In this document: in pieces, positions 1 to 64,000 of the stretch
How the letters are laid out: the number at the start of each line of letters is the position of its first letter
How positions within the stretch are numbered: the first letter of the stretch is position 1
NCBI RefSeq assembly: GCF_008274825.1
Contig: NZ_CP030848.1
Location: 2,728,001 to 2,792,000, forward strand
Direction of reading: 5' to 3'
DNA length: 64,000 nt
From: Sphingobacterium hotanense
GTDB lineage: Bacteria; Bacteroidota; Bacteroidia; Sphingobacteriales; Sphingobacteriaceae
Notes under the pieces: model-generated
The model's input: the letters and a program-made list of their open reading frames with translations, nothing else
The model's database searches: none
Told to the model about the DNA's origin: nothing
Made by a program: the position numbers and the translations under genes

Positions 1-2079
1 GCAGATCATAAGGTTAGTCACTGCGTATCCATAATTCTTCTTATAATCCGAATTTAGCTCTAACTTTTTGAGGTGAACAATCGCCTCGTTATACTCCTTT
101 AAACTTAAGTACAAAGCAGCGACTGTCATCAAAGTTTGTTCCGTATACTGACTTGTCCAATCGTTTAATATAATATTCAAATCATGTAACGCTTCGCGAG
201 GATGCCCAGTATGATATAAACTTACCCCTCGAATGTAACGCGCATGCTTTTCCTGTCTAGGCTTCGGAAACTTGTCGAAATACGCGTTAATTGCTTCTAC
301 CGCTGGACCATATTGTCCGCGCGCAAATAAGGTTCGTCCAGCTTGGAATGCCAAGTTATCCTGTTCGGAAACACTTAGGTCAGCGATATTGTTGCTCGTT
401 GCGTAGTGTATATAACTAGTTGCATCTCCTTGATCCAAATAAATATTTTCGATAGAAAGCATCGCTTGAGCTGCCTCACTAGTCGTCGAATACTCCTCTA
501 CCACCTTTTGGAAAGTAGCCATTGCTGCCTCATTATCATTGTTATTGTATTGTACTAGACCGATTGTCATCAAGGCTCTAGGCACATAGCTACTTCGAGG
601 ATATCGTTTGATCATTTGCTGAAGTCCCGAAATAGCGGACTCGTAATCACCAGTGGTAAATGACAAATAAGGAATTTCAAACGCGACATCATCCGCATAG
701 TTTGAGTTCGGAAATTGCTCTACCACAGCCCTCAGCGTATTTAATTTGCCTTCGTTATCGCCTTGAAGCCCTTTAATGATTCCTTGCTGAAACAAGGCAT
801 AATCTTCGTTTGGCGCCTTTTCCTTTATTAGCCGGCAATAATACTCATTCGCACGCCCGTAGTTTCGTGTTGAGAGATAAGAGTCACCAAGACGAGCTAT
901 TACGTCATGCCGTATTTTTTTGTCTAAGGAACCTTCCTCTGATGCTAAAAAGCGCTCAAAATACTGCGCAGCGACGTTATATCGATTAATACGAAATGCG
1001 GCATACGCTAAGGCATAATTCGCATAATTGTAAACAGTAGTATTTCGTGCTGCCGGCAACTGAAGGAACTTGGAAAAATTATCTACCGCTTCCCCATATT
1101 TACGAACTTCATACATCGCTTCGGCTTTCCAATAAGTCGCTAATGCCGCCATCTCTGGGTCAAAAGGAACCTTCTCGGACCGCATAAACATAGAAATACT
1201 GTTTTCGAAAGCACGTTCGTTATAAAACTCCATTCCTCGATAGTAGGTCACCTTCTGATAGATCATTTCTGCCTTCTCCTCCCTATTCTTGAACGACTCT
1301 AACAAATAAACCCCAGCCTGAAAATTGCTGGTACCCGTTAAAACTTGTGTAATTCGAGATTCGGTCGTTTCTTTCCCTTGTTCGGAGCTTTGGTCTTTAA
1401 AATTTAACGCTATATATTCCTGCAGTGGTTGCAAGGCATCTCGAACAGAATCTAACTCGTATAAGATTTTGCCATAATTGAATAAACCATCAGCTTTCAC
1501 TTCTTGATCGTAATTCAATTGGGCTGCTTTTTGAAATGCCGCCAAAGCAGCTTGCTTATCCCCATTCTTCAACGCGATGTTCCCTAGCCCGATCAGTGAA
1601 CTCTGATAGAAGGCGTCTGTAGGTTGCACCTTACTTAAAATAGATGCTGCTCGCTCATACTCACCAGCTAAATATGCAATAATACCGATCCTGTTATTAT
1701 CAATATTGTCGCGGGACGCATTTGGATACCGTTGTGGAAGGGGGCTGTGATAAGGTTGTTTATAATTATTTCGTGCAAAGTACATGCTTGCTGCAATCTC
1801 GCGTAATTCTTGTGCAAGTGTAGCCCGATCGATCTTCATATCAGGAGTTCTTCGAATCTTTACCGCATCAGCAAGAATAGGACGATATTCTCGAACCACT
1901 TCAATAGAGTCCATTACACGTGGTTGCGTTCGATCAACTTGCCCACTTGCTTGCTCATTCTTTTGCGGTTGCTTTTTCTCTTCTTGTGCATAACCGACTA
2001 AGATTAACGTCGAGAAAACGCCTGTTAAAATATACTTTTTATAATTATTATCAATCCTTCGTTTCGCCACCATTGTCAT
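1..2079 (-). CDS. secreted TPR-repeat protein (C-terminus beyond the window)
   Basis: The frame is open from an ATG at 2079 (a second ATG lies at 2073) to the left edge, 693 codons with no stop, so the C-terminus is missing. An N-terminal hydrophobic segment (about residues 14-30, ending GYAQEE) looks like a signal peptide, followed by a low-complexity K/Q/E linker. Residues about 52-75 contain EVVREYRPILADAVKIRR. The rest is a long series of helical repeats with TPR-like signatures such as YNEAIVHLKKLE and AMATFQKVVEEY, so it is probably a periplasmic or outer-membrane protein-interaction scaffold. TPR proteins of this kind are common in Bacteroidota, but no specific role can be read from the sequence. 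The TPR class is fairly sure, the function unknown. Confidence 0.8.
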   Translation of the reverse strand, partial: MTMVAKRRIDNNYKKYILTGVFSTLILVGYAQEEKKQPQKNEQASGQVDRTQPRVMDSIEVVREYRPILADAVKIRRTPDMKIDRATLAQELREIAASMYFARNNYKQPYHSPLPQRYPNASRDNIDNNRIGIIAYLAGEYERAASILSKVQPTDAFYQSSLIGLGNIALKNGDKQAALAAFQKAAQLNYDQEVKADGLFNYGKILYELDSVRDALQPLQEYIALNFKDQSSEQGKETTESRITQVLTGTSNFQAGVYLLESFKNREEKAEMIYQKVTYYRGMEFYNERAFENSISMFMRSEKVPFDPEMAALATYWKAEAMYEVRKYGEAVDNFSKFLQLPAARNTTVYNYANYALAYAAFRINRYNVAAQYFERFLASEEGSLDKKIRHDVIARLGDSYLSTRNYGRANEYYCRLIKEKAPNEDYALFQQGIIKGLQGDNEGKLNTLRAVVEQFPNSNYADDVAFEIPYLSFTTGDYESAISGLQQMIKRYPRSSYVPRALMTIGLVQYNNNDNEAAMATFQKVVEEYSTTSEAAQAMLSIENIYLDQGDATSYIHYATSNNIADLSVSEQDNLAFQAGRTLFARGQYGPAVEAINAYFDKFPKPRQEKHARYIRGVSLYHTGHPREALHDLNIILNDWTSQYTEQTLMTVAALYLSLKEYNEAIVHLKKLELNSDYKKNYGYAVTNLMIC

Positions 2080-2459
2080 TTTATATACCCGATATTTTTG
2101 AAACCATCAAATTCAGTGAGCAAATCAAGCTTTAAGATATCTAACGAAAATGAGATATAAAACTAAATTTTTTAATCACCGTCTGATGAATTTTAGCAAA
2201 AAGTCAGCCAATAAATGAGGGTTTCTCCTTTTGATTTTTGATGTGTACACTTTAGGTGAATTTACTACTAGAAGGGAGAGAGTATTGATTTCAGATCAGA
2301 AGTTTAGGATTGCAGTATCGATTGCTTGTCTTGAAACCAGGAAAGGAAAGATGCGAAGATTGACAGTCAATCTTGTCAATCCTCGCATCTTTCCTTTCCT
2401 GGTTCCGACCAAATTCATTTTTTAAACCAAAGGTTCGAAAAAACCACATCCCGACTAGC
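2080..2459. other. intergenic region with one long hairpin
   Basis: This 380-base stretch separates the end of the susCD-tlpA operon from the start of the TPR gene. I find no credible gene: short frames here have no coding features. Its only clear structure is the 31-bp stem hairpin at 2335-2404, a member of the dispersed repeat family described below. Confidence 0.6.
2335..2404. repeat. long hairpin of the AACCAGGAAAGGAA repeat family
   Basis: Left arm 2335-2365 and right arm 2374-2404 are complementary over 31 bases with a single mismatch, around an 8-base loop. The arm starts AACCAGGAAAGGAAAGATG. Nearly the same word recurs at 16487, 16547, 16607 (degenerate), 40301 and, inverted, at 16654-16676 and 40421-40459. 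No T-tract follows on either strand, so a simple intrinsic terminator is unlikely. Confidence 0.85.
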
Positions 2460-3611
2460 CTACAACCGACTCTCTAAAAATTTACTAAGCTCCTCGCCTC
2501 TCAGATTTTTCGCAATAATCTTACCTGTTGAATCAATCAAGAAGTTCGTCGGAATTGCTCTCACCATATATAAATCACCAACGCTTTGCTTTCCTTTCAC
2601 ATCCAACGCATGAACAAATGGCATATTATCCTCTTCCAGCTCTTTCTTCCAAGCTGTAGCATCACTATCGATCGAAACAGCAAAAACCTGAAAGTTATTT
2701 CCTTTGAATTGCTCGTAAGCAGCTTTCACATGAGGCATCTCGCGTCGGCAAGGACCACACCAAGAAGCCCAAAAGTCCAATAAAACATACTTGCCTTTAA
2801 AATCACTCAACTTAATAGCTTTCTGATCGACACCTTTAATTGTGAAATCCGGAGCCTGCTGACCGACTTCCAACTGACTCACCTTTGCTAACTTGTTTTG
2901 CAGCTCTTTCAAATAAAAACTTTGCGCTATCACTCCCTTATCGAATTGAGAAAGAAATGTTGAAATGGCGTCCGGTGTCATTTCCGGGGCGGTATATTGA
3001 CGCGCTAAGGTTGCAACAGTCAAAGACTTTGGATTCGACGCAATAAGTTCAGTGATTTCCTTTCGCTGATCCGTATAAATTGCCTCAATCTTGTCACCCA
3101 CAGCCTTCAATGCTTCGAGATTTTCTTCTGTTTGCGCAACGTTGTTATAAGCATTGAACGCTTTATTATATTCTGCAGTAACAAGCATCAGCTCTCCCGT
3201 GCTCTTCAACTGCTTATATGTCGAATTAAACGCGTTAAAATCATTCGCCCCAATGATGGTATCAGTCTCCACACTCCCCTCTTCAATATGCGCTTGGATA
3301 TTGATGGGATCATCATCGACCATAAAAAATAATGCAGGTGTTTTCATCGACGGCCCCATATCACCTAATGAAGGTAAATGCAAAGTAAAGAACCTTTGGT
3401 CGTTCGTGTGCAAAGGCACTTCGATCTTAAAATTATCCTGAGTCGCATTGAATCGCTTAATCTCTCCCTTTTCAGGGTCTAACACTCGAATCTCCCTATT
3501 GCCAATACCCTTAATTCGTCCGCTAATTTCCACTAATTTCTCTTGGCCATGCACATTCGTAAAAAGTGCAAAACCCAATAAACCGAATATTATAGATCGC
3601 TTATTCATCAT
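2460..3611 (-). CDS. TlpA-like thioredoxin-fold protein with N-terminal DUF4369-type domain
   Basis: 383 residues. The signal peptide ends near HGQ (residue 23). Residues about 26-130 resemble the DUF4369 domain often found before AhpC/TSA-type thioredoxins in Bacteroidota. A helical linker follows, and a TlpA/ResA-like thioredoxin domain fills about residues 250-383 with the redox motif WASWCGPCRR (C285, C288) and a cis-proline region near AIPTNF. It probably acts as a periplasmic thiol-disulfide reductase. It is the last gene of the susCD operon; its start overlaps the stop of the upstream paralogue by 11 bases, implying translational coupling. Substrate unknown. Confidence 0.9.
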   Translation of the reverse strand: MMNKRSIIFGLLGFALFTNVHGQEKLVEISGRIKGIGNREIRVLDPEKGEIKRFNATQDNFKIEVPLHTNDQRFFTLHLPSLGDMGPSMKTPALFFMVDDDPINIQAHIEEGSVETDTIIGANDFNAFNSTYKQLKSTGELMLVTAEYNKAFNAYNNVAQTEENLEALKAVGDKIEAIYTDQRKEITELIASNPKSLTVATLARQYTAPEMTPDAISTFLSQFDKGVIAQSFYLKELQNKLAKVSQLEVGQQAPDFTIKGVDQKAIKLSDFKGKYVLLDFWASWCGPCRREMPHVKAAYEQFKGNNFQVFAVSIDSDATAWKKELEEDNMPFVHALDVKGKQSVGDLYMVRAIPTNFLIDSTGKIIAKNLRGEELSKFLESRL

Positions 3612-4698
3612 ATTTTAATTTTAAAAATTCTAAAAGTTCTTCGTGATTCATGTTCTGTTTAACCACGACACCATTCTCATCAATTAAGAATAATGTGGGC
3701 AACTGCTCAACATGATATGCCGCAGCCGCCTTATTCGATTTTAAATCAATTAAGTCTGCAACCTGTATCCAAGGAATACCGTCCTTCTCTACTGCTGCCT
3801 TCCACAAATGATCCTTGTCATCCATCGAGACCGACACAATCTCAAAACCCTTTGAACGATATTTCTCATAGGTCGGCACAAGTTTTCGATTCGCAATACG
3901 ACAAGGGGCACACCATGAAGCCCAGAAATCGATCAGCACAGTCTTCCCTTTCAGTGAAGTTAAATCGAATGCCTTTCCCCCATTCGTTTGACTATGGATC
4001 GCAGGAGCTTGCTTACCCACTAAATTTCGTTCCTTCTTTCGTTCATAATTCCTTAATAACTCCTGATAAACTGGTGCATAGGCTAATCCCTTGTCGAATC
4101 GACTAACTAATTCCTGAAGCTCGACATAGTTCATACCAGGAATATATGGTCGATAGATATCTAATACAGCTAAGGAAGCAGGATGCGCTCTTAAATAATC
4201 TTTACGAACAGAGTCGACCTTCTGATTCCAAACTTGCATTTGCATGCCTAACTTTACTTTACCGTCTTCGTCGGCATGTTCATATGCAGCACCAAGTGCC
4301 CTCATACTATCCTGAAACATAGCCACATCAAGCTCATATCCCTTCTTAATCGCATTCTGCATTCCACCGATCACCGTACTAGGCTGGTTCCAGTCTTCCT
4401 GTAGTCGTACCTGCATCTGCGCCGGTTCTAAGATGAAATGAACTGAACGTTTCGACCCTTTCAAGCCAACGCTCGCCGCCTGGATCTTATCTACTTGACC
4501 GCTAAATTGAAACGCATTGTTCTTAACCTCTGCAGAGTCCAGCAATTCCCGACCTTTATTGAAGGTATAGAGATAAGCATGAGTAACATTTTCATCACTA
4601 ATAATCTGTCCATTAATTTGATAGTTCCCTTGTGCTATTGTAGCAAGTGGAATCAAATGAATGCATAACCAGAACAGCACTAATCTAGATTTCCTCAT
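3601..4698 (-). CDS. TlpA-like thioredoxin-fold protein with N-terminal DUF4369-type domain
   Basis: 365 residues, paralogous in layout to the next gene downstream. It has a signal peptide (cleavage near IAQG, residue 23), a DUF4369-like region (about 25-120), a helical spacer, and a C-terminal thioredoxin domain with WASWCAPCRI (C263, C266) and a QLPTLFLID segment. Predicted role: periplasmic redox protein, perhaps serving the protein or ligand handled by the adjacent SusCD pair. It starts 6 bases after the susD stop and overlaps the next tlpA gene by 11 bases, so it is firmly inside the operon. The two differ in the residues between the cysteines (AP against GP), which may tune redox potential; that is inference. 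Confidence 0.9.
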   Translation of the reverse strand: MRKSRLVLFWLCIHLIPLATIAQGNYQINGQIISDENVTHAYLYTFNKGRELLDSAEVKNNAFQFSGQVDKIQAASVGLKGSKRSVHFILEPAQMQVRLQEDWNQPSTVIGGMQNAIKKGYELDVAMFQDSMRALGAAYEHADEDGKVKLGMQMQVWNQKVDSVRKDYLRAHPASLAVLDIYRPYIPGMNYVELQELVSRFDKGLAYAPVYQELLRNYERKKERNLVGKQAPAIHSQTNGGKAFDLTSLKGKTVLIDFWASWCAPCRIANRKLVPTYEKYRSKGFEIVSVSMDDKDHLWKAAVEKDGIPWIQVADLIDLKSNKAAAAYHVEQLPTLFLIDENGVVVKQNMNHEELLEFLKLKYDE

Positions 4699-4704
4699 AT
4701 CTGC

Positions 4705-6081
4705 TTATCTAGGATTTGGAACAATATTAGGGTTCAACTTCATCACCAAGCCTGGAATCTGAGCAACGAAATGCGAGGAGCCTGGAGCCAGCGTATAAGA
4801 TTGTTCCGTATTAGCACGCTTATAAGTCTTTGCAAAACGCGGGTCTTTGTCCAAACGCTTCATATCAAACCAACGTAACCCCTTACCGAACAATTCCATT
4901 CTACGCTCCTTGATCACCAATTTCAATGCATCCTCTGCAGTTGTGGCTTCAACCTCTTTAAAGTCCTCAGAAGCAAAACGCTTCTTTCTCAAGGTATTTA
5001 GCAACTTCACTGCCTGATCTTTTTGATTTAATCTGGCATGGCATTCCGCAACAATTAACATCATCTCCGGAACAGCGATATTATAGTTCAAGTCTGCATT
5101 GATATATTGTGGATAGGGTTCTTTAACCGGAACACCAGTACGGTCTGTTTTTGACCAGCCGAATTTGAGTCGAAGATCCTTCGGATCAAATTGATTTAAC
5201 AAATCAGGATCGATGAAACTGTTGCTCAAAATAGTTCCAAATGAAGTGGTCATATAGGAAATCATCTCCGGATGTACTTGCGCTAGCGCACGATTAGCAA
5301 TCCCCAAAGCAGGACGATCTGGATTAATAAATCTATACTCATTGAAATCGAAAATAGTACTGTTTGTTTTCAATGCTTCATTGGCATGGGCCAATGCCTT
5401 TTCATACTGTCCCTTATAAAGATACAGACGTGCAAGTAGCCCGTTCGCAACGCCTTTACTTTGACGATATACGTTCTTAGGTTCATCCCGAAGAAGAGGC
5501 AATGCGGTCGTTAGATCGCTAAGAATTTGGTCATACACTTCTTTTACCGAAGCTCTGCTAGACTTCGCTTCCAAGTCTGGAATCGTTATTAAGGGTACCC
5601 CAAGGTCTGAAGCCGCTGTGCTTTCATTGTAAGTAGGCGCGTAAAAAAGTATAAGATTCATGTATGCCTGTGCACGATTGCAAAGAGCATTCCCTCTAAC
5701 CACATTCTTACGCTCTTGCGTTCCATCTTCAACGCCATCAATCTCTTGCAAGATGATATTTGCGTTGAAAATATTATTATAGTTATCATTCCATGTACGG
5801 TCGCTCTCCGTCTCTAGGTAATACTCCGCTGCCCAGATATAGGTCTTTGAACCTGCTCCGTTCATCCCACTATTTACAGTGGACTGCGCGAGATAAATCC
5901 CGTCGGAAAGACGTTCTAAATACGCATTGCCATTTCCTGCATACGATGGATTTGATGACAACTCTTCATAGTCTTGGATTGTCTGAGGAATAAATTTCCC
6001 TTTAGGACGGATGTCTAGGTATTTTTGGCAACTACTTAACGAAGCAACCAGAATTACGAATGCTAAATATATTCTTTTCAT
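4705..6081 (-). CDS. SusD/RagB family outer-membrane nutrient-binding lipoprotein
   Basis: Surface lipoprotein partner of the adjacent SusC-type receptor, expected to lid the barrel and capture the substrate. I take the ATG at 6081, giving a typical lipoprotein signal with lipobox LSSC (C18); a TTG at 6090 is in frame but would add only three residues. Helical TPR-like repeats lie in the first half (AQAYMNLILFYAPTY, LLARLYLYKGQYEKAL), and the family's C-terminal signature KERRMELFGKGLRWFDMKRL is present. About 458 residues, normal for the family. It begins 11 bases after the susC stop. The substrate class cannot be read, since no hydrolase accompanies the pair. Confidence 0.93.
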   Translation of the reverse strand: MKRIYLAFVILVASLSSCQKYLDIRPKGKFIPQTIQDYEELSSNPSYAGNGNAYLERLSDGIYLAQSTVNSGMNGAGSKTYIWAAEYYLETESDRTWNDNYNNIFNANIILQEIDGVEDGTQERKNVVRGNALCNRAQAYMNLILFYAPTYNESTAASDLGVPLITIPDLEAKSSRASVKEVYDQILSDLTTALPLLRDEPKNVYRQSKGVANGLLARLYLYKGQYEKALAHANEALKTNSTIFDFNEYRFINPDRPALGIANRALAQVHPEMISYMTTSFGTILSNSFIDPDLLNQFDPKDLRLKFGWSKTDRTGVPVKEPYPQYINADLNYNIAVPEMMLIVAECHARLNQKDQAVKLLNTLRKKRFASEDFKEVEATTAEDALKLVIKERRMELFGKGLRWFDMKRLDKDPRFAKTYKRANTEQSYTLAPGSSHFVAQIPGLVMKLNPNIVPNPR

Positions 6082-6092
6082 CTTAGGCAAAA

Positions 6093-9000
6093 TTAAAGGG
6101 TTAGGTTAAGTCCAAATGTATAAACCATTGGCTCCGGTAAATAGTACATTCTACTTACAACAGCCTCGGGATCAAGCCCCGATTTGTTTGCTTTCCATAG
6201 GAACACATTATTCACTTGCATTACCGCACGAACAGATTTGAAAGGCAAGCTTTTTAAAAATTGAGAATCGATTAAGGTATAACCTAACTGGATTTCTCTT
6301 ACCCGTAGGAAAGAAGCATCGAAAACAGAGTTGCTGGAAAGAGTCGCCAATCGGCTATAGTCATCCGCGAGTTCAAAAAAGTCTTCCATTAAAGGGATGG
6401 CCGGAATATCAGTCTTATGCTCATCACCCGGTTGTCTCCAACGTTTGGCGATTTTATTATTATAAGAGCTATCCCATACATAACCATACATCTCTGGCAT
6501 TTCCATGCGAGCAACTTGTCCTAAGTTAAATACGGTAAAGATAGATAGGTTAAATCCTTTATATCTCAACGTGTTATTAAACGATCCGCTATAGCGAGGC
6601 CTTGTTGTACCATTCAATTCTAAAGATTCTTCCACTGGCACAAGGACTTTTTCGCCGTCAGCACCGTAAGTCTGTGGCCTCCCTTTTTCGTCCAATCCTG
6701 CCCAGCGATAACTCCATAGCGACTCCCTTTCATATCCTTCTAAGAATGGGACTACATCTCTTGGACGATTTAGCCTCGGATTGGTATCAGTAATTTTATT
6801 AGATATTACTTTGCTTTTATTATAAGCAAGATTCAATTGGCTCGACCATTCGAATGGACGGTTTTGTAGAATATTTGCTTGAATACCAAACTCAATACCC
6901 TTATTCGATAATTCTGCAGCATTAACATAGGCATTCGTTAAACCAACTGTAGGGTCCAGCTCCTGACTTCCGAGTAAGTCATAGCTAAACTTGTTATAAT
7001 AATCTACATTGACTACAAAACGATTTGCTAAAAGGCCTAGATCTAAACCAGCATTGAAGGTACGCGAACTCTCCCAACGTAGCTTAGGGTTTGGAGGAGT
7101 TTGAAGCCGCGCAACAAAATCATCAGCAATATTGTTAAAAAAGCGTGTCGCTGTCAAAAAGGTAGTTGTTGAATTGTTCCGGTCGAAATTACCCGTAACA
7201 CCAATAGTCGAACGAAGACTCAATTCTGAAATCCATTCATTGTTAAAGAAAGCTTCGTTGTGCAATAACCATTTACCTCCTACGCTCCATAGTGGCGTTC
7301 TTCTGAGCTTAGGGTCTGCACCAAATAAATTCGAATAATCATTTCTATAACTACCTGTAAAGGTATATCGACGATCATAAGTATAGGCTAAGGATGAATA
7401 AAAAGAATACTCTCTATTTTCAAAATAGCTTAATTTATTATAATCTGCGGCAACATAACGTTGGGTTAATCCTTCCCAATCTCTGACACCCAACGCAAGT
7501 TTCTTCGCGTCGATATCCTGCGAACTGTATAGCTCATCATTAAACCCTAACATTCGCTGGATTCCACCGTCGGCGATTCGCTTACTAATATCCGCCCCAG
7601 CAATTACATTCAAATAATGGCGCTCGGCAAACGTGTTTTCATAGTTCAATTGATTACGCGAAGCCATACGCTTGGTGTTAGTATAATTTAAGTCTAATAC
7701 ATCACCATATGGAATATATTTCACATAATCTCCCACAGCATCATCGTAAGCCGTAAATCTATTAACTAAGCTTCTCGTAAAATAAGATTCTTGATTATAA
7801 AGATTACGCTGTCTGCCGTTCAGACGTTCATAAACTAAATCATTCGTCAATCGCAGGCCTTTCATCAGCTTCCAATCCATTCCGAAAATACTACGAATAC
7901 CAAATCCGGTCGATTTATTGTTCGCCAGGTTATTATCTGTCAATAAATTCACCCCATTATCCAAATACCCTAGGCCCATTAAACGGTCGTTTTCAATCTT
8001 ATTGTAGCCGAAATAATTATTGATAGGATTACCTTGTTCATCCTGTATCATTTGATACGGTTGCAAGGCTCGTATATTGCTTTCTAAATTACTAACACCC
8101 TGATTCCCCCAGTTATAGTCCATCGATATGTTACTACGCAGCGTCAGAAAGTCGGCCAAATGGTATGACAATCTATTGGTCACCAAAGTACTCTTTGCTT
8201 GTGTACCTTTTGTTCCCGCTAAATCCTGCTCGAAATTAAAGCCAGAATAATAGTTGAATCTATCTGAACCGCCGCTGATGGATAAAAAGTGCTTCTGATT
8301 GATTGCTTGACGCAACAATAAATCATTTACTTGCGATTGATTATCTAATCCCGCTAATAGGCTCAATCGTCTATCGCGCTCCGCTAAATCAATATCCTTA
8401 CGATCGAAATCATTAAAAATTCCTATGGATTGCGAATATCCACCCGAAGAATTATCGAAAATGCCGGCCATGATATAACCCTTGTCATATTGTTCCTTTT
8501 CATAGTCGATAACATCCGCTGAACTTGCTCTTTGCAATGCGGAATAATCAGGTCTAGACTCTACCCTCAAATTTCCAGAATATTGGATTACAGGTTTCCC
8601 AGCTTTTCCTTTACTCGTCGTGATAACGATGACCCCATTCGCAGCCTGAGAACCCCAGATTGCAGCAGCCGCTGCATCTTCAATACCGTAATATTTTCGA
8701 TTTCATTCACATCAGGCATAATTTCACTTGGAAACCCATCAACTACGATCAACGGATTTGTGCCGGCGCGTAGCGAACTACCGCCACGAACTCGCATGTC
8801 CATCTTTCCATCCGGTGTTGTATAAGTGTTAAGACCAGGAACCGCATTTTCTAGAATTTTATCTAGTGAATTGTTATTTCTTTCCTGAATGAATTCCTTT
8901 GAAATACCACTGCTGGAACCCGAAGAGCTTTCCTTTTTTAGCGCCTGATAACCCGTATAGACAATATCGATATCTTCGATTACTTCATTATTTCTAAGCA

Positions 9001-9601
9001 ATTGTATCAGATTCGAATCATTAGCAGAGGCTATACTATACTCTTGAGGTCTAAAACCCAAGCTTGTGATCATAATATGTACAGGGAACGAGTTTGAAGG
9101 AAACTCGAATTCACCCTTTGAACCTGTAGCTAGCGTATGATAGGTTCCCGAATGGCTATATCGCACCGTTGCGCCGACCATCGGATTCCCCTCTTCGTCG
9201 ATTACACGACCTCTAACAATCTGCTGCTGCGAGTTTGCTGTTTGAGATAACTTCGCATTATCTACACGAATAATTACCGTTTTCTTGTGCAGTCTGTATT
9301 CAACCGGCAGGTTTTTAAACAAAGCTGCCAGTACTTCGTCGATATTACCAACGACAGAAACATCAACTAGCGTATTTGAGAAGTCCTTACCCTCCCAAAA
9401 GAAATGGTATCCATTTTCTTTCTTGAGTTTTTCAAATATTTGGCTCAGTCGTTCTTGCTTCGCATGAACTTTCAAATCCTGCCCAAATGCTAATGCTGAA
9501 TTACTATGAATCAGACAAACAATTAGCAGCACTACGGCAATTTTTTTGACAAAGAGATAGTCTAAACCTCCCCAGGTTTTGTAATTAATAAAATGCTTCA
9601 T
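6093..9601 (-). pseudogene. SusC/RagA TonB-dependent receptor with STN domain, frame broken by a 1-base deletion
   Basis: The gene is read as two frames: 9601 down to 8588 (337 residues) and, in the next frame, about 8677 down to 6093. The upstream frame has the signal peptide, an STN domain (about residues 45-115), a carboxypeptidase-like regulatory domain (about 128-215) and the start of the plug (RVRGGSSLRAGTNPLIVVDG). It reads correctly to ITVLK, then degenerates. One base restored near 8676-8680 gives VLKDAAAAAIWGSQAANG, the conserved plug motif, followed by the full barrel to the terminal FGLNLTL, about 1169 residues in all. The STN domain normally contacts FecR, fitting the sigma/FecR genes upstream. 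Either a real mutation or a sequencing error in a short A-run. Confidence 0.88.
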
Positions 9602-9611
9602 AAAAAATTGG

Positions 9612-10769
9612 TTATTTCTTTTCTTGGTTTAAGCGTACTTTTATTTGGTTATTTTCATTAGAGAATCTATAATTCATGTTCTTATCGATCAGGATATCTA
9701 ATACCTCATTGAGCGAATAAGTTTTAGGAATATCACCGTGATATTCGCCTTTCGGCAGATCAGCATCTATATCAAAGGTAACCGGATACCAACGTGCTAG
9801 TTGCGCACAAACTTCCCTTAAGTTTTCGCCATGGAAACTGAAATATCCGTCCCGCCAACTTTGCGGCGCATCCTCGATAATATTTTTAAAATCTAACAGT
9901 CTGCTATCTCTGTTGAATAACCCTTGCTGCCCAGGCTTTAAGATCACGGCTTTATCTACTTGCTTATTTGACGCTAATATCTCTAGCTTTACGGAACCTT
10001 CGAACAGGCTCGTTGTACTCCACGCTTCCTCTTGATAGTTTTGTATGCGGAACTTTGTGCCAAGCACTTCTACTGCCTGACCGGCAAAATAAACTTTAAA
10101 AGGGGTATACAATAGACCCTGCGGGTTTCTTTGTTTGCTAACCTCAAAATAAGCCTCGCCCTTCAAATATACTTCTCGGTTTTCCACGGCCCATTGTTTT
10201 TTAAAACTCAACTCCGACGCCGCATTTAACCAAACCCGAGTACCATCAGGCAGTAATATTTTAGTTTCTGTACCCACCGGGGTCCGGAAGCTGTAATTCT
10301 GGTTAGCCTCATTTATATCGCCATCAAAACTATATGCGATATAACCATCACTCGTCTTAAAAAGCTTGCTGCCATCAGCATCGATGGTATCACCTTGACC
10401 GACCTCATTAAGGGAAATTACTTTACCGGTAGCCAATACCAACTCCGCTCCTTTTGTAGAGTCTGCTTGAATAACAATGTCTAAAGGAATGTCTTTTTGT
10501 TGAGAAGTATAGATCGCCAAACCCACCGCCATGGTAATTATGGCTGCAGCTGCCCATTTAATCCAGGAAATTTGACGAACCAGCTTCGTATTCAACGCAG
10601 GCAATTGTCCAGCGATCCTTTCCAAACGAATATGCATATCTGCATCGTCCATACTGGTTGCAGATTTAGCTTGTTCGTTATACCAACGAAATAGCTGTTC
10701 TTGCTCGTTTTTGGATATTGTACGCGCTTGGTATTTGCCAATTAAATTCTTTATCTCTTCAGGTAGCAT
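9612..10769 (-). CDS. FecR family anti-sigma factor
   Basis: 385 residues with one transmembrane segment (about 67-89, IKWAAAAIITMAVGLAIYTS). The cytoplasmic N-terminus should bind the ECF sigma factor encoded next door. The periplasmic FecR domain (about 155-260, with EVLGTKFRIQNY) is followed by a C-terminal DUF4974-like domain (about 310-380, with VCAQLARWYPVTFDID and DILIDKNMNYRF). In this family the periplasmic part senses the STN domain of a loaded TonB receptor. The gene lies between the sigma factor (79-base gap) and the STN-bearing susC (10-base gap), so it completes a trans-envelope signalling set. Confidence 0.93.
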   Translation of the reverse strand: MLPEEIKNLIGKYQARTISKNEQEQLFRWYNEQAKSATSMDDADMHIRLERIAGQLPALNTKLVRQISWIKWAAAAIITMAVGLAIYTSQQKDIPLDIVIQADSTKGAELVLATGKVISLNEVGQGDTIDADGSKLFKTSDGYIAYSFDGDINEANQNYSFRTPVGTETKILLPDGTRVWLNAASELSFKKQWAVENREVYLKGEAYFEVSKQRNPQGLLYTPFKVYFAGQAVEVLGTKFRIQNYQEEAWSTTSLFEGSVKLEILASNKQVDKAVILKPGQQGLFNRDSRLLDFKNIIEDAPQSWRDGYFSFHGENLREVCAQLARWYPVTFDIDADLPKGEYHGDIPKTYSLNEVLDILIDKNMNYRFSNENNQIKVRLNQEKK

Positions 10770-10848
10770 GGTTATTTTTTAATTGCCTAGTATCATAAAG
10801 ACAGCTAACCCAGCCGAAGGATATATAAGAAAATGAAATAAATTTTTA

Positions 10849-11418
10849 TTAACCCGCTAAAAGAACAATAACGGCTTTAAGAACACGCTGTCTAAGAATT
10901 GCCAAAGCTTTGGAAACCTGCAATTTAGATGTACCTTCCGAAATTTGCAACAACTCGGCAATTTCCTTATGACTAAGGCCCTCATTTCGACTTAAATTAA
11001 AAACTTCACGCATTCGAGCAGGAAGCTTGCCGATCTCAGACTCGATAATCGCAGCCAACTCTTTCCCAATAAGATCTAAGTCACTATTGCTAGTCTGTTC
11101 CGACTGCTCAACAAGAACATGCTGAATATAATTATCCATCACCTTCTGATGACTGAGCTTATTCAGTACCCGATTCCGTGTCATGCGATAAAGATAACTG
11201 GAAAGGTTTGCTTCTGCAGGAATCGACTCGCGCTTTTCCCAAAGCGTTGTAAAGACCTCTTGAATCACATCCTCAGCTTCATCCATGTTCCTGACAACGT
11301 AAAAAGCATGCTTAAATAAGATTTCACGGAATTGCTTGAAGGCGATTTCAAAAGCCATAACATTCCCCTCTCGTATGAGATTAGCCAAATCCTCTTCGCG
11401 AATGTTCTTTTCCTCCAT
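10849..11418 (-). CDS. ECF RNA polymerase sigma-70 factor (FecI-like)
   Basis: 189 residues. Sigma region 2 covers about residues 22-90 (VVRNMDEAEDVIQEVFTTLW), and region 4 about 130-180 (LPARMREVFNLSRNEGLSHK, then an HTH with SEGTSKLQVSKAL). This is the usual Bacteroidota ECF type paired with FecR. It is the first gene of the operon and should direct transcription of this susC-susD-tlpA set when FecR is relieved. A strong TTG-N19-TAAGTTTG promoter precedes it with a leader of about 40 bases, suggesting basal housekeeping-sigma expression. Confidence 0.94.
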   Translation of the reverse strand: MEEKNIREEDLANLIREGNVMAFEIAFKQFREILFKHAFYVVRNMDEAEDVIQEVFTTLWEKRESIPAEANLSSYLYRMTRNRVLNKLSHQKVMDNYIQHVLVEQSEQTSNSDLDLIGKELAAIIESEIGKLPARMREVFNLSRNEGLSHKEIAELLQISEGTSKLQVSKALAILRQRVLKAVIVLLAG

Positions 11419-11466
11419 CTAAATTTAGTCAATAATTGAAACCGATCTGATAAAACCGATTCTTCC

Positions 11467-11496
11467 CAAACTTAGGAAATCAACGAACGAAAACAA
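11467..11496 (-). promoter_or_regulatory. Bacteroidetes-type promoter of the sigma/fecR/susC operon
   Basis: On the minus strand TTG (11496-11494) is followed after exactly 19 bases by TAAGTTTG (11474-11467). This matches the Bacteroidetes consensus TTG-N19-TAnnTTTG in every fixed position. The predicted transcript starts near 11460, about 42 bases before the sigma-factor ATG. Confidence 0.8.
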
Positions 11497-11529
11497 AACT
11501 TTCATCTCCCCATTTGAGAGATGAAAGTT
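11497..11529 (-). terminator. probable intrinsic terminator after the ThuA/sugar dehydrogenase gene
   Basis: The arms 11497-11508 and 11518-11529 form a perfect 12-bp stem (AACTTTCATCTC) around a 9-base loop. On the minus strand the stem is followed by TTGTTTTCGTT. It lies 60 bases past the stop at 11589 and its tail merges with the -33 box of the next promoter. Confidence 0.65.
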
Positions 11530-11588
11530 CTGTATGGCCATTGGAAGAATAGCTAAGAAACGAATAAGTAAACTAGATATAAATGGAA

Positions 11589-13847
11589 TTATTGCTTTAA
11601 TATCCATTCAACCATCTCCTTCACGTCTTCTTCTTTCAGGTTCGGGTGTGCAGCCATAGCCACCTTGCCCCATACCCCACTACCACCATTCATTATCTTC
11701 TTCACTAGGATAGTTTCGGCATCTTTATTATCCTTATAATATTTCGCAACTTCCTGATATGATGGTCCCACAGATTTCTTATCGATAGCATGACAAGATT
11801 TACAATCTGATGCTTCAATTAAGCTCTGTCCACGAGGAATATTCGCTTGCTGATGTCCTACAGGATTTGCTGCATCCCCTGCATTGGTAGATCCGCTTTG
11901 CGCGCCCTTTGAAGAACCTTCCTTATAGTCAAATCGAGCAACAGCGGCATCCGGGTTCTTGCTGAACCAACCACTACCATACTCTAACACATAGATTTTT
12001 CCATCAGGCCCAACCTCCATATCGATTGGAGATGCTAATTTCATATTCGAGATGAAAGGCTCCATCTTGTCAAAATCCCCGTTCGGCTGCATGGAAACCA
12101 ACATCACCCAGCCTCTGATCCAATCATAAATAAATAGTTTACCATCGAAATAGTCAGGATAGCGCGTCTCCTTTGGAAACATTGATGAGTAATAAACAGG
12201 TCCGGTCTCCGCATTGCGACCTCCATTGCCAAGCTGCGGAAATTCAGGCGAATCGGCATAAGGATACCATATAAATGCGGGCTTTGCAGCAGGCAATTCT
12301 TTTAATCCGGTATTGTTTCTCGACTCATTTACTGGTTTCATGGGATCAAACGCTGCACCTTTCGCACCTGTTTCATAATCATGAGCATGATAAGCATAGT
12401 TATTGCCAATGAAATATGGCCAGCCAAAGAAACCTGCTTCACGTGCCTGGTTGACTTCATCGTAGCCGCGAGGTCCTCTCCCTACGGAATCTTTGCTTGC
12501 ATCCGGCCCTACTTCCCCCCAATATAAATACCCTGTCTTTGCGTCAACCGAAATGCGATAAGGATTTCTATTTCCCATGACGTAGATTTCGGGACGTGTA
12601 TTCGCCTGATCCTTTTTAAATAGATTTCCTTCAGGAATCGAATAACTACCGTCCTCATTCATCCGGATCCTAAGAATCTTACCGCGAAGATCATTGGTAT
12701 TTCCGGATGTCCTTTGCACATCATATTGCTCATGCCCAACGCGCGAATCTTTTGGAGAGTAACCATCACTCACATATTTCTGCCCTTCTTCGTTAAATGG
12801 AGTAGAATTGTCTCCCGTGGAAATGTACAATAAGCGATTTTTTCCAAAAGCCAAAGAACCTCCTGTATGGCAACAGATATAACGCTGTGAGTAAAACTGA
12901 AGGATAACCTTTTCAGAACTCATGTCCAATTTCTTATCCTTGAACACGAATCTGGAAAGTCGGTTCACCGACGTATCTTTCGGACTATAAAAGGCATAGA
13001 TATAATTGTTCTTCTCAAAATCCGGGTCTAGTGTCAAACCCATAAAGCCTTCCTCTGCATTGACCTTTGGGTTTCCAGTTTCATGATATACATCTAAAAA
13101 GCCAACCTGCTCCACTTTACTTGTCTTTTGGTCGAGCAATAAAAGTTCTCCACGACGCTGCGCAATTAAAATAGAAAGGTCAGGAAGAATAGCCATTTCC
13201 GTAGGCTCAAAAAGCTCCCCTTTTGCCATGGTGACCTTTGTGAAATCCGCATCTGTAGGAACGGGCTTCGCTTTAGCTTTTTTATAATCTAAGACATAGT
13301 TCTTACCAACCACATATTCGATTCCCTGGAGTAGTTGACTCATATAATTTTTATCAGAGAATAGGGAATTTGAATAAGCTTCCTTCTTTTGTAGCGAAGC
13401 TACGCGACCTCCCTCTATTTCTTGTTGAGATAAGTCATCAGAATTATTAGATGAAAATAAGCGCTGATACCAGCCCCAGTCAACTTCCGTATCTTTTATA
13501 GACTGAATGGCCAAGACGCCGCCACCTGCCTGTATATAGCGCTCGAATGCTACTTCCTGATATTTATCCAAAGTATTTCCGGATGTATTTAACATCACAA
13601 CCGCAGCGTAGTTTTTCAAGGAATCCTCAATAAACCTAGCCGCATTGGAGGTTGTATCCACGTCAAATTTATGTTCTACCCCTAGTTTCATGATCGCAGC
13701 AGCGCCTACAGAATTCGCGTTCGAACTGTCTTTATCAGACGTGGTAAACACCAATATCTTAGGGTCTCCGTCCCGCTTTTGCTGACAGGAATAAAAACTC
13801 GCTACACAAATTAATAGCACAAGGGTTTTAAAGAAATAGGATGCCAT
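11589..13847 (-). CDS. ThuA-like / PQQ-type sugar dehydrogenase / cytochrome c fusion lipoprotein
   Basis: 752 residues in three parts. After a lipoprotein signal (lipobox near FYSC, C21), residues about 28-190 look ThuA-like (VVMLNTSGNTLD, AGGGVLAIQS). Residues about 200-640 match the glucose/sorbosone dehydrogenase beta-propeller, with LPDLSILIAQRRGEL, EEGFMGLTLDPDF, TGGSLAFGKN and MGNRNPYRISVD. Residues about 665-752 form a cytochrome c domain with the haem motif CKSCH (682-686) and a likely Met ligand downstream (AMAAHP or KIMNG). Predicted role: periplasmic oxidation of a sugar-like substrate with electrons passed to the attached haem. The gene has its own terminator and is not in an obvious operon. 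Substrate unknown. Confidence 0.9.
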   Translation of the reverse strand: MASYFFKTLVLLICVASFYSCQQKRDGDPKILVFTTSDKDSSNANSVGAAAIMKLGVEHKFDVDTTSNAARFIEDSLKNYAAVVMLNTSGNTLDKYQEVAFERYIQAGGGVLAIQSIKDTEVDWGWYQRLFSSNNSDDLSQQEIEGGRVASLQKKEAYSNSLFSDKNYMSQLLQGIEYVVGKNYVLDYKKAKAKPVPTDADFTKVTMAKGELFEPTEMAILPDLSILIAQRRGELLLLDQKTSKVEQVGFLDVYHETGNPKVNAEEGFMGLTLDPDFEKNNYIYAFYSPKDTSVNRLSRFVFKDKKLDMSSEKVILQFYSQRYICCHTGGSLAFGKNRLLYISTGDNSTPFNEEGQKYVSDGYSPKDSRVGHEQYDVQRTSGNTNDLRGKILRIRMNEDGSYSIPEGNLFKKDQANTRPEIYVMGNRNPYRISVDAKTGYLYWGEVGPDASKDSVGRGPRGYDEVNQAREAGFFGWPYFIGNNYAYHAHDYETGAKGAAFDPMKPVNESRNNTGLKELPAAKPAFIWYPYADSPEFPQLGNGGRNAETGPVYYSSMFPKETRYPDYFDGKLFIYDWIRGWVMLVSMQPNGDFDKMEPFISNMKLASPIDMEVGPDGKIYVLEYGSGWFSKNPDAAVARFDYKEGSSKGAQSGSTNAGDAANPVGHQQANIPRGQSLIEASDCKSCHAIDKKSVGPSYQEVAKYYKDNKDAETILVKKIMNGGSGVWGKVAMAAHPNLKEEDVKEMVEWILKQ

Positions 13848-13892
13848 TTTCTGGATTTTATAAGTGATTAGGTTGTTGACTGTATATTATAG

Positions 13893-13919
13893 ACTCGAAG
13901 CTAGTGTAATAGCTCGAGT
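13893..13919. repeat. short inverted repeat between divergent genes
   Basis: ACTCG-A-AGCTA (13893-13903) pairs with TAGCTCGAGT (13910-13919), ten base pairs with one bulged A. A T-rich run follows on the plus strand. It lies in the 252-base gap between the divergent dehydrogenase and DPP4-like genes, so it may be an operator or a terminator-like hairpin; neither can be shown. Confidence 0.4.
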
Positions 13920-14099
13920 TTATTTTTTAAATATAGATATTTTAGAAAAGAAAATGATAAGGTTTAAACATAATTACAACGCCTTACTTCTATCCAATTC
14001 AATCCGTACGTTAAAGTTTCCATAGACGCCGCCTTTTCAATTTTCCCCTCCCATTTCCAAAAACTTATCCCTAATTTCGTCAGCATAAAAAAAATTAAA

Positions 14100-16274
14100 A
14101 TGAGAAAACTACTGATATTATTTCTATTAAGCTCATCGGTAGCCTATGGACAGCGAAAGCTAACCATTGACGAAACAGTCTTTGGTCCTGGAAAATTCGC
14201 TCCAAAGACTATCACTGGTTCTAAATGGGTCAAGAACAGCGATGCATTTTCGAGTTTAGATAGTACTTATCAAAATTTACTGATTCGCGAAGCCAAAAGC
14301 AACTGGCAAGCAAAACAAATTATCAGCAAAGCCGACCTACGAAGCGCTATTGTTGCTGCTATTCCTTCGGATAAAATAGAATTGCGCCGATTTCCAACTT
14401 CATACGATTGGATAGATGCAAATACGATTTCTTTCGACGTAAGTGGGGAGAAAAAAGCCTACAACATCCATTACGACCTTTCAAAAAAACAAGCAAAAGT
14501 TGCTTCAAGTGTTCCGAATGATTTAGAATCAGCGACTGCTAGCAATTCCCAATCTAAAACAGCTTACCTAAATGGCAATAATATTGAGATCATCGATCAA
14601 AATGGCACGAAGGTAATTGTGACAAAAGACACGGTTGATGGTATCGTGAATGGTACAGATAAGGTCCACCGTAACGAATTCGGTATTGACAAGGGCATGT
14701 GGTGGTCACCAAATGATAAACTTTTGTTGTATTACCGTAAGGATGAGAGCATGGTTACAAAGTATCCATTACCACAATGGGATACACGTGTTGCGACCGT
14801 AAAAGATATCCGCTATCCAATGGCCGGAATGAATTGTGAGGAAGTAACGCTACAAATATTCAACACGGAGACTGGCAAAAATATACAATTGCAAACGGGC
14901 GAACCGAAAGAACAATACTTAACGATTGTAACCTGGGATCCAAGCAACGAGTTTGTGTATGTGGGTGTATTGAACCGCGGACAAGATCATTTAAAATTGA
15001 ATAAATACAATGCACAAACTGGCGCATTTGTAAAAACTCTTTTCGAGGAATCATCAACGACATGGGTCGAACCTCAACAGCCATTAGTTTTCTTACCGAA
15101 CAATCCAAAACAGTTCTTGTATCAAACCGATAAAGACGGTTTCAATGCTCTCTACCTATACGATACTGAAGGAAAGCTAATCCGGAATCTTGGTTATAAG
15201 GATGTCGTTGTTACCAATTTCCAGGGCTTCGACAGCAAGGGCAATAAAGCCTATTACGTCGCAGCAACGAACAATGGTATGGAACGCCACTTATTTGAAG
15301 TTGATATCAAATCAGGGAAAACTACACAATTAACTGAAACCAATGGTGTACATAATGCTTCGGTAAGCAGCAGTGGACAATACGTATTGGACCAGTACAG
15401 TAATTTGAGCACTCCAAATAAGATTCAGGTTATCAATAAAAAAGGAAATAAGGCCAGCTCAATTCTTCAAGCGAGCAATCCTTTCGACGGTAAAGTCGAT
15501 CTTCCAAATATAGAATTCAAATCATTCACGTCTCCAGATGGACAGACGCCTTTAAATGCACGTATTACTTACCCATTGAATTTCGATCAGAATAAGAAAT
15601 ATCCGGTGATGGTCTACCTATATGGAGGATCACATGCGCAATTGGTAACTGACCGATGGTTAGGGGGGCTCGGTTATTTTGATATGTATATGGCACAAAA
15701 CGGTTATATCGTTTTTACCCTAGACAACAGAGGATCAGATGCACGTGGACGAGATTTCACCAGAGTAACACACCGAAACTTGGGCGAAGCCGAAATGGCA
15801 GATCAGTTGGTGGGTATCAACTACCTGAAATCGCTACCATACGTTGATACTGAAAACATGGGAATATTCGGATGGAGTTACGGTGGTTTTATGACCAGCT
15901 CTTTGATGACCAAACATAACGATATCTTCAAAGCGGCTGTAGCCGGAGGACCAGTAATGGACTGGAAATATTACGAAATCATGTATGGCGAGCGTTATAT
16001 GGATACTCCACAGGAGAACCCTGAAGGCTACGAGAAGACTTCCTTGTTAAATAAATCAGATAAGTTGAACGGTCACCTATTGATCATTCATGGTGCGCAG
16101 GATCCGGTCGTAGTACAGCAACATAGTATGGATTTTGTACAAAAATGTATAGAAGCCGGAAAACAAGTGGATTACTTCCTTTATCCTACCCACGAACACA
16201 ACGTAATGGGAAAAGATAGAATCCATATGTACGATAAAATCGCTAAATACTTCGATCTACACCTCAAGAAGTAA
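14100..16274 (+). CDS. S9 family dipeptidyl-peptidase IV-like serine peptidase
   Basis: 724 residues with a signal peptide (cleavage near AYGQ, residue 18). An N-terminal beta-propeller like DPPIV_N (about 80-480) precedes a peptidase S9 alpha/beta-hydrolase domain (about 500-724). The catalytic triad can be placed: Ser593 in GWSYGG, Asp668 in HGAQDPVV, and His700 in THEHN. It should release X-Pro or similar dipeptides from peptides in the periplasm. A second S9 peptidase is at 45294 and three peptide transporters are at 51087-56346, so peptides are probably an important nutrient. An intrinsic terminator follows directly. Confidence 0.94.
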   Translation: MRKLLILFLLSSSVAYGQRKLTIDETVFGPGKFAPKTITGSKWVKNSDAFSSLDSTYQNLLIREAKSNWQAKQIISKADLRSAIVAAIPSDKIELRRFPTSYDWIDANTISFDVSGEKKAYNIHYDLSKKQAKVASSVPNDLESATASNSQSKTAYLNGNNIEIIDQNGTKVIVTKDTVDGIVNGTDKVHRNEFGIDKGMWWSPNDKLLLYYRKDESMVTKYPLPQWDTRVATVKDIRYPMAGMNCEEVTLQIFNTETGKNIQLQTGEPKEQYLTIVTWDPSNEFVYVGVLNRGQDHLKLNKYNAQTGAFVKTLFEESSTTWVEPQQPLVFLPNNPKQFLYQTDKDGFNALYLYDTEGKLIRNLGYKDVVVTNFQGFDSKGNKAYYVAATNNGMERHLFEVDIKSGKTTQLTETNGVHNASVSSSGQYVLDQYSNLSTPNKIQVINKKGNKASSILQASNPFDGKVDLPNIEFKSFTSPDGQTPLNARITYPLNFDQNKKYPVMVYLYGGSHAQLVTDRWLGGLGYFDMYMAQNGYIVFTLDNRGSDARGRDFTRVTHRNLGEAEMADQLVGINYLKSLPYVDTENMGIFGWSYGGFMTSSLMTKHNDIFKAAVAGGPVMDWKYYEIMYGERYMDTPQENPEGYEKTSLLNKSDKLNGHLLIIHGAQDPVVVQQHSMDFVQKCIEAGKQVDYFLYPTHEHNVMGKDRIHMYDKIAKYFDLHLKK

Positions 16275-16290
16275 ACAGACAAACATCTAG

Positions 16291-16326
16291 AAAAGGCTAT
16301 CCACCGATTGTGGGTAGCCTTTTTTT
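16291..16326 (+). terminator. intrinsic terminator of the DPP4-like gene
   Basis: AAAAGGCTATCCAC (16291-16304) pairs with GTGGGTAGCCTTTT with one G-T wobble around a short loop. It is followed by a T-run to 16326 and starts 17 bases after the stop codon. Confidence 0.85.
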
Positions 16327-16366
16327 GTCCCATCCCTTCCTCGCAAATAGCTAATACCTGGTTCCA

Positions 16367-16463
16367 CTCAAACCCATTGTAAACCCAATTCAAAACCCTT
16401 TCATATCCCAATCAAAACCCTTCTGGAGCGGCTATGATTGAGGTATGGAAGGGGTCAAATAAA
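16367..16463. repeat. repeat module A (CCCAATC...GGAGCGG hairpin-like)
   Basis: AT-rich strings of AACCCA/CAAAACCC lead into the core CTTCTGGAGCGG and then a partly complementary TGATTGAGG. Related copies are at 40163-40240 (CTTCCGGAGCGG) and 61718-61777 (perfect palindrome). This copy is decayed. It lies within the 564-base gap 16275-16838, which contains no gene. Confidence 0.6.
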
Positions 16464-16481
16464 GAAGCGATTTAAAGATTG

Positions 16482-16676
16482 TCTTTGAACCAGGAAAGGA
16501 AGGATGCAAGGATGAGCAGGATCAAGCAGACTTACACTTTTGTCTTGAACCAGGAAAGGAAGGATGAATTGATGAGCAGGATCAAGCATACTTACACTTT
16601 TGTCTTGAACCACGAAAGCAAGGATGAATAGCAGGATCCTGGTTCTCCTTTTCTCCTTCCTTTCCTTGTTCAAGAC
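16482..16676. repeat. repeat module B: 60-bp tandem repeat plus inverted copy
   Basis: Units with an exact 60-base period start at 16485 and 16545, and a third, truncated unit starts at 16605. Each unit begins TGAACCAGGAAAGGAAGGAT and continues through AGCAGGATCAAGCA and TTACACTTTTGTCT. Units 1 and 2 differ at only a few positions. An inverted copy of the unit head occupies 16654-16676, so the block can fold back. Because 60 is a multiple of 3, it creates a spurious repetitive open frame on the minus strand. Confidence 0.85.
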
Positions 16677-16833
16677 AAAACATCCTGACTATCATTAAAC
16701 CCCTCCTTTCCTATTCACAACTAGCGACCATACTCTAATATCTAATGTCTTACATCTCACATCTAAAAAAGGGTTGATTTGAAAATAAAATAGTACATTC
16801 TAAAATTCCCTACCTAGCTGATTGATACTTTTC

Positions 16834-16841
16834 TATTTTTG
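16834..16841 (+). promoter_or_regulatory. -7 promoter element (TATTTTTG)
   Basis: TATTTTTG matches TAnnTTTG fully. No TTG is found at the normal spacing upstream. It overlaps the TTG at 16839 that could start the next gene, so transcription should begin near 16848, which favours the GTG at 16860 as the start codon. Confidence 0.55.
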
Positions 16842-16859
16842 TACAAAAGACTTACACCT

Positions 16860-19304
16860 GTGCAAAAAACATTACTGCTTTTCAGCCTATTATTGCTTAC
16901 TGCTATTGCTCACGCTCAAAACAGCAAGCTCAGCGGAACTATTCAAGACTCCCTATCCAAACATCCACTCGCATACGTTAGCATTGCGGTAATTGACGAA
17001 AAAAATCAAATTGTTGAGGGGGAGATGACAGATGCTAATGGGCGTTTTGTTTTTGCTAATTTAAATGCTCAGCAGTATTATCTTCAAGTCAAATCTTTGG
17101 GTTATAAACAAAGGCAATTGGCTATAGATCTTAGCGGTCAGAAACAGGTAAATCTTCAGCCTATTCTATTATCGGCTGACAGCGAAACGCTCGAAACAGT
17201 GCATATAGAAGGCCAAACAGCAGCACAGAAACATAGCGCTGACCGACAAGTATATCAAGCGAATCAATACAAAAATGCGGTAGGCGGAACTGCGCTAGAC
17301 ATTGTAAAGAACCTGCCTGCAGCGGCCGTTGATGCTGCTGGCAATATATCTGTTCGTGGAAATTCAGGTATTCTAGTTTTAGTAAATGGGAAGCCTTCCC
17401 TTGTTGATCCGGCGACAATTCTAACGCAAATTGCAGCAAATGACGTTAGTGAAGTGGAATTTATCAGTAGTCCGACGGCACAATACGATCCGGACGGAAA
17501 AGGCGGAATTATCAATATAAAGACGAAGAAATCCGTAGGCTCCGGCTTTGCTTGGGTGATGAATTTACAAGGCGGTTTACCGAGTATCGACGATTACGAC
17601 AATTTAAAAAAACAACAACGCTACAGTGCGGATGTTGCTTTCCAATATAGAAAAGACAAATTAGAACTTAGTGCATCGGCAAACTATCTGCGTAATGATA
17701 ATGCGGGATTTAGAGACGGCGATGTAAATACAATTATAGGCGATAAGCAGACTTTCTTTCCTTCCAAAGGCGAGCGGAGCTTTGACAAATACAATTATGG
17801 ATTGCGCTTAAATGCAGGGTATGAACTTAATGAGCGACATCAGCTTAGCTTGGGCGCGTTAGCGTCGCGTAGGTTTCAAGACCGCGTTGCTGATATATAT
17901 TATAACAATAGAAGCATTGTTCCTTCAACCGGTGAAACGATATCTACATTAGATTATTTTAATCCTAACCTACAAAACAAACAGGGTAAATTCTATCTGC
18001 TAGATCTGGCCTATACATGGAAAATAAATCCGGCGCATAGTCTGCAGCTCGGTGCAATTTATGAGTACGCCGACATCTACGGTTCGACAAAGAACAATAA
18101 TATCGAAAATCAAATCGATACCATACAGCGGACCTACAACAAGTATACAAACCCATTGAAAGGGCTTCGTCTATCAGCCAATCACCAATGGGGCATAGGC
18201 AATGCAAAAATCAATAGCGGTTATCAACTACGAAGAGATGAGCAGGATGGGAATTTTGAATATTATGCTGCTGAACGGAATCAGAGAGATTTAAGTTTGA
18301 TACCTGAATTCTCCGGAAAGATGAAAGCGAGCAATACGGTACATGCAGCCTATTCACAATACGATCAAAAATTCGATAAGCTCAGTCTTTCCTTAGGCTT
18401 GCGCTATGAATACTATCAGCGAGACTTGATTTTGCTCCATACGCAGGAGTCTTTCCCCTACTCGATTCACCAGCTATACCCATCGATTAATTTAATGCGC
18501 GATTTGGGCGAAGGCTGGTCATGGAAGATGGCCGCCTCGCGCCGTGTGCAAAGGAATAACAACTTCGAGCTAAACCCCATTCCCGAGCGTGAACACTCGG
18601 AAACTTTGGAACAGGGGGATCCAGAATTGCTGCCAGAATTCATTAGCCAAGCGGAAACCGGTCTGGTAAAAAAACTGAACAAGGGGTCTTTATTTATGAA
18701 TGCTTATTTTCAGCATAGCAAGAACCCCATTCAAAGAGTAAACTCGGTTTATGCGGATACCATCTTGCATCGTGTATTCACTAATGCAGATTATGCTAAC
18801 CGTCTAGGCGTTGAGCTTGGCGGTGAAGGTAAGTTATTTCAATGGTTACAAATTAATGGAGGGATCAATCTCTATAATTACAAAATCACTGGAAAGGTTT
18901 TGGATTATGAGCAGGTTCGTAGCAATCAAGACTGGGTATACAGTATAAATGCAGGCGTGCAGGCTAGCCTTCCCAACAATTGGAGCGCGGGTTTACAGGT
19001 CAATTATCTGTCTGAAAGACCTACGGTGCAAGGGATGGATTCTCGTTTTCTCACACCAAACTTCAACCTTAGTAAATCTTTCTGGAAGCGCGCAATGACG
19101 GCACAACTACAATGGCAATTCATCGAGTTGGGGAAATGGGGTGTGAATGAACAGCGAATCACAACATCTGCACCGGATTTTTACACGACGACGAATTATA
19201 TTTATGAGAAGAACGTGTTTTTGCTAAACCTCAATATCAATCTACAACGCTTAAATCAGGTTCTTAAATTACCGAAAAGTGAATTCGGAGAAAAAGAATT
19301 CTAG
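16860..19304 (+). CDS. outer-membrane beta-barrel TonB-dependent-receptor-like protein
   Basis: The frame can open at TTG 16839 or GTG 16860. I choose GTG because the -7 promoter box overlaps the TTG, and the product then starts with a clean 20-residue signal peptide ending AHAQ. A carboxypeptidase-like regulatory domain follows (about residues 20-100), then a plug-like region with AGNISVRGNSGILVLVNGKP, then a beta-barrel of the OMP_b-brl_3 type (about 400-800) with many alternating aromatic strands. Length about 814 residues. These proteins resemble TonB receptors but are usually without SusD; the ligand is unknown. The gene ends in a 4-base overlap with the convergent AraC gene. Confidence 0.88.
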   Translation: MQKTLLLFSLLLLTAIAHAQNSKLSGTIQDSLSKHPLAYVSIAVIDEKNQIVEGEMTDANGRFVFANLNAQQYYLQVKSLGYKQRQLAIDLSGQKQVNLQPILLSADSETLETVHIEGQTAAQKHSADRQVYQANQYKNAVGGTALDIVKNLPAAAVDAAGNISVRGNSGILVLVNGKPSLVDPATILTQIAANDVSEVEFISSPTAQYDPDGKGGIINIKTKKSVGSGFAWVMNLQGGLPSIDDYDNLKKQQRYSADVAFQYRKDKLELSASANYLRNDNAGFRDGDVNTIIGDKQTFFPSKGERSFDKYNYGLRLNAGYELNERHQLSLGALASRRFQDRVADIYYNNRSIVPSTGETISTLDYFNPNLQNKQGKFYLLDLAYTWKINPAHSLQLGAIYEYADIYGSTKNNNIENQIDTIQRTYNKYTNPLKGLRLSANHQWGIGNAKINSGYQLRRDEQDGNFEYYAAERNQRDLSLIPEFSGKMKASNTVHAAYSQYDQKFDKLSLSLGLRYEYYQRDLILLHTQESFPYSIHQLYPSINLMRDLGEGWSWKMAASRRVQRNNNFELNPIPEREHSETLEQGDPELLPEFISQAETGLVKKLNKGSLFMNAYFQHSKNPIQRVNSVYADTILHRVFTNADYANRLGVELGGEGKLFQWLQINGGINLYNYKITGKVLDYEQVRSNQDWVYSINAGVQASLPNNWSAGLQVNYLSERPTVQGMDSRFLTPNFNLSKSFWKRAMTAQLQWQFIELGKWGVNEQRITTSAPDFYTTTNYIYEKNVFLLNLNINLQRLNQVLKLPKSEFGEKEF

Positions 19305-20110
19305 TCCGTCATTTTCCGATAGTTTTGCGGAGTGAGTCCGACAACTCGTTTGAAATATTTAGAGAAATTGGATCGATCCGCAAAACCTAATTCAAAAGCA
19401 ACTTCAGCTACCGTCTTGTTCGTGTAAAACAGCAAACGCTTGGCCTCAGAGCTAATATAGCTGGACAATATTTCAGAAGCGGATTTATCCGCATATTTTT
19501 GGCATGCAGCATTCAAGTTTTGTGGACTGGTGTGGAGCAAGCCAGCATAATATGCAACATTGTTCAGGACCTGCTTTTCTTTATTCAGGACATCGGTAAA
19601 CTGTAGAAATAGGTTTTTCGATTTAATTTTTATAGGGTTTTCCGTAGCTATTTGCTGTACAGATTTCGCTAGGATTGCTTTCAGTAGTGCTTCTTGTACT
19701 GTTCGATGTTCCTCTGTCAGCAGCAAGGAAAACAGGGAATGAAGCGTAGAGATGTCTTTAAAATTAATGGTATTCATATCCTCCAATTCATCGATTAACC
19801 TTCGGATTTCCAAATCCAAACTTTCCTCTACAAATTGACGCTTTAATAACAGGACATAGCCCTCCACCGGTTCGCTCAGTTCCCAGTGATGTACATTATC
19901 TTTACGGATAATCAATAAACAGGGCGCTTTGACTTGTATTTCATGCCCATCGATATAATGCTTTCCCAGCGTTCGTTCTAATAGCACAAGCTCCAAATAG
20001 CCGTTATGCTTATGTGGCTTGGTTATGCACTTCTTCTGATCGAATAGCGCTACTTTAAGCAATTTCGAGGGGTCTGTTTTATCCTTTATGGCGATTGCCT
20101 TATTTATCAT
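19301..20110 (-). CDS. AraC family transcriptional regulator
   Basis: 269 residues. The N-terminal half looks like a cupin-type sensor (HKHNGYLELVLLE, VHHWELSEPVEGYVLLLKRQF). The C-terminal about 85 residues form the double helix-turn-helix of AraC/XylS proteins (NKTVAEVAFELGFADRSNFS, then KYFKRVVGLTPQNYR). It lies tail-to-tail with the outer-membrane gene and head-to-head with the methyltransferase. TACTTTTA, one mismatch from the -7 consensus, sits just before its ATG. Its target could be either neighbour; the sequence does not say. Confidence 0.92.
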   Translation of the reverse strand: MINKAIAIKDKTDPSKLLKVALFDQKKCITKPHKHNGYLELVLLERTLGKHYIDGHEIQVKAPCLLIIRKDNVHHWELSEPVEGYVLLLKRQFVEESLDLEIRRLIDELEDMNTINFKDISTLHSLFSLLLTEEHRTVQEALLKAILAKSVQQIATENPIKIKSKNLFLQFTDVLNKEKQVLNNVAYYAGLLHTSPQNLNAACQKYADKSASEILSSYISSEAKRLLFYTNKTVAEVAFELGFADRSNFSKYFKRVVGLTPQNYRKMTD

Positions 20111-20188
20111 GAACTAAAAGTACGATATATGCAGATGTTTTCTAAATCATGGCACGTGTTTGGCTCGAATTTAGGAAAAAAGATTATT

Positions 20189-20956
20189 ATGCCTTGGAAT
20201 CCGGAAGTTTACAATCAATATAAAGAAATTCGCTATAAACCCTTCTATGATTTATCGGACTTGCTCATCGATGACCATCACTCTAAAGCGGTCGATGTGG
20301 GCTGTGGAACCGGCGAGCAAACGCTTTTATTATCGCAAAAATTTAAACATACCAGTTTTCTAGGGATTGATTCCTCTACAGAGATGCTTTCTGAAGCCAA
20401 GGAATTATCGAACGATCGATTAAGTTTCAAACAACAGGATATAGAATCCTTTGTGGCTGATGAAAGTCGTTGGGATTTGATCTTTAGCAACGCAGCGTTG
20501 CAATGGGTAGACGATCATAACAAGTTGTTTCCTGCGTTAATTTCTAAGCTTAATAGGGATGGTCAATTTGCGGTGCAGATGCCCATGCAGAAAGACAATA
20601 CCTTGAATATGCTATTGGATCAGCTCGTTCAGGCAGAACCCTTCCAAAAAGAATTAGATGGTTTCAGAAGATTATCTCCTGTATTGACGCTAGACGAATA
20701 CACGCAAATTCTCTTTGACAATGGATTAAGTGATATCAATATCAGCATTCGCACCTATCCTATTATCGCGGAAACTGCAAAAGATCTATACGACTTTATA
20801 TCTGGATCTACCCTCGTTCCCTATATGGAAAGATTGGACGATAAAAAGCAAGCTTTGTTGCAAGATTCATTTATTGCTCTTATTGAAGACCACTACGAGC
20901 GATTCCCTGCGATTTATCCATTCAAACGCATCTTGATGTATGGTGTTAAACGGTAA
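20189..20956 (+). CDS. SAM-dependent methyltransferase, trans-aconitate methyltransferase-like
   Basis: About 255 residues from the ATG at 20189. I choose this start because the product then begins MPWNPEVYNQYK, as in Tam-type enzymes, and because 20 residues upstream to 20129 would run into the divergent promoter. Motif I is AVDVGCGTGEQTLLL, followed by GIDSSTEML and SNAALQWVDDH, typical of the Tam family (methylation of trans-aconitate). The substrate is inferred from similarity only. It is divergent from the AraC gene and convergent with the lipoprotein gene at 20961. Confidence 0.85.
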   Translation: MPWNPEVYNQYKEIRYKPFYDLSDLLIDDHHSKAVDVGCGTGEQTLLLSQKFKHTSFLGIDSSTEMLSEAKELSNDRLSFKQQDIESFVADESRWDLIFSNAALQWVDDHNKLFPALISKLNRDGQFAVQMPMQKDNTLNMLLDQLVQAEPFQKELDGFRRLSPVLTLDEYTQILFDNGLSDINISIRTYPIIAETAKDLYDFISGSTLVPYMERLDDKKQALLQDSFIALIEDHYERFPAIYPFKRILMYGVKR

Positions 20957-20960
20957 TAGG

Positions 20961-21392
20961 CTATTTTTCTTTGAAACAATGGAACTGAACAATCAACCCC
21001 TCTTCTTCAAGTTTGATAACGAAGGAGCTTCCATTTGACTCTATGCAGGAGAAAGTTGTTGTGTTTCCTTCAAAACTTTTCAGTTCAAATATGGACAAAC
21101 CCTCGAGAAACCTATAGGTTCCAGTTTCTGTCGTCAATTGCCTAACTTCCTTGCCATTGATAATGACGTCCTCATATCCCGACATACTGTATAATTCTCC
21201 AGCGCGAAAGGTAATACGGTTTTCATCGACGTCTTGCTGAGTGATCGTATCCTTTTCGAAAATCAAATGCGAATGGCTCAATTTCCAAGTGCCCGTAATG
21301 TTCGAGGTTTTAACAGGTATAATAGGTTCTTCTTTATTACAAGAAATAAAAAACAAACTGAAAATAAAAAACGCGGTAATAATCTTATTCAT
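20961..21392 (-). CDS. small lipoprotein, lipocalin-like, function unknown
   Basis: 143 residues. The lipobox FISC (C18) ends a short signal sequence. The mature part begins NITGTWKLSHS, a GTW-type opening seen in lipocalin-like Bacteroidota lipoproteins, followed by predicted beta strands (ITFRAGELYSM, TTETGTYRFLEG, LIVQFHCF). No enzyme motif is visible. Its stop is 4 bases from the convergent methyltransferase stop. Confidence 0.75.
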   Translation of the reverse strand: MNKIITAFFIFSLFFISCNKEEPIIPVKTSNITGTWKLSHSHLIFEKDTITQQDVDENRITFRAGELYSMSGYEDVIINGKEVRQLTTETGTYRFLEGLSIFELKSFEGNTTTFSCIESNGSSFVIKLEEEGLIVQFHCFKEK

Positions 21393-21735
21393 AAGTAGAA
21401 TTGCTTGAGATAATCTATTAGATTGTTCCCTTCAGGGATTAACAATACTACGGTAATCTGAAGCAATTCAAAATGACGACGGTAACAATCGAATTGAATA
21501 GTTTATTTTGTAGTTAAAATATGATACCCAATATTTATTACAGCATGTTTTGATACGCGTCGCGATGTCGACATTTGAGGAAGACCGCGAGGCTTAAATT
21601 TATAAAAGCGCAGGATTTCGTTAGAATCACTGCGCTAAATTAAATCTGTTATTATAAGCTTGATTAAACTCACTCAAGAGACTCGCGTAACAAGCCCTCC
21701 TGATGAATTTAGACGATTACTCTACTTATTTTATA
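21393..21735. other. intergenic region, one hairpin, no gene seen
   Basis: This 343-base stretch holds the upstream region of the lipoprotein gene and the downstream region of the small membrane protein gene. I see no coding frame of merit. The only clear structure is the hairpin at 21607-21636. Confidence 0.6.
21607..21636 (-). terminator. possible terminator of the small membrane protein gene
   Basis: AGCGCAG (21607-21613) pairs perfectly with CTGCGCT (21630-21636), and the inner GATT/AATC extends the stem with one bulged A. On the minus strand the stem is followed by TTTTATAAATTT. It lies 100 bases after the stop at 21736. Confidence 0.5.
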
Positions 21736-21921
21736 CTACCACGCACCATCGCGCATCTGTACATAAATAAAATATACAATGGCCATAATAATAATAGCAA
21801 TGATGATGGATCGCCAAATATTGCGCCCCGCAGGTGCATCATCTTTTTCTTCTTTCACCACTTCAGGTACGTTCTGATCCTCTAGTGGCTTCTTTTCGTT
21901 GTATTCTTTGTTCTCTTCCAT
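21736..21921 (-). CDS. small single-pass membrane protein
   Basis: 61 residues: a highly charged N-terminal tail rich in E and K (MEENKEYNEKKPLEDQ), then one transmembrane helix (about residues 37-54, SIIIAIIIMAIVYFIYVQ) and a short C-terminal end. An AGGAG ribosome-binding site sits 7 bases before the ATG, unusual for this window and a good sign that the frame is real. No family is recognised. It is divergent from the pirin gene. Confidence 0.7.
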   Translation of the reverse strand: MEENKEYNEKKPLEDQNVPEVVKEEKDDAPAGRNIWRSIIIAIIIMAIVYFIYVQMRDGAW

Positions 21922-22122
21922 AATTGTTCTCCTTTTTAGCTTCCATCAATAGGAAGGCTAGTATACATTCTTCATTATCTACGTTTCTTATTGAACAAAT
22001 CTGACGGTATTTAGTTTTTCTATAGGAAGGGTTGGCGAAAGCTGTCATATTGGCAATGAGCTTTATCGGTTTGTCAACCATTGCGAAACTATTAGTCCCT
22101 CTGACGATGGTTTAACGATTAA

Positions 22123-22157
22123 GTTACCAATAGTTAACTAGTTACCGATGGGTTACT
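22123..22157. promoter_or_regulatory. cluster of GTTACC-like words upstream of the pirin promoter
   Basis: GTTACC (22123), GTTAAC (22133), GTTACC (22141) and GTTACT (22152) occur at about one-turn spacing, 28 to 62 bases before the pirin -7 element. They may be half-sites for a regulator. No regulator is identified. Confidence 0.35.
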
Positions 22158-22184
22158 CAATGCCATTTCGACGCGCGATGGCTT

Positions 22185-22192
22185 TACATTTG
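22185..22192 (+). promoter_or_regulatory. -7 promoter element of the pirin gene (TACATTTG)
   Basis: TACATTTG matches TAnnTTTG fully, 28 bases before the ATG. A strong ribosome-binding site (AAGGAGG at about 22207) lies between, so this transcript has a normal leader. Confidence 0.65.
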
Positions 22193-22220
22193 TACAATAG
22201 ATTAGAAAAAGGAGGAAATC

Positions 22221-23246
22221 ATGAAAGTAAAAAATATCAGCAAAATCGAAGGTAGATTACCAATACGTGATCCATATATCATGGGCGCTTATCACTTTGA
22301 TAAATACCCAGAGGGTAACGGAAAATTTGGACCGAAGGTTTCCTTGGCAGGTCGTAATATTGGAAGCGACTTTGATAATAAAAACGAATGGCGCATGTAT
22401 CACGGGGAAAATATTCCCGGCTTCCCACATCACCCACACAGGGGATTCGAGATTATTACGATTATCCCAGAGGGCTATGCTGACCACTTTGATTCTAAAG
22501 GATCTAAAGGGCGTTATGGACAGGGTGACGTGCAGTTGATGAGTGCGGGCTCGGGCGTACTTCATGCAGAGATGTTCCCATTGATTCATGAGGATAAACC
22601 AAACCCTTTGCGTTTGTTTCAGATATGGTTGAATCTTCCGGGTAAAAACAAATTGACCGATCCGAACTATAAGATGCTTTGGGCAGAGAAGATTCCTACG
22701 GCTGTTGTTGAACAAGGAGATGGAAAGAAAGTAACTGTTAAGGTTATTTTGGGCGAATATGCCGGAACAAAAGATAGTGGAGCATTGACCCATTCATGGG
22801 CGGCAGACCCTAATAACCACGTCGGAGTAGCATTGGTGGATATGGATCCGAATACTGAATTCGTACTTCCGGCAGTATCCAGCACAATGAACAGGTTCGT
22901 ACTGTTCTACGACGGCGCTGGCACGATCGAAGTAGATACTTATAAAATGAAGAGCAATCACTTAGCAGATTTAGATGGCGGCGAGGAAATCATCATTAAA
23001 AATGGCGACAACAGAGCCCAATTCTTGATCTTAGAAGGAGAGCCTATCAATGAGCCGGTAGCAGCATATGGTCCATTCGTTATGAATACACAGCAAGAAC
23101 TGCAAGATGCATTCCGCGAGTACCAAGTCACCGAATTTGGCGGCTGGCCTTGGGGCGACAAGGAAACTGATCTTGTAAACCCTAAAGACGCCGGAAGATT
23201 TGCAAGCTATAACTTCGGAAAGGAAATGGATAAACCTACAGTGTAA
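22221..23246 (+). CDS. pirin family protein
   Basis: 341 residues, slightly longer than classic pirins (about 230-300) but with their bicupin layout. The metal-binding signature HHPHRGFE is at residues 70-77, followed by DVQLMSAGSGVLHAEMF, the conserved second part of the N-terminal cupin. A C-terminal cupin-like region covers about 195-290. Pirins bind iron; some have quercetinase activity and others act as redox-sensitive cofactors, so the exact role here is open. The gene has its own promoter, a strong ribosome-binding site and a terminator, so it is monocistronic. Confidence 0.93.
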   Translation: MKVKNISKIEGRLPIRDPYIMGAYHFDKYPEGNGKFGPKVSLAGRNIGSDFDNKNEWRMYHGENIPGFPHHPHRGFEIITIIPEGYADHFDSKGSKGRYGQGDVQLMSAGSGVLHAEMFPLIHEDKPNPLRLFQIWLNLPGKNKLTDPNYKMLWAEKIPTAVVEQGDGKKVTVKVILGEYAGTKDSGALTHSWAADPNNHVGVALVDMDPNTEFVLPAVSSTMNRFVLFYDGAGTIEVDTYKMKSNHLADLDGGEEIIIKNGDNRAQFLILEGEPINEPVAAYGPFVMNTQQELQDAFREYQVTEFGGWPWGDKETDLVNPKDAGRFASYNFGKEMDKPTV

Positions 23247-23263
23247 GGTTTATTGAAAAGAAG

Positions 23264-23297
23264 AAAGGGAAGACTCGTAAGGGTTTTCCCTTTTTTT
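23264..23297 (+). terminator. intrinsic terminator of the pirin gene
   Basis: The arms 23264-23276 and 23281-23293 form a 13-bp stem (AAAGGGAAGACTC against GGGTTTTCCCTTT, two G-T wobbles) with a GTAA loop. A T-run continues to 23297. Confidence 0.9.
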
Positions 23298-23308
23298 GTT
23301 GATATATC

Positions 23309-23322
23309 TAATCAAATGATTA
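23309..23322. promoter_or_regulatory. probable TetR operator, autoregulatory copy
   Basis: TAATCAAATGATTA is an inverted repeat (TAATCA, two central bases, TGATTA), located 60 bases before the tetR ATG. An identical 14-mer is at 24035-24048 before the efflux operon. Two identical palindromes before a regulator and its neighbouring target are the usual TetR arrangement. Confidence 0.75.
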
Positions 23323-23382
23323 ATTAAATTTTGAAATATAATACACCTGTCTTACCTTTACTTTCAAATTAGAGAAATCATC

Positions 23383-24012
23383 ATGGCAAAAGGGAGACCG
23401 AAGAAAGAATTGGACAGCTCGACAGAAAGTATCATTAAGGAAGCCGCTCGTAAGGTGTTCCATCAGAAAGGCTATGCCGCGACCCGCACGCGCGATATTG
23501 CGGAGGAAGCGGGACTTAATTTGGCTTTATTGAATTACTACTTCAAAAGCAAAGAGAAGTTGTTTGAGATCATCACCTTCGAGACGCTCTTTAATTTCAT
23601 GAACACCTTAGGGATTGTTTTCCAGGATGAGAACAGTAGTTTTGAAGAGAAAATAGAGGCATTGGCGACTCGTTACATTGATTTTCTAAGCAATGAACCA
23701 GATATTCCTTTATTCATTATATCAGCCGTTCGAAACAATCCGGAGAACTTCGCCAATAAAATCCCTATCAAAAACATGGTATTGCAGTCAGTATTTTACA
23801 AGCAATTCCTAGAGAAAAAGGAGCGAAATGAGATCAGCGATACGAACCCTTTACAGTTATTATTAAACCTAATGGGTTTTATCATCTTCCCTTTCATTGC
23901 GAAGCCTATTTTCGAGAATGTCACGGGAACAAAAGAAAAGCAGTTCCAAGATATGATGAATGAAAGAAAGGCTTTAATCCCACAGTGGGTAAAAAGTATG
24001 ATTAGACCGTAG
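23383..24012 (+). CDS. TetR/AcrR family regulator of the adjacent efflux operon (CecR-like)
   Basis: 209 residues. The N-terminal TetR HTH covers about residues 12-60 (IIKEAARKVFHQKGYAATRT, then AEEAGLNLALLNYYFKSKEK). The C-terminal all-helical ligand-binding domain shows no recognisable specificity. The order tetR, then membrane-fusion protein, paired ATPases and two ABC-2 permeases matches E. coli cecR-ybhG-ybhF-ybhS-ybhR, with a TolC-type gene added. Identical palindromes before this gene and before the operon suggest it represses both itself and the exporter. Confidence 0.92.
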   Translation: MAKGRPKKELDSSTESIIKEAARKVFHQKGYAATRTRDIAEEAGLNLALLNYYFKSKEKLFEIITFETLFNFMNTLGIVFQDENSSFEEKIEALATRYIDFLSNEPDIPLFIISAVRNNPENFANKIPIKNMVLQSVFYKQFLEKKERNEISDTNPLQLLLNLMGFIIFPFIAKPIFENVTGTKEKQFQDMMNERKALIPQWVKSMIRP

Positions 24013-24034
24013 GTCTTTTCTTTTGCACTTAATT

Positions 24035-24048
24035 TAATCAAATGATTA
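24035..24048. promoter_or_regulatory. probable TetR operator before the efflux operon
   Basis: Same 14-base palindrome TAATCAAATGATTA as at 23309-23322; here the flanks extend the symmetry to TTTAATCA...TGATTAAA (24033-24050). It lies 13 bases before the tolC-like ATG and just downstream of TTCTTTTG (24018-24025), one mismatch from the -7 consensus. Occupancy would block transcription start. Confidence 0.78.
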
Positions 24049-24061
24049 AACATTTTTAAAC

Positions 24062-25342
24062 ATGAGACGAATAATATTATTAAGATCATTTATCATCGCT
24101 TACATGCTGTGCCTCGTGTCATCAACAGTCGTTGCACAACATTTGCACCGTCTACAGCTAGACTCGTGCGTTGAAATGGCCAAGCGAAATTTCCCGCTGA
24201 TAAAACAGTTAGGGCTGTTGCAGCAATCAAAAGATTTTTCAATTGACAATGCCAATAAGGCATACCTCCCCCAATTCTCCATCAATGGTTCGGCTACTTA
24301 TCAGTCGGATGTAACCAAGGTACCTATTGCTATCCCATCGGTCAGTATTCCTAGTCTCTCTAAGGATCAATACAAAGCGTACGCTGAAGTGAATCAAGCT
24401 TTAACAGATATGTTCTTCGTCAAGGATCAGCATAAGTTGATAGAAGCAACTAATAAGGTCGAATCACAGAAGATTGAAGTGGAACTTTACAAACTCCGCG
24501 AACGGATCACACAGCTATTCTTTGGTAGTCTATTGGTTGATGCTCAAATAAAACAGACGAGCCTGATGAGGGCTGATATAGAAAATGGCATTCAACAAGT
24601 AGAATCGGCGGTAAGAAATGGCATTTCAACACGAAGCAACCTTAGTAAATTACAGGCCGAACTCCTCAAGGCAGAACAACGAGAAACCGAGCAACGAGCA
24701 GCTAAAAAAGCTTATATACAGATGCTGGGTTACTTTATTGGAAAGCCTTTATCAGCAGACGTCCAACTTATCGCTCCATCGGGAGCTGTAGAAGATAACG
24801 GTATCAATCGCCCTGAATTAGCATTATTTCAGGATCAGGATGACGCCATTACAATTCAAAATCAGTTACTATACAACAGAAACTTACCCCGGTTCAGTGC
24901 ATTTGTACAGGGCGGCGTAGGTAGACCCGGTCTAAATATGCTTAACCCTGATATGCAGGGATATTACATAGCAGGCTTACGCCTAAATTGGAACCTATCT
25001 AGCTTGTACACCTATAGGAACGATAAAAAGAATATTGACATCAGTAGGCAGCTGTTGGAAAAACAAAAAGAGACTTTTCTCTTCAATATCGACCTAACAC
25101 TATTGCAGCAAAAAGAAGAAACGAATAAATATCAGAAGCTTATCGATACGGACAATGAGATTGTTCAACTACGCGAGCAGGTCAAGAAAGCAACTGCTGC
25201 TCAATTGAAGAATGGCGTAGCAAGTACCTATGACTACATGACGGCAGTGACCGAAGAAGATCAAGCGCGTCAAAACATGGTACTGCATCAGATACAGCTC
25301 CGATTATCTCAATACAATCAAAAAATTAGCACAGGCAATTAA
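24062..25342 (+). CDS. TolC-family outer-membrane efflux protein
   Basis: 426 residues with a signal peptide (cleavage near VVAQ, residue 25). Two long helical hairpin regions of the OEP type are visible (LYKLRERITQLFFGSLLVDA and LREQVKKATAAQLKNGVAST), separated by strands such as LPRFSAFVQGGVG and YYIAGLRLNWNLSSLY. It should form the outer-membrane channel of the exporter encoded by the next five genes. First gene of the operon, directly after the second TetR palindrome; the HlyD gene begins 7 bases after its stop. Confidence 0.93.
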   Translation: MRRIILLRSFIIAYMLCLVSSTVVAQHLHRLQLDSCVEMAKRNFPLIKQLGLLQQSKDFSIDNANKAYLPQFSINGSATYQSDVTKVPIAIPSVSIPSLSKDQYKAYAEVNQALTDMFFVKDQHKLIEATNKVESQKIEVELYKLRERITQLFFGSLLVDAQIKQTSLMRADIENGIQQVESAVRNGISTRSNLSKLQAELLKAEQRETEQRAAKKAYIQMLGYFIGKPLSADVQLIAPSGAVEDNGINRPELALFQDQDDAITIQNQLLYNRNLPRFSAFVQGGVGRPGLNMLNPDMQGYYIAGLRLNWNLSSLYTYRNDKKNIDISRQLLEKQKETFLFNIDLTLLQQKEETNKYQKLIDTDNEIVQLREQVKKATAAQLKNGVASTYDYMTAVTEEDQARQNMVLHQIQLRLSQYNQKISTGN

Positions 25343-25349
25343 AGAATTT

Positions 25350-26258
25350 ATGAAAAGTACACATACTCAACTAGTGATCAGCTGCTTAATCGGCTTCCTG
25401 CTGTTATCATCCTGCCAAAACAAAGATCCGGAATTTGATGCCACTGGAACATTTGAAGCTGTTGAAACGATTATTTCCGCTGAAGCCAGCGGAACACTAA
25501 AAGAATTTGACCTACAAGAAGGCCAACAATTGGCGGCCGGACAACACGTAGGCTATATTGACACTGTTCAATTGTTTTTAAAGAAAAGGCAATTGGAAAC
25601 TCAGGCTAAGGCAGTATTAGGGAAGAAACCCAGCGTGAATACACAGCTAGCCGCCCTACAATCTCAGCTCTATACCGCCCAACGCGAGCGAGGCAGGATT
25701 CAAAATCTGTTGAAAGATGATGCCGTTCCGGCAAAGCAATTGGACGATATCAATGCGCAGATCGATCTAATCAGCAAGCAGATTGCCGCTCAGCGATCTA
25801 CATTGGACCTCTCGGTTTCTAGTATCGATAAAGACGTTCAGCCAATTGAAGTACAGATGCTTCAGATTGAAGATCAGCTTCAGAAAAGTAAGATTATTAA
25901 TCCAATGGCAGGTACCGTATTAACGAAATACGCTGAAGTAAATGAGATGGCAAGCGTTGGCAAACCACTATACAAAATAGCGGACCTCTCTAACCTCATT
26001 CTACGTGTGTACATCAGCGGGGATCAACTTCCTTTAATTAAACTCAATCAGCAGGTTAAGGTATTTACGGATGATGGCAATGGCGGTTTCAAGGAAACAC
26101 AAGGAACTATTACTTGGATAAACGACAAAGCGGAGTTTACACCGAAGACTATACAAACCAAAAACGAGCGGGCTAATCAGGTTTATGCTGTCAAGATTCT
26201 AGTAAAGAACGATGGTAGCTACAAGATCGGGATGTACGGTGAAATAAAGCTGAACTAA
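25350..26258 (+). CDS. HlyD/YbhG-like membrane-fusion lipoprotein
   Basis: 302 residues. The lipobox LSSC (C22) makes it a periplasmic lipoprotein. The order barrel/lipoyl half (ASGTLKEFDLQEGQQLAAGQ), helical hairpin (about residues 75-170), second lipoyl half (IINPMAGTVLTKYAEVNEMA) and beta-barrel domain is standard for adaptor proteins. It links the ABC permeases with the TolC-like channel. The next ATPase gene starts one base after its stop. Confidence 0.93.
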   Translation: MKSTHTQLVISCLIGFLLLSSCQNKDPEFDATGTFEAVETIISAEASGTLKEFDLQEGQQLAAGQHVGYIDTVQLFLKKRQLETQAKAVLGKKPSVNTQLAALQSQLYTAQRERGRIQNLLKDDAVPAKQLDDINAQIDLISKQIAAQRSTLDLSVSSIDKDVQPIEVQMLQIEDQLQKSKIINPMAGTVLTKYAEVNEMASVGKPLYKIADLSNLILRVYISGDQLPLIKLNQQVKVFTDDGNGGFKETQGTITWINDKAEFTPKTIQTKNERANQVYAVKILVKNDGSYKIGMYGEIKLN

Positions 26259-26259
26259 C

Positions 26260-27174
26260 ATGTCTGCTGTAATTCTAAATAAGATCCATAAGACCTTTAA
26301 TAAGGGAGAATTGACGGCCGTCGATACAGTAAGCTTTGAAGTTAATGAAGGCGAACTCTTTGGATTAATCGGTCCTGACGGCGCTGGGAAGACCACCGTA
26401 TTCCGAATACTGACCACGCTCTTGCTTCCTGATTCGGGCACAGCGACCGTTGATGGCATGGATATCCTGGAGGATTATAAGCAGATCCGTAAGCAGGTTG
26501 GCTATATGCCTGGCAAATTCTCTTTATATCAGGATTTAACGGTTGAAGAGAATCTGACCTTCTTTGCCTCCGTTTTCGGCCATAAAGTATCCGATCATTA
26601 TGATCTGATAAAAGATATATACGTGCAGATTGAACCGTTTAAAGATCGTCGAGCAGGTAAGCTCTCTGGCGGTATGAAACAGAAGCTAGCACTATGTTGT
26701 GCTCTGATTCATAAACCTCGAGTTCTCTTTTTAGACGAGCCAACAACAGGAGTTGATGCTGTTTCTCGCAAAGAGTTCTGGGATATGCTCAAGCATTTAA
26801 AATCACAGGGAATCAGCATCTTGGTTTCTACGCCTTACATGGATGAAGCTAATCTTTGCGAACGTATTGCGCTGATGCAAAGCGGAAGAATCCTTTCGAT
26901 CGATACGCCTCAAGGTATACGAAACTCCTATCCTAGCCCACTATACGCCGTTAAATCAGACAATATGATCAAGCTGATCCGGGATCTTCGTAACTGTCCG
27001 GAAGTTAGTTCCTGCAATTCTTTCGGGGAATATCATCATATCACTTGGAAAGAAAATCAAAGCTTAGACTATCCTATTCTTGAAAACTACTTAAAAAAGC
27101 AAGGGCATCTTAATCTAAATCTAAAAGAGATCGAGCCAACGATCGAAGATTGTTTTATTCGATTAATGCAGTAA
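26260..27174 (+). CDS. ABC exporter ATPase (first YbhF-like half)
   Basis: 304 residues with Walker A GPDGAGKTT (38-46), Q-loop region near YMPGKFSLYQ, a canonical LSGGMKQ signature, Walker B VLFLDEPTTGVD, and a C-terminal extension of about 75 residues. In E. coli YbhF two such domains are fused in one chain; here they are separate genes. The P-D at Walker A positions 2-3 is common in this subfamily. It should energise the two ABC-2 permeases. Confidence 0.94.
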   Translation: MSAVILNKIHKTFNKGELTAVDTVSFEVNEGELFGLIGPDGAGKTTVFRILTTLLLPDSGTATVDGMDILEDYKQIRKQVGYMPGKFSLYQDLTVEENLTFFASVFGHKVSDHYDLIKDIYVQIEPFKDRRAGKLSGGMKQKLALCCALIHKPRVLFLDEPTTGVDAVSRKEFWDMLKHLKSQGISILVSTPYMDEANLCERIALMQSGRILSIDTPQGIRNSYPSPLYAVKSDNMIKLIRDLRNCPEVSSCNSFGEYHHITWKENQSLDYPILENYLKKQGHLNLNLKEIEPTIEDCFIRLMQ

Positions 27175-27175
27175 T

Positions 27176-27916
27176 ATGGAAAAGGTAATAAGCACCAATA
27201 AGCTAACAAAACGATTTGGCGATTTTATTGCCACGAATGCAATAACCTTTGATGTTTACAAAGGAGAGATATTCGGCTTCTTGGGTGCCAATGGCGCTGG
27301 TAAAACTACTGCTATGAAGATGCTTTGCGGACTTTCTATCCCATCCTCGGGAGAGGCTAATATTGCTGGTTTTGATATTTACAAGGAAACTGAACGTATT
27401 AAACAGCGCATCGGATATATGAGTCAGAAGTTCTCGTTATATGAAGACCTGACAGTCGTGGAGAATATTGAGTTCTTTGCTGGAATCTATGGTTTATCGA
27501 ACAAAGTAATCAAGGAACGCGGTACGCAGTTGATCAGCAACTTAGGATTGAATGATGTAACCAAAAAGCTCGTTGGCACACTCCCATTGGGCTGGAAGCA
27601 AAAGCTAGCCTTCTCTGTGGCGACGATCCATAACCCCGAAATTGTATTCTTAGACGAACCTACAGGCGGTGTTGATCCGGTTACTAGACGACAGTTTTGG
27701 GATCTTATCTATGACGCTTCCGACCGCGGCATCACCGTCTTTGTGACGACGCATTACATGGATGAAGCGGAGTATTGCCACCGCGTGTCCATTATGGTCG
27801 ACGGTGTCATCAAGGCTTTAGACAGCCCTGACAACCTTAAAAAGAGTTTCCACGTCAGTTCAATGGAGGAAGTTTTCTTCGAGCTAGCTCGCGGAGCACA
27901 ACGTAAAGGAGATTGA
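27176..27916 (+). CDS. ABC exporter ATPase (second YbhF-like half, divergent signature)
   Basis: 246 residues. Walker A GANGAGKTT (37-45), Q-loop near YMSQKFSLYEDL and Walker B IVFLDEPTGGVDP are intact. The signature motif reads LPLGWKQKL where the first ATPase has LSGGMKQKL. The pair may therefore work as an asymmetric heterodimer with one non-canonical site, as seen in some other ABC exporters; this is inference. One base separates it from the first ATPase gene. Confidence 0.93.
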   Translation: MEKVISTNKLTKRFGDFIATNAITFDVYKGEIFGFLGANGAGKTTAMKMLCGLSIPSSGEANIAGFDIYKETERIKQRIGYMSQKFSLYEDLTVVENIEFFAGIYGLSNKVIKERGTQLISNLGLNDVTKKLVGTLPLGWKQKLAFSVATIHNPEIVFLDEPTGGVDPVTRRQFWDLIYDASDRGITVFVTTHYMDEAEYCHRVSIMVDGVIKALDSPDNLKKSFHVSSMEEVFFELARGAQRKGD

Positions 27917-27918
27917 CC

Positions 27919-29025
27919 ATGAATCAATTTATAACATTCATCCGTAAGGAATTCTATCATGTTTTCCGAGATAGCAAAACTTTACTCATGCTATTCGGAT
28001 TGCCGATTGTCCAGATTGTTTTGTTTGGATTTGCACTCTCTAACGAGATTAGAAATGCGAAGATTGCCATATTTGATCAAGCGAAAGACCAAACTTCACA
28101 ACAGATTATCAACCGCTTCGCGGCAAGTCGGTATTTCAGCTTGCAGAACAACATATCCTCAGAATCGCAAATTGAAGCAGTCTTTCAAGAAGGAAAGATC
28201 AAACTGTTAATGATCATACCTTCCAGTTTTGAAGAAGATCTAATGCACTCCCGAAAGGCCTCGATACAGTTCATATTTGATGCTTCTGATCCGAATACGG
28301 CAAGTACATTGCAAGGATACGCTAATGCTATCATAATGAGTTATCAGCAAGATTTGGTAGCTGGTTCGAATATTCCGCTACAAATTATTCCGCAGACAAG
28401 GATGCTCTACAATCCGGAATTGAAAGGTGCTCCCACCTTTGTTCCTGGAGTAATGGCATTGGTTCTCATGCTTATTTGTGTACTGATGACATCGATTTCC
28501 ATCGTTAAAGAGAAAGAGCAAGGCACAATGGAAATACTGCTCGTGTCGCCAGTAAACCCTTTCCTGCTGATCATCGCGAAGGCTGTCCCCTATCTCGCTC
28601 TTTCCCTCGTTAACCTCGCTGTTATCCTCACATTAAGCGTGACATTATTGGATATGCCCATCAATGGCAGTTTGTTCTTGCTGATTGCTGAAAGCACCCT
28701 ACTGATCATTACGGCCCTTGCGTTGGGGTTGTTGATATCCAATAGCACAGCAAATCAGCAAGCCGCTATGCTGATCGCCATGATGGGTATGCTGGTTCCT
28801 ACCATGTTGTTCACAGGCTTTATGTTTCCTATCGAAAATATGCCAATTCCATTGCAGATCATCAGTCATTTCATTCCATCAAAATGGTATTATATTATCG
28901 TGAAGTCTATTATGATTAAAGGCTTAGGCATCGCAGCGATTTGGAAAGAGACGTTAATTCTACTCGGCATGGCATTGATTTTCTTATTTCTAAGTTTTAA
29001 AAAATTCAAAACTCGACTGCAATGA
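27919..29025 (+). CDS. ABC-2 type permease, YbhS-like
   Basis: About 368 residues from the ATG at 27919, chosen over TTG 27913 because AAAGGA lies 8 bases before the ATG. The first transmembrane helix (LLMLFGLPIVQIVLFGFALS) is followed by a large periplasmic domain (about 45-170). Five C-terminal helices and the EKEQGTMEILLVSP motif (ABC-2 EKExGTxE box) follow. It overlaps the next permease gene by 4 bases (ATGA). It probably forms the membrane channel together with it. Confidence 0.93.
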   Translation: MNQFITFIRKEFYHVFRDSKTLLMLFGLPIVQIVLFGFALSNEIRNAKIAIFDQAKDQTSQQIINRFAASRYFSLQNNISSESQIEAVFQEGKIKLLMIIPSSFEEDLMHSRKASIQFIFDASDPNTASTLQGYANAIIMSYQQDLVAGSNIPLQIIPQTRMLYNPELKGAPTFVPGVMALVLMLICVLMTSISIVKEKEQGTMEILLVSPVNPFLLIIAKAVPYLALSLVNLAVILTLSVTLLDMPINGSLFLLIAESTLLIITALALGLLISNSTANQQAAMLIAMMGMLVPTMLFTGFMFPIENMPIPLQIISHFIPSKWYYIIVKSIMIKGLGIAAIWKETLILLGMALIFLFLSFKKFKTRLQ

Positions 29026-30143
29026 GAACCTTACTATTTTTACTCAAGAAGGAGTTTAAGCAAATCTTTAGGAATAAGGCTTTGTTGCCATTAATATTCA
29101 TTGCGCCCCTTATTCAGCTTCTGATATTGCCACTGGCTGCAGATTATGAGGTAAAGAATATCAATATCAGTTTCGTCGATCATGATCACTCGACGATGTC
29201 GCAACAGCTGTATCATAAAATCATTTCATCCGGATACTTTCGAGGGGTTGGTTATGGTAGTTCTTACAAAGATGCATTGAAACAGATAGAAGCTGATCAA
29301 GCCGACCTGATCATAGAAATACCGATCGGTTTTGAACGAAATCTAATCCGAGAAAACAGACAAGATCTTTTTGTAGCGATCAATGCAATCAATGGCGTGA
29401 AAGCAGGCTTAGGTGGTTCCTATATCGGACAGATCATAACTGATTTTAATCAAGAAATACGATTTAAATGGTTAACATCTGTAGAACAGATCACTCCCGG
29501 ACAGATAGAGATCGGCAGCTCCTTTTGGTACAACCCAAACCTGAACTACAACATGTTCATGGTTCCTGCCATTTTAGTTATCCTGGTCACGATGATTTGC
29601 GCCTATATGTGCTCTTTAAATATTGTAAAAGAAAAAGAGGTTGGAACCATAGAACAAATAAACGCAACACCCATTAAAAAATATCAGTTCATCTTAGGCA
29701 AGTTAATTCCCTTCTGGTTTATAGGACTGTTTATTTTTAGCGTCGGACTTTTCGTCATAGCACGCTTTGTTTATGGCATTGTACCTATCGGCAGTTTACT
29801 GCTGCTATATTTATTCTTAGCAATCTATCTTATTGCCTTGCTTGGAATGGGGCTTCTGATATCCACCATGGCGAATACACAGCAGCAAGCCATGTCGGTC
29901 GCCTTCTTCTTTATCATGATTTTTATGCTGATGAGCGGTCTCTTCACGCCAATTGACAGTATGCCTGATTGGGCGAAACTGATCGCCTACTGCAGTCCTG
30001 TCACCTATTTCATTGACGTGACAAGGATGTTAGTATTAAAGGGAAGTGGAATGATGGATATACGATGGCATTTTGTCATTATCATTATTTTCGCCATCGT
30101 TTTAAACGCGTGGGCCTTGATAAAGTACAAGAAGACTAGCTAA
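29022..30143 (+). CDS. ABC-2 type permease, YbhR-like
   Basis: 373 residues, same architecture as the preceding gene: one N-terminal helix, a periplasmic domain, five C-terminal helices and an EKEVGTIEQINATP box. Last gene of the efflux operon. YbhGFSR in E. coli affects sensitivity to some antibiotics such as cefoperazone and chloramphenicol; whether this homologue does so is not known. No terminator is obvious before the small-RNA locus at 30214. Confidence 0.93.
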   Translation: MRTLLFLLKKEFKQIFRNKALLPLIFIAPLIQLLILPLAADYEVKNINISFVDHDHSTMSQQLYHKIISSGYFRGVGYGSSYKDALKQIEADQADLIIEIPIGFERNLIRENRQDLFVAINAINGVKAGLGGSYIGQIITDFNQEIRFKWLTSVEQITPGQIEIGSSFWYNPNLNYNMFMVPAILVILVTMICAYMCSLNIVKEKEVGTIEQINATPIKKYQFILGKLIPFWFIGLFIFSVGLFVIARFVYGIVPIGSLLLLYLFLAIYLIALLGMGLLISTMANTQQQAMSVAFFFIMIFMLMSGLFTPIDSMPDWAKLIAYCSPVTYFIDVTRMLVLKGSGMMDIRWHFVIIIIFAIVLNAWALIKYKKTS

Positions 30144-30213
30144 AAAGTTAAATAAAGTAGTAGCGTTTCATTTAAATGTTAACAAATGTTAAATGGAATA
30201 TTAAAGCGCTATT

Positions 30214-30229
30214 CGGCACAGAACTTGAT
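30214..30229 (+). promoter_or_regulatory. sigma-54-like promoter of the first small-RNA candidate
   Basis: CGGCACAGAACTTGAT keeps the GG (30215-30216) ten bases from the -12 G (30227), the exact sigma-54 spacing. The -12 pair is GA rather than GC, which lowers confidence. The second copy at 40056-40070 has the same spacing. Confidence 0.45.
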
Positions 30230-30238
30230 ATTATCTTA

Positions 30239-30311
30239 CTAAATTTCATAATTTAGGTTAATAATTGGTTAGTTAAGACTCCTAGAGCTCCCCGCTTTAG
30301 GAGTTTTTTTT
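30239..30311 (+). ncRNA. candidate small RNA, copy 1
   Basis: Predicted transcript of about 73 bases. The core 30245-30276 is identical over 32 bases to 40042-40011 and includes AATTTAGGTTAATAATTGG with a repeated GGTTA word. It ends in an intrinsic terminator: arms 30278-30288 and 30294-30304 (11 bp, one G-T) with loop TCCCC and a T-run to 30311. The second copy has a different stem but the same loop, so the fold is kept while the sequence changes. The start point is inferred from the promoter-like motif. The hairpin may also end the efflux operon. Confidence 0.6.
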
Positions 30312-30336
30312 ATGATGTGCCACGAGAACATCTATC

Positions 30337-30855
30337 CTATTGAACGTTTTCGATTTTTCGAATGACTGGAAAATTAAAAAGTCTTTCTGATAAATGTACT
30401 GCAATCGAATCAATGGATTCCTTGCTCGCCCCTACAACCTGCCCTTGATAAATTCGCTTGCTTCTACCATTCTCAAAAGTAACCAAGCCAACTTGCTGCT
30501 TGGGTGAATGAACGTAGCGGCCAACTAGCCTATTCGTAATTCGTTGAACCTTGTAATTCCTGACCTGCACTTTTGTCCCCGAAAACAAAACATTCACCAT
30601 TAAACAGAGAAATGTCAGGTAAGTTCCGAAGATGGTAATGAAATACATGAAAAGCTCAAAGTGACCCACTTGAAGAAATTTTAACAGTCTTGAAAACAGC
30701 AGATAAACGAAAACGCCAATTACAAAATACCAAGCAATGAATTCAAGAGGAATCAAGGTTCGTTGAATCAATTGGTAATTGACAACGTTTAGCAAGATAG
30801 CTACGACGAAGAGTAATTCAATAATCGATGAAGGCTTTAACGCTACTAATTTCAT
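30337..30855 (-). CDS. membrane protein of unknown function
   Basis: 172 residues with three predicted transmembrane helices (about 12-28, 38-55 and 66-92) and a soluble C-terminal part of about 75 residues (YKVQRITNRLVGRYVHSPKQ onward), probably cytoplasmic. No family recognised. A -7 element TATCTTTG lies about 70 bases upstream. It converges on the small-RNA locus. Confidence 0.7.
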   Translation of the reverse strand: MKLVALKPSSIIELLFVVAILLNVVNYQLIQRTLIPLEFIAWYFVIGVFVYLLFSRLLKFLQVGHFELFMYFITIFGTYLTFLCLMVNVLFSGTKVQVRNYKVQRITNRLVGRYVHSPKQQVGLVTFENGRSKRIYQGQVVGASKESIDSIAVHLSERLFNFPVIRKIENVQ

Positions 30856-30922
30856 ATTCTATCCCTCTAATAATGCTTTAACAACGACTAAGGTGTGCAG
30901 AAAACCTTAAATTTTTGAGTAC

Positions 30923-30930
30923 CCAAAGAT
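30923..30930 (-). promoter_or_regulatory. -7 promoter element (TATCTTTG)
   Basis: On the minus strand TATCTTTG matches TAnnTTTG. A TTG lies 23 bases upstream, slightly beyond the usual spacing. It would give the membrane-protein gene a leader of about 60 bases. Confidence 0.5.
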
Positions 30931-30986
30931 AGATAAATTCAGACGATTTTTATTCAATTATTAAAATAATAAATAAAACCACTCAA

Positions 30987-32036
30987 TCATCGCTTAATAA
31001 ATTCCGAAAGAAAGGGCAACAGAGCCGACATAAATTCTTTGCTACATTCATAATGAATATTGTGTGAAGCATTGGGAAACTTTAGGTGAGTCACCCATTG
31101 TGGATGCCGCTTTTTCAGCATCGCATTTTCTTCGTCCTGCGGAAAAGGATCGGGTTGTTTGGTCGCTTCCAGTATTAAAAGCGGAACGGCTAGATGCTGA
31201 TATATTTCTAAAGGTTCTTGAAGAACGATTGATCTCCCGTATTTAGAGATGCATTCTGGAAACTGCAAAGCGTTCGCAGCCTGTAGGGAATCTTTTAATT
31301 GGTAATAAGAATCCAAACCCTGATAAGTAACGTACTGAGTGCCCTTTTTCTTGATCAATGCGAGGAGTTGGAATTGCGATACTGAGCCGCTAGAGTCATA
31401 CAACTGTTCATACTGTTCAAATTCCGTATTCCTTTCACCAAAATACAATTCTCTCGTATCTTCAGGGACATTGAAAGCGCTTAAAATCTTTTCTTGCTCT
31501 TGTCGATGCTGCTTATAGAAATGTCCATAGAACTTCGCGGATCCCCCATCCTCCAAAACGAGTCCTTTTACACGATTGGGGTAACAGTTATAAAAACTAG
31601 TCGCAAGATAAGCCCCTCGTGAAAAACCTCCAATGACAGCCTTTTCAACGGAAAAACTGTCTAACAATACCGACAGATCATCTGCAAAGTCTTCAAAGTC
31701 TAGATCCCTGTCTGGAAACCCAGTTTTCCCATGCCCATAATGATCAACAGAAATAACATGGTAGCCGATCTCCACCAAATCCTTTGCAAAAGGTTCGAAA
31801 TCATATGCATCCAATAGACTGCCATGTAGCCAAATAAGGGTATTCTCGGATTTTGTTCCCCAATGAAGATAGGACAGGGTTGTATGTTTCCCTTTAACGA
31901 ATCCCCGATGCTTACTTTCATACTCAAGATAATGCAACTTATCCTTCTTATACTGCTCATAGCGTACCGAATCAGTCTTTTGACCATACAGCACATTCGA
32001 AAGTAGCAGGAAAAGATAAGTTAGATATAGACGCAT
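30987..32036 (-). CDS. secreted alpha/beta-hydrolase
   Basis: 349 residues with a signal peptide (cleavage near LYGQ, residue 19). The fold signatures are the oxyanion segment HGSLLDAYDF (71-80), the nucleophile elbow GGFSRG with Ser139, and a probable catalytic His in NASHNIHYE near the C-terminus. Predicted to hydrolyse an ester or amide in the periplasm; the substrate is unknown. It is divergent from the M48 peptidase, with 84 bases between the starts. Confidence 0.88.
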   Translation of the reverse strand: MRLYLTYLFLLLSNVLYGQKTDSVRYEQYKKDKLHYLEYESKHRGFVKGKHTTLSYLHWGTKSENTLIWLHGSLLDAYDFEPFAKDLVEIGYHVISVDHYGHGKTGFPDRDLDFEDFADDLSVLLDSFSVEKAVIGGFSRGAYLATSFYNCYPNRVKGLVLEDGGSAKFYGHFYKQHRQEQEKILSAFNVPEDTRELYFGERNTEFEQYEQLYDSSGSVSQFQLLALIKKKGTQYVTYQGLDSYYQLKDSLQAANALQFPECISKYGRSIVLQEPLEIYQHLAVPLLILEATKQPDPFPQDEENAMLKKRHPQWVTHLKFPNASHNIHYECSKEFMSALLPFLSEFIKR

Positions 32037-32120
32037 AGCAGCACGAGCATATAAAAATCGTGAATATACAAAGTAGTATTGATATAATTTTCTATTTTAG
32101 AAGCGAAATAAAATTAACCA

Positions 32121-34187
32121 ATGAAAGTTGAAATCTCCCCAGAGTTCAAACGTCAAGCAAATAAAACCTTGTTCTCCATTGTGGCATTTGGACTCATCTA
32201 TTTACTGCTTGTATTGTTCACCATTGCACTCTGCAGCGCTATTATCTTTGTTGCCTACGTTCTGATATCTGAATTTCCACATTTCATACTCCTGTTTTTA
32301 GCGATAAGTTTAATTGTCTCTTCACTGTTCGTCTTTGTATTCTTGATTAAGTTTATCTTTTCGTTCGAAAGAATGAATACTAGTCATCTCCTAGAAGTCG
32401 ATAAAGATGCCGAGCCCAAATTGTTTGCACTGATTGAAGAAATCGTACAGCAAGTCGAGACGCAGTTACCAAAAAAAGTATATCTATCAAGCGAAGTCAA
32501 TGCTTCTGTTTTTTACAATTCGAGTTACTGGAGCATGTTCTTTCCGGTTCGCAAAAATCTAATTATTGGCATGGGCTTGATCAACTCCGTTTCCTATCAA
32601 GAACTGAAAGGAATCCTAGCGCATGAATTTGGTCATTTATCTCAACGTAGCATACGCGTTGGCAGTTATGTATATCATGCAAATCATGCCATCTACAATA
32701 TGTTATACAACAATGAGCCCCTCAACAAACTCAGCGAAAAATGGTATAATACCAGTTCCTACGCGGCGGCATTTCAATGGCTCCCAAAAGCGATCATCAG
32801 CGTGATGCAAAAAATCCTTCAGAAGCAATACGAGTTTATCAATAAGAATTACATGGCATTGTCCCGAGAAATGGAATTCCATGCGGATGCTATCTCTGCG
32901 CAAGTTGCCGGATCCAAAGCGATAGAGACCTCCCTTCTGCGGTCCAACTTTTCTAATTATTGCCTCAACAATGTATTCAATTTTTATGGCGCGCAGATGC
33001 AAAAGAACCGCATCAGTGCAGATATCTTTGCAGATCAACGAGCAGCTTCGCATTTCTTAAGCAACAAGTTTTCTTATCCGGAGGTGAAGGGAATCCCCCA
33101 AATCAGTATGGCTGAGTTTAATAAATTTGATAAATCTAAGCTAGTTATTACCAACCAATGGGCGTCGCATCCCGCAGAAACGGATCGTATAGCAGCAGTC
33201 GATAAACTTGACATTAACCTCAGCAACACGATCGACGAACCTGCTTTACACATTCTACAGAATGAATCCGAATCTTCAGATTGGTTCACCAAGATGATCT
33301 TTTCCCAAGGGAATTTCACGGAAGAGCCTACGCCAATAGAAAGCGAGGAATTTGCGGAAGAGTTCAAAGCATGGTTCGATAAGCAGTCTTTCGACTCAAT
33401 CTTCAACGACTTCTACACGTTCAACAATCCATATTTCAATGCGGATGACGTGGCCCAAGAAAATGGCGAAAAGCAAAACATTGAAACGCTGTTTGGTCCT
33501 GACCGAGTAAACGACACGTTTCTTCTTAATTCCTATTTAACAGATATGGAGACACTCCGCCAAATCGAGAATAAAACCATCGATATTGAAACGTTCGACT
33601 ACGATGGAATCAAATATAGACGTACTGAAACCAGCGGAGTGTTGGAAAAACTTCATGAAGAGTCTGATAAGCTTAAGACGATTATCGAAGGATATAATCG
33701 AGATGTCTTCGATTATTTTTACCATACTGTTAAAGATCAACCCCTAGCAGCCAAACTGCAAGACGCGTATCGAAATTTTATGGACGCAGAACAATCCTAC
33801 AGCAATCAAATGGACCTTTATTTCAACTTAGTAGAAAAAACGAATTTCTTTTATCAGAACCATTCGCATTCCGAAATCACGTTCCATGCTAATGATGTAA
33901 AGACCGTAGAAAAGCCTTTCAAGGAAGAGTTGAAGAAGCTGATCGAAGTACACAAAGCAAAAGATAATACCTTGGATGCAGACGTTGAGGATAAATTAAA
34001 TCGCTTTGTCAATAGAACTTTTGACTATTTCGATGGTGTATCTTATGTCAATGAGAATTTAGAACTCCTAGGCTTAGGATTAGATCAATATTATTACTTA
34101 TTGAATGACAATTACTTCCAGCTCAAGAAGCATATATTGGAAATACAGAAGGATATTATGCTACAAACAACCATAGAATCAAATTGA
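32121..34187 (+). CDS. M48 family zinc metallopeptidase, membrane-bound
   Basis: 688 residues. Two N-terminal transmembrane helices (about 17-48 and 54-80) precede the peptidase domain. Zinc ligands are visible in HEFGH (168-172), with the third ligand Glu252 in MEFHAD. The C-terminal 350 residues are acidic and helical (LHEESDKLKTIIEGYNRDV) and absent from short HtpX-like members. It resembles the long M48 proteins of Bacteroidota, probably acting in envelope quality control. The GNAT gene starts 4 bases after it. Confidence 0.92.
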   Translation: MKVEISPEFKRQANKTLFSIVAFGLIYLLLVLFTIALCSAIIFVAYVLISEFPHFILLFLAISLIVSSLFVFVFLIKFIFSFERMNTSHLLEVDKDAEPKLFALIEEIVQQVETQLPKKVYLSSEVNASVFYNSSYWSMFFPVRKNLIIGMGLINSVSYQELKGILAHEFGHLSQRSIRVGSYVYHANHAIYNMLYNNEPLNKLSEKWYNTSSYAAAFQWLPKAIISVMQKILQKQYEFINKNYMALSREMEFHADAISAQVAGSKAIETSLLRSNFSNYCLNNVFNFYGAQMQKNRISADIFADQRAASHFLSNKFSYPEVKGIPQISMAEFNKFDKSKLVITNQWASHPAETDRIAAVDKLDINLSNTIDEPALHILQNESESSDWFTKMIFSQGNFTEEPTPIESEEFAEEFKAWFDKQSFDSIFNDFYTFNNPYFNADDVAQENGEKQNIETLFGPDRVNDTFLLNSYLTDMETLRQIENKTIDIETFDYDGIKYRRTETSGVLEKLHEESDKLKTIIEGYNRDVFDYFYHTVKDQPLAAKLQDAYRNFMDAEQSYSNQMDLYFNLVEKTNFFYQNHSHSEITFHANDVKTVEKPFKEELKKLIEVHKAKDNTLDADVEDKLNRFVNRTFDYFDGVSYVNENLELLGLGLDQYYYLLNDNYFQLKKHILEIQKDIMLQTTIESN

Positions 34188-34191
34188 GCTT

Positions 34192-34707
34192 ATGAAATCG
34201 AAGAGGTTATCCTACCATCGTCCGTGTAAAGATGATTTTCAAGAATACTTTGCCATAAATGCTGATCCACAAACCAATTTACATAATCCAAATGGCCCCA
34301 TGTCGATTGCAACAGCTCATGAAGTCTTTCATAATATCTTGCTTCATTGGAATATCAGCAACTATGGCATTTGGATGGTACGGGAAATCAACAAGCCCGA
34401 GATAATTGGCATTGGCGGACTATCCAACAAATTATACCAAAACGAACAACAAACCAATTTGGGCTATAGACTGAGTCCAAAATACTGGGGACAAGGATAT
34501 GCTACTGAATTGGCGAAAACAGCTATTACCTTTGGTTTTGAACAGCTAAGGAAAAAGAATATCTACGCGTTGGTACGACCGAGTAATACGGCATCTATTC
34601 ACGTGCTTGAAAAGTGTAACTTCAAACTGGTAGACTATTTTAGCGACTTCCAAAATGAAGACCCAAGCCTGGTCTATCGCATAGATGCATCGTCTAAAAC
34701 CTATTGA
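34192..34707 (+). CDS. GNAT family N-acetyltransferase (RimJ/RimL-like)
   Basis: 171 residues. It shows the GNAT acetyl-CoA binding pattern LGYRLSPKYWGQGYATELAK and the following FEQLRKKNIYALVRPSNTAS and HVLEKCNFK motifs typical of the RimJ/RimL subfamily. The acceptor is unknown. It is probably co-transcribed with the M48 peptidase. Confidence 0.92.
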   Translation: MKSKRLSYHRPCKDDFQEYFAINADPQTNLHNPNGPMSIATAHEVFHNILLHWNISNYGIWMVREINKPEIIGIGGLSNKLYQNEQQTNLGYRLSPKYWGQGYATELAKTAITFGFEQLRKKNIYALVRPSNTASIHVLEKCNFKLVDYFSDFQNEDPSLVYRIDASSKTY

Positions 34708-34731
34708 TTTGATGCTTGAGGTACATAAAAT

Positions 34732-34840
34732 AATCTGAAATACTGAACACAGGAAACATAAATGAAAGAAATGTAAGTTAACTAATCGCCATTTCAAGGA
34801 TTATGGCTATAGTTATTCCCTGTGCTCAGTAATTCAGATT
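34732..34840. repeat. long interrupted inverted repeat between convergent genes
   Basis: Arms 34732-34753 and 34819-34840 match at 20 of 22 positions when one is reversed and complemented (AATCTGAAATACTGAACACA against its mirror). The adjoining GGAA/TTCC bases extend the stem. The central 65 bases show no gene. The right arm abuts the stop codon of the permease gene. It may be a bidirectional terminator or the remnant of a small palindromic element. Confidence 0.7.
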
Positions 34841-36010
34841 TTAAATATCTTCTGAAACTTTTGTTGTCACCTTTTTAATCTTCAATTGTAATAGAATAAC
34901 AGATAGCAATAATGTAATGCCCGCAATAATAGCCAATCCCCACACGGAGCTGCTAACATTCACAGCACTCCCCTGCTCAATCACCATTGTTCTGAATATC
35001 TGTAGGTAATGTGTTAACGGAATTCCGTTAGCTATCGCAACGATCCAATCCGGCATCTGACTTAATGGCCAGGTAAAACCGCTTAGAATAAAACTAGGAG
35101 TCGCGATAACCATTAATATCTCCGTAGCCTTCAACTGGCTGGGTATAGCAATGCTGACTAATATCCCGATAAAAGCTACTGCGAGCAGGAACAGCAAGGT
35201 GTAACCATAGAAAGCAAAACCTTCCAAATGCAAAGGCATACGGTAATAAACAGAGAAACCATAGTATAACAGGAAGATGAAGATCGACATCAATATATAA
35301 GGCAATATTTTCACTAGAATCAACCCAAATACATTCCTGCATCGACCAACCAGCTCGCCAAAAGTGCCTTTCTCAAACTCCGAAGCAAAACTCAATGCCA
35401 ATCCTAGCATCATAACTTGCTGCAAGACGGTAAATAACACCCCCGGCAGCATAAAGTAGAGGTAATTTCCACTACGAATATTCTGTTTGATGATCGTTGT
35501 TTTGAAGGGTTCATACTGTTGCGTCGCTACAAACTCCGGAACACCTTTCTTCTGCTGTGCTTTGATCTGAATACCAGCCTTCATCGTTCCTGCCGCCACA
35601 TTAACCGCCATCATCGCATAGTTGGAAGTCAACGTATTCGAAGCATTTACAAACAAAGTCAATTCGGTATTTCTACTGTAGTTAATATTGGATGAAAAGT
35701 TTCTTGGTATCTGTACGACAACCGTTGATTCAGTTTCCAGCGCGCGTTCCTTTGCTTTGAATGCATCATTCAGCACATCCGCTACATAAATAACCTCGCT
35801 CTCGTTGAACATATCAATCAATTGCTTACTCAAAGGACTTCTATCCTCATCGACTACAATAATCGGTAGGTTCGTTACTTTACCCTTTTTGTAAACTCCA
35901 CCGATCAAGACACCATACATAATGGGCGCTCCTAGAAACAACACCATCAGTACCTTGTTTTGAAAGAAGAGCCTAAACTCGCGCTTTAATAAACTTAAAA
36001 AGTTCTTCAT
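34841..36010 (-). CDS. ABC-2 type permease without a cognate ATPase gene nearby
   Basis: 389 residues. The first helix (VLMVLFLGAPIMYGVLIGGV) is followed by a periplasmic domain (about 42-180), then five helices with the FEKGTFGELVGR box and a terminal helix (GLAIIAGITLLLSVILLQL). It resembles YhhJ/YbhR-type permeases. It is the last gene of a TolC-HlyD-permease set; no ATP-binding gene lies in this cluster, so it must share an ATPase or work without one. Starts 12 bases after the HlyD gene. Confidence 0.92.
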   Translation of the reverse strand: MKNFLSLLKREFRLFFQNKVLMVLFLGAPIMYGVLIGGVYKKGKVTNLPIIVVDEDRSPLSKQLIDMFNESEVIYVADVLNDAFKAKERALETESTVVVQIPRNFSSNINYSRNTELTLFVNASNTLTSNYAMMAVNVAAGTMKAGIQIKAQQKKGVPEFVATQQYEPFKTTIIKQNIRSGNYLYFMLPGVLFTVLQQVMMLGLALSFASEFEKGTFGELVGRCRNVFGLILVKILPYILMSIFIFLLYYGFSVYYRMPLHLEGFAFYGYTLLFLLAVAFIGILVSIAIPSQLKATEILMVIATPSFILSGFTWPLSQMPDWIVAIANGIPLTHYLQIFRTMVIEQGSAVNVSSSVWGLAIIAGITLLLSVILLQLKIKKVTTKVSEDI

Positions 36011-36022
36011 GCTTCGCCCTCC

Positions 36023-36988
36023 TTAGTCTTGTTTAACAACAAAACTTGCCTTAGTCAACAAGTCTCTACTACCTTGCGAATCAACTGGTTTTAAGCGAAT
36101 CTCAAATAATGTCTCCTGTTCTTCAAAATCAGGATATGCGGTACTGATATTTGCATAAGAACTCAATGATTTAATAGTTTCAACTCGTGCTTTGATTTCC
36201 TGATTATTCAGGTACGGGAATACCAAAGTCTTCTCCGCTCCTTTTTGGAAGTCTTTAACTTTGCTTTCCGGAACGGTTACACGGAAATAAGTACCGTCTA
36301 CTATGTATCCCGAAACCAAGCTATATCCAGCCAAAGCCAGCTCGCCTACACGAAGATTAATATTTTCGATGGTCATGTCCTGAGGAGCCAAAATGTAGCG
36401 CTCTTTTGCTGCTACATTCACCTCACTAACAGCACCCATCGCACGTTCTTTCTGACCTAATGCCATTCTTTGTTGCTCCACGCGAGCACCATGCTGTACA
36501 TCGGCAAGTTCGGCTTGTGCAGCTAAATATTGATTCTTCGCACCTTGATATTTTGCGTAAACTTCATCATATTTCTGCTGTGCTACTAAAGAATCCTTCA
36601 ATAGGTTATTCATACGGTCCAGCGATTTCTGAGCAAAGTCAAATTGCTCCTTCAAACCTGCAACTTTCGCATTCAACTGCTTCATCTGCCCGTCAGTCGC
36701 TCCTTTAAGTGCCATCTCGTACTGCGCTTGTGCCGCATCAAGTGCACCTTGCGCTTGTATTGATTTTGCGTCTACTTCTGGAAACTCTAGTATCACTAGC
36801 GTATCTCCTTTTTGGACTTGCTGTCCTTCCTCGACCAAAATACGTTGAATTTTTCCAGGTATTTTCGTCGTTACAGCTAATTGATCACGTTCTATTTTTC
36901 CTTCTAACTTCACTTGCTTACCGCCTTCCTTATTCGAGCAGCTTTGTAAAAAAACAAGCGAAGCGATGATATATGTTAGTTTTTTCAT
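36023..36988 (-). CDS. HlyD family membrane-fusion lipoprotein
   Basis: 321 residues with lipobox LQSC (C17). It has lipoyl half VTTKIPGKIQRILVEEGQQV, a long coiled-coil hairpin (about 70-190, with QMKQLNAKVAGLKEQFDFAQ), the second lipoyl half, and a beta-barrel segment (TYFRVTVPESKVKDFQKG). It is the periplasmic adaptor for the permease downstream and the TolC protein upstream, three genes in one direction with gaps of 3 to 12 bases. Confidence 0.93.
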   Translation of the reverse strand: MKKLTYIIASLVFLQSCSNKEGGKQVKLEGKIERDQLAVTTKIPGKIQRILVEEGQQVQKGDTLVILEFPEVDAKSIQAQGALDAAQAQYEMALKGATDGQMKQLNAKVAGLKEQFDFAQKSLDRMNNLLKDSLVAQQKYDEVYAKYQGAKNQYLAAQAELADVQHGARVEQQRMALGQKERAMGAVSEVNVAAKERYILAPQDMTIENINLRVGELALAGYSLVSGYIVDGTYFRVTVPESKVKDFQKGAEKTLVFPYLNNQEIKARVETIKSLSSYANISTAYPDFEEQETLFEIRLKPVDSQGSRDLLTKASFVVKQD

Positions 36989-36991
36989 GAT

Positions 36992-38392
36992 TTATCGAGT
37001 TATAGTTTGGTACAAGTTGCCATTTGCTTTTAGCAGCTCTAAAACAGCCGTACGCTGGTTTAAGATTTGATTGTAATAGTTTAAAGTTTGTTTGTAGTAT
37101 TCATTTTCTGCTTCCAAACGCTCGGTCACATCTGTCAAGCCCTCTTCAAATTGTCTAGATGCTAGATGAAGATTGTTTTTCGCAATATCCACCTGCTGTT
37201 GATTGACTTGGATTTTCTTCATCGACAAATCATAATCAACAAGCGTTTTTCTTTGCAACAGAGACAGTTTTTCCTTTGTATCGGCCAACTTGTTTTCATT
37301 AATCTGCATATCAAGTTTAGCTTTATCAATGGAGGACTGATGTGTCTTGCCTTCAAAAATGGTCCATTTTGCACCAATACCCACCGCGTAGCTAGGCGCC
37401 ATGCGTAGGTGATTGCTCGACAACTTCAAATCGCCTACTACAGGCAAATCTTTAACATTCATGTTTGTACCAAAAGCATTGAAATACGACACGTTTCCAA
37501 AGGCAAATACCTGCGGTAACTTTGCCCCTTTCTCTTTCTTGAAAACGTATTCATACGCCTTTTGCGAGGCTTCCAATGCCTGTAACTCCTTACGGTTCAT
37601 CTCCGTAGCACTATCTTTATTCAAAAGAATCTCCGATAGCTCAAATTGTATAGCCTCCAACTCACTGACCGGCATCCCTGTCAATTCTTCCAATTTGAAA
37701 TACAACAACTCTCTATTGCTCTCCACCTCCGCTTTCTTGCTTTCCAATTCGAGGATTGCCAATTTCAACTTGTCGCGGTCATAGGGAATTGCTAATCCGT
37801 TATCAATTGCTTGAATCACCTTCAGGTGTTCCTTGTTCAAGCGCTTTTCCGAATCCGCAATCAACAGATCGACTTCTTTTAACAGCATGAGCTGGTCAAA
37901 GCTCATGATGACCTCCTGCGCCACTGCATCATAACCCGATTCGGTAAGCAGTTGCTGAGCTTTAAACTTTTGCTCTAATGCCTTTTGTCCGTTAGTAATC
38001 TGCAATCCCGAGAAGATAACTTGCGTAGCAGTCACTCCCGCAAGCCCCAACTGTGTGGATACTCTTGCCTTCTGACTGCCCTCAAACAAGCTAATTCCCG
38101 TAATTGGCAAGGACTGTGTCGGTAGATCGACATCGATCAAACTATTTACATACCCATACATTGCATTCGCAGAAACTGTAGGCAGCAACTTCCCTTTCAC
38201 CATCTCCCGATCTAAGGCTACCTTTTGGTTTTCTAAACTTGCATTCTTAATGGATTTGTTGTAGTTGATAGCTTTCTCCACCGGCTCTTTGAATGATACC
38301 AAACTTTCTTGCGCAGTCGCAGAATACGCAGCCGAGAGTGTGATAGCACAACCGAGAAAAATTCCTTTCATTGTTAACTCCATTTCTTTCAT
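36992..38392 (-). CDS. TolC-family outer-membrane efflux protein
   Basis: About 466 residues from the ATG at 38392. A TTG at 38410 is in frame but lies too close to the -7 element TACCTTTG (38420-38413). The ATG at 38371 gives the shortest signal peptide and is also possible. The signal ends near ATAQ, and two OEP repeats follow, with helices such as YDAVAQEVIMSFDQLMLLKE and VNQQQVDIAKNNLHLASRQF. It forms the outer-membrane channel of the three-gene export set. Confidence 0.91.
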   Translation of the reverse strand: MKEMELTMKGIFLGCAITLSAAYSATAQESLVSFKEPVEKAINYNKSIKNASLENQKVALDREMVKGKLLPTVSANAMYGYVNSLIDVDLPTQSLPITGISLFEGSQKARVSTQLGLAGVTATQVIFSGLQITNGQKALEQKFKAQQLLTESGYDAVAQEVIMSFDQLMLLKEVDLLIADSEKRLNKEHLKVIQAIDNGLAIPYDRDKLKLAILELESKKAEVESNRELLYFKLEELTGMPVSELEAIQFELSEILLNKDSATEMNRKELQALEASQKAYEYVFKKEKGAKLPQVFAFGNVSYFNAFGTNMNVKDLPVVGDLKLSSNHLRMAPSYAVGIGAKWTIFEGKTHQSSIDKAKLDMQINENKLADTKEKLSLLQRKTLVDYDLSMKKIQVNQQQVDIAKNNLHLASRQFEEGLTDVTERLEAENEYYKQTLNYYNQILNQRTAVLELLKANGNLYQTITR

Positions 38393-38412
38393 TGTGTTTT
38401 TGATTAACAATA

Positions 38413-38420
38413 CAAAGGTA
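38413..38420 (-). promoter_or_regulatory. -7 promoter element (TACCTTTG) of the tolC-hlyD-permease set
   Basis: On the minus strand TACCTTTG fits TAnnTTTG fully. A TTC rather than TTG lies about 20 bases upstream. Transcription would begin near 38406, leaving a leader of about 14 bases to the ATG at 38392. Confidence 0.55.
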
Positions 38421-38466
38421 GGACATGTTTGTCAGAAGAATTTTCAGATATCTTAAAAAATGAAAT

Positions 38467-39027
38467 CTATTTCTGTCCGCGAATGACAGAAAGGGTTTGT
38501 TGGGAAATGCCTAGGTAAGAAGCGATATGTCCTAACGTTGCGTTCTGAAAAAGCTCCGGATTATCTTGGATTAGCGAGTTATAACGCTCGTGTGCCGTTT
38601 CGAATTGGGTATTGTAAAAACGATTTGAAAATTGAATCAGATTATCCAACAAAACTTTCTGTATAATTTTATTCATTGTTATGTTCGTTTTTGCAAGTTC
38701 TTCAATTACTGAAAAAGGCATAAGACTTATCGTGGAAGGCGCCAGCGCTTGAAAACCAAAGACCGCAGGTTTTCCATAAAAGACGCTCTCGATGCCGGTA
38801 CTGAAAGAATTCGCGCCAAAGAATAAGTGCGTAATATCCTTCCTATTCTTATAGTAATAGATCCGAGTAAAACCTGATTCAATAAAATAAATATACTTTA
38901 AATAGGTACCAGGCTCGAAAATAACATCGCCTTTATTGAATTCCTTTGTTTCAATGATGCTGTCTAGCTTCTGCTCCAGCTCGTCGTCAATATGATAGAA
39001 TTTTCTAAAATGGTCTAATAGTTTCAT
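38467..39027 (-). CDS. Crp/Fnr family regulator (cyclic-nucleotide-binding domain)
   Basis: About 186 residues from the ATG at 39027, preferred over the TTG at 39045. The N-terminal cNMP-binding beta-roll is clear (EFNKGDVIFEPGTYLKYIYF, then ESGFTRIYYYKN). A C-terminal helix-turn-helix is present (ATLGHIASYLGISQQTLSVI). Bacteroidota have many such Crp-like proteins, usually without the residues that bind cAMP. It lies just upstream of the TolC-HlyD-permease set in the same direction, so it may control it. Confidence 0.88.
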   Translation of the reverse strand: MKLLDHFRKFYHIDDELEQKLDSIIETKEFNKGDVIFEPGTYLKYIYFIESGFTRIYYYKNRKDITHLFFGANSFSTGIESVFYGKPAVFGFQALAPSTISLMPFSVIEELAKTNITMNKIIQKVLLDNLIQFSNRFYNTQFETAHERYNSLIQDNPELFQNATLGHIASYLGISQQTLSVIRGQK

Positions 39028-39213
39028 TGTACTCCAGTCGTGCAATCAATATCATTTGAAATTATGCTTTTTTATTTGGCTTAACAAACCTGCAGGCCAT
39101 AAATTCCCTCATGTCGACGATGCTTTACTGTTCCGTTTATTCCATCAGGAATAATAAGAAATTAACATAACTAATCATTAAATTGCATATGCTTTAATAA
39201 AGTAAAAGTGATT

Positions 39214-39969
39214 ATGAGAAAATTTCTAACAATCCTTTTTATGGGATTATCTCTATTTGTCCATGCTCAAAAAACTGAAGTCAGAAAAATAAATGCAAAA
39301 CCAAGCGGTATATCTATTTCAACAGGAATCCAAGCGAAAATCGTAAAATCAAATAAGAATGTGGTTGTCTTAGACGCTCAAAACCAAAGTCAATTGGATA
39401 AGATCGAAACCAAAGTAGACAAAGGAATATTAATTATTCAAGTAAAGAGGAACAGCAACATATAAAACTCTAGAAATCTGAACGCCACAGTGTACATCAA
39501 TCCGAACTTAAGTAGCATCGAAATCTCATCGGCTGGCTATTTGGAAATTACCGCCCCCCTGGATGTCCGCATATTGAAAATTGACTTGTCTACAGCAGGC
39601 GCATTAAAAACTAACAGAATCTCCACAGGTAAGATGTCTATCGATGCTAGTTCGGCCGCGAAGTTTGCGAGCGATAATATAAAGGTTAACGAGTTAATTA
39701 TCGAAGCGTCCTCCGCGTCATCAATTGTATTAGCAGGTTCCTCGTCGAGAACTTCGATCGATGCAATTACCAATGCACACGTAAACACAGCAAAAGTACG
39801 CTCAAAATCGGTTTCTGCCCAAGCACGAACCGGCGCAAAAATCAAAGTTCAAGCCAAAGACTCGCTACGTGCGATAGCATCTTCCGGAGCCTCCCTAACC
39901 TATACAGGATACCCCAAAATGACAAACTTCGAGAAATCTAGCGGTGGAACAATTAACAACGCAAATTAG
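39214..39969 (+). pseudogene. GIN-domain (DUF2807-like) secreted protein interrupted by an internal TAA
   Basis: The reading frame from ATG 39214 (or GTG 39208) stays open to 39969 apart from one TAA at 39463-39465. The part before it has a signal peptide (FVHAQ) and the start of a head-GIN domain. The part after it continues in the same frame with VYINPNLSSIEISSAGYLEI and the serine/alanine-rich beta-solenoid repeats of this family (SAGALKTNRISTGKMSIDAS). A single substitution would restore a protein of about 251 residues. A GTG at 39490 could restart translation, but without a signal peptide. The family's role is unclear, perhaps surface or adhesion. Confidence 0.82.
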
Positions 39970-39970
39970 A

Positions 39971-40045
39971 ATAAAAAAAGAAAAGCTTGTAATCGGGGAG
40001 ATTACAAGCTTTAACTAACCAATTATTAACCTAAATTATGAATAC
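39971..40045 (-). ncRNA. candidate small RNA, copy 2
   Basis: Minus-strand partner of the locus at 30239-30311. The 32-base core 40042-40011 is identical to copy 1. The terminator has a perfect 12-bp stem (AAGCTTGTAATC, 40011-40000 with 39994-39983), loop TCCCC, and a T-rich tail to 39971. The stem sequence is unrelated to copy 1 but the loop is the same. Its tail runs up to the end of the GIN gene, so the hairpin could also terminate that gene in the other direction. Confidence 0.62.
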
Positions 40046-40055
40046 TAAGTAAGTT

Positions 40056-40070
40056 ACAATCTCTGTGCCA
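40056..40070 (-). promoter_or_regulatory. sigma-54-like promoter of the second small-RNA candidate
   Basis: On the minus strand TGGCACAGAGATTGT has GG at 40069-40068 and the -12 G at 40057, ten bases between. The -24 box is perfect (TGGCAC); the -12 pair is GT rather than GC. The predicted start is near 40045. An alternative sigma-A reading uses the TTG and the conserved TAATTTAG. Confidence 0.5.
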
Positions 40071-40162
40071 AACTTTTAATATTGAAATATTTTCTTATCT
40101 TTTTTTTTAATCAAGCCACGCAGATACCAACTATAGGTCATTCATCATGCTTATCCCATCCA

Positions 40163-40262
40163 CTCCCATTTCATAGCCCTTCCGGAGCGGTTTTGATACG
40201 GTTATCAAATGGGTTTGTATTGGGTTTACATTGGGTTTTAGTAATAGTAGTTAGTTTTTAGA
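40163..40262. repeat. repeat modules A and C
   Basis: Module A has the core CTTCCGGAGCGGTTTTGAT and flanking runs of GGGTTT words (ATGGGTTTGTATTGGGTTTA). Module C follows as TAGTAATAGTAGTTAGTTTT. Same order as at 61718-61816. The whole 652-base gap 39970-40621 holds only this mosaic, small-RNA copy 2 and a promoter. Confidence 0.65.
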
Positions 40263-40298
40263 CATATGGCGTGCATGCTGTTTTTGCTATGATGTCTT

Positions 40299-40459
40299 TG
40301 AACCAGGAAAGGAAGGATGCAAGGATGGTCAGGATCAGGCATCCTGTTGGCTAAGTGATTTACATTGTCTTAACATATGCTGTTCACTTCTTTTCCTGCC
40401 CGTCTTTTATCCTTTCTACATGATCCTGCCAATCCTTAAATCCTTCCTTTCCTGGTTCA
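40299..40459. repeat. repeat module B as an inverted pair
   Basis: Arms 40299-40337 and 40421-40459 (39 bases each) are inverted copies with about three mismatches, beginning TGAACCAGGAAAGGAAGGAT. The spacer is 83 bases. A more decayed inverted piece follows at about 40484-40527. Module C words (AGTATTTAGTA) lie just beyond each end. Confidence 0.85.
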
Positions 40460-40560
40460 GAAATAGTAGTCAGTATTTAGTACATCCTTCCTTCCCTAAT
40501 TCAAGCAACCTTTCCCTCCTTTCCTGACAAAAAAGATATTCTAACATCTATTTCCAGCCG

Positions 40561-40600
40561 TAGGTCTAAATACTAAGTACTAACTACTAAATACTATAAC
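40561..40600. repeat. repeat module C (TACTAAATACTAACTA words)
   Basis: CTAAATACTAAGTACTAACT and the following TACTAAATACTA are the reverse-orientation form of the TAGTATTTAGTA units at 61786-61816. It abuts the helicase promoter. Confidence 0.6.
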
Positions 40601-40609
40601 AAAATTTGA

Positions 40610-40617
40610 TACTTTTG
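40610..40617 (+). promoter_or_regulatory. -7 promoter element (TACTTTTG) next to the start codon
   Basis: TACTTTTG fits TAnnTTTG and ends only 4 bases before the helicase ATG at 40622. Transcription would therefore begin at or next to the start codon, implying a leaderless or nearly leaderless mRNA. Confidence 0.6.
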
Positions 40618-40621
40618 CGAC

Positions 40622-41932
40622 ATGCTAGCATTAGAACAATATTTAAAAAACTTAGGCATCGAGAAGTTAAATGCCATGCAGGAGGAATCTCTGGCGGCTT
40701 TTGACTACAGTAGAGACTTCATGCTTTTGTCGCCTACGGGAAGTGGGAAAACCTTAGCTTTTGCATTATTAATGCTGAAGTTGATGGAAAAAGCAAAACA
40801 GAAGGGCACCTCGGCCTTGGTCATCGTTCCTACACGCGAGCTGGCATTACAGATTGAGCAAGTTATTAAAGCTTTAACAAAGGATATTACATTGGTTTGC
40901 GTTTATGGCGGTAGTGATACACGTGCGGAGCGCAAGAAGCTGGAAATAGTCCCTAACCTGATTGTTGGGACACCGGGTCGTATTATCTATCATGTTGACC
41001 GCAATCCGGATTTGCTGAAAGATGTCAAGATCTTAGTTTTAGATGAGTTTGATAAATCATTGGAGCTTGGTTTTCACGATCAGTTGGATTTTATTTTAAA
41101 GGCTTGCCCGAATATCAAAAATCAGATATTGACTTCCGCTACAGCGATCAAGGAATATCCTCATTTCTTAAAGCTGAACAATCCAGTGTCACTGAACTTT
41201 TTAGCCGATAGCGTCCTGACGCCTAATCTGAGCTATTTTCAAGTTCAGGCGAGCAGCAAGATGAAGTTGGAATACCTCTTCAAATTGATTTGTAAGATCG
41301 GGACCGAGAAAGTTTTGATTTTCTGTAACCACCGTGAAGCAGTTGACCATATTCAACGCTTATTGATCGGTAAGGGAGTGGAATCTATCAATTACCATGG
41401 CGGATTGGATCAATATGATCGCGAGCTGGCTATTATTAAGATCAAGAATGGCAGTGAGCATATCCTTGTCACGACAGACTTAGGGTCTAGGGGCTTAGAT
41501 ATCCCGGAAATGAAGCATGTTATCCACTATCAATTCCCGTATAAGGAGGAAGAGTTTATCCACCGAAATGGGCGTACGGGTAGAAATCAGAGTTCTGGAT
41601 CGGTGTATGGCATCTTTACGCCTGAAGACCGCTTCCCAGAGTATTTTGAGTATGCACAGGTACTAGAATTAGACGAATTTTATCCGCTTCCTGAACCCCC
41701 GGCATTTAAAACACTACGTATTTCTGCAGGCAAGAAAGACAAGATTAATAAGGTCGATATTGTTGGGTTCTTACACTCCCTCGCAAAAATGGAGAAAGAA
41801 GACGTAGGTATTATCAACTTGAAAGAATACGAGTCTTACGTAGCTGTGGCGAGCGATAAAGCTTCGGCTATCGCGAAGGCGGGAAATAACACGAAGATTA
41901 AAGGTAAAAAAGTTAGACTATTTACGGTCTAA
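40622..41932 (+). CDS. DEAD/DEAH-box RNA helicase
   Basis: 436 residues, full set of helicase motifs: Q-motif region (MQEESLAAF), motif I PTGSGKT, PTRELA, GTPGR, motif II DEFD (a variant of DEAD), SAT, and in the second RecA domain HRNGRTGR. The C-terminal tail is short and basic. Probable role in ribosome assembly or RNA turnover. The DEFD in place of DEAD keeps both acidic residues. It overlaps the convergent coaD stop by 15 bases. Confidence 0.94.
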   Translation: MLALEQYLKNLGIEKLNAMQEESLAAFDYSRDFMLLSPTGSGKTLAFALLMLKLMEKAKQKGTSALVIVPTRELALQIEQVIKALTKDITLVCVYGGSDTRAERKKLEIVPNLIVGTPGRIIYHVDRNPDLLKDVKILVLDEFDKSLELGFHDQLDFILKACPNIKNQILTSATAIKEYPHFLKLNNPVSLNFLADSVLTPNLSYFQVQASSKMKLEYLFKLICKIGTEKVLIFCNHREAVDHIQRLLIGKGVESINYHGGLDQYDRELAIIKIKNGSEHILVTTDLGSRGLDIPEMKHVIHYQFPYKEEEFIHRNGRTGRNQSSGSVYGIFTPEDRFPEYFEYAQVLELDEFYPLPEPPAFKTLRISAGKKDKINKVDIVGFLHSLAKMEKEDVGIINLKEYESYVAVASDKASAIAKAGNNTKIKGKKVRLFTV

Positions 41933-42397
41933 CTTTTCAATATGTTTTAGGATCTGAGCGGGTACTAAAGGCTTTATATCGCCATTATTTCGCCATATAT
42001 CTCTTACTATAGTGGAAGATATATGTGCTAATCCGCTCCGACTCACTAGAAAATAGCTTTCAACATTTGGATTGAGCAATAAGTTGTTTTGCGCAATGAT
42101 GTTTTCATAATCAAGATCTGTCGTATTGCGAAGACCGCGTAGAATTACCTGCGCACTCACTTCCTTACAATAATCAACCGTTAGCCCCTTATACGTCGTT
42201 ACTTCGATCTTTGGATTGGAAGCATACAGTTCTTTTATAGATTCTTTCTTTGCCTCGACGTCCATTAGGCCAACTTTCGAACTGTTTACTCCGATGGCAA
42301 CATAGATTTTATCGAACATCGGCAGGGCGCGTTCTACTAAATCATGATGTGCTAAAGTATAGGGATCAAAGGATCCCGGAAAGACTGCGATTTTCAT
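41918..42397 (-). CDS. coaD: phosphopantetheine adenylyltransferase
   Basis: 159 residues, the normal length. It transfers AMP to 4'-phosphopantetheine, the fourth step of coenzyme A synthesis. The nucleotidyltransferase signature is PGSFDPYTLAHHDL, in which the usual GH is AH; the later SRSGLAHISSTIVR motif is typical of CoaD. Last gene of the DUF3822-rsmD-coaD operon, one base after rsmD. Confidence 0.95.
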   Translation of the reverse strand: MKIAVFPGSFDPYTLAHHDLVERALPMFDKIYVAIGVNSSKVGLMDVEAKKESIKELYASNPKIEVTTYKGLTVDYCKEVSAQVILRGLRNTTDLDYENIIAQNNLLLNPNVESYFLVSRSGLAHISSTIVRDIWRNNGDIKPLVPAQILKHIEKLDRK

Positions 42398-42398
42398 A

Positions 42399-42932
42399 TT
42401 ACTTGGTATAAAAGCTAAAAGATGAGTTTCCGTAGACTCTTGTTTCTACAAAATACGGACTTTCTACTAATTTTCTAGCACTTGGATGCTCAACAACCAA
42501 CAGTCCTCCTGGTTTTAACAAATCATTCTCTAAGATCATCTGTGCGAGCTGAGGAAGCTGCCCGATATCATAAGGTGGATCTGCAAATATAAAGTCGTAA
42601 GATTTCTTTGCCGATTTGATGTATTTGAACACATCGGCTCGACGTGTTTTAATCTGTTTGAGGTTTAACTTTTTAGCCGTCTCAGCGATGTAGAGAATAC
42701 ATTTCGCATGCTGATCGATGGAATCAACCGATATAGCGCCTCTGGAAGCTAGCTCAAAGGAGATGTTCCCTGTTCCTGCAAATAGGTCCAAGCAATCTAT
42801 CTCATCAAAGTCAATACGGTTATTAAGAATATTGAATAATGCCTCTTTGGCAATATCTGTTGTAGGTCTTACAGGTAAGCTTGTTGGCGGATTAATCCTT
42901 AGACCCGCAGCTTTCCCTCCTATTATACGCAT
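42399..42932 (-). CDS. rsmD: 16S rRNA (guanine966-N2)-methyltransferase
   Basis: 177 residues. It starts MRIIGGKAAGLRI, as RsmD enzymes do. It has the SAM motif DLFAGTGNISFELASRG, and the catalytic FADPPYDIG (the NPPY-type motif of amino-methyltransferases). It methylates G966 of 16S rRNA. Its start overlaps the DUF3822 gene by 10 bases and coaD follows after one base, so all three are translated from one message. Confidence 0.95.
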   Translation of the reverse strand: MRIIGGKAAGLRINPPTSLPVRPTTDIAKEALFNILNNRIDFDEIDCLDLFAGTGNISFELASRGAISVDSIDQHAKCILYIAETAKKLNLKQIKTRRADVFKYIKSAKKSYDFIFADPPYDIGQLPQLAQMILENDLLKPGGLLVVEHPSARKLVESPYFVETRVYGNSSFSFYTK

Positions 42933-43708
42933 AAAGGTAAATCTATTAAATAACTGGATGTAACCTCTGAAGGCAGTTCATCATCAGTTTTCAACTTGGT
43001 ATTCGACTTAATAATCAACACCTCATCTGCTAATTGCTGCAACTTATGTTGGAAAGAAGGTTCCAAATCTACTGCGCTTACAATCGCTTTGGTTACTTTA
43101 TCTTTAATTCCGAAGGTCTGATACAGATTTAAGATGAAATAGCTTAAATCATCTTCTGTAATCACTTCAAAGTTATTGAAGAATTGGAATTGTCCGTTTA
43201 TGAATAAGAATAAGTCGGTACTCGTATCGTTGAACACAACGCCCAATACCTCTCCTTTCAAAGGAACATGCGGCCTAACCTGCATAAGGTTCAGCTTGAA
43301 CTCAGGGATTAGATGTGCTTCAGGAAATAAAGATTTCCAACGTTGCGCTAAAAGAACATCGTACTGGAATACGGCCTTGATTTGCAAGTAATCAAGATCT
43401 GCAACTTCAATTGCCTGATTCGGATTTTCCATAAAGTCGTGATAAAGCTCCTGATCGTCTTCTTGATAAAGATCTGCCGGAATGAATGTTAGGTTGCTTT
43501 GTGGCAAACTAACATACACCTGCTGAAAAGGCAAGCTTAACAGCTTAAGCGCTTCCTCGGAAGGCTTGTTGCTATCATACTTCATATAAACAAGCAATTG
43601 CCCCTCTTGGTCAATCACATATAGGATATCATACACGAAGTTTGCTTTGACTATTAGGGTGTATTTTGCAATAAAGTGTAGATGAAAATCTGCTGCAGTA
43701 TAATTCAT
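42923..43708 (-). CDS. DUF3822 family protein
   Basis: 261 residues, function unknown. The family is found upstream of rsmD and coaD in Sphingobacteriaceae and relatives, and its sequence (FHLHFIAKYTLIVKANFVYD, later VFNDTSTDLFLFINGQFQFF) resembles an actin-like ATPase fold of the PilM/DUF3822 type, though no motif is certain. It shares a compact divergent promoter region with the RecD-like helicase. First gene of the operon. Confidence 0.85.
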   Translation of the reverse strand: MNYTAADFHLHFIAKYTLIVKANFVYDILYVIDQEGQLLVYMKYDSNKPSEEALKLLSLPFQQVYVSLPQSNLTFIPADLYQEDDQELYHDFMENPNQAIEVADLDYLQIKAVFQYDVLLAQRWKSLFPEAHLIPEFKLNLMQVRPHVPLKGEVLGVVFNDTSTDLFLFINGQFQFFNNFEVITEDDLSYFILNLYQTFGIKDKVTKAIVSAVDLEPSFQHKLQQLADEVLIIKSNTKLKTDDELPSEVTSSYLIDLPLCV

Positions 43709-43730
43709 TATTTCGCCTTTGCTAGGAACA

Positions 43731-43761
43731 CAAAAATAGTTTTTAAAATTGGATTGACCAA
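43731..43761 (-). promoter_or_regulatory. promoter of DUF3822-rsmD-coaD
   Basis: On the minus strand TTG (43761-43759), 20 bases, then TATTTTTG (43738-43731). Both boxes fit the Bacteroidetes consensus. The transcript would begin about 20 bases before the ATG at 43708. Confidence 0.72.
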
Positions 43762-43778
43762 CCTTTTAGATAACTTTG
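43749..43778 (+). promoter_or_regulatory. promoter of the RecD-like helicase
   Basis: TTG (43749-43751), 19 bases, then TAACTTTG (43771-43778), a full consensus match. Its -33 box lies between the boxes of the minus-strand promoter, so the two promoters overlap. The start codon GTG 43783 is only 4 bases after the -7 element. Confidence 0.72.
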
Positions 43779-43782
43779 GAAT

Positions 43783-45204
43783 GTGCACATTCAAAATATC
43801 CTACGTCAACAGTTCTCGCATCAACCTACTCAACAGCAAGTGGAAGTGTTCCAGCTATTGGAGGAATTCTTACATACCTTTGCCGAGGATAGCTGCTTCG
43901 TATTGAAGGGATATGCCGGTACGGGAAAGACCTCAATTATTGGCGCATTGGTTAATGCCTTGCCGAGACTGCAGAAACGATCCGTGCTGTTAGCTCCTAC
44001 GGGGCGAGCAGCTAAAGTAATGTCTGCCTATTCGGGCAGGAAGGCTTTAACAATTCATAAGAAGATCTACCGCAAGAAATCGGCAGCAAGCATACAGATG
44101 GATTTTGAACTAGGCGACAATATTCACGAGAACACCCTGTTTATTGTAGATGAAGCATCGATGATATCAAACGAAGGTATGTCAATGTTTTCCAACGGCC
44201 TATTATCTGACTTATTGCAGTATGTGCAGTCAGGAGAAAACTGCTCCATCATGTTTGTGGGTGATATTGCCCAGCTCCCTCCTGTCAGCCTGGAAGAAAG
44301 CCCCGCTTTGATTCCGGCATACCTTTCGGATGTGTTCGGCTTGCAGGTGATGCATTATGAGCTCACCGATGTCGTTCGCCAGGATAAGAATTCGGGGATT
44401 CTTTTTAATGCGACGAAGATTAGAAATGAGATACGTTTGGAAGAGGAAGCGCCAGAATACAGCTACCCACAATTTGTGACGAATAGCTACCGCGATATCT
44501 TCCGGATGAATGGAGATCGGCTGATTGAGGGGCTACATTATGCGTATGACAAGTTTGGTTTGGAAAACTGCATGGTTATCTGCCGCTCTAACAAATCGGC
44601 GAACTTGTACAATCGTCATATCAGAAATCAGATTCTATTTCGCGAGGAGGAGATTACGGGCGGAGACTTGATCATGGTCGTTCGGAACAATTATTACTGG
44701 CTTCAGGATAACGATGAAAAGAACACCGGTTTTATCGCTAATGGCGATATGGCTGTGATTAAGAAGGTCAGCAATGTACATGATATGCATGGTTTCCGTT
44801 TTGCCGACCTTTACCTGGAGTTCATGGATAACAACGAAGGGGATGCAATCCGCTGCAGAGTATTGTTAGACAGTCTTTATGTCGACTCGCCCAACCTCCC
44901 CTACGAGCAACAGAAAGAGCTATACGAGCGCATTGCTGCCGATTATGCAGATATTGGCTATAAGAAAGATCGACTAGAGGCGATAAAGAAAGACCCCTAT
45001 TATAATGCATTGCAGATCAAGTTTGCTTATGCTATTACCTGTCATAAAGCTCAAGGTGGACAATGGCCTTTGGTATTCGTCGACCAAGGCTATATGATCG
45101 ACGAAATGCTGAATACCGAGTTCCTTCGCTGGCTTTACACAGCCATTACCCGCGCAACACAAGAGTTGTTTCTGGTGAATTTCAACGAAAAGTTCTATTC
45201 CTAA
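43783..45204 (+). CDS. ATP-dependent RecD-like DNA helicase
   Basis: 473 residues from a GTG at 43783; the GTG at the likely transcription start suggests a leaderless message. Motifs: Walker A GYAGTGKTS, motif Ia LLAPTGRAAKVM, motif II VDEASMIS, GDIAQLPPV, and the C-terminal UvrD_C_2 part with YAITCHKAQGGQW and YTAITRAT. It is a short superfamily 1B helicase like the exodeoxyribonuclease V alpha-related proteins of Bacteroidota, without RecBC partners here. Probably in DNA repair. Confidence 0.92.
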   Translation: MHIQNILRQQFSHQPTQQQVEVFQLLEEFLHTFAEDSCFVLKGYAGTGKTSIIGALVNALPRLQKRSVLLAPTGRAAKVMSAYSGRKALTIHKKIYRKKSAASIQMDFELGDNIHENTLFIVDEASMISNEGMSMFSNGLLSDLLQYVQSGENCSIMFVGDIAQLPPVSLEESPALIPAYLSDVFGLQVMHYELTDVVRQDKNSGILFNATKIRNEIRLEEEAPEYSYPQFVTNSYRDIFRMNGDRLIEGLHYAYDKFGLENCMVICRSNKSANLYNRHIRNQILFREEEITGGDLIMVVRNNYYWLQDNDEKNTGFIANGDMAVIKKVSNVHDMHGFRFADLYLEFMDNNEGDAIRCRVLLDSLYVDSPNLPYEQQKELYERIAADYADIGYKKDRLEAIKKDPYYNALQIKFAYAITCHKAQGGQWPLVFVDQGYMIDEMLNTEFLRWLYTAITRATQELFLVNFNEKFYS

Positions 45205-45293
45205 TCAGCCTATCGAAAATGATACAGTCAGGATGCATTTTTGACTGGAAAAAGAGATATTTTCGCTCTTTCTTCAATTTCTATAATTATTAA

Positions 45294-47783
45294 ATGAAAA
45301 AAGTTTATTTAAGCCTATTATTTATTTGCACAGGTATACTTTTCGCCCAGGAAAAGAGTACCCTTGCGAAACCAAATTACCAACAAGCAGCCAAGTTTTC
45401 TCCGGCACGCTTGAGAACAATGATCTTCTCGACAGAAGTATCCCCAAACTGGATTAACTTCTCCGACAAATTCTGGTATGAGTACAGCAGCCCGCAGGGA
45501 AAGAACTGGTATATCGTCGACCCGAAGGCTCGCTCAAAAAAAGAGATGTTCGACCGCTCAGAAATGGCAGCTAGAATCACCTCTATAGTTAGAAATCCAT
45601 TCGATGCACAACATCTAAGCATTCAGAACCTACGATTTAAAGATAACAGCGACAATATCGTTCGTTTCGAAGTGCAGAGTTCTAAAGACACTGTAAAATC
45701 GAAAGAAGAGATTAAAAAGCTGACCAACAAAAGCGATACGATTAAGAAGAAAGTATTCTTTTTCGAATACAACCTTTCCAATAATAATCTGAAAGAAATC
45801 AGCGATACGACGGAGAAAAAGGACCGTCTATCATGGGGAAGCTTCAATCCAGATACGACGAAGGTATTCTATAGCAAGAATTACAACCTATACTGGATGG
45901 ATTATGCGAATTACCAAAAGGCTATCAAAGATGAGAAAGACTCGACTATTGTAGAACATCAGATTACGACCGATGGTGTGCAATATTACAGTTGGGGCGG
46001 CGAGCCATATAGTGTAACAACGGGCGATAAGAAGTCTGAAGATGAAGAGAAAAAGAAGCGTAATGCAGTTTGGTTAAATTGGTCGCCTAACGGAAAGCAT
46101 TTCGCCATAACACGTAAGGATAACAGAAACTTAAGTGCCTTATGGGTAATCAATAATGTAGGTGGAAAACGTCCTACTTTAGAGACTTACAAGTATCTGA
46201 TGCCAGGCGAATTAGACTCTACCGAGACTGATTTATTTATCTTCGATGCTGCTGATCTTAAGCCTAAGCGCGTGGATGTGCAAGCATTCAAAAACCAAAC
46301 GATTAGCCTTTGGAATAAGGATCGCAGCAAGGAAAGCTTTAAAGGAAAGTATTTCATCAACTACTGGCATGGTAATGATAATGAGTTCTATATCGCGCGT
46401 TCGAGTAGAGATTTAAAGCGCATTGATATTGTTGCTGTCGACGTTAATGGTAAACTTAGAACATTAGTGGAAGAGCGTTCTAACGTTTATCTGGACATCA
46501 AGAAGCCTTATATTGTAAATAATGGCAAACAATTTATCCATTGGTCGCAGCGCGACGGATGGGGCCATTTCTATCTTTACGATATTCAAGGCAAATTGAT
46601 CCATCAGATTACTAAGGGTGATTTCCACTGTGATGAGCTTACCGCTTATCAAGAGGGTACTGGGAACTTGCTATTTAAAGCAAATGGCAAAGAAAAAGAC
46701 TCCGACCCATATTATACGTACTTTTACTCGGTGAATAAGAATGGTGGAAGAATTAGCCTGCTAACGCCTGGCGATTTTGACCATCAGGTTGCTGCCAGTG
46801 AGAGTGCAAACTACTTTGTAGACAACTTCTCACGTGTGAATACTGCTCCTGTTAGTAATTTATATAATTCGAATGGACAGCTGATCATGAAATTGGAGGA
46901 GTCGGATTTGTCGCAGTTGTTTGCTGCGGGCTACAAATTCCCTGAGCCATTCAAAGTAAAAGCGGGAGACGGCGTTACGGACCTCTACGGTGTGATGTAC
47001 AAGCCTTTTGACTTTGACTCGACCAAGACCTACCCTATTATAGAATACGTTTATCCAGGCCCGCAAACCGAGGCTGTGAACAAAAGCTTTGGAAGAAGCA
47101 TGGACCGTATCGATCGTTTAGCACAGATGGGCTTTATCGTCGTGTCTGTTGGTAACCGTGGCGGACATCCTTCACGTTCGAAATGGTATCACACATATGG
47201 TTATGGAAACTTAAGAGATTATGGTTTGGAAGACAAAAAGGTAGTCGCAGAGCAACTCGCGAATAAATACAGCTTTATCGACATCGACCGCGTGGGTATT
47301 ACGGGCCACTCTGGAGGTGGATTTATGTCGACAGCAGCGATGTTGGTTTATCCGGATTTCTTTAAGGTTGCCGTATCGGGTGCGGGTAATCACGAGAACA
47401 ACATCTACAACCGTTGGTGGAGCGAAAGACACCATGGGGTAAAAGAGAATGTTTCTGCAAAAGGCGATACCACATTCAATTATCAGATTGAGCGTAATTC
47501 GGATCTAGCGAAAAACTTAAAAGGTAAGTTATTGATCGTTACTGGTGATATTGACAACAATGTACACCCAGCGAATTCTATCCGTATGGTAGACGCTTTA
47601 ATCAAAGCAAACAAACGTTTTGATTTTGTGTTACTTCCAGGACAACGTCATGCTTTTGGAGAGATGACAGAATACTTCTTCTGGCGCATGGCCGATTATT
47701 TCAGCGAACACCTATTAGGCGAATCAAAGATTAATGAAGTCGATATGACCGAGATTAACAGAGATCGCCCAGTGAGAAGATAA
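45294..47783 (+). CDS. S9 family prolyl-oligopeptidase/DPP4-like serine peptidase
   Basis: 829 residues with a signal peptide (cleavage near LFAQ, residue 19). A propeller-type N-terminal region (about 150-540) precedes the hydrolase domain. The triad can be assigned: Ser673 in GHSGGG, Asp754 in GDIDNNVH, His786 in QRHAFG. Compared with the peptidase at 14100 it has GHSGGG rather than GWSYGG, so it belongs to a different S9 subgroup. Predicted periplasmic peptide hydrolysis. The next gene starts one base after its stop. Confidence 0.93.
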   Translation: MKKVYLSLLFICTGILFAQEKSTLAKPNYQQAAKFSPARLRTMIFSTEVSPNWINFSDKFWYEYSSPQGKNWYIVDPKARSKKEMFDRSEMAARITSIVRNPFDAQHLSIQNLRFKDNSDNIVRFEVQSSKDTVKSKEEIKKLTNKSDTIKKKVFFFEYNLSNNNLKEISDTTEKKDRLSWGSFNPDTTKVFYSKNYNLYWMDYANYQKAIKDEKDSTIVEHQITTDGVQYYSWGGEPYSVTTGDKKSEDEEKKKRNAVWLNWSPNGKHFAITRKDNRNLSALWVINNVGGKRPTLETYKYLMPGELDSTETDLFIFDAADLKPKRVDVQAFKNQTISLWNKDRSKESFKGKYFINYWHGNDNEFYIARSSRDLKRIDIVAVDVNGKLRTLVEERSNVYLDIKKPYIVNNGKQFIHWSQRDGWGHFYLYDIQGKLIHQITKGDFHCDELTAYQEGTGNLLFKANGKEKDSDPYYTYFYSVNKNGGRISLLTPGDFDHQVAASESANYFVDNFSRVNTAPVSNLYNSNGQLIMKLEESDLSQLFAAGYKFPEPFKVKAGDGVTDLYGVMYKPFDFDSTKTYPIIEYVYPGPQTEAVNKSFGRSMDRIDRLAQMGFIVVSVGNRGGHPSRSKWYHTYGYGNLRDYGLEDKKVVAEQLANKYSFIDIDRVGITGHSGGGFMSTAAMLVYPDFFKVAVSGAGNHENNIYNRWWSERHHGVKENVSAKGDTTFNYQIERNSDLAKNLKGKLLIVTGDIDNNVHPANSIRMVDALIKANKRFDFVLLPGQRHAFGEMTEYFFWRMADYFSEHLLGESKINEVDMTEINRDRPVRR

Positions 47784-47784
47784 T

Positions 47785-48330
47785 ATGAAAATAAACAAAG
47801 AAGAAATGTTAGCAGCACTATTGAACAATAGTGCTGCTGGCATTACTGAGCAGACCATCGCAACGTTCTCTGTTTCACAATTGATCGAATGGAGCGAACA
47901 GACAGCAGATTATCGACTGGCGTTTCGAGCCGCCTGGTATGTGGAGCATTTCTTTTTGAAGGAAACAGCGTTCTTCTCGGATTATGCTTCCGATATCATC
48001 CGCATATATTGTAATACCAGTAATTGGAGTGTTTTAAGAAGCTACAGCAAGCTTTTGATGTGGATACTATCCAAACATAATGATAAGATGCTTATCGATG
48101 AGGAACAGGAAGAAACCATATTAGAAAAGTCTTTCAATATTCTGGACCATAGCGATTGTCCGGTCGCCGTCCAAGTCAATGTGATGGACATCCTTGCAGA
48201 CCTTAATAAGAAACATGATTGGATTGCCAATGAACTACGCTTGCGCATAGAAATGGCTTTAGAAAAAGAAGCTACCCCGGCTCTGAAAAGCCGAGGTAAC
48301 CGAATATTAAAACGTATAACGAATTCCTAA
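47785..48330 (+). CDS. helical repeat protein of unknown function
   Basis: 181 residues, all predicted helix, with a repeated hydrophobic pattern resembling HEAT repeats (YRLAFRAAWYVEHFFLKETA, VQVNVMDILADLNKKHDWIA, and LKSRGNRILKRI). No signal peptide. It begins one base after the S9 peptidase stop, so it is translationally coupled, yet would be cytoplasmic. Its 3' end overlaps the convergent outer-membrane gene by 24 bases. Function not known. Confidence 0.75.
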   Translation: MKINKEEMLAALLNNSAAGITEQTIATFSVSQLIEWSEQTADYRLAFRAAWYVEHFFLKETAFFSDYASDIIRIYCNTSNWSVLRSYSKLLMWILSKHNDKMLIDEEQEETILEKSFNILDHSDCPVAVQVNVMDILADLNKKHDWIANELRLRIEMALEKEATPALKSRGNRILKRITNS

Positions 48331-49167
48331 AGAGGTAAAGTTATACATGTCGTTATATTTACTAGCAGATGCTCCGTCTGCAGTCAATGGATCGTATCCG
48401 TCAATATCTTCTCCTTGCGAGAATGTGAATTGTGTGTTCACGACGAGGCTATAGTATCCTGATCGATAATAGCTGCTATATTTGTTCAACGGAACAGCTA
48501 AACCCGCATTAAGCACCGGGAATAAGATATCCTTTGATTTACTTTTAAATTGCTTAGTCGCAACTAAATTACCTGCTTCATCATAACGTTCGACTAATTC
48601 GTATGGCCCATTGACAATGCCTTCAGGAATCTCCTGCACAATCTCAGTACCATCAGAAGCTCTATACCTAAACGTAGTCCCGCGTTGTATTTTAGCGTAA
48701 TTGTTGAAGATTGCACCTGCTCCGATTCCTACGTAGAAACCGTTCAAGACATACTTCTCAATACCGGTAGCTCTGAACAGGTCACGCTCATTAACAAAAA
48801 AGCGGTAAGGATAGACGGTCGCATTCAACAATCCAGTGACATAGAATTGATTTTCCACAAAGCGAGGATCCCAATCTGGATCTAACACATTGTCATTGCC
48901 TCTTGCGGTAAGACGTCCCAACTGTCCTTCGAGCCCGATGTAAAGACCTTTGTATAGTTTATAATCAAGCTTTAACGCGCCAGCATAACCAACATTAGTT
49001 TCATGGTTGATATCCCCATAAAGAAATGTAGGTCCAGCGCCAACCGTTAGATCAAACTTTTGATTAGCATTTCCGTAGCGATCTACGGGAGGACATTTTA
49101 ATGTTTGGGCATTTAATAAAAACGGAATCGAGATGAGTCCTAGGCTTAGTATTCTTTTCAACTGCAT
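48307..49167 (-). CDS. outer-membrane beta-barrel protein
   Basis: 286 residues with a signal peptide (cleavage near LNAQ, residue 21). Beta-barrel signatures are alternating strands (FDLTVGAGPTFLYGDINHET, ALKLDYKLYKGLYIGLEGQ, YVGIGAGAIFNN) and a terminal aromatic residue (LGIRYTF), as needed for outer-membrane assembly. It is probably a small 8-10-strand barrel. It follows ruvB after 3 bases in the same direction, though the two have no evident functional link. Confidence 0.85.
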   Translation of the reverse strand: MQLKRILSLGLISIPFLLNAQTLKCPPVDRYGNANQKFDLTVGAGPTFLYGDINHETNVGYAGALKLDYKLYKGLYIGLEGQLGRLTARGNDNVLDPDWDPRFVENQFYVTGLLNATVYPYRFFVNERDLFRATGIEKYVLNGFYVGIGAGAIFNNYAKIQRGTTFRYRASDGTEIVQEIPEGIVNGPYELVERYDEAGNLVATKQFKSKSKDILFPVLNAGLAVPLNKYSSYYRSGYYSLVVNTQFTFSQGEDIDGYDPLTADGASASKYNDMYNFTSLGIRYTF

Positions 49168-49170
49168 AAC

Positions 49171-50193
49171 TTAAAACAATGTATTTCCTTTGTAATGATT
49201 TGTTTTTCCTAAATGTTTAAATGCAAGCTCTGTACACTCTCTACCTCTAGAGGTTCGCATTAGGTACCCCTCTTGAATTAAAAAGGGCTCATATACTTCT
49301 TCAATGGTGCCTTCATCTTCACCTACTGCCGTAGCAATAGTCTTCACCCCCACCGGGCCACCTTTGAACTTATCAATAATTGTGCTCAAAATTTTATTAT
49401 CCATCTCATCAAGACCGTTCTCATCTACGTTTAAGGCGTTCAGAGCGAACTGCGCTATAGCCATATCGATAGAGCCGTTGCCCTTGATTTGTGCAAAGTC
49501 ACGCGTTCTGCGCAACAATGCATTTGCTATACGTGGAGTACCACGACTTCTGCGCGCTATCTCGAATGCCCCTTCTTCGGAAATCGGCACATTTAGAATC
49601 ATCGCTGAACGCATAATAATATCGGTCAGCAACTTTGCATCATAATATTGAAGCCTAGAGTTGATACCAAAGCGAGCACGTAACGGTGCTGTAAGCAACC
49701 CTGAACGCGTCGTTGCACCAACTAAGGTAAATGGATTTAAGGAGATTTGAACAGAACGCGCATTTGGACCTGTTTCCAACATGATGTCAATCTTGAAATC
49801 TTCCATCGCCGAATACAGATATTCTTCAACTAGGGGGCTTAAACGGTGTATCTCGTCAATGAATAAGATATCGCCTTCATCAAGATTTGTTAATAAACCA
49901 GCAAGATCGCCGGGTTTATCCAATACAGGACCCGAAGTAATCTTAATCCCTACCCCCATCTCATTAGCAATGATGTGGGATAAAGTTGTCTTACCAAGTC
50001 CTGGAGGACCATGTAACAATACATGGTCTAAAGCTTCACCACGAAGCTTTGCCGCTCTAACAAATATCGAAAGGTTCTCCAAAATCTTAGCTTGCCCCGT
50101 GAAATCATCAAAAGTCTGGGGCCGCAATACGCGCTCCAAGTCTTTGTCTGTTGGGGTCAATCTTTCGGGATTTGGGTCAAGGTTTTCGTTCAT
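49171..50193 (-). CDS. ruvB: Holliday junction branch migration ATPase RuvB
   Basis: 340 residues from ATG 50193, which I prefer to the TTG at 50214 because RuvB proteins of this group start [10 protein letters not shown]. Walker [10 protein letters not shown], Walker [10 protein letters not shown], sensor motif [18 protein letters not shown], and the C-terminal winged-helix domain ([20 protein letters not shown]). It drives branch migration with RuvA during recombination and repair. ruvA and ruvC are not in the window. Confidence 0.97.
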
Positions 50194-50231
50194 ATATAGG
50201 ATAACTCTACTCAATAAAACAGAAAAATTCG

Positions 50232-50963
50232 CTATTTATTGTAATTTTTGAAAAAACTAGCAATTTTCATTTGGATTACGCCAAAGAATGCTTCTTTAAA
50301 AATCTTTGTACTCATCTTAGAAGTGCCTAGGGTTCGATCGGTAAAAATAATAGGGATTTCAACAACGTTGAAGCCATATTTGATTGCAGTAAACTTCATT
50401 TCAATCTGAAAAGCATAGCCTACGAACTTAATCTTATCTAAGTCGATCGTCTCCAATACTTTTCTTCTAAAGCACACAAAGCCTGCCGTTGCATCTCGAA
50501 TGTCAATGCGGGTAATCATACGTACGTAGCCTGAAGCAAAATAAGACATCAAAACACGTTTCATAGGCCAGTTGACAACATTGACGCCCTTGATATATCT
50601 AGATCCAATCGCCATATCTGCACCGTCGTTCAAGCAGGCAGCACGCAGCCTCATTAAATCGTCAGGATTGTGGCTAAAGTCTGCATCCATTTCGAAGATG
50701 AACTCATAATTTCGCTGCAGCGACCACTTGAAGCCATGGATGTATGCTGTTCCTAATCCTAACTTCCCTCTTCTTTCTTCTAAGTGCAATTCGCCGGGAA
50801 ACTCTTGTTGTAAGCTTTTTAGAATTTGAGCAGTACCATCGGGAGAGCCGTCATCCACCACCAAGATGTGAAATGGGATCTCCAATGAAAACACTTTTCT
50901 GATAATTCTTTCTATATTCTCCTTCTCGTTGTAGGTAGGAATAATAATAATACTGTCTGACAC
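50232..50963 (-). CDS. polyprenol-phosphate mannosyltransferase-like family 2 glycosyltransferase
   Basis: About 243 residues from GTG 50963, which gives the usual [17 protein letters not shown] opening. Frames from 51023 or 51035 would start inside or next to the terminator of the upstream transporter. Family 2 motifs: [38 protein letters not shown] (DxD), and [10 protein letters not shown]. It resembles dolichol-phosphate mannose synthases, which make polyprenyl-phosphate sugars for glycan export. No transmembrane tail is present. Confidence 0.9.
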
Positions 50964-51035
50964 TGTATACTTTTTGAAATGTAAAGGTAACAATTTAGCC
51001 GAACTATTAACCCTTTGCAGCATGGCATAAAACAC

Positions 51036-51066
51036 AAAAAAGCCGATTTGTTACTACAAACCGGCT
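51036..51066 (-). terminator. intrinsic terminator of the first POT gene
   Basis: On the minus strand AGCCGGTTTGT, loop AGTA, ACAAATCGGCT, then a T-run. The stem has one G-T wobble. The same AGCCGGTTTGT stem is used by the terminator at 54712-54744. Confidence 0.9.
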
Positions 51067-51086
51067 TATATATAAGATCTTAGGGA

Positions 51087-52619
51087 CTAATTAACCCCAT
51101 GCATCAACTTTTTGATCATCGGTGAAAGTGCAATCAAGATTACTCCTGCGATCAGCGAATATAATCCGAGTTGTTTATAGCCCTCCGTATAGGTTATTAA
51201 CTTATCCATCAGCGAATCGCCTTCTCTTGCTTCTGCCATATTTGCGCCAATTAAACCAGCAACATATTGACCATAAGCACTTGCGAGGAACCACATCCCC
51301 ATCATGATACCTTGCAATTTCGCAGGCGATAACTTCGTCATGATCGACAATCCAATTGGCGATAAACATAGCTCTCCAACCGTGATAACCAATAAGGCAA
51401 GCGTAAAGATGTCTAAAGATGTCATTCCATCGTCTGCAAAAAAGCGAGTAGCATACAGCACATAGAATCCTAAACCTAAGAACAAGAAACCTAAACCAAA
51501 TTTGATTACCGTATTGGGTTCAATCCTGCGCTTTGCCATCCATAACCAAAGTAGTCCGAATACCGGTGCTAAGATGATAATAAAGAAAGCTCCTCCGGAG
51601 TTGTTTACTCCATTTGGGTCTAAGCGGAATGCTCCTCCCAATACCGAATCATTTAAGTTCTTAGCAGCGAAGATGCTCAAGGAGCCGCCGCTCTGCTCAT
51701 AAATACCCCAGAATACGATGGAAAACAAGATAAAGATCAATGCAGCGATAAGCTTATGACGCTCCTTCTTCTCCACTTTCGACATCTCGTAAAACAAGTA
51801 AATCAATGTCAGGGGACCGATGGTATACATAAAGTAATCGGTGTACTGCGTTTTAGAAACCATGACCTGAATCAATGGCACTAACAAAAGTGTTCCGATA
51901 TATACTGCATATTCCACCCATTTCGGTAAAGGCTTAGCCTTGACGATGGCATCCGGATGTCCCGGTTGCAACCCGATAGGTCCTAACTCATGCTTGGTAA
52001 ACTGGAAGTTGATCAGACTGATCAACATACCTACAGCCGCCAGACCGAAAGCAACATTCCAACGATGTGCCTCATCGATTACCGAGCTCAGCATGTAGCC
52101 TTTTCCGATTGCAACGCAGATATACCCGCCTAAGAAAGCTCCTAGATTGATCCCTGCATAGAATAAAGAGAAACCCGCATCGCGACGGCTATCGCCATCT
52201 TTATACAGCTCTCCTACCATCGTCGAGATGTTAGGCTTGAAAAATCCCGTTCCGATAATGATAAAGGCCAATCCGAAGAAGAAAAACTGATGCGTATCGA
52301 TCGATAATAACACCGACCCCACGATCATCAATAATCCGCCAAAGAACAGGGATTTCCGAAACCCGAGTATTTTGTCTGCGAAGAGCCCTCCTATAAATGT
52401 AAAGGCATATACGAATGCCTGCGTCGCTCCATACTGTAAATTAGCTTCTTTCTCACCGAAATTAAGCTGGGTGATCATAAAGAAAACCAACATACCGCGC
52501 ATTCCGTAAAAACAGAACCGCTCCCACATCTCCGAGAAGAACAATCTCCAAATCTGCTTTGGATACTTCCCTTTAAAGTCTTGAATTTCTTCAAGCGTGT
52601 TGTGTGCTCCTGTAGCCAT
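51087..52619 (-). CDS. POT/PTR2 family proton-coupled oligopeptide transporter
   Basis: 510 residues, 14 or so predicted helices. POT signatures: SEMWERFCFYGMRGML (the ExxERFxYYG motif) near the N-terminus, GFFKPNISTMVGELY, and FSLFYAGINLGAFLGG. It imports di- and tripeptides with protons. It lies 23 bases downstream of the next POT gene and probably shares its transcript. It is the shortest of the three and has the least conserved central loop. Confidence 0.93.
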   Translation of the reverse strand: MATGAHNTLEEIQDFKGKYPKQIWRLFFSEMWERFCFYGMRGMLVFFMITQLNFGEKEANLQYGATQAFVYAFTFIGGLFADKILGFRKSLFFGGLLMIVGSVLLSIDTHQFFFFGLAFIIIGTGFFKPNISTMVGELYKDGDSRRDAGFSLFYAGINLGAFLGGYICVAIGKGYMLSSVIDEAHRWNVAFGLAAVGMLISLINFQFTKHELGPIGLQPGHPDAIVKAKPLPKWVEYAVYIGTLLLVPLIQVMVSKTQYTDYFMYTIGPLTLIYLFYEMSKVEKKERHKLIAALIFILFSIVFWGIYEQSGGSLSIFAAKNLNDSVLGGAFRLDPNGVNNSGGAFFIIILAPVFGLLWLWMAKRRIEPNTVIKFGLGFLFLGLGFYVLYATRFFADDGMTSLDIFTLALLVITVGELCLSPIGLSIMTKLSPAKLQGIMMGMWFLASAYGQYVAGLIGANMAEAREGDSLMDKLITYTEGYKQLGLYSLIAGVILIALSPMIKKLMHGVN

Positions 52620-52642
52620 AATGTTAATTATTGTAATTTATT

Positions 52643-54433
52643 TTATTTTACACCATGCATTAATTTCTTGATTACCGGATGAAGCATCATCACCAATAAT
52701 CCAGCTACTATTGGAACGATCGTAAAGATCAAGAAAAATGTACTTAAAGAATATTGTTTGGTAATAACCTCAATCTGTCCACCTATGATGGCAGCCAACT
52801 TATTACCGATTGCAATCGCGAGATACCACATACCGAACATAAATCCGATCATCCTTGCAGGCACCAACTTGGAAACATAAGATAGTCCAACCGGGGATAA
52901 ACAAAGCTCGCCAAGCGTATGGAACATGTAAGCCAATATCAGCCATACCATCGAAACCTTGATACCATCCTGAATGCCATAAGCACCGAATGCTAACAAT
53001 CCGAATCCGATTGCCATAATGATTAGACCAAGTCCATATTTAAAGGTCGCTGGCGGATTATATTTAGAATCCCAGATTTTGGAAACAAAGTTCGCAAAGG
53101 TGATAATGAAGAAAGAGTTCATAATGGAGAACCAGGAAACCGTAATCTCCGAAGATTCTGCCGTAAACTCATTGTATAACATCCACAGCGCAACAGCCCA
53201 AACGCCAGCAAAACAAACGAACTGCACAACGTTGGATAATGGTGCCTTGCCATAAGTTTTCTTTGTCAATAGGACCACGACATAGGTTACTAAAGCCAAA
53301 GGAACAACGGTAAGCAAGGTATTGATGATATTAAAGATCGTCAGTGAACTCCCTGATAAGCTTCTATCCACGTTCTCACGTGCAAAAATTACCAAGGAAG
53401 AGGCGCCCTGTTCAAACGACATCCAGAAGAATACTACGAAAAACGCGAATATAATAACGGCTATCAAGCGATCTCGAACAACCTTTGTATATCTAGCCAA
53501 CCTAGAAATTACGACGAACAAGAACAATACTAATGCAATCAGGATTGCCACATTCTGCCCTGCCATAGATCCGATTTGGAAATTCTCGAGCAAGTCAACA
53601 CCAGCAATCTTCGAAAGCGGATCATTGAACGCAAACCCCAATCCCAAAACGGTCATCACGAAGATCAGAATAGAATCCAATTTGGTGAAAGGATTAGGCT
53701 TATCCTCCGGCAAGTCTGTATTGACTGCAGCAGCCTTCTCAGCAGCTAGTTCTTTACTTGGCGGATCGCCAACCTTACCAAAAATGGGCTTTGCGAACCA
53801 AAACTGCAGTGTTCCTAAGAACATGAAGACACCCGCAAGACCAAATCCCCAATGCCAACCTACTTTCTCTCCCAAATAACCACATAGCATCATCCCGAAG
53901 AAAGCACCAGAGTTTACACCCATATAGAAAATAGTGTATGCTCCATCCTTCTTTTGCGGGAATTTCTTGTACATTTCAGACAGTATAGAGGTCATATTAG
54001 GCTTGAAGAAGCCTGTACCCAATACCAAAGCACCTAGACCCAAATAAAGAAATAGAGGAGTGTCAAATGCCATAAAAAGGTGACCTAAGGTCATAATAGC
54101 AGCACCGACGACAACAGCATAGCGATAACCCAAATACTTATCGGCAACAATACCCCCGAAAATAGGCGTGATGTACAAAAGCATCGCATATGTACCATAT
54201 AATGCTCCTGCCTGCACCGGATCCCAGCCCCAACCAGAGAAAGGACTCCCTGAAATAATCGCGCTGGTAAGAAAGTTGATTAATAATACGCGCATCCCGT
54301 AGAAGGAAAAACGCTCCCACATTTCCGTAAAAAACAACACAAAAAGACCCGACGGATGCCCTAATACGAGGCTCCCATCAATCCCCTGCTTCTCTAGTTC
54401 TTCCGAAAACGAAGCTTCTGACTCTTGATTCAT
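52643..54433 (-). CDS. POT/PTR2 family proton-coupled oligopeptide transporter
   Basis: About 596 residues from the ATG at 54433; a TTG at 54436 is in frame. It has TEMWERFSFYGMRVLL, FFKPNMTSILSEMY and IFYMGVNSGAFFGM. It carries an insertion of about 70 residues between the sixth and seventh helices, with acidic linker and extra hydrophobic segments, compared with the paralogue at 54763. A folded RNA leader (54486-54556) lies just before the gene. Confidence 0.92.
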   Translation of the reverse strand: MNQESEASFSEELEKQGIDGSLVLGHPSGLFVLFFTEMWERFSFYGMRVLLINFLTSAIISGSPFSGWGWDPVQAGALYGTYAMLLYITPIFGGIVADKYLGYRYAVVVGAAIMTLGHLFMAFDTPLFLYLGLGALVLGTGFFKPNMTSILSEMYKKFPQKKDGAYTIFYMGVNSGAFFGMMLCGYLGEKVGWHWGFGLAGVFMFLGTLQFWFAKPIFGKVGDPPSKELAAEKAAAVNTDLPEDKPNPFTKLDSILIFVMTVLGLGFAFNDPLSKIAGVDLLENFQIGSMAGQNVAILIALVLFLFVVISRLARYTKVVRDRLIAVIIFAFFVVFFWMSFEQGASSLVIFARENVDRSLSGSSLTIFNIINTLLTVVPLALVTYVVVLLTKKTYGKAPLSNVVQFVCFAGVWAVALWMLYNEFTAESSEITVSWFSIMNSFFIITFANFVSKIWDSKYNPPATFKYGLGLIIMAIGFGLLAFGAYGIQDGIKVSMVWLILAYMFHTLGELCLSPVGLSYVSKLVPARMIGFMFGMWYLAIAIGNKLAAIIGGQIEVITKQYSLSTFFLIFTIVPIVAGLLVMMLHPVIKKLMHGVK

Positions 54434-54485
54434 CAAAAATTACTATTTAGATTAATAAACGACTGTTCAGACAACAATGGCCAAA

Positions 54486-54556
54486 GCATCCGCCTCCGCT
54501 CCCTCCGAGTGAAACTCATAACAGGAGGCAACAATCGCAAGATATAAAAAGGATGC
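54486..54556 (-). promoter_or_regulatory. possible structured RNA leader of the POT gene at 52643
   Basis: In minus-strand RNA order GCATCC (54556-54551) and GCCTCC (54529... region 54529-54524 read as GCCTCC) pair with the joined GGAGGC and GGATGC at 54497-54486. Inside, GAGT-TTC-ACTC forms a small hairpin. Two 6-bp helices are thus stacked with a 21-base bulge on the 5' side. I do not recognise it as a known riboswitch. It sits 53 bases before the start codon, in a 326-base gap with no gene. Confidence 0.5.
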
Positions 54557-54711
54557 TCCCAAACATCAATTTTATTCAAACGTGTAAAAGTAATAATTTA
54601 AGCGAACTATTATTTGATTAATTGGATAATTCAATGCAAAAATTCCATATTTCCACTGAAACAGCGATAGAAATAAAAGTTCTTGATGGCCTCTAAAAAA
54701 GACACTTTCAC

Positions 54712-54744
54712 AAAAAAAGCCGGTCTGTAGAACAAACCGGCTTT
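54712..54744 (-). terminator. intrinsic terminator of the upstream POT gene
   Basis: On the minus strand AAAGCCGGTTTGT, loop TCT, ACAGACCGGCTTT, then seven T. A 13-bp stem with one U-G pair, 18 bases after the stop at 54763. Confidence 0.92.
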
Positions 54745-54762
54745 AATATTATTGTGATATCC

Positions 54763-56346
54763 TTAGTTGATACCGTGCATCATCTTTTTCAATTTACCAT
54801 TGAACATCAGTAATAATAATGCTGCTCCCGCTGGTAATGCGGCAATAATCAGGAAGAAAGTCGTCATGGAGTACGTTTGAACGATATAGTCAATGTACGA
54901 ACCAGTCTTACCTGCGATAAAGTTTGCAATAGCCGAAGCAGTAAACCAAAGACCAAATAATAGTCCTGCAAACTTCTTTGGCGACAGTTTACTCACATAA
55001 GAAAGACCAACTGGCGACAGACAAAGCTCTCCCGTTGTATGGAAGAAATAAGCTAGGATTAACCAAATCATACTAACAGAGGCTGTTTTTGCACCCTGAG
55101 GGATAGACATCGAGCCATAAGCTAAAGCTAAGAAACCAACGCCTACAAGAAGTAATCCGAATGCGAACTTCACCGGCCCCGAAGGATTCCATACTTTTTC
55201 CCACAGCTTACTGAAAGAGGAAGCTAGGGTAATAATAAAGAATGAGTTCAGGATCTGGAACCAAGAAACAGTTACTTCAGTCTGATCTAAGCTAAATTCT
55301 TTGTAAACCTTCCATATACCTAATCCCCAAATAATAGCAAATGAAATCGCCGTAAATAGTACCGTTAGCGGGTATTTATCAACAATCTTTTGCGATAATT
55401 TAAAGAGTACATAAGTCACGATCATGATCGGGAAAATCGTTAGAGCAGCATCAACCCACTTAAAGATCTCGCCAGAATTACCCGAAAGAACACGTTGCGT
55501 ATAATCTTTCGCAAAGATAGTCATCGATCCACCTGCTTGCTCAAAAGCGAAGAAAAAGAAGATACTTGCAATCATCAATACAGCAACAACGATTAGACGA
55601 TCTCTCACCACGTTAGCAGGAGTATGATCCTCTTCTTGAACACTTACCAAATTTTCCTCTGGTTTATGCTCTGTACCCGGTTTTTCACCGATAATACCGA
55701 ATATCTTTTGCGCAAAATAGAACTGAATCATACCGAAGAACATGAATACCCCAGCAAGACCAAAACCATAATGCCAACCTACTTTTTCGCCGATATAACC
55801 ACACAATAACATACCTAGGAAAGCACCCGAGTTGATACCCATGTAGAAAATAGTATAACCCGCATCTTTCTTAGAACTTTTATCAGGATACAATTGACCA
55901 ACCATCGAGGAAATATTCGGTTTGAACAAACCATTTCCTAAAATCATCAATACCAATCCGATGTAGAAGTATGAGTTATTGAAAGTCTCCAATGCCATCG
56001 AAGCATGCCCTAAAGTCATGATCAATGCACCTAAGATAATAGCCTTTCTATAACCAGTTAATTTATCGGCAATCATACCGCCGATCAATGGTGTTAAATA
56101 TACTAGTCCTGTATACCATGCATATAAATTCATGGCTTCAGCATTAGTCCAACCCCAACCGCCTTTTGCGATTTCTGTAATTAAAAATACAGTTAACAAT
56201 GCACGCATCCCATAATAACTGAAACGCTCCCACATCTCAGTAAAGAAGAGTACAAAAAGACTGGCTGGATGGCCCATAACCATCTTGTCGTCAACTCCTT
56301 GCTTGGAAAGGTGCTGGACTAATTCTGCGTCTCTCTCTTGATTCAT
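54763..56346 (-). CDS. POT/PTR2 family proton-coupled oligopeptide transporter
   Basis: 527 residues. TEMWERFSYYGMRALLTVFL, GNGLFKPNISSMVGQLY and IFYMGINSGAFLGMLLCGYI are the family motifs. It is most similar in the opening and loop layout to the gene at 52643 (both start with an M-N-Q-E segment and LxKQGxD), indicating local duplication. The terminator after it separates it from the other two. A TTG-N19-AAATTTTG promoter-like pair, one mismatch, lies in the upstream 100 bases. Confidence 0.93.
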   Translation of the reverse strand: MNQERDAELVQHLSKQGVDDKMVMGHPASLFVLFFTEMWERFSYYGMRALLTVFLITEIAKGGWGWTNAEAMNLYAWYTGLVYLTPLIGGMIADKLTGYRKAIILGALIMTLGHASMALETFNNSYFYIGLVLMILGNGLFKPNISSMVGQLYPDKSSKKDAGYTIFYMGINSGAFLGMLLCGYIGEKVGWHYGFGLAGVFMFFGMIQFYFAQKIFGIIGEKPGTEHKPEENLVSVQEEDHTPANVVRDRLIVVAVLMIASIFFFFAFEQAGGSMTIFAKDYTQRVLSGNSGEIFKWVDAALTIFPIMIVTYVLFKLSQKIVDKYPLTVLFTAISFAIIWGLGIWKVYKEFSLDQTEVTVSWFQILNSFFIITLASSFSKLWEKVWNPSGPVKFAFGLLLVGVGFLALAYGSMSIPQGAKTASVSMIWLILAYFFHTTGELCLSPVGLSYVSKLSPKKFAGLLFGLWFTASAIANFIAGKTGSYIDYIVQTYSMTTFFLIIAALPAGAALLLLMFNGKLKKMMHGIN

Positions 56347-56445
56347 ATATTATCCTTTAATTTAGTTTAATGTGTGATTATCTACAGAACAAAATTTTAT
56401 TGAAAAAGCAAATAAACAAATTTTTATTCACAATCTCCATAGCTT

Positions 56446-57336
56446 TTAAAAACCGCTTTCCTTTTTAACATCTCTCCGATTAGGCGCTAAGAAACTATCT
56501 TCATCCCCTCGTGCGGGGTTTGAAACTTCGACGTCAGACTCGAAACGAAGGGCTCCTTTGTCCAAATAATAGGCATCATAGGATAAATCGGGGCCATAAT
56601 ATTTAAAATTGCCTTCTAATTTAGGGTCAGCGGGCACTAAATGATCAAATTCGAAGCGGCTTGCCTTCGGATTAAAGACCAAATACATACTCGCTTGGCG
56701 GGTATAATTAAATACTTTTCGCGATAAGGAACGATCGTCTGTAAAAACATTTTTACCAAAGACAACCTGTTTTGGTCCCTGCAATTCCACGACATCGATT
56801 ACTTTCTGCGTGTAATCTGCATGATGTCCCTTCCATCCAAGCAGAACATAAGAGTTCGCCCCCAACTTGCGGATATCATAATACTGCGCCCCATACCAGT
56901 TATCTGCTTTGACGATAGCCTTCAACGGCTCTTTAATCTCAAAGGTTTTATCTAACAAAGGGATCAACTCCAGCTGACCGTTACTTGTCGCAAATTGAAT
57001 AGCGCCATAGTAAAGATACGAGCCATCATCTAAGGGTATATTCCAGGAAAAAATGCGGAAATTCTGATCCGGAGAGTTCAGAATAGAAATCATCTTGAGC
57101 TTCGGAAAAGCAAATTGATAAGAGTTGTTTTCCTTCAATGCAGAAACTAGGGTCTTCACAAAACTGAAGTTCTTCTGCATCCGCTCAGGTTCAGAAAGTC
57201 TGGAGAACATGGCGCGCCCCAGACTTGCTAAACTGTCTTGCCATACCTGAAGCTTCGCTTCTTTCGATTGTCCTTGAACAACTGTTGTACAGCTTATTAA
57301 AATTATTATCAGTATTTGATGCAAATACTTTTTCAC
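56446..57336 (-). CDS. secreted protein of unknown function
   Basis: 296 residues from a GTG, with a signal peptide (cleavage near VQGQ, residue 23). The mature part is a mixed alpha/beta domain with several aromatic-rich strands (FRIFSWNIPLDDGSYLYYGA, LLGWKGHHADYTQKVIDVVE, VFNYTRQASMYLVFNPKASR). No catalytic motif recognised. It is the last gene of a four-gene operon, 5 bases after the Tat-exported TIM-barrel gene. The GWKG-type phrase recurs in Bacteroidota homologues, but the role is unknown. Confidence 0.78.
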   Translation of the reverse strand: MKKYLHQILIIILISCTTVVQGQSKEAKLQVWQDSLASLGRAMFSRLSEPERMQKNFSFVKTLVSALKENNSYQFAFPKLKMISILNSPDQNFRIFSWNIPLDDGSYLYYGAIQFATSNGQLELIPLLDKTFEIKEPLKAIVKADNWYGAQYYDIRKLGANSYVLLGWKGHHADYTQKVIDVVELQGPKQVVFGKNVFTDDRSLSRKVFNYTRQASMYLVFNPKASRFEFDHLVPADPKLEGNFKYYGPDLSYDAYYLDKGALRFESDVEVSNPARGDEDSFLAPNRRDVKKESGF

Positions 57337-57341
57337 AACGT

Positions 57342-58220
57342 CTATTTAAAACGCTCCAACAAGGCTTTCGTTAATTTGATACCCTCATCTTCGCTGATTT
57401 TATCGCCTTCAAACTCAATTCCAACATAGCCTTTGTATCCAGCTTCCTTCACAATATCCATCATTTTAGCATAATCGATACCTGTTTCATTGCCATTTGC
57501 ATCAAAAGCATGCGACTTCGCGCTCACCCCTTTTGCATATGGCATCAAATCAGTTACTCCTTGATAACGGTCGTACTCATAGAAGTTACCAAAATCCGGA
57601 AGACTACCGCAGTTCTTTTTGTTCACCGTTTTCAATACATCCGCTAACCAGTCGCCATGAGATGAAATCCCGCCATGGTTCTCAACGATTACATTTATCT
57701 TTCCTTTCTTACCGTAATCAGCTAAAGCAGAAAGACTTTTTACTACTTGGTCTTTTACCTCTTCCTTCGTTCCCTCACCTGCAGCATTTACGCGGATTGC
57801 ACGACATCCTAAGAAATTTGCCGCATCAATCCATTTATGATGATTTTCAACCGCCTTTAAACGTTTGTTTTCATCGCGATCTCCTAATGAACCCTCACCG
57901 TCGATCATGATCAAAACATTCTTAACACCATTATCTTTCGCTCTATTGTTCAAATCCTTTAAGTAAGTCATATCCTGAGCTTTATCCTTAAAGAATTGAT
58001 TTACATATTCAACTCCGTAAATACCAAAATTCTTCGCTGTATACTCTGGGAAGTCAATATTTTTCAAATCCCCTTTGAACAACTTCTTATGCAATGACCA
58101 TTCAGCCAAAGAAATATCAAACCAGCTTTTCTTCGCTGCAAAAACATCTAAAGAAGGTGCAATGGTTACTCCAGCTGCAACTAACCCTAGATTTCTTAAA
58201 AATTCTCTTCTTGAGTTCAT
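57342..58220 (-). CDS. Tat-exported sugar phosphate isomerase/epimerase-like TIM-barrel protein
   Basis: 292 residues. The N-terminus has the twin-arginine motif NSRREFLRNLG followed by a hydrophobic stretch (AAGVTIAPSLDVFA). The rest is a xylose-isomerase-like TIM barrel with metal-ligand candidates NVIVENHGG (Glu), LPDFGNF, and the terminal VGIEFEGD (Glu). Such proteins act on sugars or inositols in the periplasm. Its neighbours, an UMF1-type transporter and a CCG protein, do not fix the substrate. Confidence 0.88.
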   Translation of the reverse strand: MNSRREFLRNLGLVAAGVTIAPSLDVFAAKKSWFDISLAEWSLHKKLFKGDLKNIDFPEYTAKNFGIYGVEYVNQFFKDKAQDMTYLKDLNNRAKDNGVKNVLIMIDGEGSLGDRDENKRLKAVENHHKWIDAANFLGCRAIRVNAAGEGTKEEVKDQVVKSLSALADYGKKGKINVIVENHGGISSHGDWLADVLKTVNKKNCGSLPDFGNFYEYDRYQGVTDLMPYAKGVSAKSHAFDANGNETGIDYAKMMDIVKEAGYKGYVGIEFEGDKISEDEGIKLTKALLERFK

Positions 58221-58238
58221 AGTTTAAATATTAGTGTT

Positions 58239-58970
58239 TTAAATGTTGGCCCATCCAGACGTCAATACATCTACAAGATGTATCGTCTTGATCGCTAACT
58301 TGTGTTTATCAATATAGGCTTGTAATTGCAACAAGCAGGATGCATCGGTCGATATAATGTATTCGGCGTTTACAGCCAGCGCATTTTTCACTTTCTGTTC
58401 CGCCATAGCCGATGAGATCCCTTCGAACTTCACCGCAAAAGTGCCGCCAAATCCACAGCAGGTCTCCTGATCGCGCATCTCGACGATCTCAAGTCCGCCA
58501 ACGTGGCTAAGTAATACACGCGGTTCATCCTTAATTTTACATTCGCGCAGAGCTGAGCAGGAATCATGGTAAACCGCCCTACCGACTAGTTCTGCACCGA
58601 AATACTCTTTCTTCATGACGTTGACCAGAAAGTCTGATATCTCGAAGATATTGCGCTGAATACCACGACAACGATTATGGTCTGTTGTATTCGTAAATAG
58701 ATCATCATAGCCCTCGCGCACCATCCCCGTACATGAAGCGGATGGCGAAACAATAGGATGCTCCTCCGTAAAATCATTAAGAAACTTTTGGCCAATTGAC
58801 TTCGCATCATCCCAAAATCCTGCATTATAAGCAGGTTGACCACAACAGGTTTGTTCTGTATTATATATCACATCACAGCCAGCCTTCTCCAATAATTTGA
58901 TGGTATTGAAGGCTGTTTCCGGATAAAGTTGATCAATAAAACAAGGTATAAATAGCTCGACTTTATGCAT
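58239..58970 (-). CDS. (Fe-S)-binding CCG-domain protein, LldE/LutA-like
   Basis: 243 residues with two cysteine-rich CCG motifs: TCCGQPAYN (C42, C43) and ETCCGFGGTFAVKF. These bind an iron-sulfur cluster in the heterodisulfide-reductase/LldE family. LldE (LutA) works with LldF and LldG in L-lactate oxidation; neither partner is here, so the lactate role is open. The ATG overlaps the stop of the MFS gene by one base (TAATG). Confidence 0.9.
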   Translation of the reverse strand: MHKVELFIPCFIDQLYPETAFNTIKLLEKAGCDVIYNTEQTCCGQPAYNAGFWDDAKSIGQKFLNDFTEEHPIVSPSASCTGMVREGYDDLFTNTTDHNRCRGIQRNIFEISDFLVNVMKKEYFGAELVGRAVYHDSCSALRECKIKDEPRVLLSHVGGLEIVEMRDQETCCGFGGTFAVKFEGISSAMAEQKVKNALAVNAEYIISTDASCLLQLQAYIDKHKLAIKTIHLVDVLTSGWANI

Positions 58971-60289
58971 TAATAGCGTTGAATAATCTGTAATTTATTA
59001 AATTTTAAAACACGAAACAACAACAACAGCCCAATAATAAAAAATACAGACATGCAAAGTGCTGAATAACGAATATTATGCGTGACCTGCTCAATGATCC
59101 CGAAGGTGAACAGTCCGATTACAATCGCGAGTTTTTCGGAAACATCGTAAAAACTAAAAAACGCGGTAGTATCCTCAACATCAGTAGGAATAAGCTTGGA
59201 ATAGGTCGACCTAGACAGTGACTGTATCCCTCCCATTAACAAGCCTACTAAGAACGCCATTCCGTAGAACTGGTATTCGTTGCTTAGGAAGTATGCAGCA
59301 ATACAGATGAAAATCCAAATCGTAACAACAAAGATCAACACCTTAATATTTCCAAATCGCTTCGCCAAACCCGACATAATGAAGGCTCCGCCGATCGCAA
59401 CCAATTGAATCAATAAGATGGAAGCAATCAGCTTCGTCGCACCCAAATTCAACACCTTTTCGCCGAATGCTGCAGCAACGATCATGATCGTCTGCACGCC
59501 CATAGCATAAAAGAAATATGCCGGCAAGAAGCGCTTGATGGCAGGAATTTGACGGATCTTATTTAAAACCGATGTAAACTCCTTCCTCGCCTTAACAAAG
59601 AATGATAGCTTTTCGTTCTCTATCGTCGGTCTGTTTCTAGGAAGGAAGCGGAAAGGTATCTGTGCGAATGAAATCCACCACAGACCAACTAAAAAGAAGG
59701 ATATCCTCGCAGGTAAGGATGGGTCGGTGATACCGAACCAATCTGGCTTGAACACAAAGATGAAACAGATCAATTGCAGCGTAACACAGCCGACATAGCC
59801 ATACGCAAATCCCTGAGCACTCACCCTATCTTGTTGATCGGGCGTCGCGATGACCGGTAAGTAAGAGTTATTGAAGGCTACCCCGCCAATATACCCCATT
59901 GCCGCGAGCGCAAAGAATATAATACCAAGTTCCAGGGTTTCAATTTTGAAGAAAAACAAACCCATACAGGCGATTGCGCCCAAATAGGTAAACAATTTCA
60001 TGAAGAACTTTCGTTGTCCTGCAGCATCGGAATAGGCCGAGATAAAGGGCAACGAAATCGCCATCAAAAGATAAGCAATCGACAGGGCAAAATTCGACAA
60101 TGCCGTGTTGACAAGTTCAAAACCAAAAAAAGAAACGACATCGTTGCCAGTTTCTTTATTGCTTGTAATCGTAGTATAATAGACAGGAAAAATGGTTGAA
60201 GTAATAACCAAATTGTAAGCCGAATTAGCCCAATCATACATGGACCATGAACGAATTAATCGCTTATCGTTTTTCTTGATAATTTTCAT
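58970..60289 (-). CDS. MFS transporter of the UMF1/Atg22-like family
   Basis: 439 residues with about 12 helices. The N-terminus SWSMYDWANSAYNLVITSTI and the segment GGIQSLSRSTYSKLIP are diagnostic of the UMF1 family, related to yeast Atg22, an amino-acid exporter. Substrate unknown. First gene of the four-gene operon, with a TACATTTG element about 22 bases before the ATG. Confidence 0.92.
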   Translation of the reverse strand: MKIIKKNDKRLIRSWSMYDWANSAYNLVITSTIFPVYYTTITSNKETGNDVVSFFGFELVNTALSNFALSIAYLLMAISLPFISAYSDAAGQRKFFMKLFTYLGAIACMGLFFFKIETLELGIIFFALAAMGYIGGVAFNNSYLPVIATPDQQDRVSAQGFAYGYVGCVTLQLICFIFVFKPDWFGITDPSLPARISFFLVGLWWISFAQIPFRFLPRNRPTIENEKLSFFVKARKEFTSVLNKIRQIPAIKRFLPAYFFYAMGVQTIMIVAAAFGEKVLNLGATKLIASILLIQLVAIGGAFIMSGLAKRFGNIKVLIFVVTIWIFICIAAYFLSNEYQFYGMAFLVGLLMGGIQSLSRSTYSKLIPTDVEDTTAFFSFYDVSEKLAIVIGLFTFGIIEQVTHNIRYSALCMSVFFIIGLLLLFRVLKFNKLQIIQRY

Positions 60290-60310
60290 AAAATGCTAAG
60301 CGAATATACC

Positions 60311-60318
60311 CAAATGTA
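60311..60318 (-). promoter_or_regulatory. -7 promoter element (TACATTTG) of the MFS-led operon
   Basis: On the minus strand TACATTTG matches TAnnTTTG. No TTG is seen at the right distance. The expected transcript begins about 15 bases before the ATG at 60289. Confidence 0.55.
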
Positions 60319-60329
60319 TTGAATTACGA

Positions 60330-61628
60330 CTAATAGTTTTCGTAGATATAATTAACTATTTTCACCATTTCTTTTCGAACAGGGCTGGCACTTCCTAGAA
60401 AGTTATTGTTTAGGAAAGAGAAAGCAAACCGACTCCCCTTTTTCGTCACGATATAGCCACTTTGACAGTGAACCGAATTGATTGTACCGGTTTTTGCCCA
60501 TACGTAGGGTTTGCCACCCGGCGTTGGATAAACATTCTTTAGCGTACCTTCCAGTCCGCCTGCAGGAAATAGATAAAACTTATCTGCTTCGTTCGGAATG
60601 TCAGCATGAATCCAGTTCAATAAAGTCACCATGCTCCTAGGCGTGATCTTGTTATACGAAGACAGACCACTGCCGTCTCTCAACTCGATCGTGTCGGGAA
60701 AGAAACGATAGAATTCCTCCTGCATATGCTGTCTCAGGCTCTTAGTGTGGAATGCTCTATTTTTTACAAAAGAGGCTACCATATTCAACTGCTCTGCCAA
60801 AAAGTTATCGCTCGGAAGCATCATTTCACGAATCACATCTCTCGTTTTTACCGAATAGATCATCTTGGCATCCAAAGCTAAGGGTTCATGCAGTAAAGCA
60901 ACAGGCCGCTTTAACGTGTCTTGCAGCAAATTGATCAGCAACGAATCCGTAACATGAAATGGCTTTTCATTGATATATCCCTTAGGCAACGGTACGGAAT
61001 TATAGTCCATTACATTAGAGCCATAATCTCTATGGATCAGAAACCTGGAAGTCGTATCCTGTTTATAACTGATATAGCGGTCAAAACAGCGTGGGGTTAA
61101 TTCTAATTTGCCAGCTTGCTCTTTAAATACGATCACATTTCCATACATCGGAAATACCGAAACCTCCGGTTGATAATAATACTCATAATCCTCTACCGAC
61201 CAACCATTTCTGTAGAACGGTTCCTGCGACTTTGTCGCCGCATAATATAGTTGCTTCTTAGAATCTTTTAAAAAGTTGAAAACCTTAGCATCTTTAAACT
61301 TCGCGTGCAAAAAGGTCGGATCGCCAGTCCCCCAGAATATCAGGGAGTCGCCGCGCTCCACATAGGCTAAGCCGGGAATAGAATCGCCTATCAGCTTCAA
61401 TGCCGTATAAAGCGTAAAGACTTTAGTATTGGACGCTGGCGTAAAATGCTTATCCTCATTCTGCCCGTAAACAAATTGCTTGCTCGACAAATCATACAAA
61501 CTGAAACCTACATAATGCTTGTTTAACACAGTAGAATTCTGAAAAAGCCCACTGAGCTCACTAAAGTTTTGCGCAAAAACAGATAACGTGACCAGCAAAG
61601 TACAACAAGTCGCAACGATTCTTTTCAT
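60330..61628 (-). CDS. dacB: D-alanyl-D-alanine carboxypeptidase/endopeptidase (PBP4/DacB-like, S13)
   Basis: 432 residues with a signal peptide (cleavage near FAQ, residue 20). The three penicillin-binding motifs are present: SxxK as SNTK (66-69), SxN in DGSGLSSYN, and KTG in WAKTGTIN. It trims or cleaves peptidoglycan peptides in the periplasm. The size and spacing fit the PBP4 type with its insertion between the first two motifs. Transcribed separately from the MFS operon downstream by its position, though no terminator is visible between. Confidence 0.93.
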   Translation of the reverse strand: MKRIVATCCTLLVTLSVFAQNFSELSGLFQNSTVLNKHYVGFSLYDLSSKQFVYGQNEDKHFTPASNTKVFTLYTALKLIGDSIPGLAYVERGDSLIFWGTGDPTFLHAKFKDAKVFNFLKDSKKQLYYAATKSQEPFYRNGWSVEDYEYYYQPEVSVFPMYGNVIVFKEQAGKLELTPRCFDRYISYKQDTTSRFLIHRDYGSNVMDYNSVPLPKGYINEKPFHVTDSLLINLLQDTLKRPVALLHEPLALDAKMIYSVKTRDVIREMMLPSDNFLAEQLNMVASFVKNRAFHTKSLRQHMQEEFYRFFPDTIELRDGSGLSSYNKITPRSMVTLLNWIHADIPNEADKFYLFPAGGLEGTLKNVYPTPGGKPYVWAKTGTINSVHCQSGYIVTKKGSRFAFSFLNNNFLGSASPVRKEMVKIVNYIYENY

Positions 61629-61717
61629 AAGGTTGATTCAATAATCGGTAAATATAAGAGAAATAGATTGAACCTGATACCTAAGATTAGTCACATCCCT
61701 TTATTACCCAATATAAA

Positions 61718-61777
61718 CCCCATTCAAACCCCAATCAAACCCGCTTCTGAGCGGGTTTGATTGGGGTTTGAATGGGG
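61718..61777. repeat. repeat module A, perfect 28-bp palindrome
   Basis: Arms 61718-61745 and 61750-61777 are perfectly complementary over 28 bases, with a 4-base loop TCTG. The arm ends AATCAAACCCGCT. It is the intact form of the modules at 16367 and 40163. Confidence 0.9.
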
Positions 61778-61785
61778 AGTAGTGA

Positions 61786-61828
61786 GTATTTAGTATTTAG
61801 TATTTAGTATTTAGTAAAACTAACTACT
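61786..61828. repeat. repeat module C, TAGTATT tandem words
   Basis: TATTTAGTATTTAGTA words in direct tandem (7-base period, about four copies) followed by AACTAACTAC. It fills the gap between the two 28-bp palindromes. The same words are at 40240-40262, 40462-40482 and 40561-40600. Confidence 0.75.
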
Positions 61829-61888
61829 GAAGCCTAATTAAATGAAAAAGCTGCCTTTTCAGGCAGCTTTTTCATTTAATTAGGCTTC
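61829..61888 (-). terminator. 28-bp perfect hairpin overlapping the susD stop codon
   Basis: Arms 61829-61856 and 61861-61888 are perfectly complementary over 28 bases, with loop GAAA in the minus-strand RNA. The inner part (AAAAAGCTGCCT...AGGCAGCTTTTT) is a strong intrinsic terminator. The outer part repeats, in mirror form, the last codons and stop of the susD gene (stop at 61878-61876). Confidence 0.85.
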
Positions 61889-63576
61889 AAATTGCTGTTT
61901 CTATCAAGCTCTTCCTGCGGGATCGGCCAATACTCGTTGTTCGAATTGAATACCAAGTTTTTATAGGTCGGGATAATTCCGCCTTCGAATGCTGAATAGC
62001 TTTCCAGCGTAGTTTTAGCGATTCCCCAACGTACTAAGTCGAAGAAACGGTGTCCTTCCATCGCTAACTCTAAGCGACGCTCAAAGCGCACTGCTTTAAG
62101 TGCGAAATTCTTGTCTGGGAAGGATGGATAAGGTTTAACATTATATTTTGCTGCATTGACGCCAGAAGCTGTCTTCTTAGGCGCTAGGGTTGCTGCGCGT
62201 GCTCGAACGGCATTTACTAACTTCAATGCATTCGCTAAGCTTCCTGCCTCAATTTCGCATTCAGCTGCCATTAAATATACATCCGCAAGACGGATGATAT
62301 TTACATCTAAGCCGGTAATATAATATTCACCCGGAGCTGTCTGAACACCAAATAGAGATTTAGGCACCATCGTTTTGATTCCTACGAATGGACCACCGGT
62401 TACTACCTCTCTAATCCATGAATCGCCCGCCATAGTACCCCAATCAAGGTATTGTACACCGCGACGGCCAACAGTATAGTCCAAACGTGGGTCGAACGCT
62501 AGATTAACATTCAACTCATAATCTTCTTTCTGACTTGCTGGTAGGCCGAAATCCGACACATAAGGGTTTGTTCTGTAATTGTCTAACAATGGTAAACCAT
62601 TTGCGTCTACCTTATATGCATTTACAAGGTCGATAGTAGGCTGATAAAATCCACAACAGTTAACTGGTGCAGTTCCTGACAATCCGGAAAGCATATCGCC
62701 GACATTTCCATTCTCCGCATTTCCGTTAGAATTGATAGCATGTTTAGAAACGACAAGCGCTTCTGGGCCGTTTTCTTTTGTTACATCGAAGTTATTCCAA
62801 AATGGCATGCTGGTTAGGTCTGTTCCTGCCATAACCGCATTGAACAAGGTCAGCGCCTCTGGATACTTTTTATTGTATAAAAGAACTTTTCCAAGATAAG
62901 CCTGCGCAGCGCGTTTATTCATGCGTCCGGCATCATTATTATACTTTTGCTCGCTCAAGTTAGCAACGGCAAAGCGTAAGTCTTCCTCAATCTTAGGAAG
63001 CACATCAACATCGTTGCCAATCGTCAATGCCTGATCTGCGGTGGTATTTTCATCGAGGTATGGAATCTTCTTAAAGATTCTCCACAGATAGAAATAATAA
63101 TGCGCTCGTAGCATTTTGGTTTCGCCTTGAATTTGCTTTGCACGCTCTTCAGTGATTTCTTTTGTACCGCTTTGATCGGCAGCAAGCAATTTCAATGTAT
63201 TGTTACAGCGCAAGATGCCCTCGTAATAAACTTGCCACATGGTGCTCAAGTTATCATTGACGCTCGTTGCTTTATAACTTTCAATATTAGCCATGTAAGG
63301 TTGGTCTCCCCCTTCTGATCCTTTGTGGGCATTATCGGACGCCACTTCGCCAAATAGCCATTGGCTGGGTGCAGAGGCATAATTGCCCCAGGTTCCACTT
63401 ACATTACCATTTAAAATACTGTAGGCTCCTAACAGGGAACCTTCAACTCCTTCTTTATTTCCTACCTGTGGCTCAGAAAGCTCCCCTTGCGGCAGCTTCT
63501 GCAAGAAATCTTTCCCACATGAGCTCAGCGCTAATGCGCCAACAAATAGATAGGTATATAGTTTATATCGTTTCAT
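61876..63576 (-). CDS. SusD/RagB family outer-membrane nutrient-binding lipoprotein
   Basis: 566 residues with lipobox LSSC (C20), then GKDFLQKLPQGELSE, the usual opening of mature SusD proteins. Helical TPR-like repeats (MNKRAAQAYLGKVLLYNKKY) and the C-terminal signature ERRLELAMEGHRFFDLVRWG are present. Partner of the SusC fragment just upstream, 30 bases away. Longer than the first SusD (about 458). Unlike the first locus, no thioredoxin genes follow; the gene ends at a hairpin. Confidence 0.94.
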   Translation of the reverse strand: MKRYKLYTYLFVGALALSSCGKDFLQKLPQGELSEPQVGNKEGVEGSLLGAYSILNGNVSGTWGNYASAPSQWLFGEVASDNAHKGSEGGDQPYMANIESYKATSVNDNLSTMWQVYYEGILRCNNTLKLLAADQSGTKEITEERAKQIQGETKMLRAHYYFYLWRIFKKIPYLDENTTADQALTIGNDVDVLPKIEEDLRFAVANLSEQKYNNDAGRMNKRAAQAYLGKVLLYNKKYPEALTLFNAVMAGTDLTSMPFWNNFDVTKENGPEALVVSKHAINSNGNAENGNVGDMLSGLSGTAPVNCCGFYQPTIDLVNAYKVDANGLPLLDNYRTNPYVSDFGLPASQKEDYELNVNLAFDPRLDYTVGRRGVQYLDWGTMAGDSWIREVVTGGPFVGIKTMVPKSLFGVQTAPGEYYITGLDVNIIRLADVYLMAAECEIEAGSLANALKLVNAVRARAATLAPKKTASGVNAAKYNVKPYPSFPDKNFALKAVRFERRLELAMEGHRFFDLVRWGIAKTTLESYSAFEGGIIPTYKNLVFNSNNEYWPIPQEELDRNSNLKPN

Positions 63577-63606
63577 AATATTTGTTCTTTTGAAATAATA
63601 AAAATC

Positions 63607-64000
63607 TTAGAATCCTAAGCTTACGCCCAATGTGTACTGTCTTGATTGGGGATAAACTCCAAAGTCCACGCCCAATGCCGGGTAATCGGATGGTGTCGCT
63701 GAAATCTCTGGATCTAATCCAGTGTACTTCGTAATCGTGAATAGATTTGTTGCTCCAAAATAGATACGCATTTTATTGAAAGACGTATTCTGGCCAAACA
63801 ATTTTGTGGTATTCAAGTTATAACCGATCTGTAAGTTTTTAAGCTTTAAGAAACTACCATCTTGTATATAAAGCGATGAAGTAGCCACTTCCATTTCATT
63901 AAGATCGCCTTGACCAATGATTGATGGCACTTCGCTGCTCGTATTGTTCGGGCTCCACGCATCTAATAAACGCGTGCTGTATTGACCGTTGAACACTCCG
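63607..64000 (-). CDS. SusC/RagA TonB-linked outer-membrane protein, C-terminal part
   Basis: Only the last 131 or so codons are in the window; the frame runs off the right edge. The end of the barrel is visible: SSLYIQDGSFLKLKNLQIGY, MRIYFGATNLFTITKYTGLD and the terminal QYTLGVSLGF, with the final aromatic residue typical of outer-membrane barrels. It forms a SusCD pair with the next gene. Whether it has an STN domain cannot be seen. Confidence 0.93.
   Translation of the reverse strand, partial: GVFNGQYSTRLLDAWSPNNTSSEVPSIIGQGDLNEMEVATSSLYIQDGSFLKLKNLQIGYNLNTTKLFGQNTSFNKMRIYFGATNLFTITKYTGLDPEISATPSDYPALGVDFGVYPQSRQYTLGVSLGF

Follow-up and report, generated by a model that had tools for sequence, protein, structure and literature searches.

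What is the element that occurs twice, on opposite strands, in the 64,000-nucleotide stretch analyzed here (the window)? The two loci share an identical 32-base core (30245-30276, + strand; 40042-40011, - strand) and, upstream of it, GGCACAGA (30215-30227; 40069-40057), with a TTG beginning 10 nt after the GG. At each locus there is a hairpin followed by a T-run: AAGACTCCTAGAGC[TCCCC]GCTTTAGGAGTTTT in copy 1 (30275-30307) and AAAGCTTGTAATC[TCCCC]GATTACAAGCTTT in copy 2 (40012-39982). The stems of the two hairpins are unrelated in sequence, and the TCCCC loop is the same in both. Core, spacing, loop, unlike stems, and T-run are all as first described at both loci. The predicted fold of both copies consists of a free 5' end and a hairpin, with z scores of -3.4 (copy 1) and -3.9 (copy 2). 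An ABC-2 permease gene lies upstream of copy 1, and copy 2 sits between genes for a DUF2807 protein and a DbpA-type helicase. We assigned the following features, each with the evidence behind it.

30215..30228, + strand: sigma-54-like -24/-12 element of copy 1 (GGCACAGAACTTGA), from sequence; predicted start at ~30240
30240..30311, + strand: small RNA copy 1, predicted ~70 nt, from the family's conserved 5' end and the terminator
30247..30270, + strand: copy 1 seed CATAATTTAGGTTAATAATTGGTT, whose CAT is predicted to pair with AUG, from near-invariance in bacterial and phage copies and from SusC-leader pairing
30275..30307, + strand: copy 1 terminator hairpin, 14 bp, loop TCCCC, from folding and covariation
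40056..40069, - strand: sigma-54-like element of copy 2 (GGCACAGAGATTGT), from sequence; predicted start at ~40044
39974..40044, - strand: small RNA copy 2, predicted ~70 nt, from sequence and the family's conserved 5' end
40017..40040, - strand: copy 2 seed, same as the copy 1 seed, from sequence
39982..40012, - strand: copy 2 terminator hairpin, 13 bp, loop TCCCC, from folding and family alignment

A small RNA family with a conserved seed and a covarying hairpin

The initial annotation treated these loci as a two-copy family, a count that proved far too low. In the source genome, pattern matching (up to 3 mismatches) found 10 places, BLAST and an anti-seed pattern added 2, and a covariance model built from the BLAST and pattern copies gave 13 matches. 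A second covariance model found a diverged copy at 852,993. The proposed covariance-model search of Sphingobacteriaceae recovered the family in 156 of 201 genomes at an E value of ≤0.01, and it was present in all 35 Sphingobacterium genomes searched, at 8 to at least 25 copies each. Tandem clusters of 2 to 3 copies spaced 170 to 330 nt apart occur in L149 (988, 1195, and 1501), L147, L157, and L183, and the source genome has tandem copies at 3,111,036 and 3,111,304. Every one of the 60 distinct bacterial copies examined lies between genes. We considered a small antisense open reading frame starting from the conserved ATG and rejected it, as the frames had a median of 11 codons and no shared sequence.

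Outside Sphingobacteriaceae, a class-wide search returned few, single, weak matches, in 19 of ~380 genomes at an E value of ≤0.05. Some of these retain the TTCAT..TTTAGGTT layout with a terminator after it and are possibly distant relatives. Diverged look-alikes, CTCATAACAGGTTTATATTTGGTTAG and TTCATAGTTTAGGTTTTAGGTAATTAA, each followed by a hairpin, were seen in genus g14 (L365, L366, L367, L370, and L373) and family f12 (L181, L368, and L369), and possibly represent distant relatives or independent start-antisense RNAs. Kinship with Flavo-1 or other Rfam families, a comparison suggested at the outset, was not borne out: Rfam 15 gave no relevant family match at the gathering cutoff or at an E value of ≤10 (chance hits only), and the Flavo-1 covariance model gave no match.

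The family has a simple layout: a single-stranded 5' seed of ~24 nt, CAUAAUUUAGGUUWAUAAUUGGUU, then a hairpin that is usually an intrinsic terminator, in an RNA predicted to be ~65 to 70 nt long. The seed (CATAATTTAGGTTWATAATTGGTT) is nearly invariant across Sphingobacterium, phages, and Pedobacter-type genomes (our inferred label for genus g15). The stems covary, with changes on both sides at all 10 modelled pairs (71 matches, 64 distinct); 93% of cells pair versus 72% in shuffles, and 139 cells are doubly changed versus 44. The original reading of a family of small RNAs, each with a terminator at its 3' end, is supported, and we regard a real, selected family as close to certain.

Conservation of both fold and loop with changed stem bases had been taken as the mark of selection on an RNA. 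The fold is kept in this way, as the covariation shows; the loop is not universal in the family. Of 63 strict terminator hairpins in the 1.26 Mb of genome sampled, window included, 1 has UCCCC, and elsewhere in the family the loop is CCCAU (Pedobacter-type copies), GCCA, or, in phages, GUGA or GCUC. UCCCC is a lineage feature. The suggestion that a C-rich loop pairs with Shine-Dalgarno sequences also fell away, given that the loop changes between lineages and that GGGGA, its partner, is present in 0.2% of gene Shine-Dalgarno windows. GGGGA was found in 0 of 30 SusC leaders of the source genome.

Signals predicted to place the 5' end near the seed

We compared the sequences upstream of the 60 distinct bacterial copies, among which related copies are not independent. 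A TAnnTTTG box lies 13 to 15 nt before CATAAT in 12 of them (background, 0.8%), and this spacing would start the RNA at or just before the seed. A GGCA-N8-G sigma-54-like element lies upstream of the seed in 25 (background, 4 to 5%). Its GG is mostly 27 to 34 nt before the seed; in a subset it is 51 to 60 nt away, implying a longer leader there. For the two copies in the window, the sigma-54 reading predicts a start 4 to 7 nt before CAU. The frequency of these sites, together with the one rpoN gene of the source genome, favors the sigma-54 drive suggested initially. The alternative offered with it, a sigma-A promoter using TAATTTAG, was rejected: the octamer lies inside the seed, downstream of the TAnnTTTG box in the 12 copies that have one, and is also retained in copies behind a tRNA.

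The tRNA-linked copies, seven Pedobacter-type and ~13 on viral contigs, have their seed 4 to 13 nt after a tRNA T-arm/acceptor strand, one of which cmscan scored as a tRNA. The start signals are unrelated in kind, yet most appear from sequence to place the 5' end near CAU. In the Pedobacter-type loci L171 and L186 to L190, a long tRNA-like RNA with an intact acceptor, TGTAGGA/TCCTACA, immediately precedes the small RNA, at ~8 to 125 nt before the seed. The one in L188 is 115 nt long, scores only 31 bits, and was missed by ARAGORN. A separate element, TGTTAA, sometimes doubled (TTAACAAATGTTAA), lies within -90..-30 in 33 of the 60 bacterial copies versus 3.6% of genes (in the window at ~30178-30192). 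It is possibly a regulator site.

Predicted targets and prophage copies

The complement of the seed, ACCAAUUAUWAACCUAAAUUAUGA, resembles a Bacteroidetes translation start, AUG included. A search of the source genome for the full-length anti-seed with up to 3 mismatches found no sites besides the RNAs themselves, so targets would be partial matches. We computed duplex energies for 965 called genes in 1.26 Mb of the source genome, with start codons from a simple model. Leaders of 29 SusC genes averaged -13.2 kcal/mol, and the remaining 936 genes averaged -10.4 kcal/mol (P of ~1e-6). The SusC-minus-others difference was -2.8 with the real seed and +0.08 ± 0.56 with 60 shuffled seeds. In the source genome (30 SusC leaders) and in G156 (15 leaders), all 150 mononucleotide- and all 150 dinucleotide-shuffled seeds were weaker than the real one (z, -5.6 to -7.3). 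The effect was smaller in the Pedobacter-type genome G101 (z, -3.2 to -3.6), where at least 1 of 150 dinucleotide-shuffled seeds did equally well. Two blocks are enriched in SusC leaders, TAACCA (33% versus 4%) and AAATTATG (20% versus 1.6%). Even the best individual targets predicted were of moderate strength, and non-SusC genes accounted for some of the strongest duplexes. This computed pairing with SusC leaders supports the earlier view of a trans-acting small RNA.

We consider it probable that the loci belong to a multicopy, trans-acting small RNA family of Sphingobacteriaceae that blocks translation of SusC/PUL transporters, and SusC/PUL translation starts are its likely main targets. In the mechanism we infer, the seed would pair with mRNAs of outer membrane SusC-type (PUL) transporters over both the AUG and the unstructured stretch before it, and this pairing would block ribosome loading. 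Copies would probably respond to differing conditions, as their starts appear to be set by sigma-54-like promoters, housekeeping promoters, or, probably, excision from tRNA transcripts. Prophage copies in tRNA arrays would probably tune the same host surface genes.

We weighed three other explanations. A less likely one accepts the family as real and has the seed target other mRNAs, or translation starts generally, with SusC leaders just lying near the consensus. A generic resemblance to starts would explain why BLAST of the seed against phages lands on the starts of unrelated flavophage genes, and several strong predicted duplexes do lie at non-SusC genes. However, shuffled seeds of equal composition have no SusC preference, and the TAACCA block, which lies upstream of the AUG, is ~7-fold enriched in SusC leaders.

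We think it improbable that the seed mainly serves to bind a protein or processing enzyme, or is the target of an RNA sponge, and does not pair with mRNA. Pairing of a small RNA with mRNA usually needs less than ~24 nt of conserved sequence, and conservation here is tighter than that. A protein of this kind has a precedent in RbpB, which binds FopS RNAs at their 5' part (PMC11697453). Against this, no RRM protein was found in the source genome, and the seed's complementarity to SusC starts is sequence specific. A dispersed repeat, mobile DNA element, or recurrent terminator with no RNA function is scarcely credible. Copies are many and dispersed, some are in tandem, and prophages carry them, as such an element might be expected to appear; but conservation is limited to the seed and the fold, stems and flanks diverge with covariation, unrelated start signals sit at fixed distances from the seed, and some phage hairpins adjoin a tRNA with no T-run.

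The exact 23-nt core is present in 42 IMG/VR contigs, several of them 50 to 58 kb. For one viral contig, the terminase matches a gene of a Sphingobacterium genome at 100% identity, and that prophage carries an RNA copy (L361, 7510-7444) flush with the next tRNA. At least some of the core-bearing viral contigs are Sphingobacterium prophages. Some phage hairpins, that of L361 included, run directly into a tRNA and have no T-run. For L361 this suggests release by tRNA processing, and the arrangement indicates that the hairpin is not conserved for termination alone. Flavophage BLAST matches of the seed were discarded as further copies, being mostly sense gene starts that lack a hairpin. On a viral contig of this set (IMGVR_UViG_2791354870_000002; L198, 8080-8325, - strand), a permuted tmRNA that scores 61.6 bits with Rfam RF04321 (cutoff, 47) adjoins a small RNA copy.

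Prophage small RNAs that lower porins are known (IpeX, PMC12197685), so control of surface receptors is a fair guess, though no more than a guess, at what the phage copies do. By this analogy, the copies might conceivably serve superinfection control, although we hold this to be rather unlikely. A fuller and slightly more doubtful version is that prophage tRNA arrays carry a host SusC-silencing RNA, processed by tRNA enzymes, that lowers receptors and so excludes other phages. If true, the phage copies and the Bacteroidia look-alikes would make start-codon-antisense RNAs a phylum-wide form of surface control.

Comparison with known systems

The way of life of Bacteroidota depends on a choice among dozens of SusC/SusD systems for sugar uptake. 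To our knowledge, essentially all that is known of how this choice is controlled after transcription comes from Bacteroides. Our results suggest the same logic in soil- and plant-associated Sphingobacteriaceae, here with no RbpB, with sigma-54-like promoters, and with prophage copies. The family also offers a readily testable seed and target set.

The closest parallel is FopS of Bacteroides thetaiotaomicron, which has 14 paralogs, each with a single-stranded 5' seed and a terminator, and was shown experimentally to pair close to the start codon of SusC mRNAs and repress their translation, an action that RbpB antagonizes (PMC11697453). The family described here is likewise multicopy and ~65 to 70 nt long, with a 5' seed, a terminator, and computed SusC-start pairing. 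FopS is bound by RbpB, whereas the source genome gave 0 RRM_1 hits (the control, Bacteroides ihuae, was positive). FopS has been reported in Bacteroidaceae only, with its sequence also in a phage, and uses canonical promoters (PMC11697453). Those are sigma-ABfr promoters; here, 12 of 60 copies have TAnnTTTG, 25 of 60 have a sigma-54-like element, and others are tRNA linked or have no assigned signal. We do not file the family as FopS, since no RRM protein was found and promoters differ. By analogy, it appears to work like FopS.

GibS of Bacteroides (PMC7366714) also has a conserved single-stranded 5' seed that pairs across start codons of metabolic mRNAs. Unlike this family, it is single copy and ~145 nt long, with two seeds, extra hairpins, and another promoter motif. 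Flavo-1 (Rfam) is another RNA motif that recurs in intergenic regions of Bacteroidetes, set apart by its covariance model. IpeX, from an E. coli prophage (PMC12197685), resembles the phage copies, as we propose them to act, in being phage encoded, processed from a longer transcript, and able to lower an outer membrane porin; it differs in its unrelated sequence and phylum, in lying outside tRNA arrays, and in not being a copy of a host small RNA family. In their start signals, finally, the sigma-54-like copies resemble sigma-54-dependent small RNA genes: at the level of sequence they appear to have a GG-N10-G[C] element ~12 nt ahead of the predicted 5' end, and the source genome has rpoN.
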